A stretch of DNA of 48,861 bases from Caldilineaceae bacterium (lineage in GTDB: Bacteria; Chloroflexota; Anaerolineae; Caldilineales; Caldilineaceae). The notes beneath the pieces are model-generated. The model made no database searches. It saw only the letters and a program-made list of their open reading frames with translations, and was not told the DNA's origin. The position numbers were made by a program, and so were the translations under genes. The stretch lies in assembly GCA_026989655.1 (NCBI GenBank), contig JALSIX010000118.1, positions 1 through 48,861 on the forward strand. The letters run 5' to 3'. Positions 1 through 48,861 of the stretch are shown here, piece by piece. Within the stretch, counting starts at the first letter, position 1, and every line of letters starts with the position of its first letter.

Positions 1-2
1 CT

Positions 3-2789
3 CCCACCACCACGCCCGTACCCACGCCGACACCTTCCGCCACTCCGCCTCCCCCGGCCTCCCCCACACCCACACCCATGCCTTCACCGACCCGCACCCC
101 CACCCCCATCCAGACACCTCCTTCCACGCCTGTCCCTGCCCCGTCCGCATCGGCCACGCCGACCTCCTCGCCGCTGCCGAGCCGTTGGCCCGTGGCCCCA
201 AGCCGCTCTTCCCTGCGCATCGAGGCCATCCACTTCCGCGGAAGCCTGGAGGAGTACGTGGTCCTGGCAAACATTGGAGCCGTCCCCAGGGACCTCACCG
301 GGTGGCGGATCGGAGATGCGCAGGTGCCCGGTGCCCGGGAGGGGATCTACGCACTGCCGGACGGGTGGGTCCTCGCGCCCGGGGGTCGCCTGGTGTTGGC
401 CCGCAACGGGGACGCGTTCCACACCCGCTGGGGACAGCCGCCGGATGCCCAGTTCGAGGCAAGCAACAGCCCCATCCCTGTGTTGACCCGGCTGGGCGCA
501 CTGGCCACAGGCACCTGGGCCCTGAACGACAGGGGGGACGAAGTTCTCCTGCTCGATCCCCAGGGTCGGCTCGCGGATGCGGTGGCCTACGGCGACGGCG
601 ACCCCCAGGCCCTGGGGCTGGATGTAGGCCTGCCCCCACGCCGAGACCTGAGCCTACACCGGGTCCCGGGCTTTCCCTACCCCGAGGGTCGAGATCCCCG
701 GCTGGGGTTCCTGTGGGCTCCGCCCTCTCCGTTCCACGCCCCCGAACTGCCCAGAGCCCAGGCCCCCTACCAGATGGTCCTGCCCTTGGGCCGCGTCGCC
801 GTCTGGGGAAGCCTGGGCGTGGCCCACACCCTGACCGGTCCAGAGGGCATGGTGCCTCCCCAGGTGGCCCTCCAGGCCGCAGCCGCTCAGGGACTGGCCT
901 TTGCAGGCCTCCTGGAGGCCGAAGAGGCCTTCACCGGCCTGGCTCCCGGCCCAGTCGTGCCCTTGCCCGCGTGGCGATGGTCCGATGGCAACCAGGCCGC
1001 CCTGGTGTTGGGGCCTCGTTTTCCGGCCACCTCCCTGGAGGAGCTCTTGGCGGGTCTGCCCCTCCATGGGGGCCAGGCTTTCTGGACCCAGGGCACGCCG
1101 CCGGCCCATGCCCAGGTCCGCGGTGTGGTCCTCCATACCGGGGACCGGGACGCCATCCTGAGGGCCTTGGAGACCCGCCGCGCCCCTCTGCTGCCCGCCG
1201 GAGCCGGCCAACCGGCCCTCCCCTGGCATGTGCCCCCCCAGCCCCTCTTCACGGGGCTGGCGGTCTCGATCCCGGACGACCCAGGGATCCGGGACGCGCT
1301 CCAGGCCGCCCGAGGCTGGATCACCACGCGCCCGGGCCTGGTCCTTGCCCTGCGGGCCCAGGCTCCCAATGGAACCGTGTGGATGGGAAGCGTGGCCGAG
1401 CCCGCCAACGCCCTCCAGCTCCTGGTCGACTACCGGGATCTACAGGGGCAGCCCGGAGGACTGACCCTGTGGCGCAACGGCCAGCCTGTGGCCCAACACG
1501 AGGCATCTCCTGGGACAAGCCCATGGACAGTCCAGGTGCCGGGCATCCCGGGCTCCCGCTTCGTGGCCACCGCGACCCAGACCGATGGCGACCTGGCCGT
1601 GACCGCTGTCCTGGCGGTCGCCTCCCGCCCCCAGGACACCCTGCAGCTCAACGAACTCCTGCCCATTCCCGACCAGGACCACAACGGCGACGGCCGGATC
1701 GACGCCGGAGACGAGTACGTGGAGCTGTACCAGCCCGCCGAATACCCCCTCTCCCTGGAGGGCTGGAGCCTGCGGGATGCCCAGGGCAACCGGTACCGTT
1801 TCCCGGCCAGCGCGTTCGTGCCCGGCCAGGGCTATTACCTGGTGTGGAGCGGAGAGAGCCGCCTCGGCCTGGACGACCGGAACGAGGAGATCCAGCTCCT
1901 CGATCCCGCGGACCAGGTCGTGGACCGGGTGGCCTGGCAGGAGGCGCCCGGCCCGGGCCGAGCCCTGGGACGTCTGGCAGGATCTGCCGACTGGTTCCCT
2001 CTCCGCCCCTCTCCAGGGGAGCCCAATCGGGCCGATCCAGGCCCTGGCGGCAGCGGCCAGCCCCCTGAACTCCCTGGGGAGAACCCCTCCCCCACCCCTG
2101 AGGCCACCCCCACCCCTCCCTGGGGAAGCGGAGCCGCCCCGGGAACTCCCGGCGGCGAGGCCATAGGGCCCTTGGGCTCGGTGGCAGCGGCCAAACTCCG
2201 CCCCCAGGGCGAGTGGGTGGAGATCCGGGCCCGGGTGGTGGCACCGCCAGGCCTCTACAACAGCGCCATCTACGTGGCCGATCCGGCTCCCGAGCCCCAC
2301 CCACAGATGGCCTGGATCGGCATCCAGGTCTACCTGCGGCGCGGCCTCTTTCCACCCCTGGAGGAAGGAGACCGGGTGCTGATCCGGGGCCAGATCCACA
2401 GTTTCCGCGGCGAAGAGGAGCTCCTGGTGGAGCGCCCCGAGGACATATGGCGGATCGGACCGGCCACACCTCTCCTCCCCCTGCCCGTGGAGCCCGAACA
2501 GGTGGGCGAATCCCTGGAAGGTCGCCTGGTCACCCTGGAGGGTCTGGTGGTGGGCTGGCGGGGGAGGAGCTTCTTCCTGGCCTCTGCCGAGAACCTCGAG
2601 GGACCGTCTGTCGAGATCCACGTGCGCAGCAGCCTGAGCTGGCGGAGGCCCTTTGTGGAACGAGGCCAACGATGGCGGGTGACCGGAGTCGTGAGCCAGT
2701 TCGACCGCAGGCCTCCCTGGAACGAGGGATATCGGGTGTTGGTGCGCTATCCGTCCGACCTGATCCTCCTGGACGAGAATGGACCATGA
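3..2789 (+). CDS. Extracellular multidomain lamin-tail protein (5' end outside window)
   Basis: The frame is open from the window edge, so the ATG at 78 is probably internal and 928 residues are visible. The first part is a Pro/Thr/Ser linker (about 3-185) typical of exported Chloroflexota proteins. Two lamin-tail (LTD) domains follow, at about 210-600 (GWRIGD, GDEVLLLDPQGRLADAVAYG) and 1638-1960 (DEYVELYQP, GWSLRD). Between them, about 790-1620 resembles a PHP/CehA-type domain that lacks the usual metal-binding histidines. After another Pro-rich linker, about 2200-2780 looks like an OB-fold domain as found near secreted nucleases. LTDs often occur in surface or nucleic-acid-related proteins. 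It overlaps the ComEA-like gene by 4 bp (ATGA), suggesting co-translation and perhaps a shared role in extracellular DNA handling. That role is inferred; the exact function is unknown. Confidence 0.75.
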   Translation, partial: PTTTPVPTPTPSATPPPPASPTPTPMPSPTRTPTPIQTPPSTPVPAPSASATPTSSPLPSRWPVAPSRSSLRIEAIHFRGSLEEYVVLANIGAVPRDLTGWRIGDAQVPGAREGIYALPDGWVLAPGGRLVLARNGDAFHTRWGQPPDAQFEASNSPIPVLTRLGALATGTWALNDRGDEVLLLDPQGRLADAVAYGDGDPQALGLDVGLPPRRDLSLHRVPGFPYPEGRDPRLGFLWAPPSPFHAPELPRAQAPYQMVLPLGRVAVWGSLGVAHTLTGPEGMVPPQVALQAAAAQGLAFAGLLEAEEAFTGLAPGPVVPLPAWRWSDGNQAALVLGPRFPATSLEELLAGLPLHGGQAFWTQGTPPAHAQVRGVVLHTGDRDAILRALETRRAPLLPAGAGQPALPWHVPPQPLFTGLAVSIPDDPGIRDALQAARGWITTRPGLVLALRAQAPNGTVWMGSVAEPANALQLLVDYRDLQGQPGGLTLWRNGQPVAQHEASPGTSPWTVQVPGIPGSRFVATATQTDGDLAVTAVLAVASRPQDTLQLNELLPIPDQDHNGDGRIDAGDEYVELYQPAEYPLSLEGWSLRDAQGNRYRFPASAFVPGQGYYLVWSGESRLGLDDRNEEIQLLDPADQVVDRVAWQEAPGPGRALGRLAGSADWFPLRPSPGEPNRADPGPGGSGQPPELPGENPSPTPEATPTPPWGSGAAPGTPGGEAIGPLGSVAAAKLRPQGEWVEIRARVVAPPGLYNSAIYVADPAPEPHPQMAWIGIQVYLRRGLFPPLEEGDRVLIRGQIHSFRGEEELLVERPEDIWRIGPATPLLPLPVEPEQVGESLEGRLVTLEGLVVGWRGRSFFLASAENLEGPSVEIHVRSSLSWRRPFVERGQRWRVTGVVSQFDRRPPWNEGYRVLVRYPSDLILLDENGP

Positions 2790-3529
2790 GCCCGGCTGCC
2801 GGCAAAGAGGTGGCCACGAGCCCCAAGGCCCAACCGCCGGATCCCATGCCCGAGAAGGCGCGAGAGGTGTCCTCTGGGCCCTCCCAGGAAGAAGATATCT
2901 GGACCGGAAGCCTGGAGGCCATGGCCCGGATCTACACCCTGGGGGTGTTCACCGGGCTCCTGATCGCGGGCCTGCTGACCCTGTGGCTGCGTCGCCCCAC
3001 GCCGCCACCCATCGCCCTACAGCCTCCTCCACCGCCCCCGCCCACGCCCACCCCTTCGCCCACCCCCACGCCCATGCCTCTGGTGGTGTTCGTGAGCGGC
3101 GCCGTGGCCCGCCCAGGCCTCTACACCCTGCCACCGGGCGCCCGGGTGGGCGATGCGCTGGCCGCCGCGGGCGGACTCACCGAGGACGCGGCAGCCGCCC
3201 TGGTCAACCAGGCCGAGCCCCTGTTCGACGGTGCCCAGGTCCACGTGCCCCGCCAAGGAACCGAGAACCAGGCAGGCGCCGTCCCCCCGCCCGGGGTATC
3301 CGGATCCGCGGCCCCCGGGGCCCCGGCCACCGATGCCGGGGACAAACCGGTGGACCTGAACACGGCCACCCCCGAGGAACTCATGGGACTCCCCGGAATC
3401 GGCCCCACCAAGGCCGCGGCCATCATCGCCCATCGCCCCTATGCCTCTGTGGAGGAGCTCCTGCGGGTGCCCGGGATCGGCGAACGGACCCTGGAGCAAC
3501 TGCGCCCCCTGGTGACCGTAGGCCCGTGA
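2786..3529 (+). CDS. comEA: ComEA-like DNA-binding protein (TM + SLBB + helix-hairpin-helix)
   Basis: 247 residues, started at the ATG overlapping the previous stop. A charged cytoplasmic N-terminus leads to one membrane helix at about 48-68, then a Pro/Thr-rich spacer. An SLBB domain (about 97-155, VSGAVARPGLYTLPPGARV) precedes a tandem helix-hairpin-helix at about 188-247 with the ComEA signature VDLNTATPEELMGLPGIG and the second hairpin VPGIGERTLEQL. ComEA binds incoming double-stranded DNA outside the membrane during natural transformation. No comEC lies in view, so uptake competence is not shown. Membership of the ComEA family is clear. Confidence 0.9.
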   Translation: MSPAAGKEVATSPKAQPPDPMPEKAREVSSGPSQEEDIWTGSLEAMARIYTLGVFTGLLIAGLLTLWLRRPTPPPIALQPPPPPPPTPTPSPTPTPMPLVVFVSGAVARPGLYTLPPGARVGDALAAAGGLTEDAAAALVNQAEPLFDGAQVHVPRQGTENQAGAVPPPGVSGSAAPGAPATDAGDKPVDLNTATPEELMGLPGIGPTKAAAIIAHRPYASVEELLRVPGIGERTLEQLRPLVTVGP

Positions 3530-3643
3530 TCGCGCCGGGCCAGGGCGCCCCCCACGTCCTCCAACGGCCGGAGGAGGCCCATCTGCCCCTGCGCCTCCTT
3601 GCCTCCCCTCGACTCGCCCCCTTCGCGCCGCGTGGAACCCCTG

Positions 3644-3673
3644 TTGCCAGGAACATGGACCATGGGCTATCAT
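3644..3673 (+). promoter_or_regulatory. Putative promoter of mutY
   Basis: TTGCCA (3644-3649), an 18-nt spacer and TATCAT (3668-3673), ending about 50 nt before the mutY ATG. The rest of the 3530-3724 gap shows nothing else of note. Confidence 0.45.
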
Positions 3674-3724
3674 GCAGGGCAGATCCGGAAGAACCCCTGC
3701 CCCAGGGAGAGTGCAAAAGCCACC

Positions 3725-4867
3725 ATGGACCCTGCCCATGCCCCAGACCCAACCCACCTGGTCCGCCGACTGCTCGAGTGGCATGCCCGGGAACGACGGG
3801 ACCTGCCGTGGCGGGATGCCCCTCCAGGCCAGCGAGATCCCTACCGGGTATGGGTCGCGGAGATCATGGCCCAACAGACCCGCCTGGACACGGTGCGTCC
3901 CTACTTCGAACGCTGGGTGGCCCGTTTCCCCACCGTGTACCATCTGGCCAGAGCCCACCCCCAGGAGGTGCTGAAACTGTGGGAAGGGCTCGGCTACTAT
4001 GCCCGGGCCCGGAACCTACACCGGGCCGCCCAGCGGGTGGTGGAGGAGCACCGCGGCTCCCTGCCCGCGGACCGACGGTCCCTGCTGGCCTTGCCCGGCA
4101 TCGGGCCCTACACGGCCGGCGCGATCCTGAGCCTGGCCTTCGGAAAGGCCGAACCCCTGGTGGACGGAAACGTACGCCGGGTCCTGGCCCGGCTCTGGGA
4201 CGTGGACCGGCCGGTGGAGGAGAGGGCCACCCAGGGAGAGCTGTGGCAGCGGGCCCGGACGCTGGTGGAGGCCGCCCCGGAAGGCCAGGCCGGCGCCCTG
4301 AACGAGGCCCTGATGGAGCTGGGTGCCCTCCTCTGTCTCCCACGTGGCCCCCGCTGCCCCGTCTGCCCGGTGCAGGACCACTGCCTGGCCGCGGCCCGAG
4401 GCACCCAGGAGCACCGTCCGGTCCGGCGCCCTCGACGCCGGATACCCCACCTCCACGTGACCGCGGCCGTCCTGTGGCAGGGAAAACCCTACCGCTCTCC
4501 GGTGCTCCTGGCCCAACGGCCCCTGGATGGGATGTTGGGCGGGTTGTGGGAGTTTCCCGGCGGCAAGATGGAGACCACGGACCCGGACCTGCCCGCCTGC
4601 CTCCGCCGGGAGATCCGAGAGGAACTGGGCATCCACATCCGGGTGGGCGAGCCTGTGGCCACGGTAAAGCACGGGTACAGCCACTTCCGCATCACCCTCC
4701 ACGCCTTCCACGCCTTTCCGGTGAGCGGTGAGCCCCAGGCCCTGGGCTGCCAGGACTGGCGATGGCTGCCCCTGGAGGAGGTGGACGCCTATCCCCTCTC
4801 CGCGGCCGACCAAAAGGTTCTCCAGGCGCTGCAACGCCGCGCTCCCGGCCAGGCCGATGCCCCTTGA
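3725..4867 (+). CDS. mutY: A/G-specific adenine glycosylase MutY
   Basis: 380 residues. It removes adenine mispaired with 8-oxoguanine in base-excision repair. The HhH-GPD domain has the catalytic Glu in VAEIMAQQT (E46), the hairpin LPGIGPYTAGAI and the catalytic Asp in LVDGNVRR. Four cysteines spaced C-x6-C-x2-C-x5-C (CLPRGPRCPVCPVQDHC) form the 4Fe-4S cluster loop. The C-terminal half is the Nudix-like domain that reads 8-oxoG (GGLWEFPGGK, REIREELGI). I chose the ATG at 3725 because the family's N-terminus aligns there; an upstream extension to 3599 is low-complexity. Length matches the family. Confidence 0.95.
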   Translation: MDPAHAPDPTHLVRRLLEWHARERRDLPWRDAPPGQRDPYRVWVAEIMAQQTRLDTVRPYFERWVARFPTVYHLARAHPQEVLKLWEGLGYYARARNLHRAAQRVVEEHRGSLPADRRSLLALPGIGPYTAGAILSLAFGKAEPLVDGNVRRVLARLWDVDRPVEERATQGELWQRARTLVEAAPEGQAGALNEALMELGALLCLPRGPRCPVCPVQDHCLAAARGTQEHRPVRRPRRRIPHLHVTAAVLWQGKPYRSPVLLAQRPLDGMLGGLWEFPGGKMETTDPDLPACLRREIREELGIHIRVGEPVATVKHGYSHFRITLHAFHAFPVSGEPQALGCQDWRWLPLEEVDAYPLSAADQKVLQALQRRAPGQADAP

Positions 4868-5001
4868 GATGCTCCAGCCCCGCCTTTCCCCAGGGAACCC
4901 GGCCCTGCCTGCCCCCAGATGACGAACGGACACCTCCGGCACCCGGCCTCCAGGACGCCCCCGGGCCGGAAACGATCTAATGTTTTTCTTACAAAAACCC
5001 C

Positions 5002-5031
5002 TTGACGGACCCCGGGAGCTGCGCCCATAAT
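5002..5031 (+). promoter_or_regulatory. Strong promoter with UP-like element, upstream of structured RNA
   Basis: TTGACG (5002-5007), 18-nt spacer, CATAAT (5026-5031). Directly upstream, about 4976-4998 is A/T-rich (contains TGTTTTTCTTAC and AAAAA), very unlike the surrounding G+C-rich DNA and resembling an UP element of stable-RNA promoters. The preceding stretch 4868-4975 holds nothing recognisable. Confidence 0.7.
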
Positions 5032-5037
5032 GGAGAT

Positions 5038-5452
5038 GGAGCCTGAGGGGAGAGCCTCTCCTGGGAGCGTCGGAGCCGGGGGGCTCCCCGCCGGAGAGGG
5101 GATCCCGGGCCCGGGTTCTGTCCTGGGAGCCACCTGGGCCCGGGAGAGGCCCGGCCGTCCACAACGGGTTGCCCAGACGCCCCAAGAGGCCGTCCCAGGC
5201 CACCCGTGGAGGGCGAGGGGCGTGGCTTGTCGGCGTGGACGGCAGGGCTCCATCCGCGGGGGCCCCACCGGTCTTGCTGTGGCTCGCGAGCCGGAGCGAG
5301 AAGCTCTCCTTCAAGCCGAGCGGGCTGGGAGGGAGGCCAGCCGAGAAACGGTGCTCGGCCTGCGTGTGGGTCCTCCTTTCCTTGGTCTGTGTGTCGTGGT
5401 GATGGGCCCGAGCACCCACCGGGAGGAACCGGTCGGGTGCTCTTTTTATTTT
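5038..5452 (+). ncRNA. Unidentified structured non-coding RNA, about 410 nt
   Basis: No protein-like reading frame with a ribosome site is convincing here, yet the stretch lies between a strong promoter and a textbook terminator. It can fold extensively. There is a 14-bp stem 5103-5116/5132-5145 with one G-U pair, GGAGCC-GGGG-GGCTCC at 5072-5087, and a nested helix in which GCCGAGC 5315-5321 pairs with GCTCGGC 5353-5359 around GGCTGG 5323-5328/CCAGCC 5337-5342. Size and promoter strength suggest a housekeeping or regulatory RNA. I do not find the RNase P core (GAGGAAAGTCC), tmRNA ends or tag, the SRP apical motif, or a known riboswitch core. 6S RNA is possible but would be unusually long. Confidence 0.6.
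5410..5452 (+). terminator. Rho-independent terminator of the structured RNA
   Basis: GAGCACCC (5410-5417) pairs with GGGTGCTC (5435-5442), enclosing ACCGG/CCGGT with a GAGGAA loop and one bulged C. TTTTTATTTT follows from 5443. It is the only hairpin in this window with a classic T-tract. Confidence 0.85.
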
Positions 5453-5491
5453 ATCTTTTGCCCATTGGCCGCCGGGAGATCCCCAAGCCCC

Positions 5492-5500
5492 TGGTATAAT
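5492..5500 (+). promoter_or_regulatory. Extended -10 promoter for the GT2 gene
   Basis: TG-G-TATAAT (TATAAT at 5495-5500) with no good -35 at 15-19 nt. It leaves a leader of about 90 nt before the ATG at 5596. The same CTGGTATA core recurs at 16990 and, on the minus strand, at 37072. Confidence 0.6.
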
Positions 5501-5595
5501 GGCAGCCAGTGTCCGGGGACAGCGGCCGCGGGCATGGATGTCGACACGAGTTGAGGGAAACAGCGCTGCCCGCGCGCTCCTCTGGAGGCCCTGCC

Positions 5596-6345
5596 ATGGC
5601 CGAGCTGCTCGCCGTGATCCTGACCCGAGACGAGGCCCTCCACATCGAGGCCTGCATCCGGAACCTGCGCGACTGGGTGGATGGCGTTCTGGTGTGGGAC
5701 TCGGGCAGCGTGGACGGCACCCCGACCCTGGCCCGGCAAGCCGGTGCCTGGGTGGTCCACCGGCCGTTCGACGACTACGCGCGCCAACGCCAGGCCGTCC
5801 TGGACACGGTGGATGCCACCTGGATCCTCTTCGTGGACGCGGACGAACGGGCCACCCCGGCCCTGGCCCGAGAGATCCGCACGGCCATCCACCGGGGAGA
5901 AGCGGTGGGATACTGGATACCCCGGCGCAACATGGTGGTGGGCCGGGAGGTTCGGGGGGCCGGCTTCTGGCCCGACTACCAGCTCCGCCTGCTACGCCGG
6001 GATCGGGCAACCTACGATCTGGCCCGACCGGTCCACGAGGTGGTGCACCTGGACGGCCCGGCTGGCCACCTCCGGGAACCCCTTCTCCACCTGAACTACC
6101 GCTCCTGGGCCCAGTTCCACAGGAAACAGCGCCGCTACGCAGCATACGAGGCCCGGATCCTGGCCCGGCGAGGTCTGCGGCCTCGGCCCCACAACTTCGT
6201 CCTCCAGCCCTGGCGGGAGTTTCGTCGGCGCTTTGTGGCCCTGGCGGGGTGGCAGGACGGCCTCCATGGGCTGCGCCTCTCCCTGCTCCTGGCCTGGTAC
6301 TACGGCTTCATGCCCTACTGGATCCTCTGGCGAAACGGCCCATGA
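5596..6345 (+). CDS. Glycosyltransferase family 2 (WaaE/KdtX-like)
   Basis: 249 residues. N-terminal GT-A fold: LLAVILTRDEALHIEACI, then VLVWDSGSVDGTP and the metal-binding FVDADERATP. The rest (GFWPDYQLRLLRRD, the HLNYRSWAQF region) matches the small WaaE-like subgroup that adds sugars to cell-surface glycans. A hydrophobic C-terminus (LLLAWYYGFMPYWILW) may touch the membrane. The start at 5596 is set by GGAGG at 5584-5588, 7 nt upstream; a longer frame from 5509 lacks such a site. It overlaps the next gene by 4 bp. Donor and acceptor cannot be told. Confidence 0.85.
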   Translation: MAELLAVILTRDEALHIEACIRNLRDWVDGVLVWDSGSVDGTPTLARQAGAWVVHRPFDDYARQRQAVLDTVDATWILFVDADERATPALAREIRTAIHRGEAVGYWIPRRNMVVGREVRGAGFWPDYQLRLLRRDRATYDLARPVHEVVHLDGPAGHLREPLLHLNYRSWAQFHRKQRRYAAYEARILARRGLRPRPHNFVLQPWREFRRRFVALAGWQDGLHGLRLSLLLAWYYGFMPYWILWRNGP

Positions 6346-6947
6346 TGGACGAACGGACTTTCTGGCAGACCTACCGACCCACCACGCCACGACAGCAGGC
6401 CGCGGCCCAGGTGCTCCAGGAGCTGGCACTGTTCACCACCCTGGCCCCCTATGACCCCCTGCTCATCGGCACCGTGCCCCTGGACGTGGACACCTGTCAG
6501 AGCGATCTGGATGTGGCCTGTCACGCCCCCGACCTGGACACCCTGGGCCATGTCTTGGTCCGGGCCTATGGCCCATATCCGGACTTCGAGCTGGTCCGCA
6601 AAAGGGTCCGGGGAGTGGCCTCGGCCATTGGGCGGTTCACCTGGGGAGGTTTTGCCATCGAGGTCTTCGGCCAGCCGCTCCCGGTGTGGGCCCAGTATGG
6701 AGTGCGACACTTCCTGGTGGAGGCCCGGCTGTTGGCCCTGGGGGGCGATCCGCTCCGCCAGGCCGTGCGCGCCCTGAAGGAGGCCGGAATCCGCACCGAG
6801 CCGGCCTTTGCCCAGCTCCTGGGGCTCCAGGGAGACCCCTATGAACGGCTGTGGACACTCTCGTTCGCATCCACGGAGACCCTGGCCCATCTTCTGGCCC
6901 AGGCCGGCTGGGCCATCCTCGGGCCGCCGGCTCTGTCCGGCGGGTGA
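6342..6947 (+). CDS. DUF4269 family protein (nucleotidyltransferase-like)
   Basis: 201 residues, starting MMDERTFWQTY at the ATGA overlap with the GT2 stop. The core LIGTVPLDVDTCQSDLDVAC matches the DUF4269 pattern, in which a G-S/T and a D-x-D motif recall minimal nucleotidyltransferases; FAIEVFGQ and the H-F-L-V-E helix follow as in the family. Biochemical role is unknown; nucleotidyl transfer is inferred from fold similarity. Translational coupling with a glycosyltransferase is unusual and may mean only a shared transcript. Confidence 0.75.
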   Translation: MMDERTFWQTYRPTTPRQQAAAQVLQELALFTTLAPYDPLLIGTVPLDVDTCQSDLDVACHAPDLDTLGHVLVRAYGPYPDFELVRKRVRGVASAIGRFTWGGFAIEVFGQPLPVWAQYGVRHFLVEARLLALGGDPLRQAVRALKEAGIRTEPAFAQLLGLQGDPYERLWTLSFASTETLAHLLAQAGWAILGPPALSGG

Positions 6948-7097
6948 GGCCCGTCGGCGATGGGCTGTGTTATGGAGCGCTAACAGAGCGCCAACGGTCT
7001 CTTCGCCCAGGTCGGTGTATCCTGGAGGGATGGAGGCACATCCGCCGGGCTCTATAGGCATTCATCGATCCACATCCCCATGACGGAGGTACAGGCC

Positions 7098-8498
7098 ATG
7101 CAAAGGTTCTCACGACGGACAGCCCATGCCCTGGTGGCCTTGCTCACAGTGGTTGGGCTGGTGCTGGGCGGCTGCACCCAGGCTCCCGATGTGTTCCGCA
7201 ATTCCCCGGTCCAGGCCCCTTCCGCCGAAGCCACCTCCCCGGCCGAGGCCCCGGCCCCCCCGCAGATCCTGCGGCAGGCCGGGGACATCACCGAGGCCCC
7301 TTCCCAGGAGCTGTTGGCCCGGATCTACGAGGAAGCCCTGCCCTCGGTGGTCAACATCCAGGTGAAGAGCCAGGCCACGGGGCCCTTCGGCACCCCGGGA
7401 TTGGCCCAGGGAGAGGGAACCGGCTGGATCTGGGATGAGGAGGGCTACATCGTCACCAACAACCACGTGGTGGAGAACGCCGTGGAGGTCCTGGTCAACT
7501 TCTACAATGGCCTGTGGGCCCCCGCAGAGGTGGTGGCCACAGATCCCCAGGCCGATCTGGCGGTCCTTCGGGTGGAGCCGCCGGAGGGGATGGAGCTGAG
7601 GCCTCTGCGGCTGGCTCAGGCCCCGGTGAAGGTGGGCTACTATGTGGTCGCGCTGGGCAGCCCCTTCGGCCTGGACGGTTCCATGACGCTGGGCATCGTC
7701 AGTGCCCTGGGGCGGAGCTTCGCGGTGGGACGAACGGCCGGTACCCGATACGCTCTGCCGGACATCATCCAGACCGACGCGGCCATCAACCCCGGCAACT
7801 CGGGGGGGCCGCTGCTGAACCTGGACGGCCAAGTGGTGGGCGTGAACTTCGCCATCAACTCGCCGGTCCGGGCCAATTCGGGGGTGGGCTTCGCCATTCC
7901 TGCGTCCATCGTGGGCAAGATCGTGCCGGCCCTGATCCAGGAGGGGTTCTACCGGTACCCCTTCCTGGGCATCGCGGGGACCACCATCACCGCGGACGTG
8001 GCCCAACAGGAGGAGATCCCGCCGAACGTCCTGGGCGTGTACGTGGCCCGGGTGGTGCCCGGCGGCCCCTCGGACAAAGCCGGTGTACGCCCTGGGGACA
8101 TCATCGTGGCCATCGACGAGACACCGGTCCGAAGCTTCGAGGACCTGATCAGCTATCTGATCGAAGAGACCCGGCCCGGCGACCCGGTGGTCCTGAAGGT
8201 CCTCCGCAGAGGCCGGGAGCGAACCCTCCAGGTGACCCTGGGAGAGCGGCCTCGGGAGGAGGCCGGAGAGCCCCAGGCCGGGCGCATCTCCGCGGCCCAG
8301 GCCATCCAGATCGCGATGGACGCGGTGGAGGGTGCGGGCATCGACCGAGAGGAGATCCTGGGGGTCTCGGTGGAACGGGGGGATCCACGCGACCCGCCCA
8401 CTTGGGTCGTCACCGTGACCACCCGCTCGCGGGAGGCCACGGTGGTGGTGGATGCGGAGAGCGGCGAGGTGTTGGACCTGGAGATCGCGTCCCGCTGA
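7098..8498 (+). CDS. HtrA/DegP-type serine protease lipoprotein with PDZ and PepSY-like domain
   Basis: 466 residues. The signal peptide ends in the lipobox LGGC, so the protein is probably lipid-anchored outside the membrane. A Pro/Ala-rich linker leads to a trypsin-like domain with H123 (NNHVV), D153 (ADLAVLRV) and S235 (GNSGGP). A PDZ domain follows (VVPGGPSDKAGVRPGDIIVAI). The last 70 residues (ISAAQAIQIAMDAVEG to VVVDAESGEVLDLEIAS) resemble a PepSY domain, an uncommon addition. ATG 7098 is preferred over ATG 7080 because GGAGG at 7085-7089 lies 8 nt before it. Likely role: degradation or sensing of misfolded envelope proteins. Confidence 0.9.
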   Translation: MQRFSRRTAHALVALLTVVGLVLGGCTQAPDVFRNSPVQAPSAEATSPAEAPAPPQILRQAGDITEAPSQELLARIYEEALPSVVNIQVKSQATGPFGTPGLAQGEGTGWIWDEEGYIVTNNHVVENAVEVLVNFYNGLWAPAEVVATDPQADLAVLRVEPPEGMELRPLRLAQAPVKVGYYVVALGSPFGLDGSMTLGIVSALGRSFAVGRTAGTRYALPDIIQTDAAINPGNSGGPLLNLDGQVVGVNFAINSPVRANSGVGFAIPASIVGKIVPALIQEGFYRYPFLGIAGTTITADVAQQEEIPPNVLGVYVARVVPGGPSDKAGVRPGDIIVAIDETPVRSFEDLISYLIEETRPGDPVVLKVLRRGRERTLQVTLGERPREEAGEPQAGRISAAQAIQIAMDAVEGAGIDREEILGVSVERGDPRDPPTWVVTVTTRSREATVVVDAESGEVLDLEIASR

Positions 8499-8523
8499 GG
8501 CCCGGCCTGGGGCCGTGGAGGGG

Positions 8524-8541
8524 GAGGCCAGCTCCGGCCTC
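8524..8541. terminator. Hairpin between convergent htrA-like and sulfurtransferase genes
   Basis: GAGGCC-AGCTCC-GGCCTC (6 bp, 6-nt loop) flanked by further G/C pairs, in the 46-nt convergent gap. No T-tract on either side. Confidence 0.35.
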
Positions 8542-8544
8542 TCC

Positions 8545-9396
8545 CTACTCCGGGCCGGTGGCCACAGGGCGGGAGGGATCCGCGATCCACTCGCTCCAGG
8601 ACCCCGGATAGAGGCGGGGCTGCCCCATCCCCGCGTGGACCATGGCCAGGATGTTGTGGCACGCGGTGACGCCAGACCCGCAGTAGAAGACCACCTGTTC
8701 GGGCGGGCAGGACCCCAACAGGGCCTGGAAGCGGGCTCGCAAGGTGGCCGGGTCCAGGAAACGTCCGCCCGTCAGGTTCTCCCCGTAGTAGAGGTTCACC
8801 GCGCCGGGGATGTGGCCGGCCACCGGGTCGATGGTTTCCTGCTCGCCTCGATAGCGCTCGGGGCTGCGGGAGTCCACGACTCGGTAGGCCGGATCCCGGC
8901 GCCAACGGTCCACCGTGGCTGTGTCCACGGCCATCTCAGGGCGGATCCGGGGCGTGAAACGAACCTCGGGTCGCGACTCCTCCCCCGAACGCACGGGAAG
9001 CCCCTCGGCCGTCCAGGCGGACCAGCCGCCGTCCAACACAGCCACCGCCTCGTGGCCCAGCCAGCGGAGCATCCACCAGAGCCGTGCCGCGAGGGCGCCT
9101 CCGGCCTGATCGTAGGCCACCACCTGGGTGCGGTTGTGGATGCCCCATTGGCCCAACCGCTGGGTGAAGGCCTCCACACGCGGCAGAGGATGGCGGCCGG
9201 TCCTGCCGGGTACCACGGGCCCAGACAGGTCCTCGTCCAGGTGGGCGTAGACCGCGCCGGGGATGTGGGCCTCCTGGTAGGCCTGGCGACCGGCCTCCGG
9301 GTCCTGGAGGGAGAAGCGGCAGTCCACGATGGCCCAGCTCGGGTCATCCAGGTGTCGGGACAGCTCCTCGGGGGTGATCAGGGTGGTGTAGGGCAT
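8545..9396 (-). CDS. Two-domain sulfurtransferase (thiosulfate/3-mercaptopyruvate type)
   Basis: 283 residues. Two rhodanese domains: the N-terminal one is inactive, with ITPEELSRHL, VDCRF and HIPGAVYAHLDEDLSG; the C-terminal one carries the active loop CGSGVTAC, with the persulfide Cys first. The CGSGVTA form is typical of 3-mercaptopyruvate sulfurtransferases rather than the CRxGxR loop of thiosulfate enzymes. The start at 9396 has AAGGAAAGG just upstream; a longer frame to 9471 is unsupported. It is last in the minus-strand run from the M24 peptidase, 84 bp after the dehydrogenase. Sulfane sulfur supply or cyanide/mercaptopyruvate handling is likely. Confidence 0.92.
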   Translation of the reverse strand: MPYTTLITPEELSRHLDDPSWAIVDCRFSLQDPEAGRQAYQEAHIPGAVYAHLDEDLSGPVVPGRTGRHPLPRVEAFTQRLGQWGIHNRTQVVAYDQAGGALAARLWWMLRWLGHEAVAVLDGGWSAWTAEGLPVRSGEESRPEVRFTPRIRPEMAVDTATVDRWRRDPAYRVVDSRSPERYRGEQETIDPVAGHIPGAVNLYYGENLTGGRFLDPATLRARFQALLGSCPPEQVVFYCGSGVTACHNILAMVHAGMGQPRLYPGSWSEWIADPSRPVATGPE

Positions 9397-9480
9397 GGCG
9401 ACCTTTCCTTGAACGATGCTTACCCTTGAACGGTGTCTCCTCCTGGAAGAGAGGGTGAGGGAGGCGGCCACACCACGGAT

Positions 9481-10569
9481 TCAGCGGGCCAGCACCACCT
9501 CCCGTCCGCTTTCCGCGGAGCGCTGGATCCCCTCGATGATGCGGACCGCGTTCAGGGCCTCCTCGGGGGTGATGATCCGGGCCGAGGTGTCCCCCTCCAG
9601 GTATCGGAGCAGATCCCGCACCATGGCCGTGTAGGAGCTCTCCTCCTGGCGAGGCACCTGGGATTCCCCGGTGATGAGCTGGCCGTGCTGGGTGGTGAAC
9701 AGCTCCACCGAGTTGGGGTGCCCCACCCGAAGCCCGCCCCGATCGCCGAAGATCTCGGTGACGAACTCGGGGGCCATGTGTACGGCCCAGGAGACCTGGA
9801 GGATCAGGACCGCGCCGCTGTCCAGACGGACCATGCCCCAGGCCAGGTCGTCCACGTCGAACCGGCCGCCTGCCTCGGGCGCCAGCCGATCCGCCCCCCA
9901 ACCGCCCATCCCCAGCCCTTGGGGCCCCAGCTTGGCGTAGGTGGCCCCGGTGACGGTGAGCGGCTGGGGATAGCCCATCAGGTACAGGGCCCGGTCCAGG
10001 GCATGGATGCCGATGTCCAGCAGGGCGCCGCCCCCGGCCAGCTCTTGGCGGGTGAACCAGCTCCCGAAACCCGGAATGCCGGCCCGGCGATGCCACACCG
10101 TCCGGGCCGCGTAGATCTCGCCGCAGAAGCCGCCGTCGATGTGGGCCTTGGCCGCGCGCATGGGAGCAGACCAGCGGTAATGGGTGCCCACGGTGAGGAC
10201 CCGGCCCACCTCCCGGGCCCTCTCCAACATCTCCACCGCATCCGCCGCGGTGAGGGCCAGGGGCTTCTCACACAGGACATGGGCCCCCGCCTCCAGGGCC
10301 GCCAGGGTCATGGGTTTGTGGAAGATGTTGGGGGTAGCGACCACCACGATCTCAGGCCGCACCTCGGCGAGCAGGGTCTGGTAATCGGTGTAGACCCCGG
10401 GGATGCCTGCGGCCTGGGCCACCTGGCGGGCCCGTTCCGGGTTGATGTCGCACACGGCCACCACCTTGGCATTGGGCAGGGCCTGAAAATTGGGGATGTG
10501 GCTTCGCTGGACCACGGCACCGGCGCCGATGACCGCAACGCGCCAGATACGGGAGGACGGATCGCTCAT
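9481..10569 (-). CDS. Gfo/Idh/MocA family oxidoreductase
   Basis: 362 residues. N-terminal Rossmann fold with VAVIGAGAVVQRSHIPNF for NAD(P), VVVVATPNIFHKP, and the family motif CEKPLAL. The C-terminal alpha/beta domain has GGGALLDIGIHALD, where the His is the usual catalytic/substrate residue. Such enzymes oxidise or reduce sugars, inositols or similar polyols; the substrate cannot be read from sequence. The start at 10569 follows GGAGGTGG. It lies 188 bp beyond the lutC start-to-stop run with a hairpin in the gap, so it may be partly uncoupled from the lut genes. Confidence 0.9.
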   Translation of the reverse strand: MSDPSSRIWRVAVIGAGAVVQRSHIPNFQALPNAKVVAVCDINPERARQVAQAAGIPGVYTDYQTLLAEVRPEIVVVATPNIFHKPMTLAALEAGAHVLCEKPLALTAADAVEMLERAREVGRVLTVGTHYRWSAPMRAAKAHIDGGFCGEIYAARTVWHRRAGIPGFGSWFTRQELAGGGALLDIGIHALDRALYLMGYPQPLTVTGATYAKLGPQGLGMGGWGADRLAPEAGGRFDVDDLAWGMVRLDSGAVLILQVSWAVHMAPEFVTEIFGDRGGLRVGHPNSVELFTTQHGQLITGESQVPRQEESSYTAMVRDLLRYLEGDTSARIITPEEALNAVRIIEGIQRSAESGREVVLAR

Positions 10570-10669
10570 GGCAGGGGCCACCTCCGGAGATGGGTGCAGA
10601 CCGACCCGAGTTGGGCCGACGATGGGGCGGAGCGCCGACGACTGGCCGACAACAGGGAGAAACCCCGCG

Positions 10670-10729
10670 CCCCCCTGGGAAGGCCGGACGGAGACCGGGG
10701 GACCGCCTCGCCTCCACGTCCCAGGGGGG
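10670..10729 (-). other. Intercistronic hairpin between lutC and the Gfo/Idh gene
   Basis: A perfect 11-bp stem, CCCCCCTGGGA (10670-10680) with TCCCAGGGGGG (10719-10729), encloses 38 nt that is itself G/C-rich. It may partly terminate or stabilise the lut message before the dehydrogenase gene. Confidence 0.4.
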
Positions 10730-10757
10730 CCACCTTGCAGGCTTCCCGGTCCATCCC

Positions 10758-11540
10758 TCACCCTTCCTGGATCAGCGCGTGGATGTCGTCGAACAGGATG
10801 GCGTAGACCAGCTTGGGGCCGTGGACCCCCAGGGTCAGGTTGCCCTCGATGTCCGCGGACTTGCTGGGGCCGGTGACCAAGACCGTCTGGCTCCCCTGGC
10901 GCAGCACGGCTTCCAGGGTGCCGGCCTCCCGCTGTTCCCGGAGCCAGGTCTCCACATTGGGGTAGAGTCGGCTCAGGGGGACCAGGGCCAGATGCCGATA
11001 CGGCGTGAGGCTCGCGACCCGGCTTCGGCCAGGCCCCGAGCCAAGCAGCATGGAGCCGGTGGAGGCAAAGGCGGCATCCACGCCGGTAAGCCCGGCCCGG
11101 ATGGGCCGGAGGGTGTCCCGCTCGTCCGGACGGTGGAGGTCCTGGGGCACCACCAGGCGAAACCCCAGGTCTTCCAGGGCCGGGGCCAGCCCTTCCACCG
11201 GCAGCTCCTGGGGGGCCCAGCTCAGCACGTCCCGTTCGCCGGGCATCGAGGTGTCGGGTTCCGTGTGCCGGATGGCTCGCTCCTCCTCCACCCATGCGGT
11301 GAGGCGGGCGATGGCCGCCAGGCGAGCCTCCGCGGGGGTCTCCACCAGCTCACCGTCCCCGTGGAGGGCCCGGAGTTCGGCCAGAAAGCGCTGGGCCAGC
11401 TCCCAACGATCGCCCTGGGCCTGGGTGATGGCCAGGTGCTCGCCGGGCCGCAGGGGCTCGGTCTCCGGGGGAGGAAAGCGGAGATCCGGCCGGCCCAGGA
11501 GTTTGCGCAGTCGTTCGAGGATCTGGTTCCGTGCGTCCAT
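10758..11540 (-). CDS. lutC: LutC/YkgG-type LUD-domain protein
   Basis: 260 residues, third of the LutABC set that oxidises L-lactate to pyruvate in many bacteria. It is a single LUD domain: GVDAAFASTGSMLLGSGPGRSR binds the cofactor or substrate region in the family, and LVTGPSKSADIEGNLTLGVHGP is the C-terminal signature. The N-terminus MDARNQILERLRKLLGR is typical. It starts 66 bp after lutB ends. Function as a lactate (or other 2-hydroxyacid) oxidation subunit is inferred from the intact gene set; no lactate permease is nearby. Confidence 0.88.
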   Translation of the reverse strand: MDARNQILERLRKLLGRPDLRFPPPETEPLRPGEHLAITQAQGDRWELAQRFLAELRALHGDGELVETPAEARLAAIARLTAWVEEERAIRHTEPDTSMPGERDVLSWAPQELPVEGLAPALEDLGFRLVVPQDLHRPDERDTLRPIRAGLTGVDAAFASTGSMLLGSGPGRSRVASLTPYRHLALVPLSRLYPNVETWLREQREAGTLEAVLRQGSQTVLVTGPSKSADIEGNLTLGVHGPKLVYAILFDDIHALIQEG

Positions 11541-11606
11541 GGATGCGCCTGGTCGATGGGTGCCGGAGAATGGGGTGGGTGGCCGGGTTCCTTCGGGCCA
11601 AGAGGT

Positions 11607-13040
11607 CTAATCGCTCTCGCGGCCTCGCAGCGCTTCCCGCTCCTGCCACCACTCCCGGAAGCTCTTGGACGCAAAGGGCGGAAAGTCCCGATATTGGGTC
11701 CAGCCGTTGAGGGGGGGCGGCAAGGTCCTCAAGGTGCCCCCGCTGAGACGGGCCAGGAGCCTGGTGGCCACCCGGGCCAGCTTTCCGGCCTGCTCGTAGC
11801 GGGCTCGGCTGCGCATGGTCTCCATGAAGGCCCGGATGCCCCAGGCCTCTGGACGGGGTTCCAGGCCGCGGTGGGCCAGCTCCGCGCGGAGGTCCAGGAG
11901 CAGACGGGGCAGGTCGATCTGGACCGGGCAGGCCTCCCGGCAGGCGCCGCAGAGGGACGAGGCATGGGGCAGCTCCCGGGTCTCCCGCAGGTCCGAGGCC
12001 ATGGCCGGGGTGATCACCGCGCCGATGGGGCCGCTGTAGGTGCTGCCGTAGGCATGGCCGCCGATCTGGGCGTAGACCGGACAGACGTTCAGACAGGCAC
12101 CACAGCGCACGCACATGAGGGCCTCGCCGTAGCCCCGCTCCAACATCTGGGTGCGGCCGTTGTCCAGCAGCACCACGTGGAACTGTTCGGGGCCGTCCGG
12201 GTGTTCCGGGCGTCGGGGGCCGCTGGTCATGGAGAAGTAGACGCTGAAGGCCTGGCCTGTGGCGCTGCGGCACAGGGCCTGGAGTTGGAGGAAGGCATCC
12301 TCCACGGTGGGGACGATCTTCTCGATCCCCATGACCGCCACGTAGATCGGCGGCAGGCTGGTGACCATGCGGCCGTTGCCCTCGTTGGTGACGATGCACA
12401 CGGTGCCTGTCTCCGCGATGGCGAAGTTCACCCCGCTGATGCCCATGTCGGCCTGGAAGAAGTCCTGGCGGAGCTGGGCCCGGGCGATGGAGGTCATCTC
12501 CCCGGGATCGTAGGTGGGGCCCGCGCCCAGCTTCTCCTGGAAGATCTGGCTGATGTCCTCCAGACGCCGGTGGATCACCGGGGCCACGATGTGGCTGGGG
12601 GGCTCCCCGGCCAGCTGGATGATGTACTCGCCCAGGTCGGTCTCCACCACCCGGATGCCGACCTCTTCCAGGGCCTCGTTCAGGTGGATCTCCTCGGTGA
12701 CCATGGACTTGGACTTCACCGCGGTCTGGACCCCGTTCTGGAGCGCGATCTCCCGGATGAGGGTCCGGGCCTCCTGGGCGTCCCGGGCCCAGTGGACCAC
12801 CGCGCCGTTGTCCTCCAGGTTCCGCTCCAGGGTCTCCAGGTATTGGGGCAGGTGGCGGAGGACGTGGGCCTTCATGCGGCGCATCTGGGCCCGCATGGTG
12901 GCCGCGTCTGTGGCGGCCAGGGCCCGGGTGCGGGCCACGGCCATCCGCTCCATGGCCCGGTGGATGGCCGTATGCAGATGGGGATCGGCCAGGGCCTGTT
13001 GCACGCGTTCGGGGAAGGGGGCGTGGATGTCCACGGGCAT
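11607..13040 (-). CDS. lutB: LutB-type iron-sulfur LUD protein
   Basis: 477 residues. The N-terminal two thirds is a LUD domain (KSKSMVTEEIHLNEALE, ETDLGEYIIQLAGEPPSHIV, GISGVNFAIAETGT). It is followed by two 4Fe-4S motifs, CVRCGACLNVCP and CGACREACP, and a C-terminal helical tail ending in the usual WW-type segment (FREWWQERE). The ATG at 13040 is 2 bp after the lutA stop (TGACCATG), showing tight coupling. It is the electron-transferring subunit of the lactate-utilisation complex. All cluster cysteines are present. Confidence 0.93.
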   Translation of the reverse strand: MPVDIHAPFPERVQQALADPHLHTAIHRAMERMAVARTRALAATDAATMRAQMRRMKAHVLRHLPQYLETLERNLEDNGAVVHWARDAQEARTLIREIALQNGVQTAVKSKSMVTEEIHLNEALEEVGIRVVETDLGEYIIQLAGEPPSHIVAPVIHRRLEDISQIFQEKLGAGPTYDPGEMTSIARAQLRQDFFQADMGISGVNFAIAETGTVCIVTNEGNGRMVTSLPPIYVAVMGIEKIVPTVEDAFLQLQALCRSATGQAFSVYFSMTSGPRRPEHPDGPEQFHVVLLDNGRTQMLERGYGEALMCVRCGACLNVCPVYAQIGGHAYGSTYSGPIGAVITPAMASDLRETRELPHASSLCGACREACPVQIDLPRLLLDLRAELAHRGLEPRPEAWGIRAFMETMRSRARYEQAGKLARVATRLLARLSGGTLRTLPPPLNGWTQYRDFPPFASKSFREWWQEREALRGRESD

Positions 13041-13042
13041 GG

Positions 13043-13900
13043 TCACGTCTCCCGGGCGTCCTGCCAACGTCGGGGAAAGCCCGGGGCAGGGGCTTCGGCT
13101 TCCTCCTCGGCTTTCGGGGTCGTCCGCACCTGGTTGTTCAGGATCTCCGCGATGTGGACAGCCCGGGCCGGGAGGCCGGCCCGGCGGAGCAGCCCGTTGA
13201 TGTGGGTCATGCAGCTCACATCGTTCAGGGCCACCCAATCGGCGCCGCTCCGGACGATGTGGGCCACCTTCTCCCGGCCCATGGCCGCGCTGATGCCCGG
13301 GTTCTTGACCGCGAAGAGGCCGCCGAAGCCACAGCATTCCTCCGCATGGGGCAGCTCCACCAAGGTGGCCCCCTGGACCTGGGCCAACAGGCACCGGGGC
13401 TGGCGGTCGATGCCCAGCTCCCGGAGCAGATGGCAACAGGGATGGTAGGTGAGGGTTCCCTCCAGCCGGCCGGGGACCTGCTCCACACCCAGCACGTCCA
13501 CCAGGAACTCGGTCAGCTCGAAGGTGGCCTCGGCCAGCCTCCGGGCCCGTGCGGCCTGCTCCGGATCCTGGGCCTCCTGGAAGAGGACCGGGTAGAAGTG
13601 GGCGGTCATGGTGACACAGCTCCCCGAAGGGGCCACCACCGCGTCCACCTCTCCCTGCTCCACCAGGGGGCCGAAGATCTCCAGGAAACGTCGGGCCAGC
13701 TCCCGGGCTTCGGGGCGGAAACCCGCGTTGAACGCGGGCTGGCCACAGCAGGTCTGCTCGAGAGGCACCACCACCTCGATCCCTTCCCGTTCCAACAGCT
13801 CCACGGTGGCTATGCCCACCCGAGGGTAGAGCATGTCCACCATGCAGGTGATGAAGAGGGCCACCCGGCGAGGACGGGCGGCAAAGGTGCGCTTCTCCAT
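13043..13900 (-). CDS. lutA: LutA-type CCG-domain iron-sulfur protein
   Basis: 285 residues with two CCG (cysteine-rich, HdrB-like) domains: CMVDMLYPRVG, TCCGQPAFNAG and GSC in the first; HPCCHLLRELG, ECCGFGGLFAVK and SCMTH in the second. This matches LutA/YkgE (about 240-280 residues). A C-terminal acidic-then-basic tail of about 35 residues extends beyond the family. The start at 13900 aligns with homologues. It lies 34 bp after the M24 peptidase stop on the same strand, so all four genes probably share the promoter at 15212-15240. Confidence 0.92.
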   Translation of the reverse strand: MEKRTFAARPRRVALFITCMVDMLYPRVGIATVELLEREGIEVVVPLEQTCCGQPAFNAGFRPEARELARRFLEIFGPLVEQGEVDAVVAPSGSCVTMTAHFYPVLFQEAQDPEQAARARRLAEATFELTEFLVDVLGVEQVPGRLEGTLTYHPCCHLLRELGIDRQPRCLLAQVQGATLVELPHAEECCGFGGLFAVKNPGISAAMGREKVAHIVRSGADWVALNDVSCMTHINGLLRRAGLPARAVHIAEILNNQVRTTPKAEEEAEAPAPGFPRRWQDARET

Positions 13901-13934
13901 GGGCTCCTGTCCTGGGCAGTCCCGGTGGGTTCGG

Positions 13935-15158
13935 TCAGAGGAGGGGGACGATCTCCTTCTGGAGGGGCAGGGTGGTGATCTCCAGACGATCCGGGTGGAC
14001 AATGCAGTTGATCTCGCTGCGGATCCCCAGGCCCTTGGCCTGGCCGCTGCGGTCGAAGTCGCACTCGGGCAGGTAGATGCCGGGTTCGATGGTGAACATG
14101 ACCCCTGGGATCAGTTTGCGGCGGTCCTGGGTCTCCAGGTTGTCGATGTTCACCCCATTCCAGTGGATCTGGGGGCCCAGGCTGTGGCCCGTGCGGTGGA
14201 GGATGCCCCGGCCGTACCCGGCCTTCTCGATCACCTCCCGGGCCATGTCGTCCACCTCGTAGCCGTGGAGCATCCGGCCGGCCGCGAGGGCCTCCTGGAT
14301 GGCCTGGACCGCGGCATCCCGGGCCGCGGCCACCACCCGGAAGATCTCCTGGGCCTTCTCGGGCACCTGGCTGCCGCAGTAGGCCACCCAGGTGATGTCC
14401 GCGAAACAGGCCTGGGGGGTGGGCTCCTTGGCCCAGAGGTCGATGAGGAGCATGTCACCGGGCCGAATGGGGCTGTGCCGCTGCGGGCTTGGCGCGTAGT
14501 GGGGGATGGCCGCGTTGCGGTTCACCGCCACCAGGGGGGGGTGGTCCGGCTCCAGCTCCAGGGCGGCAAAGCGCTCCAGGATGAACTGCTGTACGTCGTA
14601 CTCGGTGAGGGAGCGCCCGTCGGCCAGGGCCTGGCCGACCAGGGCCAGGGCCTGGTCCTTGACGGCCAGGCAGTGGCGGGCCGCTCGGCGATGGCTCTCC
14701 ATCTGTTCCGGTGTCAACACCGCCTGGACCAGTTGCACCAGGTCCGCGCTGCTGACGATCTCCGCGCCCGTGACCTCGCTGACCAGCTCGAAGGTGCCGG
14801 CGTCCACCCGGCTCACATAGGGCAGGTTGCCCAGGGGGCTGTACTCCATGGCGATGCGGAGGCGGCGGCCGTTGCACTCCAACAGCTTGGGCAGGCTCTC
14901 GGCCAGCTCCTGCCATCCCACGTAGAGGAGGACCTCCCCCCGGAGCTCCTCCGGTGCCCCGGCGAAGGTGGTCTGTTCGATGGCGTGGATCAGCCATCGG
15001 GGGGAACCTTCCACGGGGAGCCAGAGAAACCATCGTCGGGTGCCGCTGCTCTGCAGGCCGGCCACGTCCAGGGCAACCGGGTTCTGGCCCCGGAAGTCGT
15101 AGAGGAGCCAGCCGTCCAGGTAGTTCTCCCGCAGATAGGGCCGAATTCGGTCCAACAC
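13935..15158 (-). CDS. M24 family Xaa-Pro peptidase
   Basis: 407 residues with a GTG start; AGGAGG lies 6 nt upstream. N-terminal creatinase-like domain, then the pita-bread domain with the five metal ligands: two Asp (LLIDLWAKE and ADITWVAY), His (HRTGHSLGPQIHWNG), Glu (FTIEPGIYLPE) and Glu (RSEINCIV). It cleaves N-terminal residues or dipeptides ending at proline using two divalent metals in the cytoplasm. It is the first gene of the minus-strand run leading into lutABC. PepQ (prolidase) versus PepP cannot be settled; the length fits either. Confidence 0.9.
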   Translation of the reverse strand: MLDRIRPYLRENYLDGWLLYDFRGQNPVALDVAGLQSSGTRRWFLWLPVEGSPRWLIHAIEQTTFAGAPEELRGEVLLYVGWQELAESLPKLLECNGRRLRIAMEYSPLGNLPYVSRVDAGTFELVSEVTGAEIVSSADLVQLVQAVLTPEQMESHRRAARHCLAVKDQALALVGQALADGRSLTEYDVQQFILERFAALELEPDHPPLVAVNRNAAIPHYAPSPQRHSPIRPGDMLLIDLWAKEPTPQACFADITWVAYCGSQVPEKAQEIFRVVAAARDAAVQAIQEALAAGRMLHGYEVDDMAREVIEKAGYGRGILHRTGHSLGPQIHWNGVNIDNLETQDRRKLIPGVMFTIEPGIYLPECDFDRSGQAKGLGIRSEINCIVHPDRLEITTLPLQKEIVPLL

Positions 15159-15211
15159 AAGGAGCCTCCTTGGGTGGGGCGCTGGGCGCTCGTGGCGCGG
15201 GACCCGCCCCT

Positions 15212-15240
15212 ATTATCCCACGAGTGCTGCCAGGATGCAA
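15212..15240 (-). promoter_or_regulatory. Promoter of the M24 peptidase-lutABC run
   Basis: On the minus strand, TTGCAT (15235-15240), 17-nt spacer, GATAAT (15212-15217). It points at the GTG start at 15158 with a leader of about 45 nt. Confidence 0.7.
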
Positions 15241-15365
15241 CGGGCCCGGAAGGGGGAAAGGCCGCCGCTCCCGTCGGCACAAGGTGTGGTGGCCCACCGG
15301 ACCATCGGGGACGGAACAGGGCCTCTTGTCCCCGCGCCTCTTTTCCCCTTCTCTCCCCAGGGGTT

Positions 15366-15394
15366 TTGACCTGACCCGTCCTTTCGAGTAGGAT
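15366..15394 (+). promoter_or_regulatory. Promoter of the GtrB-like glycosyltransferase gene
   Basis: TTGACC (15366-15371), 17-nt spacer, TAGGAT (15389-15394), about 48 nt before the ATG. The divergent gap 15241-15365 shows only a weak GGGGAC/GTCCCC pair. Confidence 0.65.
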
Positions 15395-15442
15395 GGAGCC
15401 ACAGGACGCGCGCCCGGCCTTCCCGACCCGAGGTGACGAGCC

Positions 15443-16477
15443 ATGGCCTCTTCCGCCGCGACGGACCACCGGCGTCTCTCCAACAGCCGTCCAGTGCTCT
15501 CGGTGATCGTCCCTGTCTACAACGAGGAGGCGGTGATCCCCGAGCTCTACCGCCGCATGGTCCAGGTACTGGAGGAGATCGGAGAGCCCTGGGAGCTGAT
15601 CTGCGTCAACGACGGCAGCCGTGACCGTTCCCTCCAGCTCCTCCTGGATCTACACCACCGAGATCCCCGGATTCGGGTGGTGAGCTTCAGCCGGAACTTC
15701 GGCCACCAGATCGCGATCACCGCGGGGCTCGACTATGCCCGGGGCGATGCCGTGGTCATCATCGACGCGGACCTGCAGGATCCGCCGGAGCTGATCCAGA
15801 CCATGGTGGACCGCTGGCGGGAGGGCTACCACGTGGTCTACGCGGTGCGGGTGGACCGCCAGGGGGAGAGCTGGTTCAAACTGTGGACGGCCCGCCTCTT
15901 CTACCGCCTCCTGCGCCGCATCACCGATGTGGACATCCCTCTGGACACCGGGGACTTCCGCCTGATGGACCGCCAGGTGGTGCTGAGCCTTCGCTGCCTC
16001 CGGGAGACGAACCGCTTCATGCGGGGGCTGGCCAGCTGGGTGGGCTTTCGCCAGATCGGCGTGGAATACCAGCGAGAGCCCCGCTTTGCCGGCAAGACCA
16101 AGTACCCGCTGGGGCGGATGTTGCGGTTAACCATGGACGCCATCACCAGTTTCAGCTACCTGCCCCTCCGGCTGGGCACCTACTTCGGCTTCTTCCTGGC
16201 CTTTCTGAGCCTGGTGGGCATCGTGGCCACGGTCATCCTGCGCCTTTCCGGCAACAACGCGTTCTACGGCCAGGCCTCCACCTTGGTGGCCGTGCTCTTC
16301 CTGGGGGGGATCCAGCTCATCTTCCTGGGCGTGCTGGGCGAGTACCTGGGGCGCATCTACGACGAGGTGAAGCGACGTCCCCTCTACATTGTGGACCAGG
16401 CCCACGGCTTCGCCGATGTCCCCGACCCGCCGCCCCCTCCCGTGAACCTGCAGGAGCCACACCGTGTGGTGGACTGA
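15443..16477 (+). CDS. DPM1/GtrB-like polyprenyl-phosphate glycosyltransferase (GT2)
   Basis: 344 residues. GT-A catalytic domain: [25 protein letters not shown], the metal-binding [14 protein letters not shown], and [13 protein letters not shown]. Two membrane helices near the C-terminus (about 232-255 and 268-292) are those of the GtrB/ArnC/YfdH group. These enzymes move a sugar from a nucleotide donor onto undecaprenyl phosphate at the inner face of the membrane for later use in glycans or protein mannosylation. The start follows GAGGTGA. A 3-bp gap to the Nudix gene suggests an operon. Confidence 0.92.
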
Positions 16478-16480
16478 ACC

Positions 16481-17026
16481 ATGAAGGCCACGGAACAGGG
16501 CGTGGGGCCGGGCGCCCCCCGGCGCTATCAAGCAGTACCGCGCACCCTGATCTTCCTCCTCCACGATGGGGAGGAGCAGGGGACCGAGGAGATCCTCCTC
16601 CTGAAGGGCGCGGCGGACAAACGTCTGTGGGCAGGCCGCTACAACGGCCTGGGGGGACACGTGGAGCCCGATGAGGACATCCTGGCCGCGGCCGAACGAG
16701 AGCTGGCCGAGGAGGCCGGCATCCAGGCCGCTGCCCTGACCCTGCGAGGGGTGCTCCACATCACCCTGGCCCCCCAGGATCCCAACGCGGCCGGGATCCT
16801 GGTCTTCGTCTTCCTGGGCCGGACCCAGGAGCGCCGGGTGGTTCCCAGCCGGGAAGGAGAGCTGGTCTGGGTCCCCGTGGACCGGCTGGCCGAGCTCCCC
16901 CTGGTGGACGACCTCCACCACCTGCTTCCCCGCCTTCTCCAGGGCCCGGGCTTCGTCCACGGGCTCTACCGCCCGGGGCCCGATGGGAGGCTGGTATACT
17001 CTTTTCGGGTGGAGGAGGCCCCATGA
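16481..17026 (+). CDS. Nudix hydrolase (MutT-like)
   Basis: 181 residues. The Nudix box runs from GGHVEPDEDILAAAER into ELAEEAGI with all essential residues (G-x5-E-x7-R-E-x2-E-E-x-G), so it should hydrolyse a nucleoside diphosphate linked to another moiety, using Mg2+. The WVPVDRLAELPLVDDLHHLLPRL segment resembles 8-oxo-dGTP diphosphatases of the YjhB/MTH1-like type. Substrate is uncertain. It follows the glycosyltransferase by 3 bp. A second promoter for the downstream nitroreductase lies inside its 3' end. Confidence 0.88.
   Translation: MKATEQGVGPGAPRRYQAVPRTLIFLLHDGEEQGTEEILLLKGAADKRLWAGRYNGLGGHVEPDEDILAAAERELAEEAGIQAAALTLRGVLHITLAPQDPNAAGILVFVFLGRTQERRVVPSREGELVWVPVDRLAELPLVDDLHHLLPRLLQGPGFVHGLYRPGPDGRLVYSFRVEEAP
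16992..17000 (+). promoter_or_regulatory. Extended -10 promoter inside the Nudix gene
   Basis: TG-G-TATACT (TATACT 16995-17000) with no clear -35. It would give the nitroreductase gene a leader of about 160 nt. Same CTGGTATA core as at 5491 and 37072. Confidence 0.4.
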
Positions 17027-17072
17027 TCCGGGCTGGAGCCGGTGAGGGCAGGAACGGCGCGGCCCGGCGGGG

Positions 17073-17113
17073 CCCCGGCTCCGGCCACAGGCCAAGCCCT
17101 CCTGGAGCCGGGG
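17073..17113 (+). other. Leader hairpin upstream of the nitroreductase gene
   Basis: Perfect 10-bp stem CCCCGGCTCC (17073-17082)/GGAGCCGGGG (17104-17113) with a 21-nt loop. Loop bases GGCCACAGG could also pair with CCTGTGG at 17126-17132. It may be a terminator for the Nudix message or a leader structure. Confidence 0.35.
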
Positions 17114-17168
17114 GCTCCCTTGTCCCCTGTGGTCGGCAGGGGAGCCCCTCCATGGAGAGGTGATGGAG

Positions 17169-17873
17169 ATGGGGACATCGCGATCCGACACCCGCCCGGA
17201 GGACAGCCATCCCCCGGAGAGGTTCATGCCCCTGGAATTCCAGGGCTACCCCGAGGAGGAGATGGACTCCCGGGCCTGGGCCTTCTACGCGGAGATGCGG
17301 CGTCGGCGCTCGGTGCGGGATTTCTCCCCCCGGCCGGTGCCTCGAGCGGTGATCGAGGCCTGTCTGCGGACCGCGGGCAGCGCGCCCAGCGGGGCCAACA
17401 AACAGCCCTGGCATTTCGTGGTGGTCACAGACCCGACCCTGAAACGGCGCATCCGAGAGGCCGCCGAGGAGGAGGAACGGGCCTTCTACACCCGGCGCGC
17501 TCCGGAGGAGTGGCTCCAGGACCTGGCTCCCCTGGGCACGGGACCGGAGAAGCCCTTCCTGGAGGCCGCGCCCTGCCTCATCGCGATCTTCGCCCAGGCC
17601 TATGGGGTGGACGGACAGGGGCGCAGACACAAACACTACTACGTGAGCGAATCCGTGGGCATCGCCACGGGCTTCCTCATCGCCGCGCTGCACCACGCGG
17701 GGCTGGCCTGCCTCACCCATACCCCCAGCCCCATGCGCTTTCTCAACACCATCCTGGAGCGCCCGCCGAACGAGCGGCCCTTCCTCCTCCTGGTGGTGGG
17801 CTACCCTGCGGAGGGCGCGCAGGTGCCCCGGATCCGGCGGAAGCGCCTCCGGGAGTTCGTGACCTGGCGGTAG
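17169..17873 (+). CDS. Nitroreductase family protein (iodotyrosine deiodinase-like)
   Basis: 234 residues from the ATG at 17169, which has GGAGAGG 8 nt upstream; ATGs at 17163 and 17226 are alternatives. FMN-binding nitroreductase fold: [15 protein letters not shown] at the N-terminal FMN phosphate site, [16 protein letters not shown], and [12 protein letters not shown] with [11 protein letters not shown] at the C-terminal site. The N-terminal [13 protein letters not shown] and the overall pattern fit the IYD-like branch, which reduces haloaromatic or other substrates with electrons from reduced flavin. The physiological substrate is unknown. Confidence 0.88.
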
Positions 17874-17875
17874 CC

Positions 17876-17897
17876 CGGCCGTGCACCGCCACGGCCG
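17876..17897 (+). terminator. Hairpin after the nitroreductase gene
   Basis: Perfect 8-bp stem CGGCCGTG (17876-17883)/CACGGCCG (17890-17897), 6-nt loop, just after the stop codon. Only TT follows, so termination by it is uncertain. Confidence 0.35.
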
Positions 17898-17946
17898 TTC
17901 CCATGCCCAGCAGCAAGGGTGTTGTCGTGTCCGAAAGGAGAGGAAC

Positions 17947-19053
17947 ATGGCCCAGCGACCTCTGACGGCCATGGTGGCCTGCGCGGGTTGAGCGTCCAAG
18001 CTCCCTCCGGGAGCCCTGTCGCAGGTCGTGCGACAACTGGGAGGTCTCTTCCCCACAGACGCATATCCTGAGGTCCTGGTGGGCCTGGGAGAGCCGGACG
18101 ACGCGGCGGTCTACCGGCTGGACGACTCCCGCGCCCTGATCCAGACCACGGACTTCTTCACCCCTATCGTGGATGATCCCTGGATCTACGGGGCCATCGC
18201 GGCGGCCAATGCCATGAGCGATGTCTACGCCATGGGGGGCGAGGTGCTCCTGGCCCTGAACATCGCCGGCTTCCCGGAGGAGGTGGAGGGGACCGTGGTG
18301 GCCCAGGTCCTGGGCGGCGGCGCGGCCAAGGTCCGAGAGGCCGGGGGCGTGGTGGCCGGGGGCCACACGGTGACCAATCCCGAGCCCTTCTACGGCCTGA
18401 GCGTCACCGGGATGGTCCACCCGGAGCGGATCATGCGCAAGGGGGGAGCCCGGCCAGGGGAGCGGCTCTTCCTGACCAAGCCCCTGGGCACGGGCATCAT
18501 CACCACCGCGGCCAAGCTCACCGGGCCGGCCGAGGGTCGGGCCCACCGGATGGCCCGCCGGGCCCAGGGCAAACCGGACCTGGATCCGGCCCATCTGGAG
18601 GCCGCGGTGCTCTCCATGACCCGGCTGAGCCGAGATGCCGCCCGGGCCGCGCAGGAGGCCGGGGTCCAGGGCGCCACGGACGTCACCGGCTTCGGCCTGC
18701 TGGGCCATGCCGCGGAGATGGCCCTGGCCAGCCAGCGGGAGAGGGGCGCCGGCCTGGTGATCCGGGCAGAGGATGTGCCCCACCTGCCCGGCACCATGGA
18801 CTACATCCGGGCCGGCTACCTGACCCGGGGCCACCAACGCAACCCCGAGCACTACGGGCGCTGGGTCCACTTCGCGCCGGGCGTGGCCCCGGAACGACGC
18901 ATCCTGCTCTGGGAGGCGGAGACCAGCGGTGGGCTCCTGCTCTCTGTGCCCTCGGATCGGGTGGAGGCCTTTCGGCAGGCCTGTGCCCAACGCGGCCAGG
19001 CCTGCTGGGAGATCGGGGAGGTGATCGAGGGCGAGGGCGTCCAGGTCATCTGA
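17947..19053 (+). CDS. selD: Selenide, water dikinase SelD containing selenocysteine (in-frame UGA)
   Basis: 368 residues when the in-frame TGA at 17989-17991 is read as selenocysteine (residue 15). Reading from the ATG at 17947 (AAGGAGAGG just upstream) gives LTAMVACAG-U-ASKLPPGAL, the conserved SelD active-site context in which many bacteria have Cys or Sec. The frame then continues unbroken: DDAAVYRL, QTTDFFTPIVDDPW, NAMSDVYAMGG, AGGHTVTNPEPFYGL, TKPLGTGIITTA, GATDVTGFGLLGH and ETSGGLL are all family motifs. SelD makes selenophosphate from selenide and ATP for Sec-tRNA or selenouridine. Because SelD itself needs Sec, the host must also have SelA, SelB and tRNA-Sec. An ATG-like start at 18028 would drop the catalytic residue. 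Confidence 0.93.
17992..18022 (+). promoter_or_regulatory. Putative bacterial SECIS hairpin in selD
   Basis: Directly after the UGA, GCTCCC (18000-18005) and GGGAGC (18009-18014) form a perfect 6-bp stem with a 3-nt loop. GCG (17992-17994) and CGC (18020-18022) can close a longer stem across a 5/5 internal loop. The position fits a bacterial SECIS read by SelB. The loop TCC lacks the G often found there, so register is uncertain. Confidence 0.6.
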
Positions 19054-19106
19054 GAAGCCCAGAGCCCATCCTCACCCTGGCTCCCTCCGGAAGGGGGGGT
19101 GCCATG

Positions 19107-19131
19107 CCCCCGACCGTCAGACGGTCGGGGG
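19107..19131. terminator. Perfect hairpin between convergent selD and DUF898 genes
   Basis: 11-bp perfect stem CCCCCGACCGT (19107-19117)/ACGGTCGGGGG (19121-19131) with a CAG loop. The stop codon of the minus-strand DUF898 gene (19117-19119) lies at the loop. No T-tract on either strand. Confidence 0.55.
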
Positions 19132-19881
19132 GACGTCGGATCCCTCGGGCGACGAGGAGGGAGGCCCGGGCCGCGGAGCCGACTCCGCGGGCGTCTGGGG
19201 CCGGGCAAAGGCGCTCAGGACCGGGGAGTGGATGGGCATGGGCTGGGGAGCTCGCACGGGGACCGGCACCACGGTTCGGACGGTCTCCCAGGCCAGGGCA
19301 CGGACGGTGGCGAAGCCCAAGAGGGCGTAGATCCCCACGGTGACCAGGGTGAGCAGGCCATTGGTCAGAGCCAGGACCAGGTATTCCCCGCCGCTTCCGG
19401 TGAAGTCCAGGGGACGATTGTCCACATAGGTGTGGGTGAGGATGTAGCGCTTGCGGCGCACCCACCCCCAGAAGAAGTAGAGGCCCAGGGTCAGGGGCGT
19501 GAGCAGCCAGATGAGGAAGTTCTCGAAGAAGAGGCCCAGGGCCTCGCCCCGATATTCCAGACGCTGCCCGGTGGGCAGGATGGTGTGGGCGTACTCCCAA
19601 CGCAGCAGACGGGTGCTGGCGTAGCCCAGCACCGCGTAGAGGCCCAGGGTCACCGCGGTCAACGCGGCGATGATGAGGAACTGGACGAAGGCCTGGCCCC
19701 CGGTGCCGTCGAACTGGAGAGGTTTGCCCCGGAAGTAGGTGTTGGTGACGATGACCCGCTTGAAGCGCACATATCCCCAGGGGGCATAGATACCCAGAGT
19801 CAATATGCTGAGGACCGAGACGAGCAAGAGGTTCAGAAAGATATCCACCCAACGGCCGCGGTATTCCAGGGTGTCGTACAT
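19117..19881 (-). CDS. DUF898 (YjgN-like) membrane protein with internal duplication
   Basis: 254 residues. Two copies of the DUF898 unit are visible: LTLGIYAPWGYVRFKRVIVT with YFRGKPLQFDGTGG, and LTLGLYFFWGWVRRKRYILT with YVDNRPLDFTGSGG. Between and around them lie four or five membrane helices. The last 55 residues are a Pro/Ser-rich soluble tail. YjgN-like proteins are membrane proteins of unknown function. ATG 19881 was chosen because the protein begins there with the family's first helix and GGGGAAG precedes it; the promoter 19937-19965 confirms the placement. Confidence 0.82.
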   Translation of the reverse strand: MYDTLEYRGRWVDIFLNLLLVSVLSILTLGIYAPWGYVRFKRVIVTNTYFRGKPLQFDGTGGQAFVQFLIIAALTAVTLGLYAVLGYASTRLLRWEYAHTILPTGQRLEYRGEALGLFFENFLIWLLTPLTLGLYFFWGWVRRKRYILTHTYVDNRPLDFTGSGGEYLVLALTNGLLTLVTVGIYALLGFATVRALAWETVRTVVPVPVRAPQPMPIHSPVLSAFARPQTPAESAPRPGPPSSSPEGSDVPPTV

Positions 19882-19936
19882 AATGGCTTCCCCTTTTCGG
19901 TTGGGAAATTTCCACCGGCCCTCTGCTGCATGTCCA

Positions 19937-19965
19937 AGTATAGCCCAGCCCTTACGCCTTGACAA
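19937..19965 (-). promoter_or_regulatory. Promoter of the DUF898 gene
   Basis: On the minus strand, TTGTCA (19960-19965), 17-nt spacer, TATACT (19937-19942). The -35 lies inside the last codons of maf, so the DUF898 gene has its own promoter. Confidence 0.7.
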
Positions 19966-20641
19966 GCCCTTTGTCCATCTCACCGTCTGCCAGGCAACAG
20001 ATCATGCCGGTCAGCTCCTGGCAGACAGAGGCCACCGGTTCGGGCAGGGGCAGGCCGAACTCCGGGGCCAATGCCACGAACTCGGCCAGGGGAAAGCCCA
20101 TCACGCCGGCCGCACACCCCTCCACCCGGATCACCGGGCGAAAGCCCGGGTGTTGGATGGCGTAGCCCCCTGCCTTGTCCAACGGATCTCCGCTGGCCAC
20201 GTAGGCCTGGATCTCCGCCTCGGTGTAGTCCCGCATCCACACCCGAGCCCCGTGGACCCGGACCCGCTGGCGCCGCACCCCCTGCCGGTCCAGCTCCACC
20301 AGGGCCAGGGCACTGTGGACCTGGTGGGCGCGTCCTCGGAGGCTGCGGAGCATGGCCGCCGCGACCTCAGGCCGTTCCGGCTTGCCCAAGATCCTCCCCT
20401 CCAGGGCCACCACCGTGTCCGCGGACAGCACCAGGGCCGGCCGTTCCACGTCCGCCAGTCGCCGGGCCACGGCCAGAGCCTTGGCCCGGGCCAACCGGGC
20501 CACCAGATGTTCCGGCGCCTCCCCGGGTTCCGGGGTTTCGTCCACCTGGGCCGGCACCACTCGATAGGGGATCCCCAATGCCGTGAGAAACTGACGCCGT
20601 CGAGGACTGGCCGACGCCAGTATGAGCTTTCGCCGATCCAT
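19952..20641 (-). CDS. maf: Maf-family nucleoside triphosphate pyrophosphatase
   Basis: 229 residues. [14 protein letters not shown] is the Maf signature, followed by [16 protein letters not shown], the aspartate-containing catalytic region, and [13 protein letters not shown]. Maf/YhdE-type enzymes hydrolyse dTTP, UTP and modified nucleotides to monophosphates, as house-cleaning enzymes or linked to division arrest. The C-terminal 25 residues ([15 protein letters not shown] and beyond) are slightly longer than usual. The start at 20641 matches the family N-terminus; no clear promoter was identified upstream. Confidence 0.92.
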
Positions 20642-20683
20642 TGGCCCGATGCTCCATGTTAGACTACGGAGGAAGAAGCCGAA

Positions 20684-20712
20684 GCCGCCCGGGACCGTTC
20701 CGCCCGGGCGGC
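20684..20712 (+). other. Perfect hairpin 1 in the maf/cpaE-like divergent region
   Basis: 10-bp stem GCCGCCCGGG (20684-20693)/CCCGGGCGGC (20703-20712), 9-nt loop. It stands 15 bp before a second, longer hairpin. Confidence 0.5.
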
Positions 20713-20727
20713 CGAGGAAACCCTCCA

Positions 20728-20771
20728 GGGCCGGGTCCGCAGGGCTTCCCAACGCCCTGCGGACCCGGCCC
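20728..20771 (+). other. Perfect 18-bp hairpin 2 upstream of the cpaE-like gene
   Basis: Arms 20728-20745 and 20754-20771 are perfectly complementary over 18 bp, with the 8-nt loop TTCCCAAC. It ends 37 nt before the ATG at 20809. A weak TAGACT at 20660-20665 could start a transcript carrying both hairpins in its leader. Terminator, leader control element or protein-binding palindrome are all possible. Confidence 0.6.
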
Positions 20772-20808
20772 ACGGACACGGACGTAAGTGTACAGGGGAC
20801 AGACCGCG

Positions 20809-21984
20809 ATGCACAAGATCCTGCTGGTGGAAGACGAGGACACCATGCGCCGCCTGATCGGGGTGCTCCTCCGGCGCAAGGGCTTCGACGTGGTGGAGGC
20901 CTCCGGGGGCGAACAGGGCCTGGAGCTGGCCATCCAGGAACAGCCCGACCTGATCCTGCTGGACATCATGATGCCCCATGTGGACGGCTTCGAGACCCTG
21001 CGGCGCCTGCGGGACAACCCGGAGACCGAGGACATCCCCGTGATCTTCCTCACCGCCAAGAGCCAGGTGGAGGACCGGGTCACGGGCCTCCAGCTCGGGG
21101 CAGACGACTACATCGTCAAGCCCGCAGACCCCGACGAGCTGGCCGCCCGGATCCACGCGGTCCTGGCCCGGACCATGCGCGCACCCCGACGCCGCCGGGG
21201 ACAGCTCTTCGGCTTCGTGGGGGCCAAAGGCGGCGTGGGCACCAGCACGGTGGTGGCCAACCTGGGCGTCCAGCTCCAACAGAACGGCCACGCGGTCACC
21301 CTGGTGGACCTCCACCTGGCCTTCGGCAACCTGGCCGAACTCCTCAACCAGACCTCTCCGGAACGTTCCACCGCGGACCTGGCCTGCTACCCGCCTCAGG
21401 AGCTGGACGAGAAACTCCTGGAAAGCACCCTCCTGCCCCATCCCTCTGGCATCCGGCTCCTGGCCTCCCCGCCCCGGGTCCCCCGCGATCTCACCTTCAC
21501 CCCAGACCACCTGACCGCCATCCTGGAGGCCGTTGCCCACACCGCACGCCACATCCTGGTGGACCTCCCCCGGGACCCAGACATCCTGGAGGTGGTGGCC
21601 GAACAGCTCAACGGCGTGGTCCTGGTGGTGGGGACGCACCCCAGCTCCCTCGCGGCCGCGGAGCAGATGGCCCTGCACCTGGGCCACGTGGGGCTCCAGG
21701 ACCGCCTGACCCTGCTGCTAGTGGAACAGAGCAAGGCCGACCACCACTACTTCACCTCCGGGGACCTCAGCGAACGCATCGGCTCCCTGGTGTTGGGGGA
21801 TCTCCCCTACAAGCCCGCCCTCTACACCCGGGCAGAATACCAGCGCACCCCGTTGCTCCTGTTGGAGGCGGACGTGGCCGACCGGGACCTGTACGCGGCC
21901 ATCGCCGACAAGCTCCTCCACTACACCACCATCCTGGAGGAGTTCCACAAGGAGCGGCTCTTCAAGAGCGAGTACCTGAACTGA
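20809..21984 (+). CDS. CpaE-like response regulator fused to a ParA/MinD-type ATPase
   Basis: 391 residues. The receiver domain (1-120) has the acidic pocket E8-D9-E10, phospho-acceptor D52 (LLDIMMP), T82 and K104 (VKPADP), so it looks phosphorylatable. The ATPase domain starts at about 132 with a deviant Walker [10 protein letters not shown] (138-146), then [17 protein letters not shown], where the standard signature has D-x-D. This architecture is that of CpaE/TadZ, which positions Flp/tad pilus machinery at the membrane. No tad genes follow; downstream genes are metabolic. ATG 20809 is preferred (AGGGGA 9-10 nt upstream) over a GTG at 20788. Confidence 0.85.
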
Positions 21985-22007
21985 CGTCCCCTCCACGGAG
22001 CAGTCCC

Positions 22008-22775
22008 ATGTCCCTGCGCGTCACCGTCTGGAACGAGTACCGCCACGAGCGGGAAAACGACTACGTGGCCCGTGTCTATCCCCAGGGCATCCACCAGGCC
22101 ATCGCCCAAGGTCTTCGGGCCCACGGCCTCCGGGCCGTGCGGACCGCCACCCTGGACACGCCGGAACATGGCCTTTCCCAGGAGGTGCTGGACGGGACCG
22201 ATGTGCTCATCTGGTGGGGGCACAAGGCCCACACCGAGGTGGGCGACCCGGTGGTGGAGCGGGTCCACCAGCGGGTATTGGCCGGCATGGGGCTCATCGT
22301 GCTCCACTCCGGCCACCACTCCAAGATCTTCCGCCGGCTCATGGGCACCACCTGCAGCCTCCGCTGGCGAGAGGCCGACGAGAAGGAGCGGATCTGGGTG
22401 GTGATGCCCGGCCACCCCATCGCCCAGGGGCTGGGGCCGTACTTCGAGATCCCCGAGGCGGAGATGTACGGCGAGCATTTCGACATCCCCCAGCCGGACG
22501 AGCTGGTCTTCGTGAGCTGGTTCGAGGGCGGCAACGTCTTCCGCAGCGGCTGCTGTTTCTACCGGGGCCACGGCAAGATCTTCTACTTCCGCCCCGGCCA
22601 CGAGACCTACCCCATCTACCACCGCGAGGACGTCCGCCAGGTGATCGCCAACGCGGTCCGTTGGGCCGCGCCCACCCCGGGCCCTGCCTTCCCCTACCTC
22701 CAGGGCGCGATCCACGAGACCGATCCCCTGGAACCCCTGCCGGAGAAACACCCTGGACGGACCCGGGTGGGCTGA
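22008..22775 (+). CDS. ThuA-like trehalose-utilisation domain protein
   Basis: 255 residues. The class-I glutamine-amidotransferase-like fold of ThuA is recognisable: [34 protein letters not shown], and [14 protein letters not shown] near the end. It is close to the ThuA-like proteins that occur next to Gfo/Idh dehydrogenases in sugar-modification clusters; a ThuA homologue aids 3-keto-trehalose formation in rhizobia. No catalytic Cys triad is evident. It starts 23 bp after the CpaE-like gene and ends 1 bp before purB, so co-transcription is likely. Confidence 0.85.
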
Positions 22776-22776
22776 G

Positions 22777-24195
22777 ATGAGCGACTACACCCACGAAACC
22801 TACCTCTCTCCCCTGACCTGGCGCTACGGCAGCCCACAGATGCGGCAGATCTGGAGCGAGGCGGAGAAACGGCGCCTGCTGCGCCGCTTCTGGGTGGCGT
22901 TGGCCGAGGCCCAACACGAGGCCGGCCTGGTCACCGCGGCCCAGGTGGAGGACCTGCGGGCCCACCAGGACGAGATCGACATCCAACGGGCCACCGCCCT
23001 GGAACAGGAGCTCCGCCACGACCTCATGGCCGAGATCCAGGTCTATGCGGCCCAATGCCCGGTGGGTGGCGCCATCATCCACCTGGGCGCCACCTCCATG
23101 GACGCCCTGGACAACGTGGATGCCCTCCGCATCCGACGCAGCCTCGCCCTGATCCTGGAACGGCTGGACCCTCTGCTGGTGGACCTGGCCCAGCGCATCC
23201 TGGAGACGGCCCACCTGCCCTGCATGGGGTACACCCATCTCCAGCCCGCGGAGCCCACCACCGTGGGATACCGCCTGGCCCAGTACGGCCAGGACCTGCT
23301 GGCCGACCGCACGGAACTGGCCCGACTCCGGGCCGAGGTCCGGGGCAAGGGCCTCAAGGGCGCGGTGGGCACCAGCGCGAGCTACGCGCAGCTCCTCCAG
23401 GGCACCGGCTGGACGCCCCAGCGGCTGGAGGCCCGGGTGATGGAGAAGCTGGGCCTGGAGGCCTTCCCCGTGACCACCCAGACCTATCCCCGGAAGCAGG
23501 ACTGGCGGGTGGTGAGCGCCCTGGCCGGCCTCTGTGCCAGCCTGCACAAGTTCGCCTTCGATCTGCGCGTCCTCCAGGCACCGCCCTTCGGCGAATGGAG
23601 CGAGCCCTTCGGCCCACGACAGGTGGGTTCCAGCGCCATGCCCTTCAAACGCAACCCCATCCAGGCCGAGAACATGGACAGCCTGACCCGATGGGTGGCC
23701 GCCCTGCCCACCCTGGCCTGGGAGAACGCCGCCCTGAGCCTCCTGGAGCGCACCCTGGACGACTCTGCCAACCGACGCCTGATGTTGCCCCAGGCCTTCC
23801 TGATCGCAGACGAGGTGCTGCAGAGGGCCCACAGGCTGGTGACAGGCCTGACCATCTGGCCCGGCCCCGTGGCCCGAAACCTGCGGGACTACGGGACCTT
23901 CGCAGCCACCGAACGGCTTCTCATGGAAGCGGTGAAGGCCGGGGGCGACCGCCAACGGCTACACGAGGTCATTCGGGAACACAGCCTGGCCGCCTGGCAG
24001 GCCGTCCAGGCCGGTCAGGCCAACCCCCTGGTGGAACGGCTGGCGGGAGACCCACGGGTCACCCAATGGGTGGCCCCGGACCGGGTCCGCAGCCTGTTGG
24101 ATGTCCAGGACTATGTGGGGGACGCACCGGAGCGGGCCCGGGAGATGGCCCGAACCATCCAATCCGCTCTGGCCTCCTCCGACTTCCCGGGATAG
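22777..24195 (+). CDS. purB: Adenylosuccinate lyase
   Basis: 472 residues. Fumarase/aspartase superfamily enzyme that splits SAICAR and adenylosuccinate, releasing fumarate, in purine synthesis. Signature loop GSSAMPFKRNP (catalytic Ser), IIHLGATSMDALDNVD, and [19 protein letters not shown] with the general-acid His region. Length fits PurB. The start is 1 bp after the ThuA stop. Neighbours are not purine genes. A distant lyase of the same superfamily is less likely, given the C-terminal ADSL-type helices. Confidence 0.9.
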   Translation: MSDYTHETYLSPLTWRYGSPQMRQIWSEAEKRRLLRRFWVALAEAQHEAGLVTAAQVEDLRAHQDEIDIQRATALEQELRHDLMAEIQVYAAQCPVGGAIIHLGATSMDALDNVDALRIRRSLALILERLDPLLVDLAQRILETAHLPCMGYTHLQPAEPTTVGYRLAQYGQDLLADRTELARLRAEVRGKGLKGAVGTSASYAQLLQGTGWTPQRLEARVMEKLGLEAFPVTTQTYPRKQDWRVVSALAGLCASLHKFAFDLRVLQAPPFGEWSEPFGPRQVGSSAMPFKRNPIQAENMDSLTRWVAALPTLAWENAALSLLERTLDDSANRRLMLPQAFLIADEVLQRAHRLVTGLTIWPGPVARNLRDYGTFAATERLLMEAVKAGGDRQRLHEVIREHSLAAWQAVQAGQANPLVERLAGDPRVTQWVAPDRVRSLLDVQDYVGDAPERAREMARTIQSALASSDFPG

Positions 24196-24198
24196 ACC

Positions 24199-25338
<1,140 letters not shown>

Positions 25339-25341
<3 letters not shown>

Positions 25342-25374
25342 GCCCCCGGTCGGGGCCGTTCTACCGGGGGCTCA
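25339..25374. terminator. Bidirectional terminator-like hairpin built from both stop codons
   Basis: TGAGCCCCCGGT (25339-25350) and ACCGGGGGCTCA (25363-25374) form a perfect 12-bp stem with a 12-nt loop. The first three bases are the stop of the methyltransferase gene, and the last three are the stop of the opposite gene. No T-tract. Confidence 0.6.
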
Positions 25375-25971
25375 GGCCCGGGGCAGCACGTAGAGATACC
25401 AGAAACGATCCCGAGGATAGATGGCCCGGATCCGCTCGTCCCACACGAACTCCCCGGGCTCGGTCAGGTCTCGAATGCGGCTGTCCACCTGGGCCACGGC
25501 ACGCCGAAGCTCCGGAGACACCGCCTCGCCCAGGGCCTCCAGGAGATGCTCGATCCGTTCCCGATTGCGGATCTCGAAGGGATACTGCACCCGACACTGC
25601 CGGAGGTTGTCCTGGCAGTCGTCCAGGTACCAGCTCAGGCTGGTCAGCCGCGACCGGATCTCCCGAGTGGCCAGCTCCACGAAACGGCTGCGCATGGTCC
25701 GCAGGGCCTCCTGGATGGCCCGCCGGGCTGCCTCCAACTCCTGCCGCTGTTCGGGGCCCAGCCGGGCCGACTGGGCCTCCAACCGGTAGAGGCGCGAGAG
25801 GACATCCCCCAGGCTGCTGTCCAGGCGCAGAGGGCCCTCGTCCGTGTCCACCATCAGGGTCCGGAAGACCTCGTCGTCCACGAAATAGCCGTCGATCTGT
25901 TCGGCCATGGCCCGAACCACCCGGAGGTCTTCCGGGATGGAGGGGGCGATCACTGTGCTGGGCTTCACCAT
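25372..25971 (-). CDS. Conserved-looking hypothetical protein, helical
   Basis: 199 residues, not recognised. The body is helical and charged with heptad-like stretches (LSRLYRLEAQSARLGPEQRQ, LEAARRAIQEALRTMRSRF), so a coiled-coil or helical bundle is likely. It has no signal peptide or membrane helix. Four regularly spaced conserved-type aromatics (SWYLDDCQDN, YPFEIRNRERI, RDRFWYLYVLP) close the protein. The start at 25971 is supported by AGGAGAGAG upstream and by codon usage like its neighbours. It stands alone, convergent with the methyltransferase gene. Function unknown. Confidence 0.7.
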   Translation of the reverse strand: MVKPSTVIAPSIPEDLRVVRAMAEQIDGYFVDDEVFRTLMVDTDEGPLRLDSSLGDVLSRLYRLEAQSARLGPEQRQELEAARRAIQEALRTMRSRFVELATREIRSRLTSLSWYLDDCQDNLRQCRVQYPFEIRNRERIEHLLEALGEAVSPELRRAVAQVDSRIRDLTEPGEFVWDERIRAIYPRDRFWYLYVLPRA

Positions 25972-26127
25972 GGTCTCTCTCCTGGGTGTGCTGGCCTGGA
26001 GGCGACGACGAACGGGAGGCGTCTCCGCCTAAACTTTACCACAACCGGCCCCAGGCCCCGCAACCCACCCTGGGCCGAAAGGGCCGTTCCCTCGCAAGGG
26101 GATACCCGGGGGAGGCCAACGGGAGGA

Positions 26128-26156
26128 TTTCCTGGAAACCCGTTCCTTGTGATAAG
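26128..26156 (+). promoter_or_regulatory. Possible promoter of the 144-residue unknown gene
   Basis: TTTCCT (26128-26133), 17-nt spacer, GATAAG (26151-26156) preceded by TGT, in a locally A/T-rich patch. About 85 nt before the ATG. Confidence 0.35.
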
Positions 26157-26245
26157 CTTGGGCGCAGGTCTGCGGACCCCAACAGCTCCTTGCTCCTCCT
26201 GGCCGGTGTGGGTCCGGGAGGAGACTGGATGCGGGAGGAACAGCC

Positions 26246-26680
26246 ATGAGCAAGGTCAAGGTCTTCGGCGTGTTGGAGACGGACCAGGTGTTGCTGGAGC
26301 CCACCACCGAGACCCGGTACTTTCTCAGCCGGCCCGTGAGCCCGGAGCTGGTGAACACCTGGGTCACCCTGCAGGGCGAGCTGGAGGGCTCTGTGCTCCG
26401 GCATCCCCAGGTGCTCCGGGTGGAAAAGCACACGGGAAAGGTGTCCCGTCGCGGCGTGATGGTGGAGAGTGCCCCCAACCTCCCTCCCGAGTACAACGGC
26501 CAGGGAGGGATCCTCTACCAGCCGGACAAGGGACGCTACTACCTGCTGAGTGCGGGGCCGGTGGATGAGCCCGTCCAGGGGGACTTCAGCGCCTACCTGG
26601 GCAAGAGTGTCCACGTCCGGGGTGAGTTCGGCGAGAAGATCTACATCCTGCACAACGTCCAGGTGAAGGTGCGGGAGTAG
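26246..26680 (+). CDS. Hypothetical protein, beta-rich
   Basis: 144 residues, not recognised. The sequence alternates short hydrophobic strands and turns (VKVFGVLETDQVLL, YFLSRPVSPELV, YYLLSAGPVDEP, KIYILHNVQVKV). It seems to hold two related halves, each ending in a G-E or R-G-E strand (LQGELEGSV, VRGEFGEKI), suggesting a small OB-like barrel. No signal peptide. ATG 26246 fits the codon usage and has GGAGGAA 10 nt upstream. It lies 80 bp before the sugar phosphorylase gene and may share its transcript. Function unknown. Confidence 0.7.
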   Translation: MSKVKVFGVLETDQVLLEPTTETRYFLSRPVSPELVNTWVTLQGELEGSVLRHPQVLRVEKHTGKVSRRGVMVESAPNLPPEYNGQGGILYQPDKGRYYLLSAGPVDEPVQGDFSAYLGKSVHVRGEFGEKIYILHNVQVKVRE

Positions 26681-26760
26681 CGGCCTCCCTGCCCCAGACC
26701 GCGGAGGTGGCCCGAGCCCCGCCTTCTCCAGCCCTCGTCCGTCCAACCGGGGAGCCCCAC

Positions 26761-28533
26761 ATGTCCCCTTCCCCGCGGGAACGGATCCGCGATCTCCTCA
26801 CCTCTGTGTACGGGCCTGCCCAGGCAGCCTGGCTCGAAGAGGAGCTAGGGGCCATGCTGGACGCGTTCCAGGCCCGAAACCCCCACCTGCGGCAGCAGGT
26901 GCGCCCCTTCCAGGAACGGCTCACCGAGCGGGACGCCATGCTCATCACCTACGGGGACCAGATCCGGGAACCCGGACGGCCCCCGCTGGAGACCCTGGAC
27001 CAGCTCCTGACCCAGCGACTCCAGGACGTGCTCAGCGCGGTCCACATCCTGCCCTTCTTTCCCTACTCTTCGGACGACGGCTTCTCGGTCATCGACTACC
27101 GGGCCGTTCACCCGGAGCTGGGCACCTGGGCCCACATCCACCGCCTGGCCGCCCATTTCCGCCTGATGTTCGACGCGGTGATCAACCACGTCTCCCGCCA
27201 GAGCCCCTGGTTCCAGGCCTTCCTCCAGGGAGAGGAGCCCTACACCCACTACTTCATCGTGGTGGACCCGGACACAGACCTCTCCCAGGTGGTGCGCCCC
27301 CGCACCACCCCCTTGCTCACGCCGGTGGAGACCGTGGCAGGGGTGAAGCATGTGTGGACCACCTTCAGCCCAGATCAGGTGGACCTGAACTACGCCGAGC
27401 CCCGGGTTCTGCGGGAGATCCTGGACCTGCTCCTCTTCTACGTGGAGAACGGCGCCCAATTCCTCCGCCTGGATGCCGTCGCGTTCCTGTGGAAGGAGAT
27501 CGGCACCTCCTGCCTCCACCGACCCCAGACCCACCGGCTCGTGCAGCTCTTCCGGGCCGTGCTGGACGAGGTGGCCCCAGAGGTGATGCTGGTCACCGAG
27601 ACCAACGTGCCCCATCAGGAGAACATCGCCTATTTCGGGGACGGCTACAACGAGGCCCAGATGGTCTACAATTTCTCCCTGCCGCCCCTGACCCTCCACG
27701 CCTTCGCCACCGAGGACGCCACGGTGCTGCAACGTTGGGCGGCCACCCTCCACACCCCCTCGGACCACACCACATGGTTCAACTTCCTGGCCTCCCACGA
27801 CGGCATCGGTGTCCGCCCTGCCGAAGGCCTCCTCGGCCCGGAGGCCATCCAAGCCCTCTGCGAGCGCACCATCCGCCACGGCGGGTTCGTCTCCTACCGA
27901 ACCGGCCCCGACGGCACTCCTCTGCCCTACGAGCTGAACATCACCTACTACGACGCGCTGAACGATCCCCACAGCGCGGAGCCCCTTTCAGTCCAGGTGG
28001 ACCGCTTCATGGCCAGCCAGGCCATCCTGGTGAGCCTGGCCGGCCTGCCGGGCATCTACGCCCACAGCCTCTTGGGCAGCCGCAACTGGCGTCAGGGCGT
28101 GGAACAGACCGGCCACTACCGGACCATCAACCGCCAGAAACTGGACCGATCCACCCTGGAGGCGGAGCTGGACGACCCAAGCCATCGCCGACATCAGATC
28201 TTCCAACGGTATCGGGCCCTCCTGGCCGCCCGCCAACGGGAGCCGGCCTTCCACCCCCTGGCTCCCCAGACGGTCCTCCCTCTCCATCCCGCGGTCTTCA
28301 GTTTCCTGCGCACCGCCCGCCATGGCACCAGCCAGGTCCTCTGCCTCCACAACGTCTCCGGACGCGAGGTGGAGCTGGAGATCCGGGCCGACGAGCTGGG
28401 GTGGCTCCCCGGCGATCCCCTACAGGACCTGCTGGACCCAAACACCCGGTTCCCGCTTCCCGCGTCCGGGGTGGTGGCCATGGACCTGCCGGCCTACGGG
28501 GTGCGATGGCTGCGGCGAGAGGTGGCCCGCTGA
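26761..28533 (+). CDS. GH13_18 sugar phosphorylase, glucosylglycerate phosphorylase-like
   Basis: 590 residues. (Beta/alpha)8 barrel of the sucrose phosphorylase subfamily: HILPFFPYSSDDGFSVIDY, nucleophile D238 in RLDAVAFLWKE, acid/base E280 in VTETN and transition-state D347 in FLASHDGIGVRP. Such enzymes cleave an alpha-glucoside with phosphate to give glucose 1-phosphate. The acceptor-loop motif GSRNWRQGVEQTGHYRTINR is the form I associate with glucosylglycerate phosphorylases and YcjM-type proteins rather than sucrose phosphorylases. That substrate assignment is inferred from memory. The start at 26761 has GGGGAG upstream. It is followed 130 bp later by a GT4 gene. Confidence 0.85.
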   Translation: MSPSPRERIRDLLTSVYGPAQAAWLEEELGAMLDAFQARNPHLRQQVRPFQERLTERDAMLITYGDQIREPGRPPLETLDQLLTQRLQDVLSAVHILPFFPYSSDDGFSVIDYRAVHPELGTWAHIHRLAAHFRLMFDAVINHVSRQSPWFQAFLQGEEPYTHYFIVVDPDTDLSQVVRPRTTPLLTPVETVAGVKHVWTTFSPDQVDLNYAEPRVLREILDLLLFYVENGAQFLRLDAVAFLWKEIGTSCLHRPQTHRLVQLFRAVLDEVAPEVMLVTETNVPHQENIAYFGDGYNEAQMVYNFSLPPLTLHAFATEDATVLQRWAATLHTPSDHTTWFNFLASHDGIGVRPAEGLLGPEAIQALCERTIRHGGFVSYRTGPDGTPLPYELNITYYDALNDPHSAEPLSVQVDRFMASQAILVSLAGLPGIYAHSLLGSRNWRQGVEQTGHYRTINRQKLDRSTLEAELDDPSHRRHQIFQRYRALLAARQREPAFHPLAPQTVLPLHPAVFSFLRTARHGTSQVLCLHNVSGREVELEIRADELGWLPGDPLQDLLDPNTRFPLPASGVVAMDLPAYGVRWLRREVAR

Positions 28534-28663
28534 TGGCCAGAGGCCTCCAGGTATCCCGAGGCTCGGAGCCATCCGGGGTCCGCCTGGAAAGGCAGGAGAT
28601 CCACGACGCGAGAGCGGTCGTCTCGGGGCATCGCCCCACCCAGTCTCTGGAGGGACAGCACTC

Positions 28664-29950
28664 ATGAACCTGGGCTTCGTCTCCACCAGATTGGCAGGTA
28701 CCGACGGCGTCTCCCTGGAAGCCCGCAAGTGGGCGGCCATCTACCAGGAGATGGGCCACCGGGCCTTCTACTGCGCAGGCGAGCTGGACCCGGATCTGGA
28801 GGGGACCGTGGTGCCCCGGATGCATTTCCAACACCCAGAGGTGCGGGCCATCCAGAACCGGATCTTCGGCACCACGGAACGGGATCCAGAGGTCCTGGAG
28901 GCCCTGCTGGAGATGGCCCACACCCTCCAACAGGACCTGGCCACCTTCTGCGCGGACCACCACATCCACCTGCTCATCGTGGAGAACGCGCTGGCCATCC
29001 CCATGCACGTGGCCCTGGGAGTGGCCATCGCCCGATACATTCGGGAGACCCACTTTCCCGCCATTGCCCACCACCACGATTTCTTCTGGGAGCGGGAGCG
29101 GTTCGCGGTGAACGCGGTGGGAGATCTGCTGGAGGAGGCCTTCCCCCCGGCCCTGCCCTCTGTCCACCACGTGGTCATCAACTCCCTGGCCCAGCAGACC
29201 CTGCGGGCCCGACGGGGGCTCGCCAGCGTGGTGGTGCCCAACATCTTCGACTACGCCCGGGCCGCGCCGGGCATCGACGAACACAACGCGGACCTGCGGG
29301 AGACCCTGGGCCTGGACCGCCAGACGCTCTTCGTGCTGCAGCCCACCCGGGTGGTCCCCCGCAAGGGGATCGAGCTCGCCATCGACCTGGTGCGGCGGAT
29401 GGGCTTGCCCCGCCATGCCTCTCGACGCCAGCACAAGGAGCTGGCCCTGGTCATCACCCACCACGCGGGCGATGAGGGCATGGAGTACCTGGAGGCCCTG
29501 CAGCATCAGGCGGAGGAGGCCGGCGTGCGCCTGATCCACGCGGCAGATCACTTTGTGGCCTACGCGGATCCCCACCAGGCACCGGGGCCCGGACCCGGGC
29601 CGAAGCGCTACCGCCTGTGGGACGCCTACGTCCACGCGGACTTCGTCACCTATCCCAGCCTCTACGAGGGTTTCGGCAACGCCCTGCTGGAGACCCTCTA
29701 CTTCCGTCTGCCGGCCCTGGTGAACCGCTATCCCGTCTACACGGCCGACATCGCTCCCCTGGGCATGGACCTGGTGGAGATCCAGGGAGCCATCACCGAG
29801 GAGACCGTGGAGGCCTGCCTGGAGGCCATGATGGATCCGGTCCGGCGACGCCACATGACCGAGTGCAACTACCAGGTGGCCCGCCGCCACTTCTCGTACC
29901 AGGCGGTGGCCCCCACCCTGGCCCGTCTCCTCGCCGAAGCCGTCCCCTGA
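28664..29950 (+). CDS. GT4 glycosyltransferase, mannosylglucosylglycerate synthase-like
   Basis: 428 residues, started at the ATG with GGAGGG 9 nt upstream. GT-B fold: MNLGFVSTRLAGTDGVSLEA carries the glycine loop; QPTRVVPRKGIELAIDLV begins the C-terminal nucleotide-sugar domain; YPSLYEGFGNALLETLYFRLP contains the E-x7-E donor motif. The N-terminus resembles proteins annotated as mannosylglucosylglycerate synthases in Thermotogae. Beside a GH13_18 phosphorylase it may build a glycerate-based compatible solute that the phosphorylase recycles. That pathway is inferred; the closely related synthesis genes (GpgS/GpgP) are not in view. Confidence 0.75.
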   Translation: MNLGFVSTRLAGTDGVSLEARKWAAIYQEMGHRAFYCAGELDPDLEGTVVPRMHFQHPEVRAIQNRIFGTTERDPEVLEALLEMAHTLQQDLATFCADHHIHLLIVENALAIPMHVALGVAIARYIRETHFPAIAHHHDFFWERERFAVNAVGDLLEEAFPPALPSVHHVVINSLAQQTLRARRGLASVVVPNIFDYARAAPGIDEHNADLRETLGLDRQTLFVLQPTRVVPRKGIELAIDLVRRMGLPRHASRRQHKELALVITHHAGDEGMEYLEALQHQAEEAGVRLIHAADHFVAYADPHQAPGPGPGPKRYRLWDAYVHADFVTYPSLYEGFGNALLETLYFRLPALVNRYPVYTADIAPLGMDLVEIQGAITEETVEACLEAMMDPVRRRHMTECNYQVARRHFSYQAVAPTLARLLAEAVP

Positions 29951-29971
29951 GAGGTCTGGCCCAAAACCCAA

Positions 29972-30005
29972 GACGGCGACGAGCTTTCCACCGCTCGTCG
30001 CCGTC
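29972..30005. terminator. Bidirectional terminator-like hairpin
   Basis: Perfect 13-bp stem GACGGCGACGAGC (29972-29984)/GCTCGTCGCCGTC (29993-30005), 8-nt loop, between convergent genes. On the minus strand it is followed by TTGGGTTTTGGG, a weak T-rich tail. Confidence 0.6.
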
Positions 30006-30049
30006 CGCGTCCTCGGCCGTCTGTTGGGTGAAAGGGGCGGGTCGAGGGC

Positions 30050-31702
30050 CTAGGGTTCCACCACGGGCAGGTCCTCGGGCACGTTGTCCACCAGGGCCGC
30101 GAAGATCCAGCGCCCGTCCTCCAGCCGGAGCCAGTCCCCGGCCGGGTTCCGGCCCACCACCACCACCGGCGTGCCCGCAGGCACGGTCTCCACCACCTCG
30201 AACTCCGTCCCCGGGCCAGACCGCAGATTGGCATTCCGGTTCACCACCGGCTGGGCTGGCGTCTCTCCGCTCACCTTGGCCGCGCCCTCAGCGGCCGGGG
30301 TGGCCTCCTCGGTGGGCGTGGCCTGGGGGTCCGGCGCCTCCGGCGTGGCCGTGCTCTCCGGGGTCGCGGTGGCCTCCTCGGGCGCCACCACGGGCAGGTC
30401 CTCGGGCACGTTGTCCACCAGGATAAAGGCGATCCAGGTGCCGTCCTCCAACCGGAGCCAGTCGCCTTCCTCGTTCCGTCCCACCAGGACCAAGGGGGTG
30501 TCGGCAGGGACAACCCGGATCACCGGAAAGTCCAGGCCGGGACCACTGCGCAGGTTGGACTCCACCCGGGTGATCGGTGTGTCTGTCGGTGTCGGGGCGG
30601 CCTCCTCCTCCGGCGAAGGGGTGGCTCCGGCCGTGGCCACCGGCGTGGGGCTAGCGGTCTCCTCAGGCGCGCCGGGCTCCACCACGGGCAGGTCCTCGGG
30701 CACGTTGTCCACCAGGGCCGCGAAGATCCAGCGCCCGTCCTCCAGCCGGAGCCAGTCCCCGGCCGGGTTCCGGCCCACCACCACCACCGGCGTGCCCGCA
30801 GGCACGGTCTCCACCACCTCGAACTCCGTCCCCGGGCCAGACCGCAGATTGGCCACATTGTTGGTGACCGGGGCAGGGGTGGCCTCGGACGGGGCCTCCG
30901 CGGGGGTCGGCTGGGCCTCGGGAGTCACCACCGGCACGTCCAGGGCCTGGTCGATCAGGGCGAAGAAGAGCCAGGCTCCGGTGTCCAGCAGGTACCACTG
31001 GCCATCCGGGGTCTTGCCCACGACCCGCACCTCCTCGTTGAAGCGCACACCCCCGATCCGCTCGTACTCGGTTCCGGGCCCGGCCCGCAGGTTGGCATCC
31101 GCGTTGACCCGGGCCACCACAGGGGTGGCAGCCGGCGCGGGGGTCTCGGCTGGAGGTGGCGTGGACGGGGCCGGGGTGGGTGTGGCCACGGACAACGGCG
31201 GCCGCTCGGCCAGAGCGTCGGCCTGGATCCAGCTTCCATCCAGCAGCTGATACCAGGCCCCGGAGGGATCCTGGGCCACCAGGGCCACGGTGCTCCCGGC
31301 GTCCACCGTGCCCACGATGGAGTAGTCCGTCCCGGGCCCGGCCCGGAGCTGGGTCAGCTCCACCACGGCCACGGGAACGAAGGATGCGGCCAGGGTGGGA
31401 GTGGCTGTGGGGGTCGGAGTGGGCTCTGGGGGGGTGGAGGGGGAGGCAGGCTGGGGCGTGGGAGTGGCGGTTGCCGGCGCCTCGGGCGCAGGCGGGGGCT
31501 GTGGCTCTGTCGGTCCAGCGGGCTCCTCCGAGGAAGGCGGTGCCTCTGGGATCCCCGCGACCGGGGCGCCCAACCGATCCCGGAGGTCCTGGGGAAGCAA
31601 CGAGAGGACCTGCGCAACCCCGCCGGTGAAGACCAGATACCCACCGCCCACGAGCAGGACAAGCCACACAATGCTCACCAAGACGGCAACGAGGCGTTTC
31701 AT
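30050..31702 (-). CDS. Exported/anchored protein with five SH3b domains
   Basis: 550 residues. One N-terminal membrane helix ([18 protein letters not shown]) with MKR in front anchors it or serves as a signal. Five bacterial SH3 domains follow, each with the N-L-R-x-G-P-G signature ([70 protein letters not shown]), separated by Pro/Thr/Ala/Glu-rich linkers. Such domains bind cell wall or surface glycans. Domains 3 and 5 are identical at DNA level. There is no catalytic domain. It has its own promoter (31750-31778) and GGAGG before the ATG. Confidence 0.85.
30057..30232 (-). repeat. 176-bp direct repeat, copy in SH3b domain 5
   Basis: Identical base for base to 30678-30853. The 621-bp period is exactly 207 codons, so both copies are in frame. 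The linkers outside differ. Confidence 0.9.
30678..30853 (-). repeat. 176-bp direct repeat, copy in SH3b domain 3
   Basis: Second copy of 30057-30232. The intervening domain 4 is related but clearly diverged, so a recent in-frame duplication or gene conversion is likely. Confidence 0.9.
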
Positions 31703-31749
31703 GCGCTTCCTCCCTTACGGTGGGGTGGCGGAATGGGTTAACTACCCCA

Positions 31750-31778
31750 AGTGTAGCATACCCAAGCGGAGAGTTCAA
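31750..31778 (-). promoter_or_regulatory. Promoter of the SH3b gene
   Basis: On the minus strand, TTGAAC (31773-31778), 17-nt spacer, TACACT (31750-31755). It lies just beyond the argH stop codon (31791), so the SH3b gene need not depend on argH transcription. Confidence 0.7.
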
Positions 31779-31790
31779 CGAATCTGGGAA

Positions 31791-33169
<1,379 letters not shown>

Positions 33170-33173
<4 letters not shown>

Positions 33174-34204
33174 GGGGCAGAGCTCTCCCCGGAGAGCAGG
33201 CGTTCGGCCTGGGAGGCAGGGGCTGGGACGTAGCGGGCCCACTCGGTGTGCAGGGCCAGGGAGCCCCGGGTCCACCGGATCCAGGCCAGGATCAGGAGGA
33301 CGCCCACCCCCATGGCCCCGATGCCCACCAGGCCTGCCTCGGGCCCGAAGGTACCGCCGGTCCACAGCTCTGGCCCCCGCTGTTCGATGGCCAGGAAGGT
33401 CACCCGGTTGGCGGAGAGGCCGCTGACAGGGAAGCCATAGACGTTGCCCTGGAAGAAGTTCCAGGTGATGTGGAGGCCGATGGAGATGGCCAGCTCGCCG
33501 GTGAGGATCACGGGCAGGCCCAGGAGCAGGCCAGCCAGGACCAGGTTGGCCGTGCTGGTCCAGGTGGCGTTCGGGTTGCCCAGGTGCAGGGCGCCGAAGA
33601 CCCCCGAGGTGAGGACGTAGGCCAACAGCAGCCCGCCCGAAGGTCCCAGAGGGGGCAGGGCCAGGCCCTCGGCCAGGTTGCGCAGCCAGTAGCCCCGGGC
33701 CAGGAGCTCCTCGTAGAAGCCCACGACCAGGAAGAGGGCCACGGGGCCCCAGATGGCCACGACAAAGGGGATGCCGGCCGGGCTGCGGAGGTATTCCACC
33801 ACCACGACCCATCCCGCCAGCCATTCTACCCAGAAGATGCCGGTCATGAGCAGGATGCCCAAGGCCAGACCAAAGGCGAAGTCCCGCCACCAGGCCGTGT
33901 CCAGGTGGAGACCCAGGTCGGCAAAGGGGCGGCGGTCCAGAAAACGTGAGGCCAGCCATACGGCAAGCACCACGCTCAGGCCGGAGCCCAGGGTGGTGCC
34001 CAAGGCGGTGGCGACGAAGTCGGCCAGGTCCTGGGAGAGTCCACCGGTGCGCAGCGCGCCCCACAGGGGGCCCAGGACAAGGAAGCCGAGGACCAGGAGG
34101 AGCAGGACGGTCAGCGCGGTCTGGAACGCGATGCGGACCAACGCGCGGGGACGATGTTCGTCTGGGTTCCAGAAGAGCCAGTGCAGACGGGTGACCGGGG
34201 GCAT
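33170..34204 (-). CDS. CPBP family intramembrane glutamic endopeptidase
   Basis: 344 residues with about eight membrane helices. The CPBP/Abi motifs are present: [12 protein letters not shown] (EE-x3-R), [10 protein letters not shown] (F-x3-H) and HITWNFFQG (H-x3-N). This is the Rce1-like prokaryotic group, whose members process or protect peptides in the membrane. A soluble tail of about 50 residues ends the protein. The start at 34204 is chosen by hydrophobic pattern and family length; longer frames upstream are Arg/Ser-rich and implausible. It overlaps argH by 4 bp. Substrate unknown. Confidence 0.85.
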
Positions 34205-34286
34205 GGTGCGTTCCTCATCGGGGCTGGTGGGTGGCACCGTGCCGCGCTGGCCGATGCCACTGGATCGGTGGCTGCGGTGCTGGGGG

Positions 34287-35501
34287 CTAGAGATCCTCCA
34301 TCTGGAAGACGACCTTGATGGACCGGTGGCCCCGCTTGTCCATGGCCACGCGGATGGCCTCTCGGTAGGCCTCCAGGGGAAAGCGGTGGGTGATGAGCCC
34401 CTGGACAGGGAGCTTCTCCTCGGCGAACAGCTCGTAGACCCAGTCGTAGGTGTGCTGGCGACGGCCCTGCCATTCGTCGACGCCATGGGCGTATACCCCT
34501 ACCAGCGCCACCTGGTGGTACCAGAGGGGGGTCAGGTCGATCCGGGGCATGGGCGCCATGTGGGCACCTACCATGACCACGGAGCCGTTGGGCCGTACCC
34601 AACGCAGCGCATCGTAGGTGGTGCGGGGGTTCGCCACGCAGTCGTAGATCCGGTGAAAACCGCCCACCACCAGGCCCCGGTTCAGGGGCGCAGCGTAGAA
34701 GGTGCCGCCGGCGATCCGGGCCACGGCCTGGGAGTCCCCCTGGGGGAGGATGTGGTCCGCGCCCAGCCGTCGGGCCATCTCCTGCTGGTGGGGGTATCGG
34801 GCAATGACCGCGATCTCCACCTCCGGAACCAGGGCCCGGAGGGCCATCACCGTGAGGAGGCCGATGATCCCCGCGCCGACGACCAACACCTTCTCGCCCT
34901 CCCGGGGTGGATGGCGCATGACCGCGTGGAGGGCCACCGCGATGGGCTCCACCAGGACGGCCTGGTCCAGGCTCAGCTCGGGGGGACAGGGATGGACCGC
35001 GGTCTCATGGGTGATGTAGCCGTCCCCGAAGCCGCCACCGATGCCCCGAGGCCCGGGCGCGGACTTGTGGAAGCAGAAGTGGGGCTCCTGGGCGGCACAC
35101 ATGGGACACAGCTCCTGCCGTTCCAGGGTGAAGCAGTTGGCCCCGGAGAAGTGGGTGTCCATGATGACCCGGTCCCCGGGGCGGACCCGGGTGACCTGGG
35201 GCCCTACCTGGGTGACCACGCTGACCGTCTCGTGGCCCAGGTAGAAGCGCTGGGTGGCCGGGAGCGCGGCCGGGGCCACCGAGGGGTCCGCGTGGACGAA
35301 GAGGAGGGAGAGATCCGACGCGCAGATGCCACAGGCCAGGTTGCGCAGACGGATCCAGCGGGGGCCGGGCAGGGGAGGATCCGGGAGATCCACCACCCGG
35401 GCCGCGGAGAGGGGGGTCCACACGAAGTCGGGCCAGCGGGACGCGATGGCCTTGGTGAGCAACATGCGGGGGATCTGCTTCTCCACGTAGATGGTGCGCA
35501 T
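34287..35501 (-). CDS. Zinc-dependent MDR-family dehydrogenase
   Basis: 404 residues. GroES-like domain with catalytic-zinc ligands in LACGICASDLS (Cys) and YLGHETVS (His-Glu). A structural-zinc lobe has Cys in CFTLERQELCPMCAAQ and HFCFHK. Rossmann domain VLVVGAGIIGLLTVMALRAL binds NAD(P)H. It resembles sorbitol/threonine dehydrogenase-like MDR proteins but with an extended lobe. Substrate unknown. It begins 16 bp after the 495-residue unknown protein ends, so the two are almost certainly in one transcript. Confidence 0.88.
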   Translation of the reverse strand: MRTIYVEKQIPRMLLTKAIASRWPDFVWTPLSAARVVDLPDPPLPGPRWIRLRNLACGICASDLSLLFVHADPSVAPAALPATQRFYLGHETVSVVTQVGPQVTRVRPGDRVIMDTHFSGANCFTLERQELCPMCAAQEPHFCFHKSAPGPRGIGGGFGDGYITHETAVHPCPPELSLDQAVLVEPIAVALHAVMRHPPREGEKVLVVGAGIIGLLTVMALRALVPEVEIAVIARYPHQQEMARRLGADHILPQGDSQAVARIAGGTFYAAPLNRGLVVGGFHRIYDCVANPRTTYDALRWVRPNGSVVMVGAHMAPMPRIDLTPLWYHQVALVGVYAHGVDEWQGRRQHTYDWVYELFAEEKLPVQGLITHRFPLEAYREAIRVAMDKRGHRSIKVVFQMEDL

Positions 35502-35517
35502 GGCTCCCCTGGGCAGT

Positions 35518-37005
35518 TCATTCGAGGAGGCGCAGATGGTGCAGGCCGTCGTCTCCGGGTTCGTAGGTAAAGAGCCCCTGGGGCACCCGAGGATCGATCT
35601 GGAGGATCCCTGCGTCCATGTATTCCCAGAAGAGCTGGAAGGGAGCCCGGTCCGGGTCCCATTTCTCCACCATGACCAGGCCGTGTCCGGGCAGGACGGT
35701 GAAGACCACCTTGCGAGGATCTTCCGGGTGCTGCAGGGCCTGGGAGCGGGCAAAGGCATCCCGGATGCCCCGGGCCTGGGCCTCGGTGGCGCAGGAGACC
35801 GGATAGTGGTAGTAGGGTGGATCCAGGGGCACGAACTCCACCCACCGGGGGTCGTAGGCCTGGATGCCTCGATGGCCGTGGAGCTTGGAGCGGGCCACCG
35901 GCACCTCCACCGAGGTGCTGTCCCCGTCCGGGCCGGGCCGGATCAGGTGGATGCGGGGCAGGGGTTCGTCCATGGCCATCATCTCCACCGCCTCGGACGA
36001 GGGGGGATCGTTGCGCTTGCCCTCCACGTGGCGTACCCGTGCGCCCTTGCCGTCGGGTCGCACCCCCACGATGACGGCCAGCTCGTTCTCGGTGATGTTG
36101 TCCTTGTCCACCGGGCGGGCGCTGCCGGTGATGGTGGCGATGAGGGCCGAGATCTGGGGATCCCAGGTGGCGAAACAGCCCTCGCTGTACTGGGAGGCCA
36201 CGGCCTCGTCCACCGCGGGCACGTGGACCAGATCCGCGATGCGGACCATGCGGGTGAAGAAGTTGCGTCGCCCCAGCTCCTGGGCCGCACGACGCATGGC
36301 CTGGGGGGTGGTCAGGGTCTCCCACACCGCTCGGGGGATCGGCTCGCCCACCACCTGGTGCTGGGTCACCTCCTGGGTGCTCAGGGCGGTGACCACCCGC
36401 AAGGCCAGATCCCGGTAGAAGCCGTCGCCCAGGTGGGCCGATACCCGGGGGTGGGCGCCCACCAGGTCGAAGAGATAGGCGTACTGGGGCTCCTCCTCCC
36501 CCACCACCAGCAGAACCCGAATGCTCTTGGCCTGGGCCTGGACCAGCCGTTCCAGGGCCAGGATGGGGCCGCCCCGCAGGCCCTGCTCGATGAGGGTCTG
36601 GTAGGCTGTGGGAGCCAGCCCCTCGAAGGCGAAGTCCTCGGGGTCCGGCGGGGTCCGCTGCAGGGCCCGTTCGAAATGATCCAACATGGCGTGGAACGCG
36701 TCGGGGCGGGCATGGACCAGGGTCAGGATGGTGGGTGTGTTCTCCAGGCCCCAGCGACGCCGCGCAGTGAAGAGAAGGGCCTTGCGCCAGTTCAGAGGCC
36801 GGCCAAAGGGGGCGGTGGTGAAGAGACAGTCCACGCGTCCCTGGGGCTGCTCCAGCACGTGATGCCCCAAAGCCCGAAAGGTCTCCAACCACCGCACGCC
36901 GAAGCGTTCCAGCAAGGGCGTTCTCTCGGGGCCGGGAACAAAGGCCACGCGCAGGCTGCGCAGCCAGGGATGGACGATCGCGGACAGCGGCTGCTCTCGC
37001 AACAT
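35518..37005 (-). CDS. Unrecognised 495-residue protein, operon partner of an MDR dehydrogenase
   Basis: I do not recognise this family. No signal peptide or membrane helix; alternating beta/alpha patterns throughout. The N-terminal part (LRVAFVPGPERTPLLERFG, VDCLFTTAPFGRPLNWRKAL) reads like a Rossmann-type or GT-B-like half. The middle has SARPVDKDNITENELAVIVG and ARVRHVEGKRNDPPSSEAVE; the end is rich in aromatics (PPYYHYPVSCATEAQ, FQLFWEYMD). ATG 37005 is preferred over GTG 37017, with GAGG about 8 nt upstream. Cytoplasmic and probably enzymatic or substrate-binding, working with the dehydrogenase 16 bp downstream. Both the family and function need identification. Confidence 0.75.
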   Translation of the reverse strand: MLREQPLSAIVHPWLRSLRVAFVPGPERTPLLERFGVRWLETFRALGHHVLEQPQGRVDCLFTTAPFGRPLNWRKALLFTARRRWGLENTPTILTLVHARPDAFHAMLDHFERALQRTPPDPEDFAFEGLAPTAYQTLIEQGLRGGPILALERLVQAQAKSIRVLLVVGEEEPQYAYLFDLVGAHPRVSAHLGDGFYRDLALRVVTALSTQEVTQHQVVGEPIPRAVWETLTTPQAMRRAAQELGRRNFFTRMVRIADLVHVPAVDEAVASQYSEGCFATWDPQISALIATITGSARPVDKDNITENELAVIVGVRPDGKGARVRHVEGKRNDPPSSEAVEMMAMDEPLPRIHLIRPGPDGDSTSVEVPVARSKLHGHRGIQAYDPRWVEFVPLDPPYYHYPVSCATEAQARGIRDAFARSQALQHPEDPRKVVFTVLPGHGLVMVEKWDPDRAPFQLFWEYMDAGILQIDPRVPQGLFTYEPGDDGLHHLRLLE

Positions 37006-37071
37006 CCAACACCTCACTCTACAGGGGGTACTCGACCAAGGGACAACCAGGCCGGGGGAGCCCGGAGCCCC

Positions 37072-37080
37072 ATTATACCA
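37072..37080 (-). promoter_or_regulatory. Extended -10 promoter of the unknown-MDR-CPBP-argH run
   Basis: On the minus strand TG-G-TATAAT (TATAAT at 37072-37077), about 65 nt before the ATG at 37005. The divergent gap 37006-37357 also holds TATTCT at 37175-37180, a possible -10 for the crp-like gene. Nothing else stands out there. Confidence 0.6.
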
Positions 37081-37357
37081 GGAAACGTTCCAGGTGCGAT
37101 AGCCGCGGCCATGGCCTTGGCGGCGCGGAAGTCCCGGCCAGATCGACGAAACTAAACCTCTGGCCTCTGCGTCCTATTCTATGCAAGGGTTTTGGAGGAG
37201 AGGGGACGGCCATGGCATGGGCAACGGGCGCACAGGGAGGTGGATCGGACTCCGACCGGGGGTCGGCCACAGGCCCGGACTCGTTCTGGAACCCGTGCCC
37301 TGCACCTCCTCCCCACTCCTGCCATCGAGCCAGATCCACGAGGCGAAAGGAACCGAC

Positions 37358-38083
37358 ATGGCACGTGGACCCGAAGCTGCCCGTCCCCGCACCGAAGGCA
37401 GTCAGAACCGGGTGCGGGTTCAGGATACCGGCCCCGATCTGCCCCAGATGCTGAGAGAGCTGTGGCGGCAGGATCCGGCCTTCGGCCACGGCATCCACAT
37501 GCGCTCCCTGGGCCCGGGGAGCGTCGTGGCCACCCCGGAGGAACTGCGCAGCCACATGTACGTCCTGATGGAGGGGAAAGTCCACCTGGTGTGCACCAAC
37601 CGGGAGGGGCGCCGCTTCGTGGTGACCACCCTGGAACCTGGGGCGGTCTTCGGCGAGGGCGCCCTGGACATGCCCGGGGACCCCACGGTCTTCGCGGAGG
37701 CCGCCACAGAGGTCACCCTGTGGGCCATCCCCGAGACAGAGGCCCAGAACATGGCCATCCAGTACCCCATCCTGGGATGGGGCATGCTCCAGACCTACGG
37801 TCGTCGCCTCCTCCAGATCGAGGACAACCTGGAGGACGTGGCCTACCGGAAGCTGCCGGAGCGGCTGGCGGGGCTCCTGGTGCGGCTGGCCCAGGAGCAC
37901 GGAACCGTCATCCACGGGGTGAGCCACCAGTCCCTGGCCGATCGCCTGGGGACCTATCGAGAGACCGTCAGCGCCATCCTCCGGGACTTCAAGCGCAAGG
38001 GCCTGGTGGAGCTCGGATACCGCCGCATCCAGATCCGGGATCTGGGCCGACTGAAGGAGATCGCGGGGATCTGGGACGGCTAG
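37358..38083 (+). CDS. Crp/Fnr family transcription regulator
   Basis: 241 residues. Cyclic-nucleotide-binding-like beta-roll domain (SHMYVLMEGKVHLVCTNREG, LEPGAVFGEGAL) and a C-terminal winged helix with VSHQSLADRLGTYRETVSAI, the Crp recognition helix region. The beta-roll lacks an evident cysteine set for Fe-S (not Fnr), and the E-x6-R-(S/T) cAMP pocket is not obvious, so the ligand is unknown. The start at 37358 has AAAGGA upstream; a possible 59-residue extension is low-complexity. It stands upstream of a sugar ABC operon but is separated by a terminator hairpin. Confidence 0.88.
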   Translation: MARGPEAARPRTEGSQNRVRVQDTGPDLPQMLRELWRQDPAFGHGIHMRSLGPGSVVATPEELRSHMYVLMEGKVHLVCTNREGRRFVVTTLEPGAVFGEGALDMPGDPTVFAEAATEVTLWAIPETEAQNMAIQYPILGWGMLQTYGRRLLQIEDNLEDVAYRKLPERLAGLLVRLAQEHGTVIHGVSHQSLADRLGTYRETVSAILRDFKRKGLVELGYRRIQIRDLGRLKEIAGIWDG

Positions 38084-38116
38084 CCTCGAGAGCTCGCCGG
38101 TCCCGAAAAGGGGCAT

Positions 38117-38153
38117 GCAGAGGGGCCAATGCCTGAGGCATTGGCCCCTCTGC
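38117..38153 (+). terminator. Perfect 17-bp hairpin after the crp-like gene
   Basis: Arms 38117-38133 and 38137-38153 pair over 17 bp with a TGA loop. TGTTATC follows, only a weak T-tract. Confidence 0.7.
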
Positions 38154-38259
38154 TGTTATCGACACCTCCCGTTCGTCTTCCCTTCCCTCTCCCCTGGCCC
38201 CTGTCTCCCCTCCACCGTCGTCTCGGGTAGACCGTCGCTCACCGCGGAGGGGCCACGCG

Positions 38260-38271
38260 GGAACGCGTTCC
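38260..38271. promoter_or_regulatory. LacI-type operator-like palindrome
   Basis: GGAACGCGTTCC, a perfect 12-bp palindrome with a central CpG as in LacI/GalR-family operators. It lies about 100 bp upstream of the ABC operon promoter. No LacI gene is in view. Confidence 0.35.
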
Positions 38272-38273
38272 GG

Positions 38274-38307
38274 GCGCGGGAGGGCCGGGGCGTCGACCCT
38301 CCCGCGC
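38274..38307. other. Inverted repeat upstream of the sugar ABC operon
   Basis: Perfect 11-bp arms GCGCGGGAGGG (38274-38284) and CCCTCCCGCGC (38297-38307), 12-nt spacer. The remainder of 38154-38367 shows no gene. Confidence 0.45.
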
Positions 38308-38367
38308 CTCCGGGAGTTCAGGTTCCGGGGGGGTTCAAACGTGCCAGGGGGGGGGTTTCAGACGTGG

Positions 38368-38397
38368 TTGACAGCCTGATTGCCCGCATGCTAGGAT
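38368..38397 (+). promoter_or_regulatory. Promoter of the sugar ABC operon
   Basis: TTGACA (38368-38373), 18-nt spacer, TAGGAT (38392-38397). It leaves a leader of about 145 nt before the binding-protein gene. Confidence 0.7.
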
Positions 38398-38547
38398 CTC
38401 ATCGAGCGGGACCTCTCCCCCAGGTCTCCGGCGATCGAACGGCCTATTGTCCCGTGTCGGATCGGGTCAACGGCGCGATTCCTGGCCGAGGCCCATCCTC
38501 TACGGCAGTTCCGAGGCTCCATCCATCAACACAAAGGAGGACTGTCC

Positions 38548-39888
38548 ATGACCAGAGAACGTCGTTCGATCCTGTTGGCCGTCGCACTGGTCCTTGTGCT
38601 GGTGTTGGCTGCCTGCCAGGCCCCCGCGGCGCCCCAGGCCTCGCAACCGGCCCAGGAGGAGCAGCCTGCAGCCGAGGAGGCCCAGCCCGCGGAGGAGGGC
38701 GGCGAGAACGTGCTGGAGATCTTCAGCTGGTGGACGAATCCCGGCGAGGCGGACGGCCTGGCCGCGCTCTTCGAGATCTACCGGCAGCGCCACCCGGACG
38801 TGGAGATCATCAACGCGACGGTGGCCGGCGGTGCAGGCACAGATGCCAAGGCCGTGTTGAAGACCCGGATGCTGGGCGGCGATCCTCCGGACAGCTTCCA
38901 GGTCCACGGCGGCCAGGAGCTGCTGGCCAACTGGGTGGTCACCGACTACATGGAGCCCATCACCTTCCTCTACGAGGAGGAGGGCTGGTTGGACAAGTTC
39001 CCCCAGGCCCTGCTGGACATGGTCACCTATGAGGGGGAGCTCTACTCCGTGATAGTGAACGTGCACCGGGGCAACGTCCTGTGGTACAACACGGCCATCT
39101 TCCAGGAGAACGGCCTGGAGCCCCCCAGGACCTTCGACGACTTCTTCCAGGTGGCCGAAGCGCTCCAGGCCGCGGGCATCACCCCCCTGGCCATGGGCGG
39201 CAAGGATCGCTTCGAGGTCGCGCACCTGTACGAGGACGTGCTGCTGGGCGCGCTGGGCCCGGACGGCTACCAGGGCCTGTGGGATGGCAGCGTGGCCTGG
39301 ACCAGCGACGAGGTGCGGGCGGCCACGGAGCTCTTCAGCCGCATGCTGGACTACACCAACCCGGACTACTCCGCGGTGAGCTGGGCCGAGGCCGCGGGCA
39401 TGGTGGCCGACGGCAAGGCGGCCATGAACATCATGGGCGACTGGGCCGCGGGCTACTTCATCAACACCGGCCGCACCCTGGGCGAGGAGATCGGCTACGT
39501 GCCCTCCCCGGGCTCCGAGGGCAGCTTCATGGTGGTGAACGACTCCTTCGGCCTGCCCAAGGGCGCGCCGCACCGGGAGAACGCGATCAACTGGCTGCGG
39601 GTGGTGGGCAGCCGGGAGGGCCAGGAGGCCTTCAACCCCAAGAAGGGCTCCATCTGTGCCCGCATCGACTGTGACCCCGACGTCTTCGGCGCGTACCACC
39701 AGTTCTCCATGGACGACTTTGCCTCCAACGCGCTGGTCCCCAGCGCGGTCCACGGCTCCGCGGCGCCGGACGCGTTCGCGGCCACGGTCCTGCTGGACGC
39801 CACCCTGAACTTCGTGGTGGACCGGGACATCGACCTCCTCCTGGAGACCCTGCAGCAGGCCGCGGAGGAGACCTACCTGGGCCAGTAG
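38548..39888 (+). CDS. Extracellular solute-binding lipoprotein, family 1 (sugar ABC transporter)
   Basis: 446 residues. AAAGGAGG precedes the ATG. The signal peptide ends in the lipobox LAAC, followed by a Pro/Gln/Glu-rich tether. Family 1 features include EIFSWWTNPGEADGLAALFE, NVLWYNTAIFQENGLEPPRT and NIMGDWAAGYF. It captures a sugar or oligosaccharide outside the membrane for the two permeases downstream. Aromatic residues near the binding cleft (WW, WYN, DWAAGYF) fit a carbohydrate. The specific sugar is unknown. The ATP-hydrolysing subunit is not encoded here and is probably a shared MsmX-like protein. Confidence 0.92.
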   Translation: MTRERRSILLAVALVLVLVLAACQAPAAPQASQPAQEEQPAAEEAQPAEEGGENVLEIFSWWTNPGEADGLAALFEIYRQRHPDVEIINATVAGGAGTDAKAVLKTRMLGGDPPDSFQVHGGQELLANWVVTDYMEPITFLYEEEGWLDKFPQALLDMVTYEGELYSVIVNVHRGNVLWYNTAIFQENGLEPPRTFDDFFQVAEALQAAGITPLAMGGKDRFEVAHLYEDVLLGALGPDGYQGLWDGSVAWTSDEVRAATELFSRMLDYTNPDYSAVSWAEAAGMVADGKAAMNIMGDWAAGYFINTGRTLGEEIGYVPSPGSEGSFMVVNDSFGLPKGAPHRENAINWLRVVGSREGQEAFNPKKGSICARIDCDPDVFGAYHQFSMDDFASNALVPSAVHGSAAPDAFAATVLLDATLNFVVDRDIDLLLETLQQAAEETYLGQ

Positions 39889-39932
39889 CCCTCTGAACGG
39901 CACCCTCTCTGGGCAGAGGGAAGAGCGCGGTT

Positions 39933-39970
39933 CCATGTGGAGCGGGTGGCCAGTCCCCCGCTCCACATGG
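39933..39970 (+). terminator. Intercistronic attenuator-like hairpin after the binding-protein gene
   Basis: Perfect 14-bp stem 39933-39946/39957-39970, 10-nt loop, then CTTTTG. Such elements commonly let the binding protein be made in excess over the permeases by partial termination or 3' mRNA protection. Confidence 0.65.
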
Positions 39971-40005
39971 CTTTTGCCGCCCCCACGGTCTGTGGAGGAA
40001 TCCCC

Positions 40006-40989
40006 ATGGCACGGACGACCGCCTTGCCCCGCATCCGAGCGGCCTCACGGCGTTGGGATTGGGAGCGGATCATCCCCATCCTCATGATCTCCCCCTCGAT
40101 CATCGCCATCGCCATCTTCGTCTACGGCTTCATCGGCTGGACGGGGTATGTCTCCATGACCAAGTGGAACACCCTGCTCCCGGACTACACCTGGGTGGGC
40201 CTGGAGAACTACCGCCGGATCTTCCAGGACGTCCGCTTCCAGGCCGACATCCGCAACACCGTTGTCTTCACCGTCGTCTTCATCGCCGGCTGCCTGGCCC
40301 TGGGGCTCACCCTGGCCATCCTGCTGGACCAGCGGATCCGGGGGGAGAACACCCTGCGCAGCATCTACCTCTTCCCCATGGCCCTCTCCCTCATCGTCAC
40401 CGGCACCATCTGGCGCTGGATCTTCTTTCCGGGAAACTACCCCGCGGACCCCTCGGGCATCAACCTGATCCTGGCCAAGGTGGGGCTGGAGGGGCTCCAG
40501 TGGGGTTGGATCACGGATCCCACCATCTGGCCCGGCTCCCGACCGGAATGGCTGAAGGTGAAGCTCCTGGTGCCTTTGGCCCTGCTCCCCATGACCCTGG
40601 CGGCCATCTGGCAGATGTCCGGCTTCACCATGGCCATGTACCTGGCCGGCCTCCGGGGCATCCCGGATGAGCTGAAGGAGGCAGCCCGGGTGGACGGCGC
40701 GTCCGAATGGCAGATCTTCCGCCTCATCGAGCTGCCCCTGCTGCGGCCCATCACCCTGAGCGCGGTGATCATCCTGGGCCACTTCTCCCTGAAGGTCTTC
40801 GATCTGGTCATGGCCATGACCGGTGGCGGCCCGGCCTTTGCCACGGACATGCCCGGGGTCAACATGTACTACACCGTGTTCCAGGGCAATGCCTTCGCCA
40901 AGGGTTCGGCCATCGCCATGATCATGCTCATCCTGGTGGCGTTGCTCATCGTGCCCTACCTCTACTCCAACCGCCAGGAGGAGATGTGA
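40006..40989 (+). CDS. Sugar ABC transporter permease, MalF-type
   Basis: 327 residues with six membrane helices. The cytoplasmic EAA loop EAARVDGASEWQIFRLIELP couples to the ATPase. Family pattern: YTWVGLENYRRIF after helix 1, GLTLAILLDQRI and MALSLIVTGTIWRWIF. ATG 40006 is chosen for GGAGG about 7 nt upstream; an in-frame ATG at 39937 lies inside the hairpin and is unlikely. A 2-bp gap to the next permease gene shows tight coupling. Confidence 0.93.
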   Translation: MARTTALPRIRAASRRWDWERIIPILMISPSIIAIAIFVYGFIGWTGYVSMTKWNTLLPDYTWVGLENYRRIFQDVRFQADIRNTVVFTVVFIAGCLALGLTLAILLDQRIRGENTLRSIYLFPMALSLIVTGTIWRWIFFPGNYPADPSGINLILAKVGLEGLQWGWITDPTIWPGSRPEWLKVKLLVPLALLPMTLAAIWQMSGFTMAMYLAGLRGIPDELKEAARVDGASEWQIFRLIELPLLRPITLSAVIILGHFSLKVFDLVMAMTGGGPAFATDMPGVNMYYTVFQGNAFAKGSAIAMIMLILVALLIVPYLYSNRQEEM

Positions 40990-40991
40990 CC

Positions 40992-41840
40992 ATGATCCGG
41001 CGCCTCACCCTGACGCGGGCCCTGGTCTACGGGGTGCTCCTGGCCTTCGCGATCTACTACCTCTTCCCCCTCTACCTGGTCTTCGCCACCAGCTTCAAGC
41101 GCTTCGCGGACGTGAGCCTGAGCACCATGTGGGACTGGCCCAGCCCCATCTCCTTGGAGAGCTTTGCCCAGGCGTGGAACGGCCGCCCCGAGGCCAACAT
41201 CCGGGGCATCGGCGATGGGTTCCTGAACAGCGTCCGCATGGTGGTCCCGGCCACGGTGATCTCCTGCATCCTGGGTTCCCTGAACGGCTACGTGCTGTCC
41301 AAGTGGCGTTTCCGAGGCTCCGAGACCCTCTTCACCCTGATCCTCTTCGGCATGTTCATCCCCTACCAGAGCATCCTGATCCCCCTGGTGCGCTTCCTCC
41401 AGTCCATCCAGCTCTACGCGACCATCTCGGGGCTGGTCCTGGTCCACGTGGTCTACGGCATCCCCATCACCACCCTCATCTTCCGCAACTACTACGCAGG
41501 GGTGCCCAACGAGCTGGTGGAGGCCGCCCGGATCGACGGGGCCAACTTCTTCCGGATCTACCGCAGCGTGCTGTTGCCCCTCTCCATCCCAGGGTTTGTG
41601 GTGGTGGCCATCTGGCAGTTCACCCAGATCTGGAACGAGTACCTCTTCGCGGTGGTCATCTCCAGCACCCGGGCCCAGCCGGCCACCGTGGCCCTCCAGA
41701 ACATGGGGGGAGGGCAGTTCACCGAGTACAACGTCCAGATGGCCGGCGCGCTGATCGTGGCTGCCCCCACCCTCCTGGTCTACGTCCTGTTGGGACGGTA
41801 CTTCCTGCGGGGCCTGCTTGCCGGAGCCATGAAAGGATGA
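40992..41840 (+). CDS. Sugar ABC transporter permease, MalG-type
   Basis: 282 residues, six membrane helices. EAA loop EAARIDGANFFRIYRSVLLP, the MalG-like FGMFIPYQSILIPLVRFLQS and the C-terminal QFTEYNVQMAGALI are present. It pairs with the MalF-type subunit to form the membrane channel. Its stop codon overlaps the next gene's ATG (ATGA). Confidence 0.93.
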   Translation: MIRRLTLTRALVYGVLLAFAIYYLFPLYLVFATSFKRFADVSLSTMWDWPSPISLESFAQAWNGRPEANIRGIGDGFLNSVRMVVPATVISCILGSLNGYVLSKWRFRGSETLFTLILFGMFIPYQSILIPLVRFLQSIQLYATISGLVLVHVVYGIPITTLIFRNYYAGVPNELVEAARIDGANFFRIYRSVLLPLSIPGFVVVAIWQFTQIWNEYLFAVVISSTRAQPATVALQNMGGGQFTEYNVQMAGALIVAAPTLLVYVLLGRYFLRGLLAGAMKG

Positions 41841-42535
41841 ACCCATCCCCGCGCGGCCCAGAGACCTGGGAACAGCTCCATGCTCGGGTGGTGGCCTGCC
41901 GGGCCTGCCCCCGACTGGTGGCCTGGCGGGAGGAGGTGGCCCGCACCAAGCGACGGGCCTACCGGGACTGGGAGTACTGGGGACGGCCCGTGCCGGGGTT
42001 CGGGGATCCCGAGGCCCGGCTCCTGGTCGTGGGGCTGGCGCCCGGAGCCCACGGCGCCAACCGCACAGGCCGGATGTTCACCGGCGACGGCTCCGGGGAC
42101 TTCCTGTACCCGGCCCTGTACCGGGCCGGCTTCGCCAGCCAGCCCCACTCCCGTTCCCGGGAGGACGGCCTGACCCTGAGGGACTGCTACATCTCCGCGG
42201 TGGCCCGGTGTGTCCCCCCACAGAACCGCCCCACGGCCCAGGAGCTGGCCAACTGCCGGGCCTTCCTGGTGGCCGAACTCCACCTCCTCCGGCGGCTTCG
42301 GGTGATCCTGGCCCTGGGCCGGATGGCCTTCGACGGCACCCTTCGGGCCCTGGGGCAGATGGGCCACGCCGTCCCCCGGCTGGCGTTCCGCCACGGCCAG
42401 GTCTACCCCCTGGGGGAGGCGCTGCCCACCCTGGTGGCCTCCTACCACGTGAGCCGCCAGAACACCCAGACGGGCCGCCTGACCGTGGCCATGTTCGACC
42501 AGGTGTTGGCCACCGTCCGGGAGCTGCTGGGCTGA
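41837..42535 (+). CDS. Uracil-DNA glycosylase, family 5 (UDGb)
   Basis: 232 residues. Motif GLAPGAHGANRTGRMFTGDG is diagnostic for family 5 UDGb, which removes uracil (and in some members hypoxanthine) from DNA using a motif without the usual catalytic Asp/Asn. Cysteines in ACRACPRL, SAVARCVPP and ELANCRAF fit the four-cysteine 4Fe-4S cluster. The second motif ASYHVSRQNT is present. UDGb is mainly found in thermophiles and actinobacteria. It overlaps the sugar permease gene by 4 bp, so transcription seems tied to sugar import. Confidence 0.93.
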   Translation: MNPSPRGPETWEQLHARVVACRACPRLVAWREEVARTKRRAYRDWEYWGRPVPGFGDPEARLLVVGLAPGAHGANRTGRMFTGDGSGDFLYPALYRAGFASQPHSRSREDGLTLRDCYISAVARCVPPQNRPTAQELANCRAFLVAELHLLRRLRVILALGRMAFDGTLRALGQMGHAVPRLAFRHGQVYPLGEALPTLVASYHVSRQNTQTGRLTVAMFDQVLATVRELLG

Positions 42536-42541
42536 CGCGAG

Positions 42542-42565
42542 AAGACGGCCCCAAGGGGCCGCCTT
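42542..42565. terminator. Hairpin between convergent UDGb and EtfD-like genes
   Basis: Stem of about 10 pairs, 42542-42552/42555-42565, centred on CGGCCCC-AA-GGGGCCG, with one mismatch. No T-tract. Confidence 0.5.
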
Positions 42566-42600
42566 CGGCTTGGAGATCCCGGGAACGGAGGCCGGCCAAC

Positions 42601-44628
42601 TCATGAGGGCTCGGGGAGGTTCTCCGCGATCAGCTCCACCACATCCTTGACCACCACCCCCTCGTCCGCGGCCTTGGAGGCGTCGGTGAGCATGGTGAGG
42701 CAGAAGGGGCAGCCCACCGCGATGGTGCCCGCGCCGGTCCGGCGGGCCTCCTCGTACCGCTCCTGGTTGACGGCCTTCTGGCCCGGCTCCTCCTCCTTCC
42801 ACATCTGGCCCCCGCCGGCGCCACAGCAGAAGCTCTGGCGCCCATGTCGGGGCATCTCCTCCAGGCGGATGTTGCCGGCCTGGAGCACCTGTCGGGGAGC
42901 GTCCACGATGCCGTTGTGCCGCCCCAGATAACAGGGGTCGTGGAAGGTGACCTTGCCCTCGGGCACGAGCTCGTAGGAGAGCTGGCCGGACGCGATCAGC
43001 TCCGAGAGGAGCTGGGTGTGGTGGATCACCTCGTAGTGGCCGCCGAACTGGGCATACTCCTTGCCCAGGGTGTGGAGACAGTGGGGACAGGTGGTGACGA
43101 TGCGTTTGGGCCGCACCTGGTTGAGGGTCTCGACGTTCATCTGGGCCAGCTCGTAGAAGAGGTACTCGTTGCCCGAGCGTCGGGCCGAGTCCCCGGTGCA
43201 GGTCTCCTGCTCGCCCAGCACCGCGTAGTTCACCCCAGCGTGGTTGAGCACCTTGGCCAGGGCCTGGGCTGTCTGCCGGGCCCGGGGGTCGTAGGAGGGG
43301 GCACAGCCCACCCACCACAGGATGTCCGCGTCCGGGTTCTGGTCCACCGTGGGCACGTCCAGGCCCTGGGCCCAGGCCATGCGGTCGCCCGCGCTCTGGT
43401 TCCAGGGGTTGCCGTTGCGCTCCATCCCCCGGTAGGCGGCCTGGAGCTCGTGGGGGAACCGGTTCTCCACCAACACCTGGTAGCGCCGCATGTAGAGGAT
43501 GTCGAACATGGGCTCGTTGCCCACCGGACAAATCTCCACGCACGCGCCGCAGGCCGTGCACGCCCACACCGCGGATTCGCTGATCGCGTACTCCAACAGG
43601 GGCGGCGTCTCCTGGCCCTGGGCCAGGGCCTCCACATGTTGGTTGATGAAGTAGCGCTTGTTGATCTCCAGTGCAGAGGGGGAGAGCTCCTTGCCGGTGG
43701 TGTAGGCCGGGCAGACGTCCTGGCATCGGTTGCACATGATGCAGGCGTAGGGATCGACCAGATGGGTCCAGTGGAGGTCCTCCAGCCGGGCCACGCCGAA
43801 GACCTCCCGGGTCTCGTCCTCGAAGTCCTCCGGGTCCAGGGTGCCCAGGGAGGTGCGGCGGGGCTTGGTGAGGAAGTTCACCCCGGACATGATGAGGTGG
43901 AAGTGTTTGCTGTAGGGGAAATAGGGGATGAAGGCCAGGATGAGCCCCAGGGCTCCCCACCAGCCCACGTGCTGCCCGATGCGGAGGGCGGTCTCCCCCA
44001 TGCCGCTCCACAGCAGGCTCACCGCGCTGGCAAAGGGCTGGGACGGATCCCCGTGGCCGGTCTCCAGCCGCTCCAGGGCCACGGCAAAGCTCTCGCCCAG
44101 GAAGCGAAAGCCCACGTGGAAGAGGATGAACAGCCCCACGATGAGGGAGTCCCGTTGGATGCCGCCCTGGCGCACCTTGTCCACCAACACCACCCCTGAG
44201 TGATAGCCGAGCTCTCGGGCGTGGAGGACAAAACGGCGCACCAGGAAGTAGAGCATCCCCACCAGGACGGAGACGCTGAAGAGGTCTGCCAGGAAGCGGT
44301 ACGCGTTGCCGATGGCCCCGCGCCCCAGAAAGGTGATGGGGAAGTAGCCTTGGAGCAGATCGCCGAAGTTGACCAGGAAGTAGAAGACGAACCCCCACGC
44401 GATCATGGCGTGGAAGACATCTGTGGCCCGACGGATCTTCCAGGTGGGCCGCAGGGTCAGCCAGGTGAGGGCCGCGTCCACCAGACGTGCCACCAGCTCC
44501 CCGCGGGTGGGGAACTGGCCCTGCCCCCGGCGCACCACCTGGTAGACCTTGCTGAAGTTGCGGTAGCCGTAGTAGAGGGCCCCCACGGCCACCACCAAGA
44601 AGAGGACCTTCTCGACCAGGGTGAGCAT
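42601..44628 (-). CDS. Membrane-bound Fe-S oxidoreductase, EtfD/HdrD-like
   Basis: 675 residues. N-terminal third: five or six membrane helices with paired histidines (VFHAMIAWGFVFYFLVNFGD, KHFHLIMSGVNF) as in NarI-like cytochrome b domains. Then two 4Fe-4S motifs, CIMCNRCQDVCP and CTACGACVEICP. The last part has two CCG domains (GCAPSYDPRARQ, CTGDSARRSG, TTCPHCLHTLGK; HDPCYLGRHNG, FCCGAGGGQMW, GCPFCLTML), giving an HdrD-type catalytic cluster. This matches EtfD-type ETF:quinone oxidoreductases that feed electrons from fatty-acid or other oxidation to menaquinone. No etfAB is adjacent. The start at 44628 has GAGGA upstream. Confidence 0.88.
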   Translation of the reverse strand: MLTLVEKVLFLVVAVGALYYGYRNFSKVYQVVRRGQGQFPTRGELVARLVDAALTWLTLRPTWKIRRATDVFHAMIAWGFVFYFLVNFGDLLQGYFPITFLGRGAIGNAYRFLADLFSVSVLVGMLYFLVRRFVLHARELGYHSGVVLVDKVRQGGIQRDSLIVGLFILFHVGFRFLGESFAVALERLETGHGDPSQPFASAVSLLWSGMGETALRIGQHVGWWGALGLILAFIPYFPYSKHFHLIMSGVNFLTKPRRTSLGTLDPEDFEDETREVFGVARLEDLHWTHLVDPYACIMCNRCQDVCPAYTTGKELSPSALEINKRYFINQHVEALAQGQETPPLLEYAISESAVWACTACGACVEICPVGNEPMFDILYMRRYQVLVENRFPHELQAAYRGMERNGNPWNQSAGDRMAWAQGLDVPTVDQNPDADILWWVGCAPSYDPRARQTAQALAKVLNHAGVNYAVLGEQETCTGDSARRSGNEYLFYELAQMNVETLNQVRPKRIVTTCPHCLHTLGKEYAQFGGHYEVIHHTQLLSELIASGQLSYELVPEGKVTFHDPCYLGRHNGIVDAPRQVLQAGNIRLEEMPRHGRQSFCCGAGGGQMWKEEEPGQKAVNQERYEEARRTGAGTIAVGCPFCLTMLTDASKAADEGVVVKDVVELIAENLPEPS

Positions 44629-44791
44629 AGATGTCCTCGCTTCGATCCTCGCTTCGAATGGCCGATCTTCTCGTTCTTCGGGGAGTCCCGACCCGAGACC
44701 CCAGGCCGCGACGTGCTTCCCGTGGTCTCCCCATACCAGCCCCGGGTTCTCGAACCGTTGTGCCGGGGTTGAAGCCCGGGTGGGCTCCGTT

Positions 44792-44819
44792 ATTGTAACA
44801 AAGTTCAAACAGAGTGCAA
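44792..44819 (-). promoter_or_regulatory. Promoter of the EtfD-like gene
   Basis: On the minus strand, TTGCAC (44814-44819), 16-nt spacer, TACAAT (44792-44797). It sits in an A/T-rich patch in the 322-bp divergent gap 44629-44950. Confidence 0.6.
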
Positions 44820-44853
44820 CTGAAATGTCCATCCCAACCCGGGCCTGCGCGGG

Positions 44854-44859
44854 TATAAT
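44854..44859 (+). promoter_or_regulatory. Probable -10 of the ferritin promoter
   Basis: TATAAT in the context GGGTATAATGG, 91 nt before the ATG. No clear -35 at 15-19 nt. The divergent EtfD-like promoter is 35 bp upstream. Confidence 0.5.
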
Positions 44860-44950
44860 GGAACTTGGGCATGCGATCCATGCCCGCACCGGGGAGCTCT
44901 CTCCATGTGCCGGGCCCCCTTTCAATCGACCCTCACAAGGAGGTGGAAAG

Positions 44951-45469
44951 ATGTTGAGCGAACGGATGCAGCGGGCCTTGAACGAGCAGATCAACCGAGA
45001 GCTGTTCTCGTCCTACATCTACCTGGCCATGGCCACCCACTTCGAGGAGAAGAGCCTGGACGGCTTCGCCCAGTGGATGTACGGCCAGAGCCAGGAGGAG
45101 TACGGCCACGCCATGCGCATCCTGCGCCATGTGCTGGAACGGGGCGGCCACGTGGAGCTGGGAGCCATCGAGGCCCCACCCGCGGAGTTCGGCAGCCCCC
45201 TGGAGATCTTCCGACAGGCCCTGGACCACGAGCGGAAGATCACGGGCCACATCCACGACATCTACCGGCTGGCCGTGGAGGAGCGGGACTACGCGGCCCA
45301 ATCCCTCATGGAATGGTTCGTCAACGAGCAGGTGGAGGAGGAGGACACGGTCGGACGGATCGTGGACCAGCTCGACCTGGCCGGCGACGATCGGGCCGCC
45401 ATCCTCCTGCTGGACAAGGAGCTGGGCCAGCGCCCCCAGGGCGGCGAGAGCGCCCCGTCGGCCCCGTGA
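44951..45469 (+). CDS. ftnA: Non-haem ferritin
   Basis: 172 residues, start preceded by AAGGAGG. Four-helix bundle of FtnA type: NEQINRELFSSYIYLAM (first ferroxidase Glu), SQEEYGHAMR (Glu and His of site A), HERKITGHIHDIY, and WFVNEQVEEEDTV (site B). It oxidises Fe(II) and stores it as a mineral core in a 24-mer. No bacterioferritin haem Met is apparent. The C-terminal tail (RPQGGESAPSAP) is longer than in E. coli FtnA. It stands upstream of an iron-type binding protein gene. Confidence 0.95.
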   Translation: MLSERMQRALNEQINRELFSSYIYLAMATHFEEKSLDGFAQWMYGQSQEEYGHAMRILRHVLERGGHVELGAIEAPPAEFGSPLEIFRQALDHERKITGHIHDIYRLAVEERDYAAQSLMEWFVNEQVEEEDTVGRIVDQLDLAGDDRAAILLLDKELGQRPQGGESAPSAP

Positions 45470-45609
45470 TCCATCCTTCCCGACCCCGGCTCCAGGGAAC
45501 GAATCCCCGACCCATTCCCGGGATCGCCCCGTGGAGCCGGGGCCGCTCCCCGACAACCCGGATGTCCCGTGGGCTCCCCCTGGAGCAGCCCCATGGGGCA
45601 CCGCCCCCA

Positions 45610-45631
45610 GAGGTTAAACCCATTTAACCTC
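45610..45631. promoter_or_regulatory. Inverted repeat between ferritin and Fe-binding-protein genes
   Basis: GAGGTTAAA-CCCA-TTTAACCTC, perfect 9-bp arms, in an A/T-rich patch. It could be an operator for a metal-responsive repressor or a weak terminator. The rest of 45470-45728 shows nothing. Confidence 0.4.
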
Positions 45632-45728
45632 CACGCCTAAAGGCCTTTTCACCGCGGCTGAAGCCGGACACAGGCCGCCGTTCACCGCCACCGTACCCGG
45701 CACCTCCGGTTGGCCCCCCAGAACCCCC

Positions 45729-45757
45729 TTGAAATCGGTTCTCCCTTCTTGTACCCT
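45729..45757 (+). promoter_or_regulatory. Promoter of the Fe-type binding-protein gene
   Basis: TTGAAA (45729-45734), 17-nt spacer, TACCCT (45752-45757); leader of about 110 nt. Confidence 0.55.
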
Positions 45758-45840
45758 GTTTCACGAAGTGGTCTCCGGATCCATCCGTGCGACCCGGTCC
45801 CCGCACCGTGTCGCGCTTCGGCCGCTTGAACGTCCGTTTG

Positions 45841-45860
45841 CACGTCAAAGCACGTCAAAG
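45841..45860 (+). repeat. Tandem duplication of CACGTCAAAG at the ribosome site
   Basis: CACGTCAAAG occurs twice head to tail, the second copy running into AAAGGAGG at 45857-45864. The duplication repeats part of the Shine-Dalgarno region. Confidence 0.7.
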
Positions 45861-45873
45861 GAGGACAACGACC

Positions 45874-46935
45874 GTGAACTTCCTGCGTCCATCTGGAATC
45901 TCCCTGTTGGGGACCTTGGTGCTGCTCGCTGTGGCCCTGGCGGCTGTGGCCTGTCAGAGCCCCCTGCCCACCCCGCCCTTGAGCGACAGCCCAGAGGCCT
46001 CGGATGCCCAGACCCTGGTGGTCTACTCCGGACGGAACGAGAACCTGGTAGGGCCCCTCATCCAGCGATTCCAGGAGCAGACCGGCATCCAGGTAGAGGT
46101 GCGCTACGGCGGGACAGCCGAGCTCGCTGCCACCGTGCTGGAAGAGGGGGCCAACTCGCCCGCGGAGGTCTTCTACGGCCAGGATGCAGGTGCCCTGGGG
46201 GCCCTGGAGCGGGCTGGCCGTTTCGTGGCCCTCCCCTCGGAGATCCTGGAACGGGTGGAGCCCCGCTTCCGCAGCCGGGAAGGGCGCTGGGTGGGCATCA
46301 GCGGCCGGGCCCGGGTCTTCGTCTACAACACCGACGCCCTGGCCGAGGACCAGGTGCCGGACAGCATCTGGGAGCTCACCGAACCCCAGTGGAAGGGCCA
46401 GGTCGGCTGGGCCCCCACCAACGGCAGCTTCCAGGCCTTCGTCACCGGGCTCCGGGCCCTGGAGGGAGAGGAGCGGGCCCGGGAATGGCTCCTGGCCATG
46501 CTGGCCAACGATGTCCAGTCCTATCCCAAGAACACCCCCATCGTGGAGGCCACCGGCCGGGGCGAGATCCTGCTCGGCCTGGTGAACCACTACTACCTGT
46601 TCCGCTTCTTGGCCGAGGATCCGAACTTCCCGGCCCGGAACCACTACCCCGAGAGCGGGGATGCAGGGGCCATGATCAACGTGGCGGGCGTGGGCATCCT
46701 GGACACCGCCCACAACACCGAGAACGCAGAGGCCTTCGTACGCTTCCTCCTGAGCGAAGAGGCCCAGAGCTACTTCGCCAACGAGACCTACGAGTATCCC
46801 CTGGTGCCCGGGATCCCCACCCACCCCCTGCTGAAGCCCCTGTCCGAGATCCGGACACCGGATCTGGACCTGTCGGATCTGGAGGACCTGGAAGGAACCC
46901 TGCGACTCCTCCAGGAGGTCGGCGCCCTGGACTGA
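45874..46935 (+). CDS. Fe(III)-type ABC transporter substrate-binding lipoprotein
   Basis: 353 residues from a GTG start with AAAGGAGG 9 nt upstream. The signal peptide ends in the lipobox VAC. LVVYSGRNENLVGPLIQRF and VRYGGTAELAATVLEE are the N-terminal signature of the FutA/AfuA/IdiA family; LVNHYYLFRFL carries the paired Tyr that bind Fe(III). Next to ferritin, an iron role is likely. No permease or ATPase gene follows within the window, so it is an orphan component. A longer frame back to 45787 lacks a signal-peptide-like start. Confidence 0.88.
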   Translation: MNFLRPSGISLLGTLVLLAVALAAVACQSPLPTPPLSDSPEASDAQTLVVYSGRNENLVGPLIQRFQEQTGIQVEVRYGGTAELAATVLEEGANSPAEVFYGQDAGALGALERAGRFVALPSEILERVEPRFRSREGRWVGISGRARVFVYNTDALAEDQVPDSIWELTEPQWKGQVGWAPTNGSFQAFVTGLRALEGEERAREWLLAMLANDVQSYPKNTPIVEATGRGEILLGLVNHYYLFRFLAEDPNFPARNHYPESGDAGAMINVAGVGILDTAHNTENAEAFVRFLLSEEAQSYFANETYEYPLVPGIPTHPLLKPLSEIRTPDLDLSDLEDLEGTLRLLQEVGALD

Positions 46936-46945
46936 ATTCCATATA

Positions 46946-46983
46946 GGGGTGGGCACGCCCCTCTCCGGGGGCATGCCCACCCC
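46946..46983 (+). terminator. Hairpin after the Fe-type binding-protein gene
   Basis: GGGGTGGGCA (46946-46955) pairs with TGCCCACCCC (46974-46983), and an inner 5-bp stem adds to it. No T-tract. The following stretch to 47119 shows no gene. Confidence 0.6.
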
Positions 46984-47119
46984 ATCCCCCAGGGCGGAGC
47001 CACCACGCCGAAGAGGCCCGAAGCGCCCTCCGAGCAGCTGTAGACCGCGTCCGGGCGTGAGACCAGATGCACCGGACGTCCCTGGACACCCCCGCAAGTT
47101 CCCCAGTTCCCCACCGGCC

Positions 47120-47148
47120 TTGTATCTGCCTCCCCCGGCTGCTATACT
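47120..47148 (+). promoter_or_regulatory. Promoter of the phosphohexomutase gene
   Basis: TTGTAT (47120-47125), 17-nt spacer, TATACT (47143-47148); leader of about 100 nt to the ATG. Confidence 0.65.
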
Positions 47149-47256
47149 GTCTGACGAGGACCCGAAGGCCCGGACCGCCGGAGGCGTTCCGCCGCGGCTC
47201 CAGAGCCGTGTCCGGGCCATCCTCGCCGCCATGACCACCGCACCGGAGGGAAGACC

Positions 47257-48693
47257 ATGACCGATATCCGTTTCGGCACCGACGGTTGGCGCGGCCGTAT
47301 CGCGGAGAACTACACCTTCCACAACGTCCGTCGCTGTGCCCAGGGCTTCGCCAACTACCTGCGAGACCAGGGCGCGCAGGGATCCGTGGTGGTGGGCTAC
47401 GATCGCCGCTTCGCGAGCGAACACTTCGCCGCGGCCACGGCCGAGGTGCTGGCCGGCAACGGCTTCCACGTCCTCCTCACCCAGGAGGCCACCCCCACCC
47501 CGGTGATCAGCTACAGCGTGGTGGAGAAGGGGGCCCTGGCCGCGGTGAACATCACCGCCAGCCACAACCCCCCAGAGGACAACGGCTTCAAGGTCCGGGA
47601 CAGCCGGGGAGGCGCCATCCCGCCGGCTGGGCTGCAGGCCATCGAGGCCCAGATCCCTCCCGCGGACACGGTGGAGGCCATCCGCCGGCTGCCCCTGGAC
47701 CAGGCCCTGGACCAGGGGCTGGTGACCTACTTCGACCCGAAGCCCGCCTACCTGGACCACCTGCAAGGCCTGATCGACCTGGATCCCATCCGCCAGGCGG
47801 GCCTCCGGGTTCTGGTGGACAACATGTGGGGCAACGGCTCCGGGTGGCTCAGCCAGATCCTGGCCGGAGGCACCACCCAGGTGCTGGAGGTCCACGGGGA
47901 GCGCAACCCCATCTTTCCGGAGATGGCCCGGCCCGAACCCATCCCCCCCAACGTGGATGCCGGGCTGGCAGCCGGCCGTCGTCACCGGGCGGACTGCGTC
48001 TGCATCATGGACGGCGACGCGGACCGCTGCGGACTGGGCGACGAACATGGGCAGTTCGTGGACCAGCTCCGGGTCTTTGCCCTGCTGGCCTTCTACTTCC
48101 TGGAGATCCGGGGCGAGCGGGGCCCCATCGTCAAGACCATCAGCACCACCTCCATGCTCAACAAGCTGGGGGAACTCTACGACGTGCCGGTCATCGAGAC
48201 CGGGGTGGGCTTCAAATACGTGGCCCCGGCCATGGTGGAACACAACGCCATGATCGGAGGCGAGGAGAGCGGCGGATACGCCTTCCGCGGCCATGTGCCC
48301 GAGCGGGACGGCATCCTGGCCAACCTCTACCTGCTGGACTTCATGGTGCGCACCGGGAAGAGACCCAGCCAGCTCATCCAGATGCTCTTCGAGAAGGTGG
48401 GCCCCCACTACTACGGCCGTATCGACCTCCGTCTGACCGGCAACGAGATGAAAGAGCGGGCCCGAGAACGGCTGGACCGCCCGGACATCCATGGACTGAC
48501 CCTGGGTGGACGACGGGTGGTGGACCGGATCACCGTGGACGGCTACAAGTTCCTCATGGAGGACGGCGGCTGGCTGCTGGTGCGCTTCTCTGGCACCGAA
48601 CCCCTGATCCGGATCTACACAGAGACCACCGCGCCCGAGGCCGTACAGGCCATCCTGGAGGACGGCAAACGGCTGATCGGCGCGGCGGCCTGA
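47257..48693 (+). CDS. Alpha-D-phosphohexomutase (phosphoglucomutase/phosphomannomutase)
   Basis: 478 residues, start with GGAGGGAAG upstream. All four domains: phospho-Ser S102 in TASHNPP, Mg-binding DGDADR, sugar-binding GEESGG and phosphate-binding RFSGTEP. It interconverts hexose 1- and 6-phosphates, linking glycolysis to nucleotide-sugar and storage-glycan synthesis. The [10 protein letters not shown] start and length fit the prokaryotic PGM/PMM group; glucose versus mannose versus glucosamine preference cannot be settled. With a glucose-1-phosphate-forming phosphorylase elsewhere in the window, a PGM role is plausible. Confidence 0.92.
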
Positions 48694-48722
48694 GGGAGGG
48701 GACCCCGGAGTAGGATCCCTGC

Positions 48723-48751
48723 TTGGTGGGCCTCCACCTGTGTGATAAAAT
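48723..48751 (+). promoter_or_regulatory. Promoter of tatD
   Basis: TTGGTG (48723-48728), 17-nt spacer, TAAAAT (48746-48751) with an extended TGA before it. The expected start of transcription lies only 2-3 nt before the tatD ATG. Confidence 0.6.
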
Positions 48752-48760
48752 GAACAAACC

Positions 48761-48861
48761 ATGGGGACAACACAGGATGCATCCATTCCACTGGTCGATA
48801 GCCATTGCCACCTCGATCTGGAGCCCTTCCAAGTGGACCGGGATCAGGTGGTGGAACGGGC
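48761..48861 (+). CDS. tatD: TatD family metal-dependent hydrolase/DNase (3' end outside window)
   Basis: Only the first 33 codons are present. IPLVDSHCHLDLEPF carries the TatD metal-binding H-x-H motif. TatD enzymes are 3'-5' exonucleases or related amidohydrolases. No Shine-Dalgarno sequence precedes the ATG, which lies about 10 nt after a -10 element, suggesting a leaderless message. Confidence 0.8.
   Translation, partial: MGTTQDASIPLVDSHCHLDLEPFQVDRDQVVER

Follow-up and report, generated by a model that had tools for sequence, protein, structure and literature searches.

An in-frame UGA in the selD gene of a Caldilineaceae bacterium is predicted to encode selenocysteine at the active site of SelD

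The selD gene, coding for selenide water dikinase (selenophosphate synthetase), was located at positions 17947-19053 on the forward strand of a 48,861-nucleotide stretch of DNA from a Caldilineaceae bacterium (contig JALSIX010000118.1, analysed whole and referred to here as the window). It carries an in-frame TGA at 17989-17991 (forward strand), and there is very little doubt in our minds that its product is itself a selenoprotein, with selenocysteine (Sec) at that codon. A selenoprotein gene split by UGA had been proposed from the letters of the DNA, and this reading was borne out by the in-frame TGA, the active-site alignment, the decoding machinery found in the genome and the genes of relatives.

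Results

The ATG at 17947, the TGA at 17989-17991 and the rest of selD share one reading frame. Read-through translation gives a protein of 368 residues with Sec at position 15, that TGA being the single one within an otherwise intact 368-codon frame, and the stop codon of the gene is a further TGA at 19051-19053. The product begins MAQRPLTAMVACAG-U-ASKLPPGALSQVV, and read-through across 17989-17991 yields CAG-U-ASK. A ribosome site had been claimed to precede the ATG, and a Shine-Dalgarno-like GGAG was indeed present in the upstream sequence AAAGGAGAGGAACATG, the Shine-Dalgarno-like stretch (within AAAGGAGAGGAAC) occupying positions 17935-17943 of the forward strand. The mechanical open reading frame call takes as its start a GTG at 18028-18030 on the same strand, beginning in the loop of the probable SECIS hairpin described below, and gives a product of 341 aa. 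This start loses the first 27 residues of SelD and with them, as the original prediction had warned, the catalytic site.

The assignment of the read-through product to SelD was clear: it scored 338 bits (E 4e-101) with the equivalog model NCBIfam TIGR00476, whose cut-off is 125, and covered positions 2-309 of its 311, a near full-length match. Its best relative of solved structure was the selenide water dikinase PDB 3u0o (E 4e-63). In a HMMER alignment to 3u0o, U15 falls on Cys17 and K18 on Lys20 of E. coli SelD, the established catalytic residues of that enzyme, and the N-terminal SelD motif with its catalytic Cys/Sec and Lys is present here as U15 and K18. The UGA at 17989 is almost certainly decoded as selenocysteine at the SelD active site, insertion of Sec being what we infer from the anatomy of the gene, the machinery and the comparative evidence.

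SelD was searched for in 298 genomes of the same class, and matches were obtained in 268 of them. Exactly one TGA and no further stop was found in 145 of the 150 SelD matches listed, and the Sec form predominates among these listed matches of the class. TGA was absent from the other five; four (G107, G222, G242 and G270) have a Cys codon (TGT or TGC) at the Sec site and the fifth (G030) an ambiguous base. The SelD frame of G030 is of draft-quality sequence and has ambiguous bases (X), the Sec-site residue being one of them. The UGA site of selD is thus occupied by Cys in homologues, as expected of a bacterial selenoprotein. In all 34 TGA loci inspected, that of the window among them, the motif G-U-A-[SAG]-K surrounds the TGA. 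The relatives that carry a name are Caldilineaceae MAGs, at 66-73% identity.

A probable bacterial SECIS hairpin was found at 18017-18035 (forward strand), with a 7-bp stem (UGUCGCA/UGCGACA) and an apical loop GGUCG, 32 nt past the UGA. The bSECIS model calls for a loop of 3-9 nt with a G in its first two positions, a stem of 4-16 bp, a distance of 16-37 nt from the UGA and a minimum free energy at or below -7.5 (PMC13188914). The hairpin, with a loop of 5 nt that opens with GG, 7 bp, 32 nt and -9.5 kcal/mol, lies within all of these limits, as do all 34 sequences at this hairpin, with a spacing of 32-33 nt. Since some 14% of positions drawn at random from the GC-rich window also pass, the bSECIS rules alone prove little and the argument rests on conservation. 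Across the 34 sequences the pairing was kept in 94.9% of cells, and 12 cells were changed on both sides. None of 500 shuffles equalled the real alignment in covariation score or in pairing, and shifting the pairing partner reduced both. The number of pair positions with double changes was two, which 50 of 500 shuffles also gave and which is not significant by itself; four of the seven pairs are invariant. RNAalifold recovered the hairpin unprompted. Synonymous identity at codons 19-25 of the trimmed alignment, which overlie the hairpin, was 0.64 against 0.47 in the gene body, and a seven-codon segment over the hairpin ranked second of 354 by this measure. Single-sequence folding was weakly better than that of shuffles (z -0.8 to -2.4) and is not decisive. 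Rfam gave the element no support, as near the selD site there was no match at the gathering threshold, and those obtained with a relaxed threshold did not rise above chance. Taken on its sequence conservation, the hairpin at 18017-18035 is most likely a functional SECIS element to which SelB would bind.

The original prediction had placed a hairpin directly after the UGA. One does exist at 18000-18014 (forward strand), beginning 9 nt past the UGA, and is probably the one that was meant, but it is poorly conserved: 68.8% of its cells are paired, and three of its six pairs are broken in at least 12 of 31 distinct sequences. It was rejected as a SECIS candidate on this ground and is probably incidental. 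The conserved hairpin lies mostly past the end coordinate of the original prediction.

The full Sec-decoding system that had been expected of this organism was found in its genome (4.09 Mb, 99% complete). There is one copy of selA (TIGR00474, 528 bits against a cut-off of 268) and one copy of selB over the cut-off (TIGR00475, 325 bits against 242). The latter carries the winged helices SelB-wing_2 and SelB-wing_3 of Pfam, SelB-type winged helices being the domains that read SECIS elements. The genome has one tRNA-Sec (73.6 bits against a gathering score of 47), to which ARAGORN assigns the anticodon TCA. The three components needed for a bacterial selenoprotein, selA, selB and tRNA-Sec, are therefore all present. 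No mnmH/SelU was found over the cut-off in the genome, so that no selenouridine pathway is indicated.

Other hidden selenoproteins had also been anticipated, and in a survey of targeted families one came to light in the alpha subunit of formate dehydrogenase, FdhA (G000:C94:5508; TIGR01591, 763 bits against a cut-off of 666). Its gene has one in-frame TGA, in the motif NCSRA-U-HAPTVAGL, whose U is the known Sec site of FdhA. Although the protein is a different one, fdhA resembles selD of the same genome in having an active-site UGA in frame and a bSECIS-like hairpin with a GGUC loop (GGUCU, related to the GGUCG of selD), which however lies 18 nt past the UGA as against 32 in selD. At least two selenoproteins, SelD and FdhA, are thus predicted from the sequence of this genome. 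The peroxiredoxin/AhpC-TSA, HesB-like and CMD/AhpD families were searched as well, and no match had an internal stop.

The occurrence of tRNA-Sec was checked in 32 relatives, with weak hits re-examined by ARAGORN. It was present in all seven genomes tested from the same family. Among the genomes with Cys-SelD, G107 and G270 showed no tRNA-Sec and the sister genomes G222 and G242 retain it, a pattern consistent with conversion of Sec to Cys and subsequent disappearance of the Sec system. At least two genomes without a SelD match (G043 and G056) have a clear, true tRNA-Sec, and the missing match is probably due to assembly gaps. Conversely, no true tRNA-Sec was found in two genomes with a TGA-containing selD: the only hit of G177 is a tRNA-Ser, and G058 has no hit over the threshold, plausibly through incomplete assembly. 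Six weaker hits in relatives (49-52 bits) were discarded as tRNA-Ser by ARAGORN. The co-occurrence of tRNA-Sec and SelD agrees broadly with the Sec reading, in a supportive but noisy manner.

Discussion

In a draft assembly, an error or a nonsense mutation usually shows itself as a single in-frame stop close to the 5' end of a gene. It could be asked whether selD has become a pseudogene, or whether the TGA arose in sequencing or assembly; a sequencing error at this codon had been named in advance as one of two findings that would overturn the selenoprotein reading. However, an identical TGA in an identical motif was found at each of the 34 loci inspected and in 145 of the 150 listed matches, the frame is otherwise intact and the protein strongly conserved, which leaves this explanation with practically no probability; recurrence of the TGA in dozens of independent genomes excludes an error at 17989. 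We give equally little credence to the proposal that UGA is reassigned or generally suppressed, being read for instance as Trp or Gly with no involvement of selenium. It would explain why the frame is open through the UGA, but the genome has a full Sec-decoding set and the relatives that lost the UGA carry Cys in its place. A global reassignment is excluded by the fact that UGA serves as the stop of selD itself.

A truncated but functional SelD might instead be translated from the GTG at 18028, the upstream part being a short leader peptide. Such a start codon exists, yet the protein made from it would be without both catalytic residues, Cys/Sec and Lys. The GTG moreover sits inside the stem-loop, and in all 34 relatives the codons ahead of it encode conserved SelD protein sequence, so that we regard a truncated product as very improbable.

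Under the selenoprotein reading, the ribosome would initiate at ATG 17947, and SelB-GTP with Sec-tRNA-Sec, docked on the hairpin at 18017-18035, would place Sec at the UGA at 17989. The Sec would come to lie at position 15, the site of the catalytic nucleophile, and translation would continue to the UGA stop at 19051. SelD, by its predicted activity, would convert selenide and ATP to selenophosphate, with which SelA would turn Ser-tRNA-Sec into Sec-tRNA-Sec, supplying FdhA as well as SelD itself. As the only SelD found in the genome both needs Sec and makes Sec, it could be imagined that the UGA acts as a selenium-gated switch, in which positive feedback holds the Sec system in an on or an off state and a low-level product of near-cognate readthrough (carrying, for example, Cys) restarts it. 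We think this unlikely; if true, it would be applicable to any organism with a Sec-SelD as its sole copy.

Sec-SelD has been known for decades. A selD gene with an in-frame UGA is a well-known arrangement, common to nearly all the relatives, and the finding is in this sense true but ordinary. As in the Sec-containing SelD of bacteria and the eukaryotic SPS2 (TIGR00476), the UGA stands at the catalytic Cys position, where the Cys and Sec forms are interchangeable, and as in the Sec-containing bacterial SelD a SECIS-type hairpin follows shortly downstream. Cys-SelD (E. coli 3u0o; G107, G222, G242, G270) shares the enzyme family and motif and differs in having Cys in place of Sec. Nothing substantive sets the present gene apart from known Sec-SelD, other than that in its Chloroflexota lineage the Sec form is predominant and not a minority. 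In a reference set of prokaryotes, 19% of SelD genes were found to have Sec, in every case at this position (Mariotti et al. 2015, PMC4561486), and the predominance of the Sec form among the listed SelD matches of this class stands against that published prokaryote-wide share of about one fifth. Among bacterial selenoproteins, SelD and FdhA were listed as the two of widest occurrence, and in Chloroflexi three selenoproteins were recorded and no selenouridine trait was reported (Zhang et al. 2006, PMC1794560), the latter in agreement with SelU not being found in this genome. Selenocysteine formate dehydrogenases have been reported in single-cell genomes of Anaerolineales (PMC4959059). In the literature, Sec-SelD ranks second among prokaryotic selenoproteins by breadth of occurrence, and the use of Sec in Chloroflexota has been reported before. 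What is new here is an unannotated member of Sec-SelD and the dominance of the Sec form among the SelD matches listed for the class. The main value lies in the correction of the annotation, as the automatic call leaves a key enzyme without its catalytic residue. In Chloroflexota of the Caldilineaceae kind, SelD and FdhA probably both contain selenocysteine.

With regard to the surroundings of the gene, the NUDIX and nitroreductase genes found upstream did not flank selD in the loci of relatives examined, and as this neighbourhood is not conserved no operon argument is made. A convergent gene downstream of selD (19046-19912, reverse strand) had no Pfam match. The N-terminal 120 or so residues of its product have counterparts of 29-37% identity near selD in several relatives of the family, and the gene may encode a conserved, uncharacterised protein.
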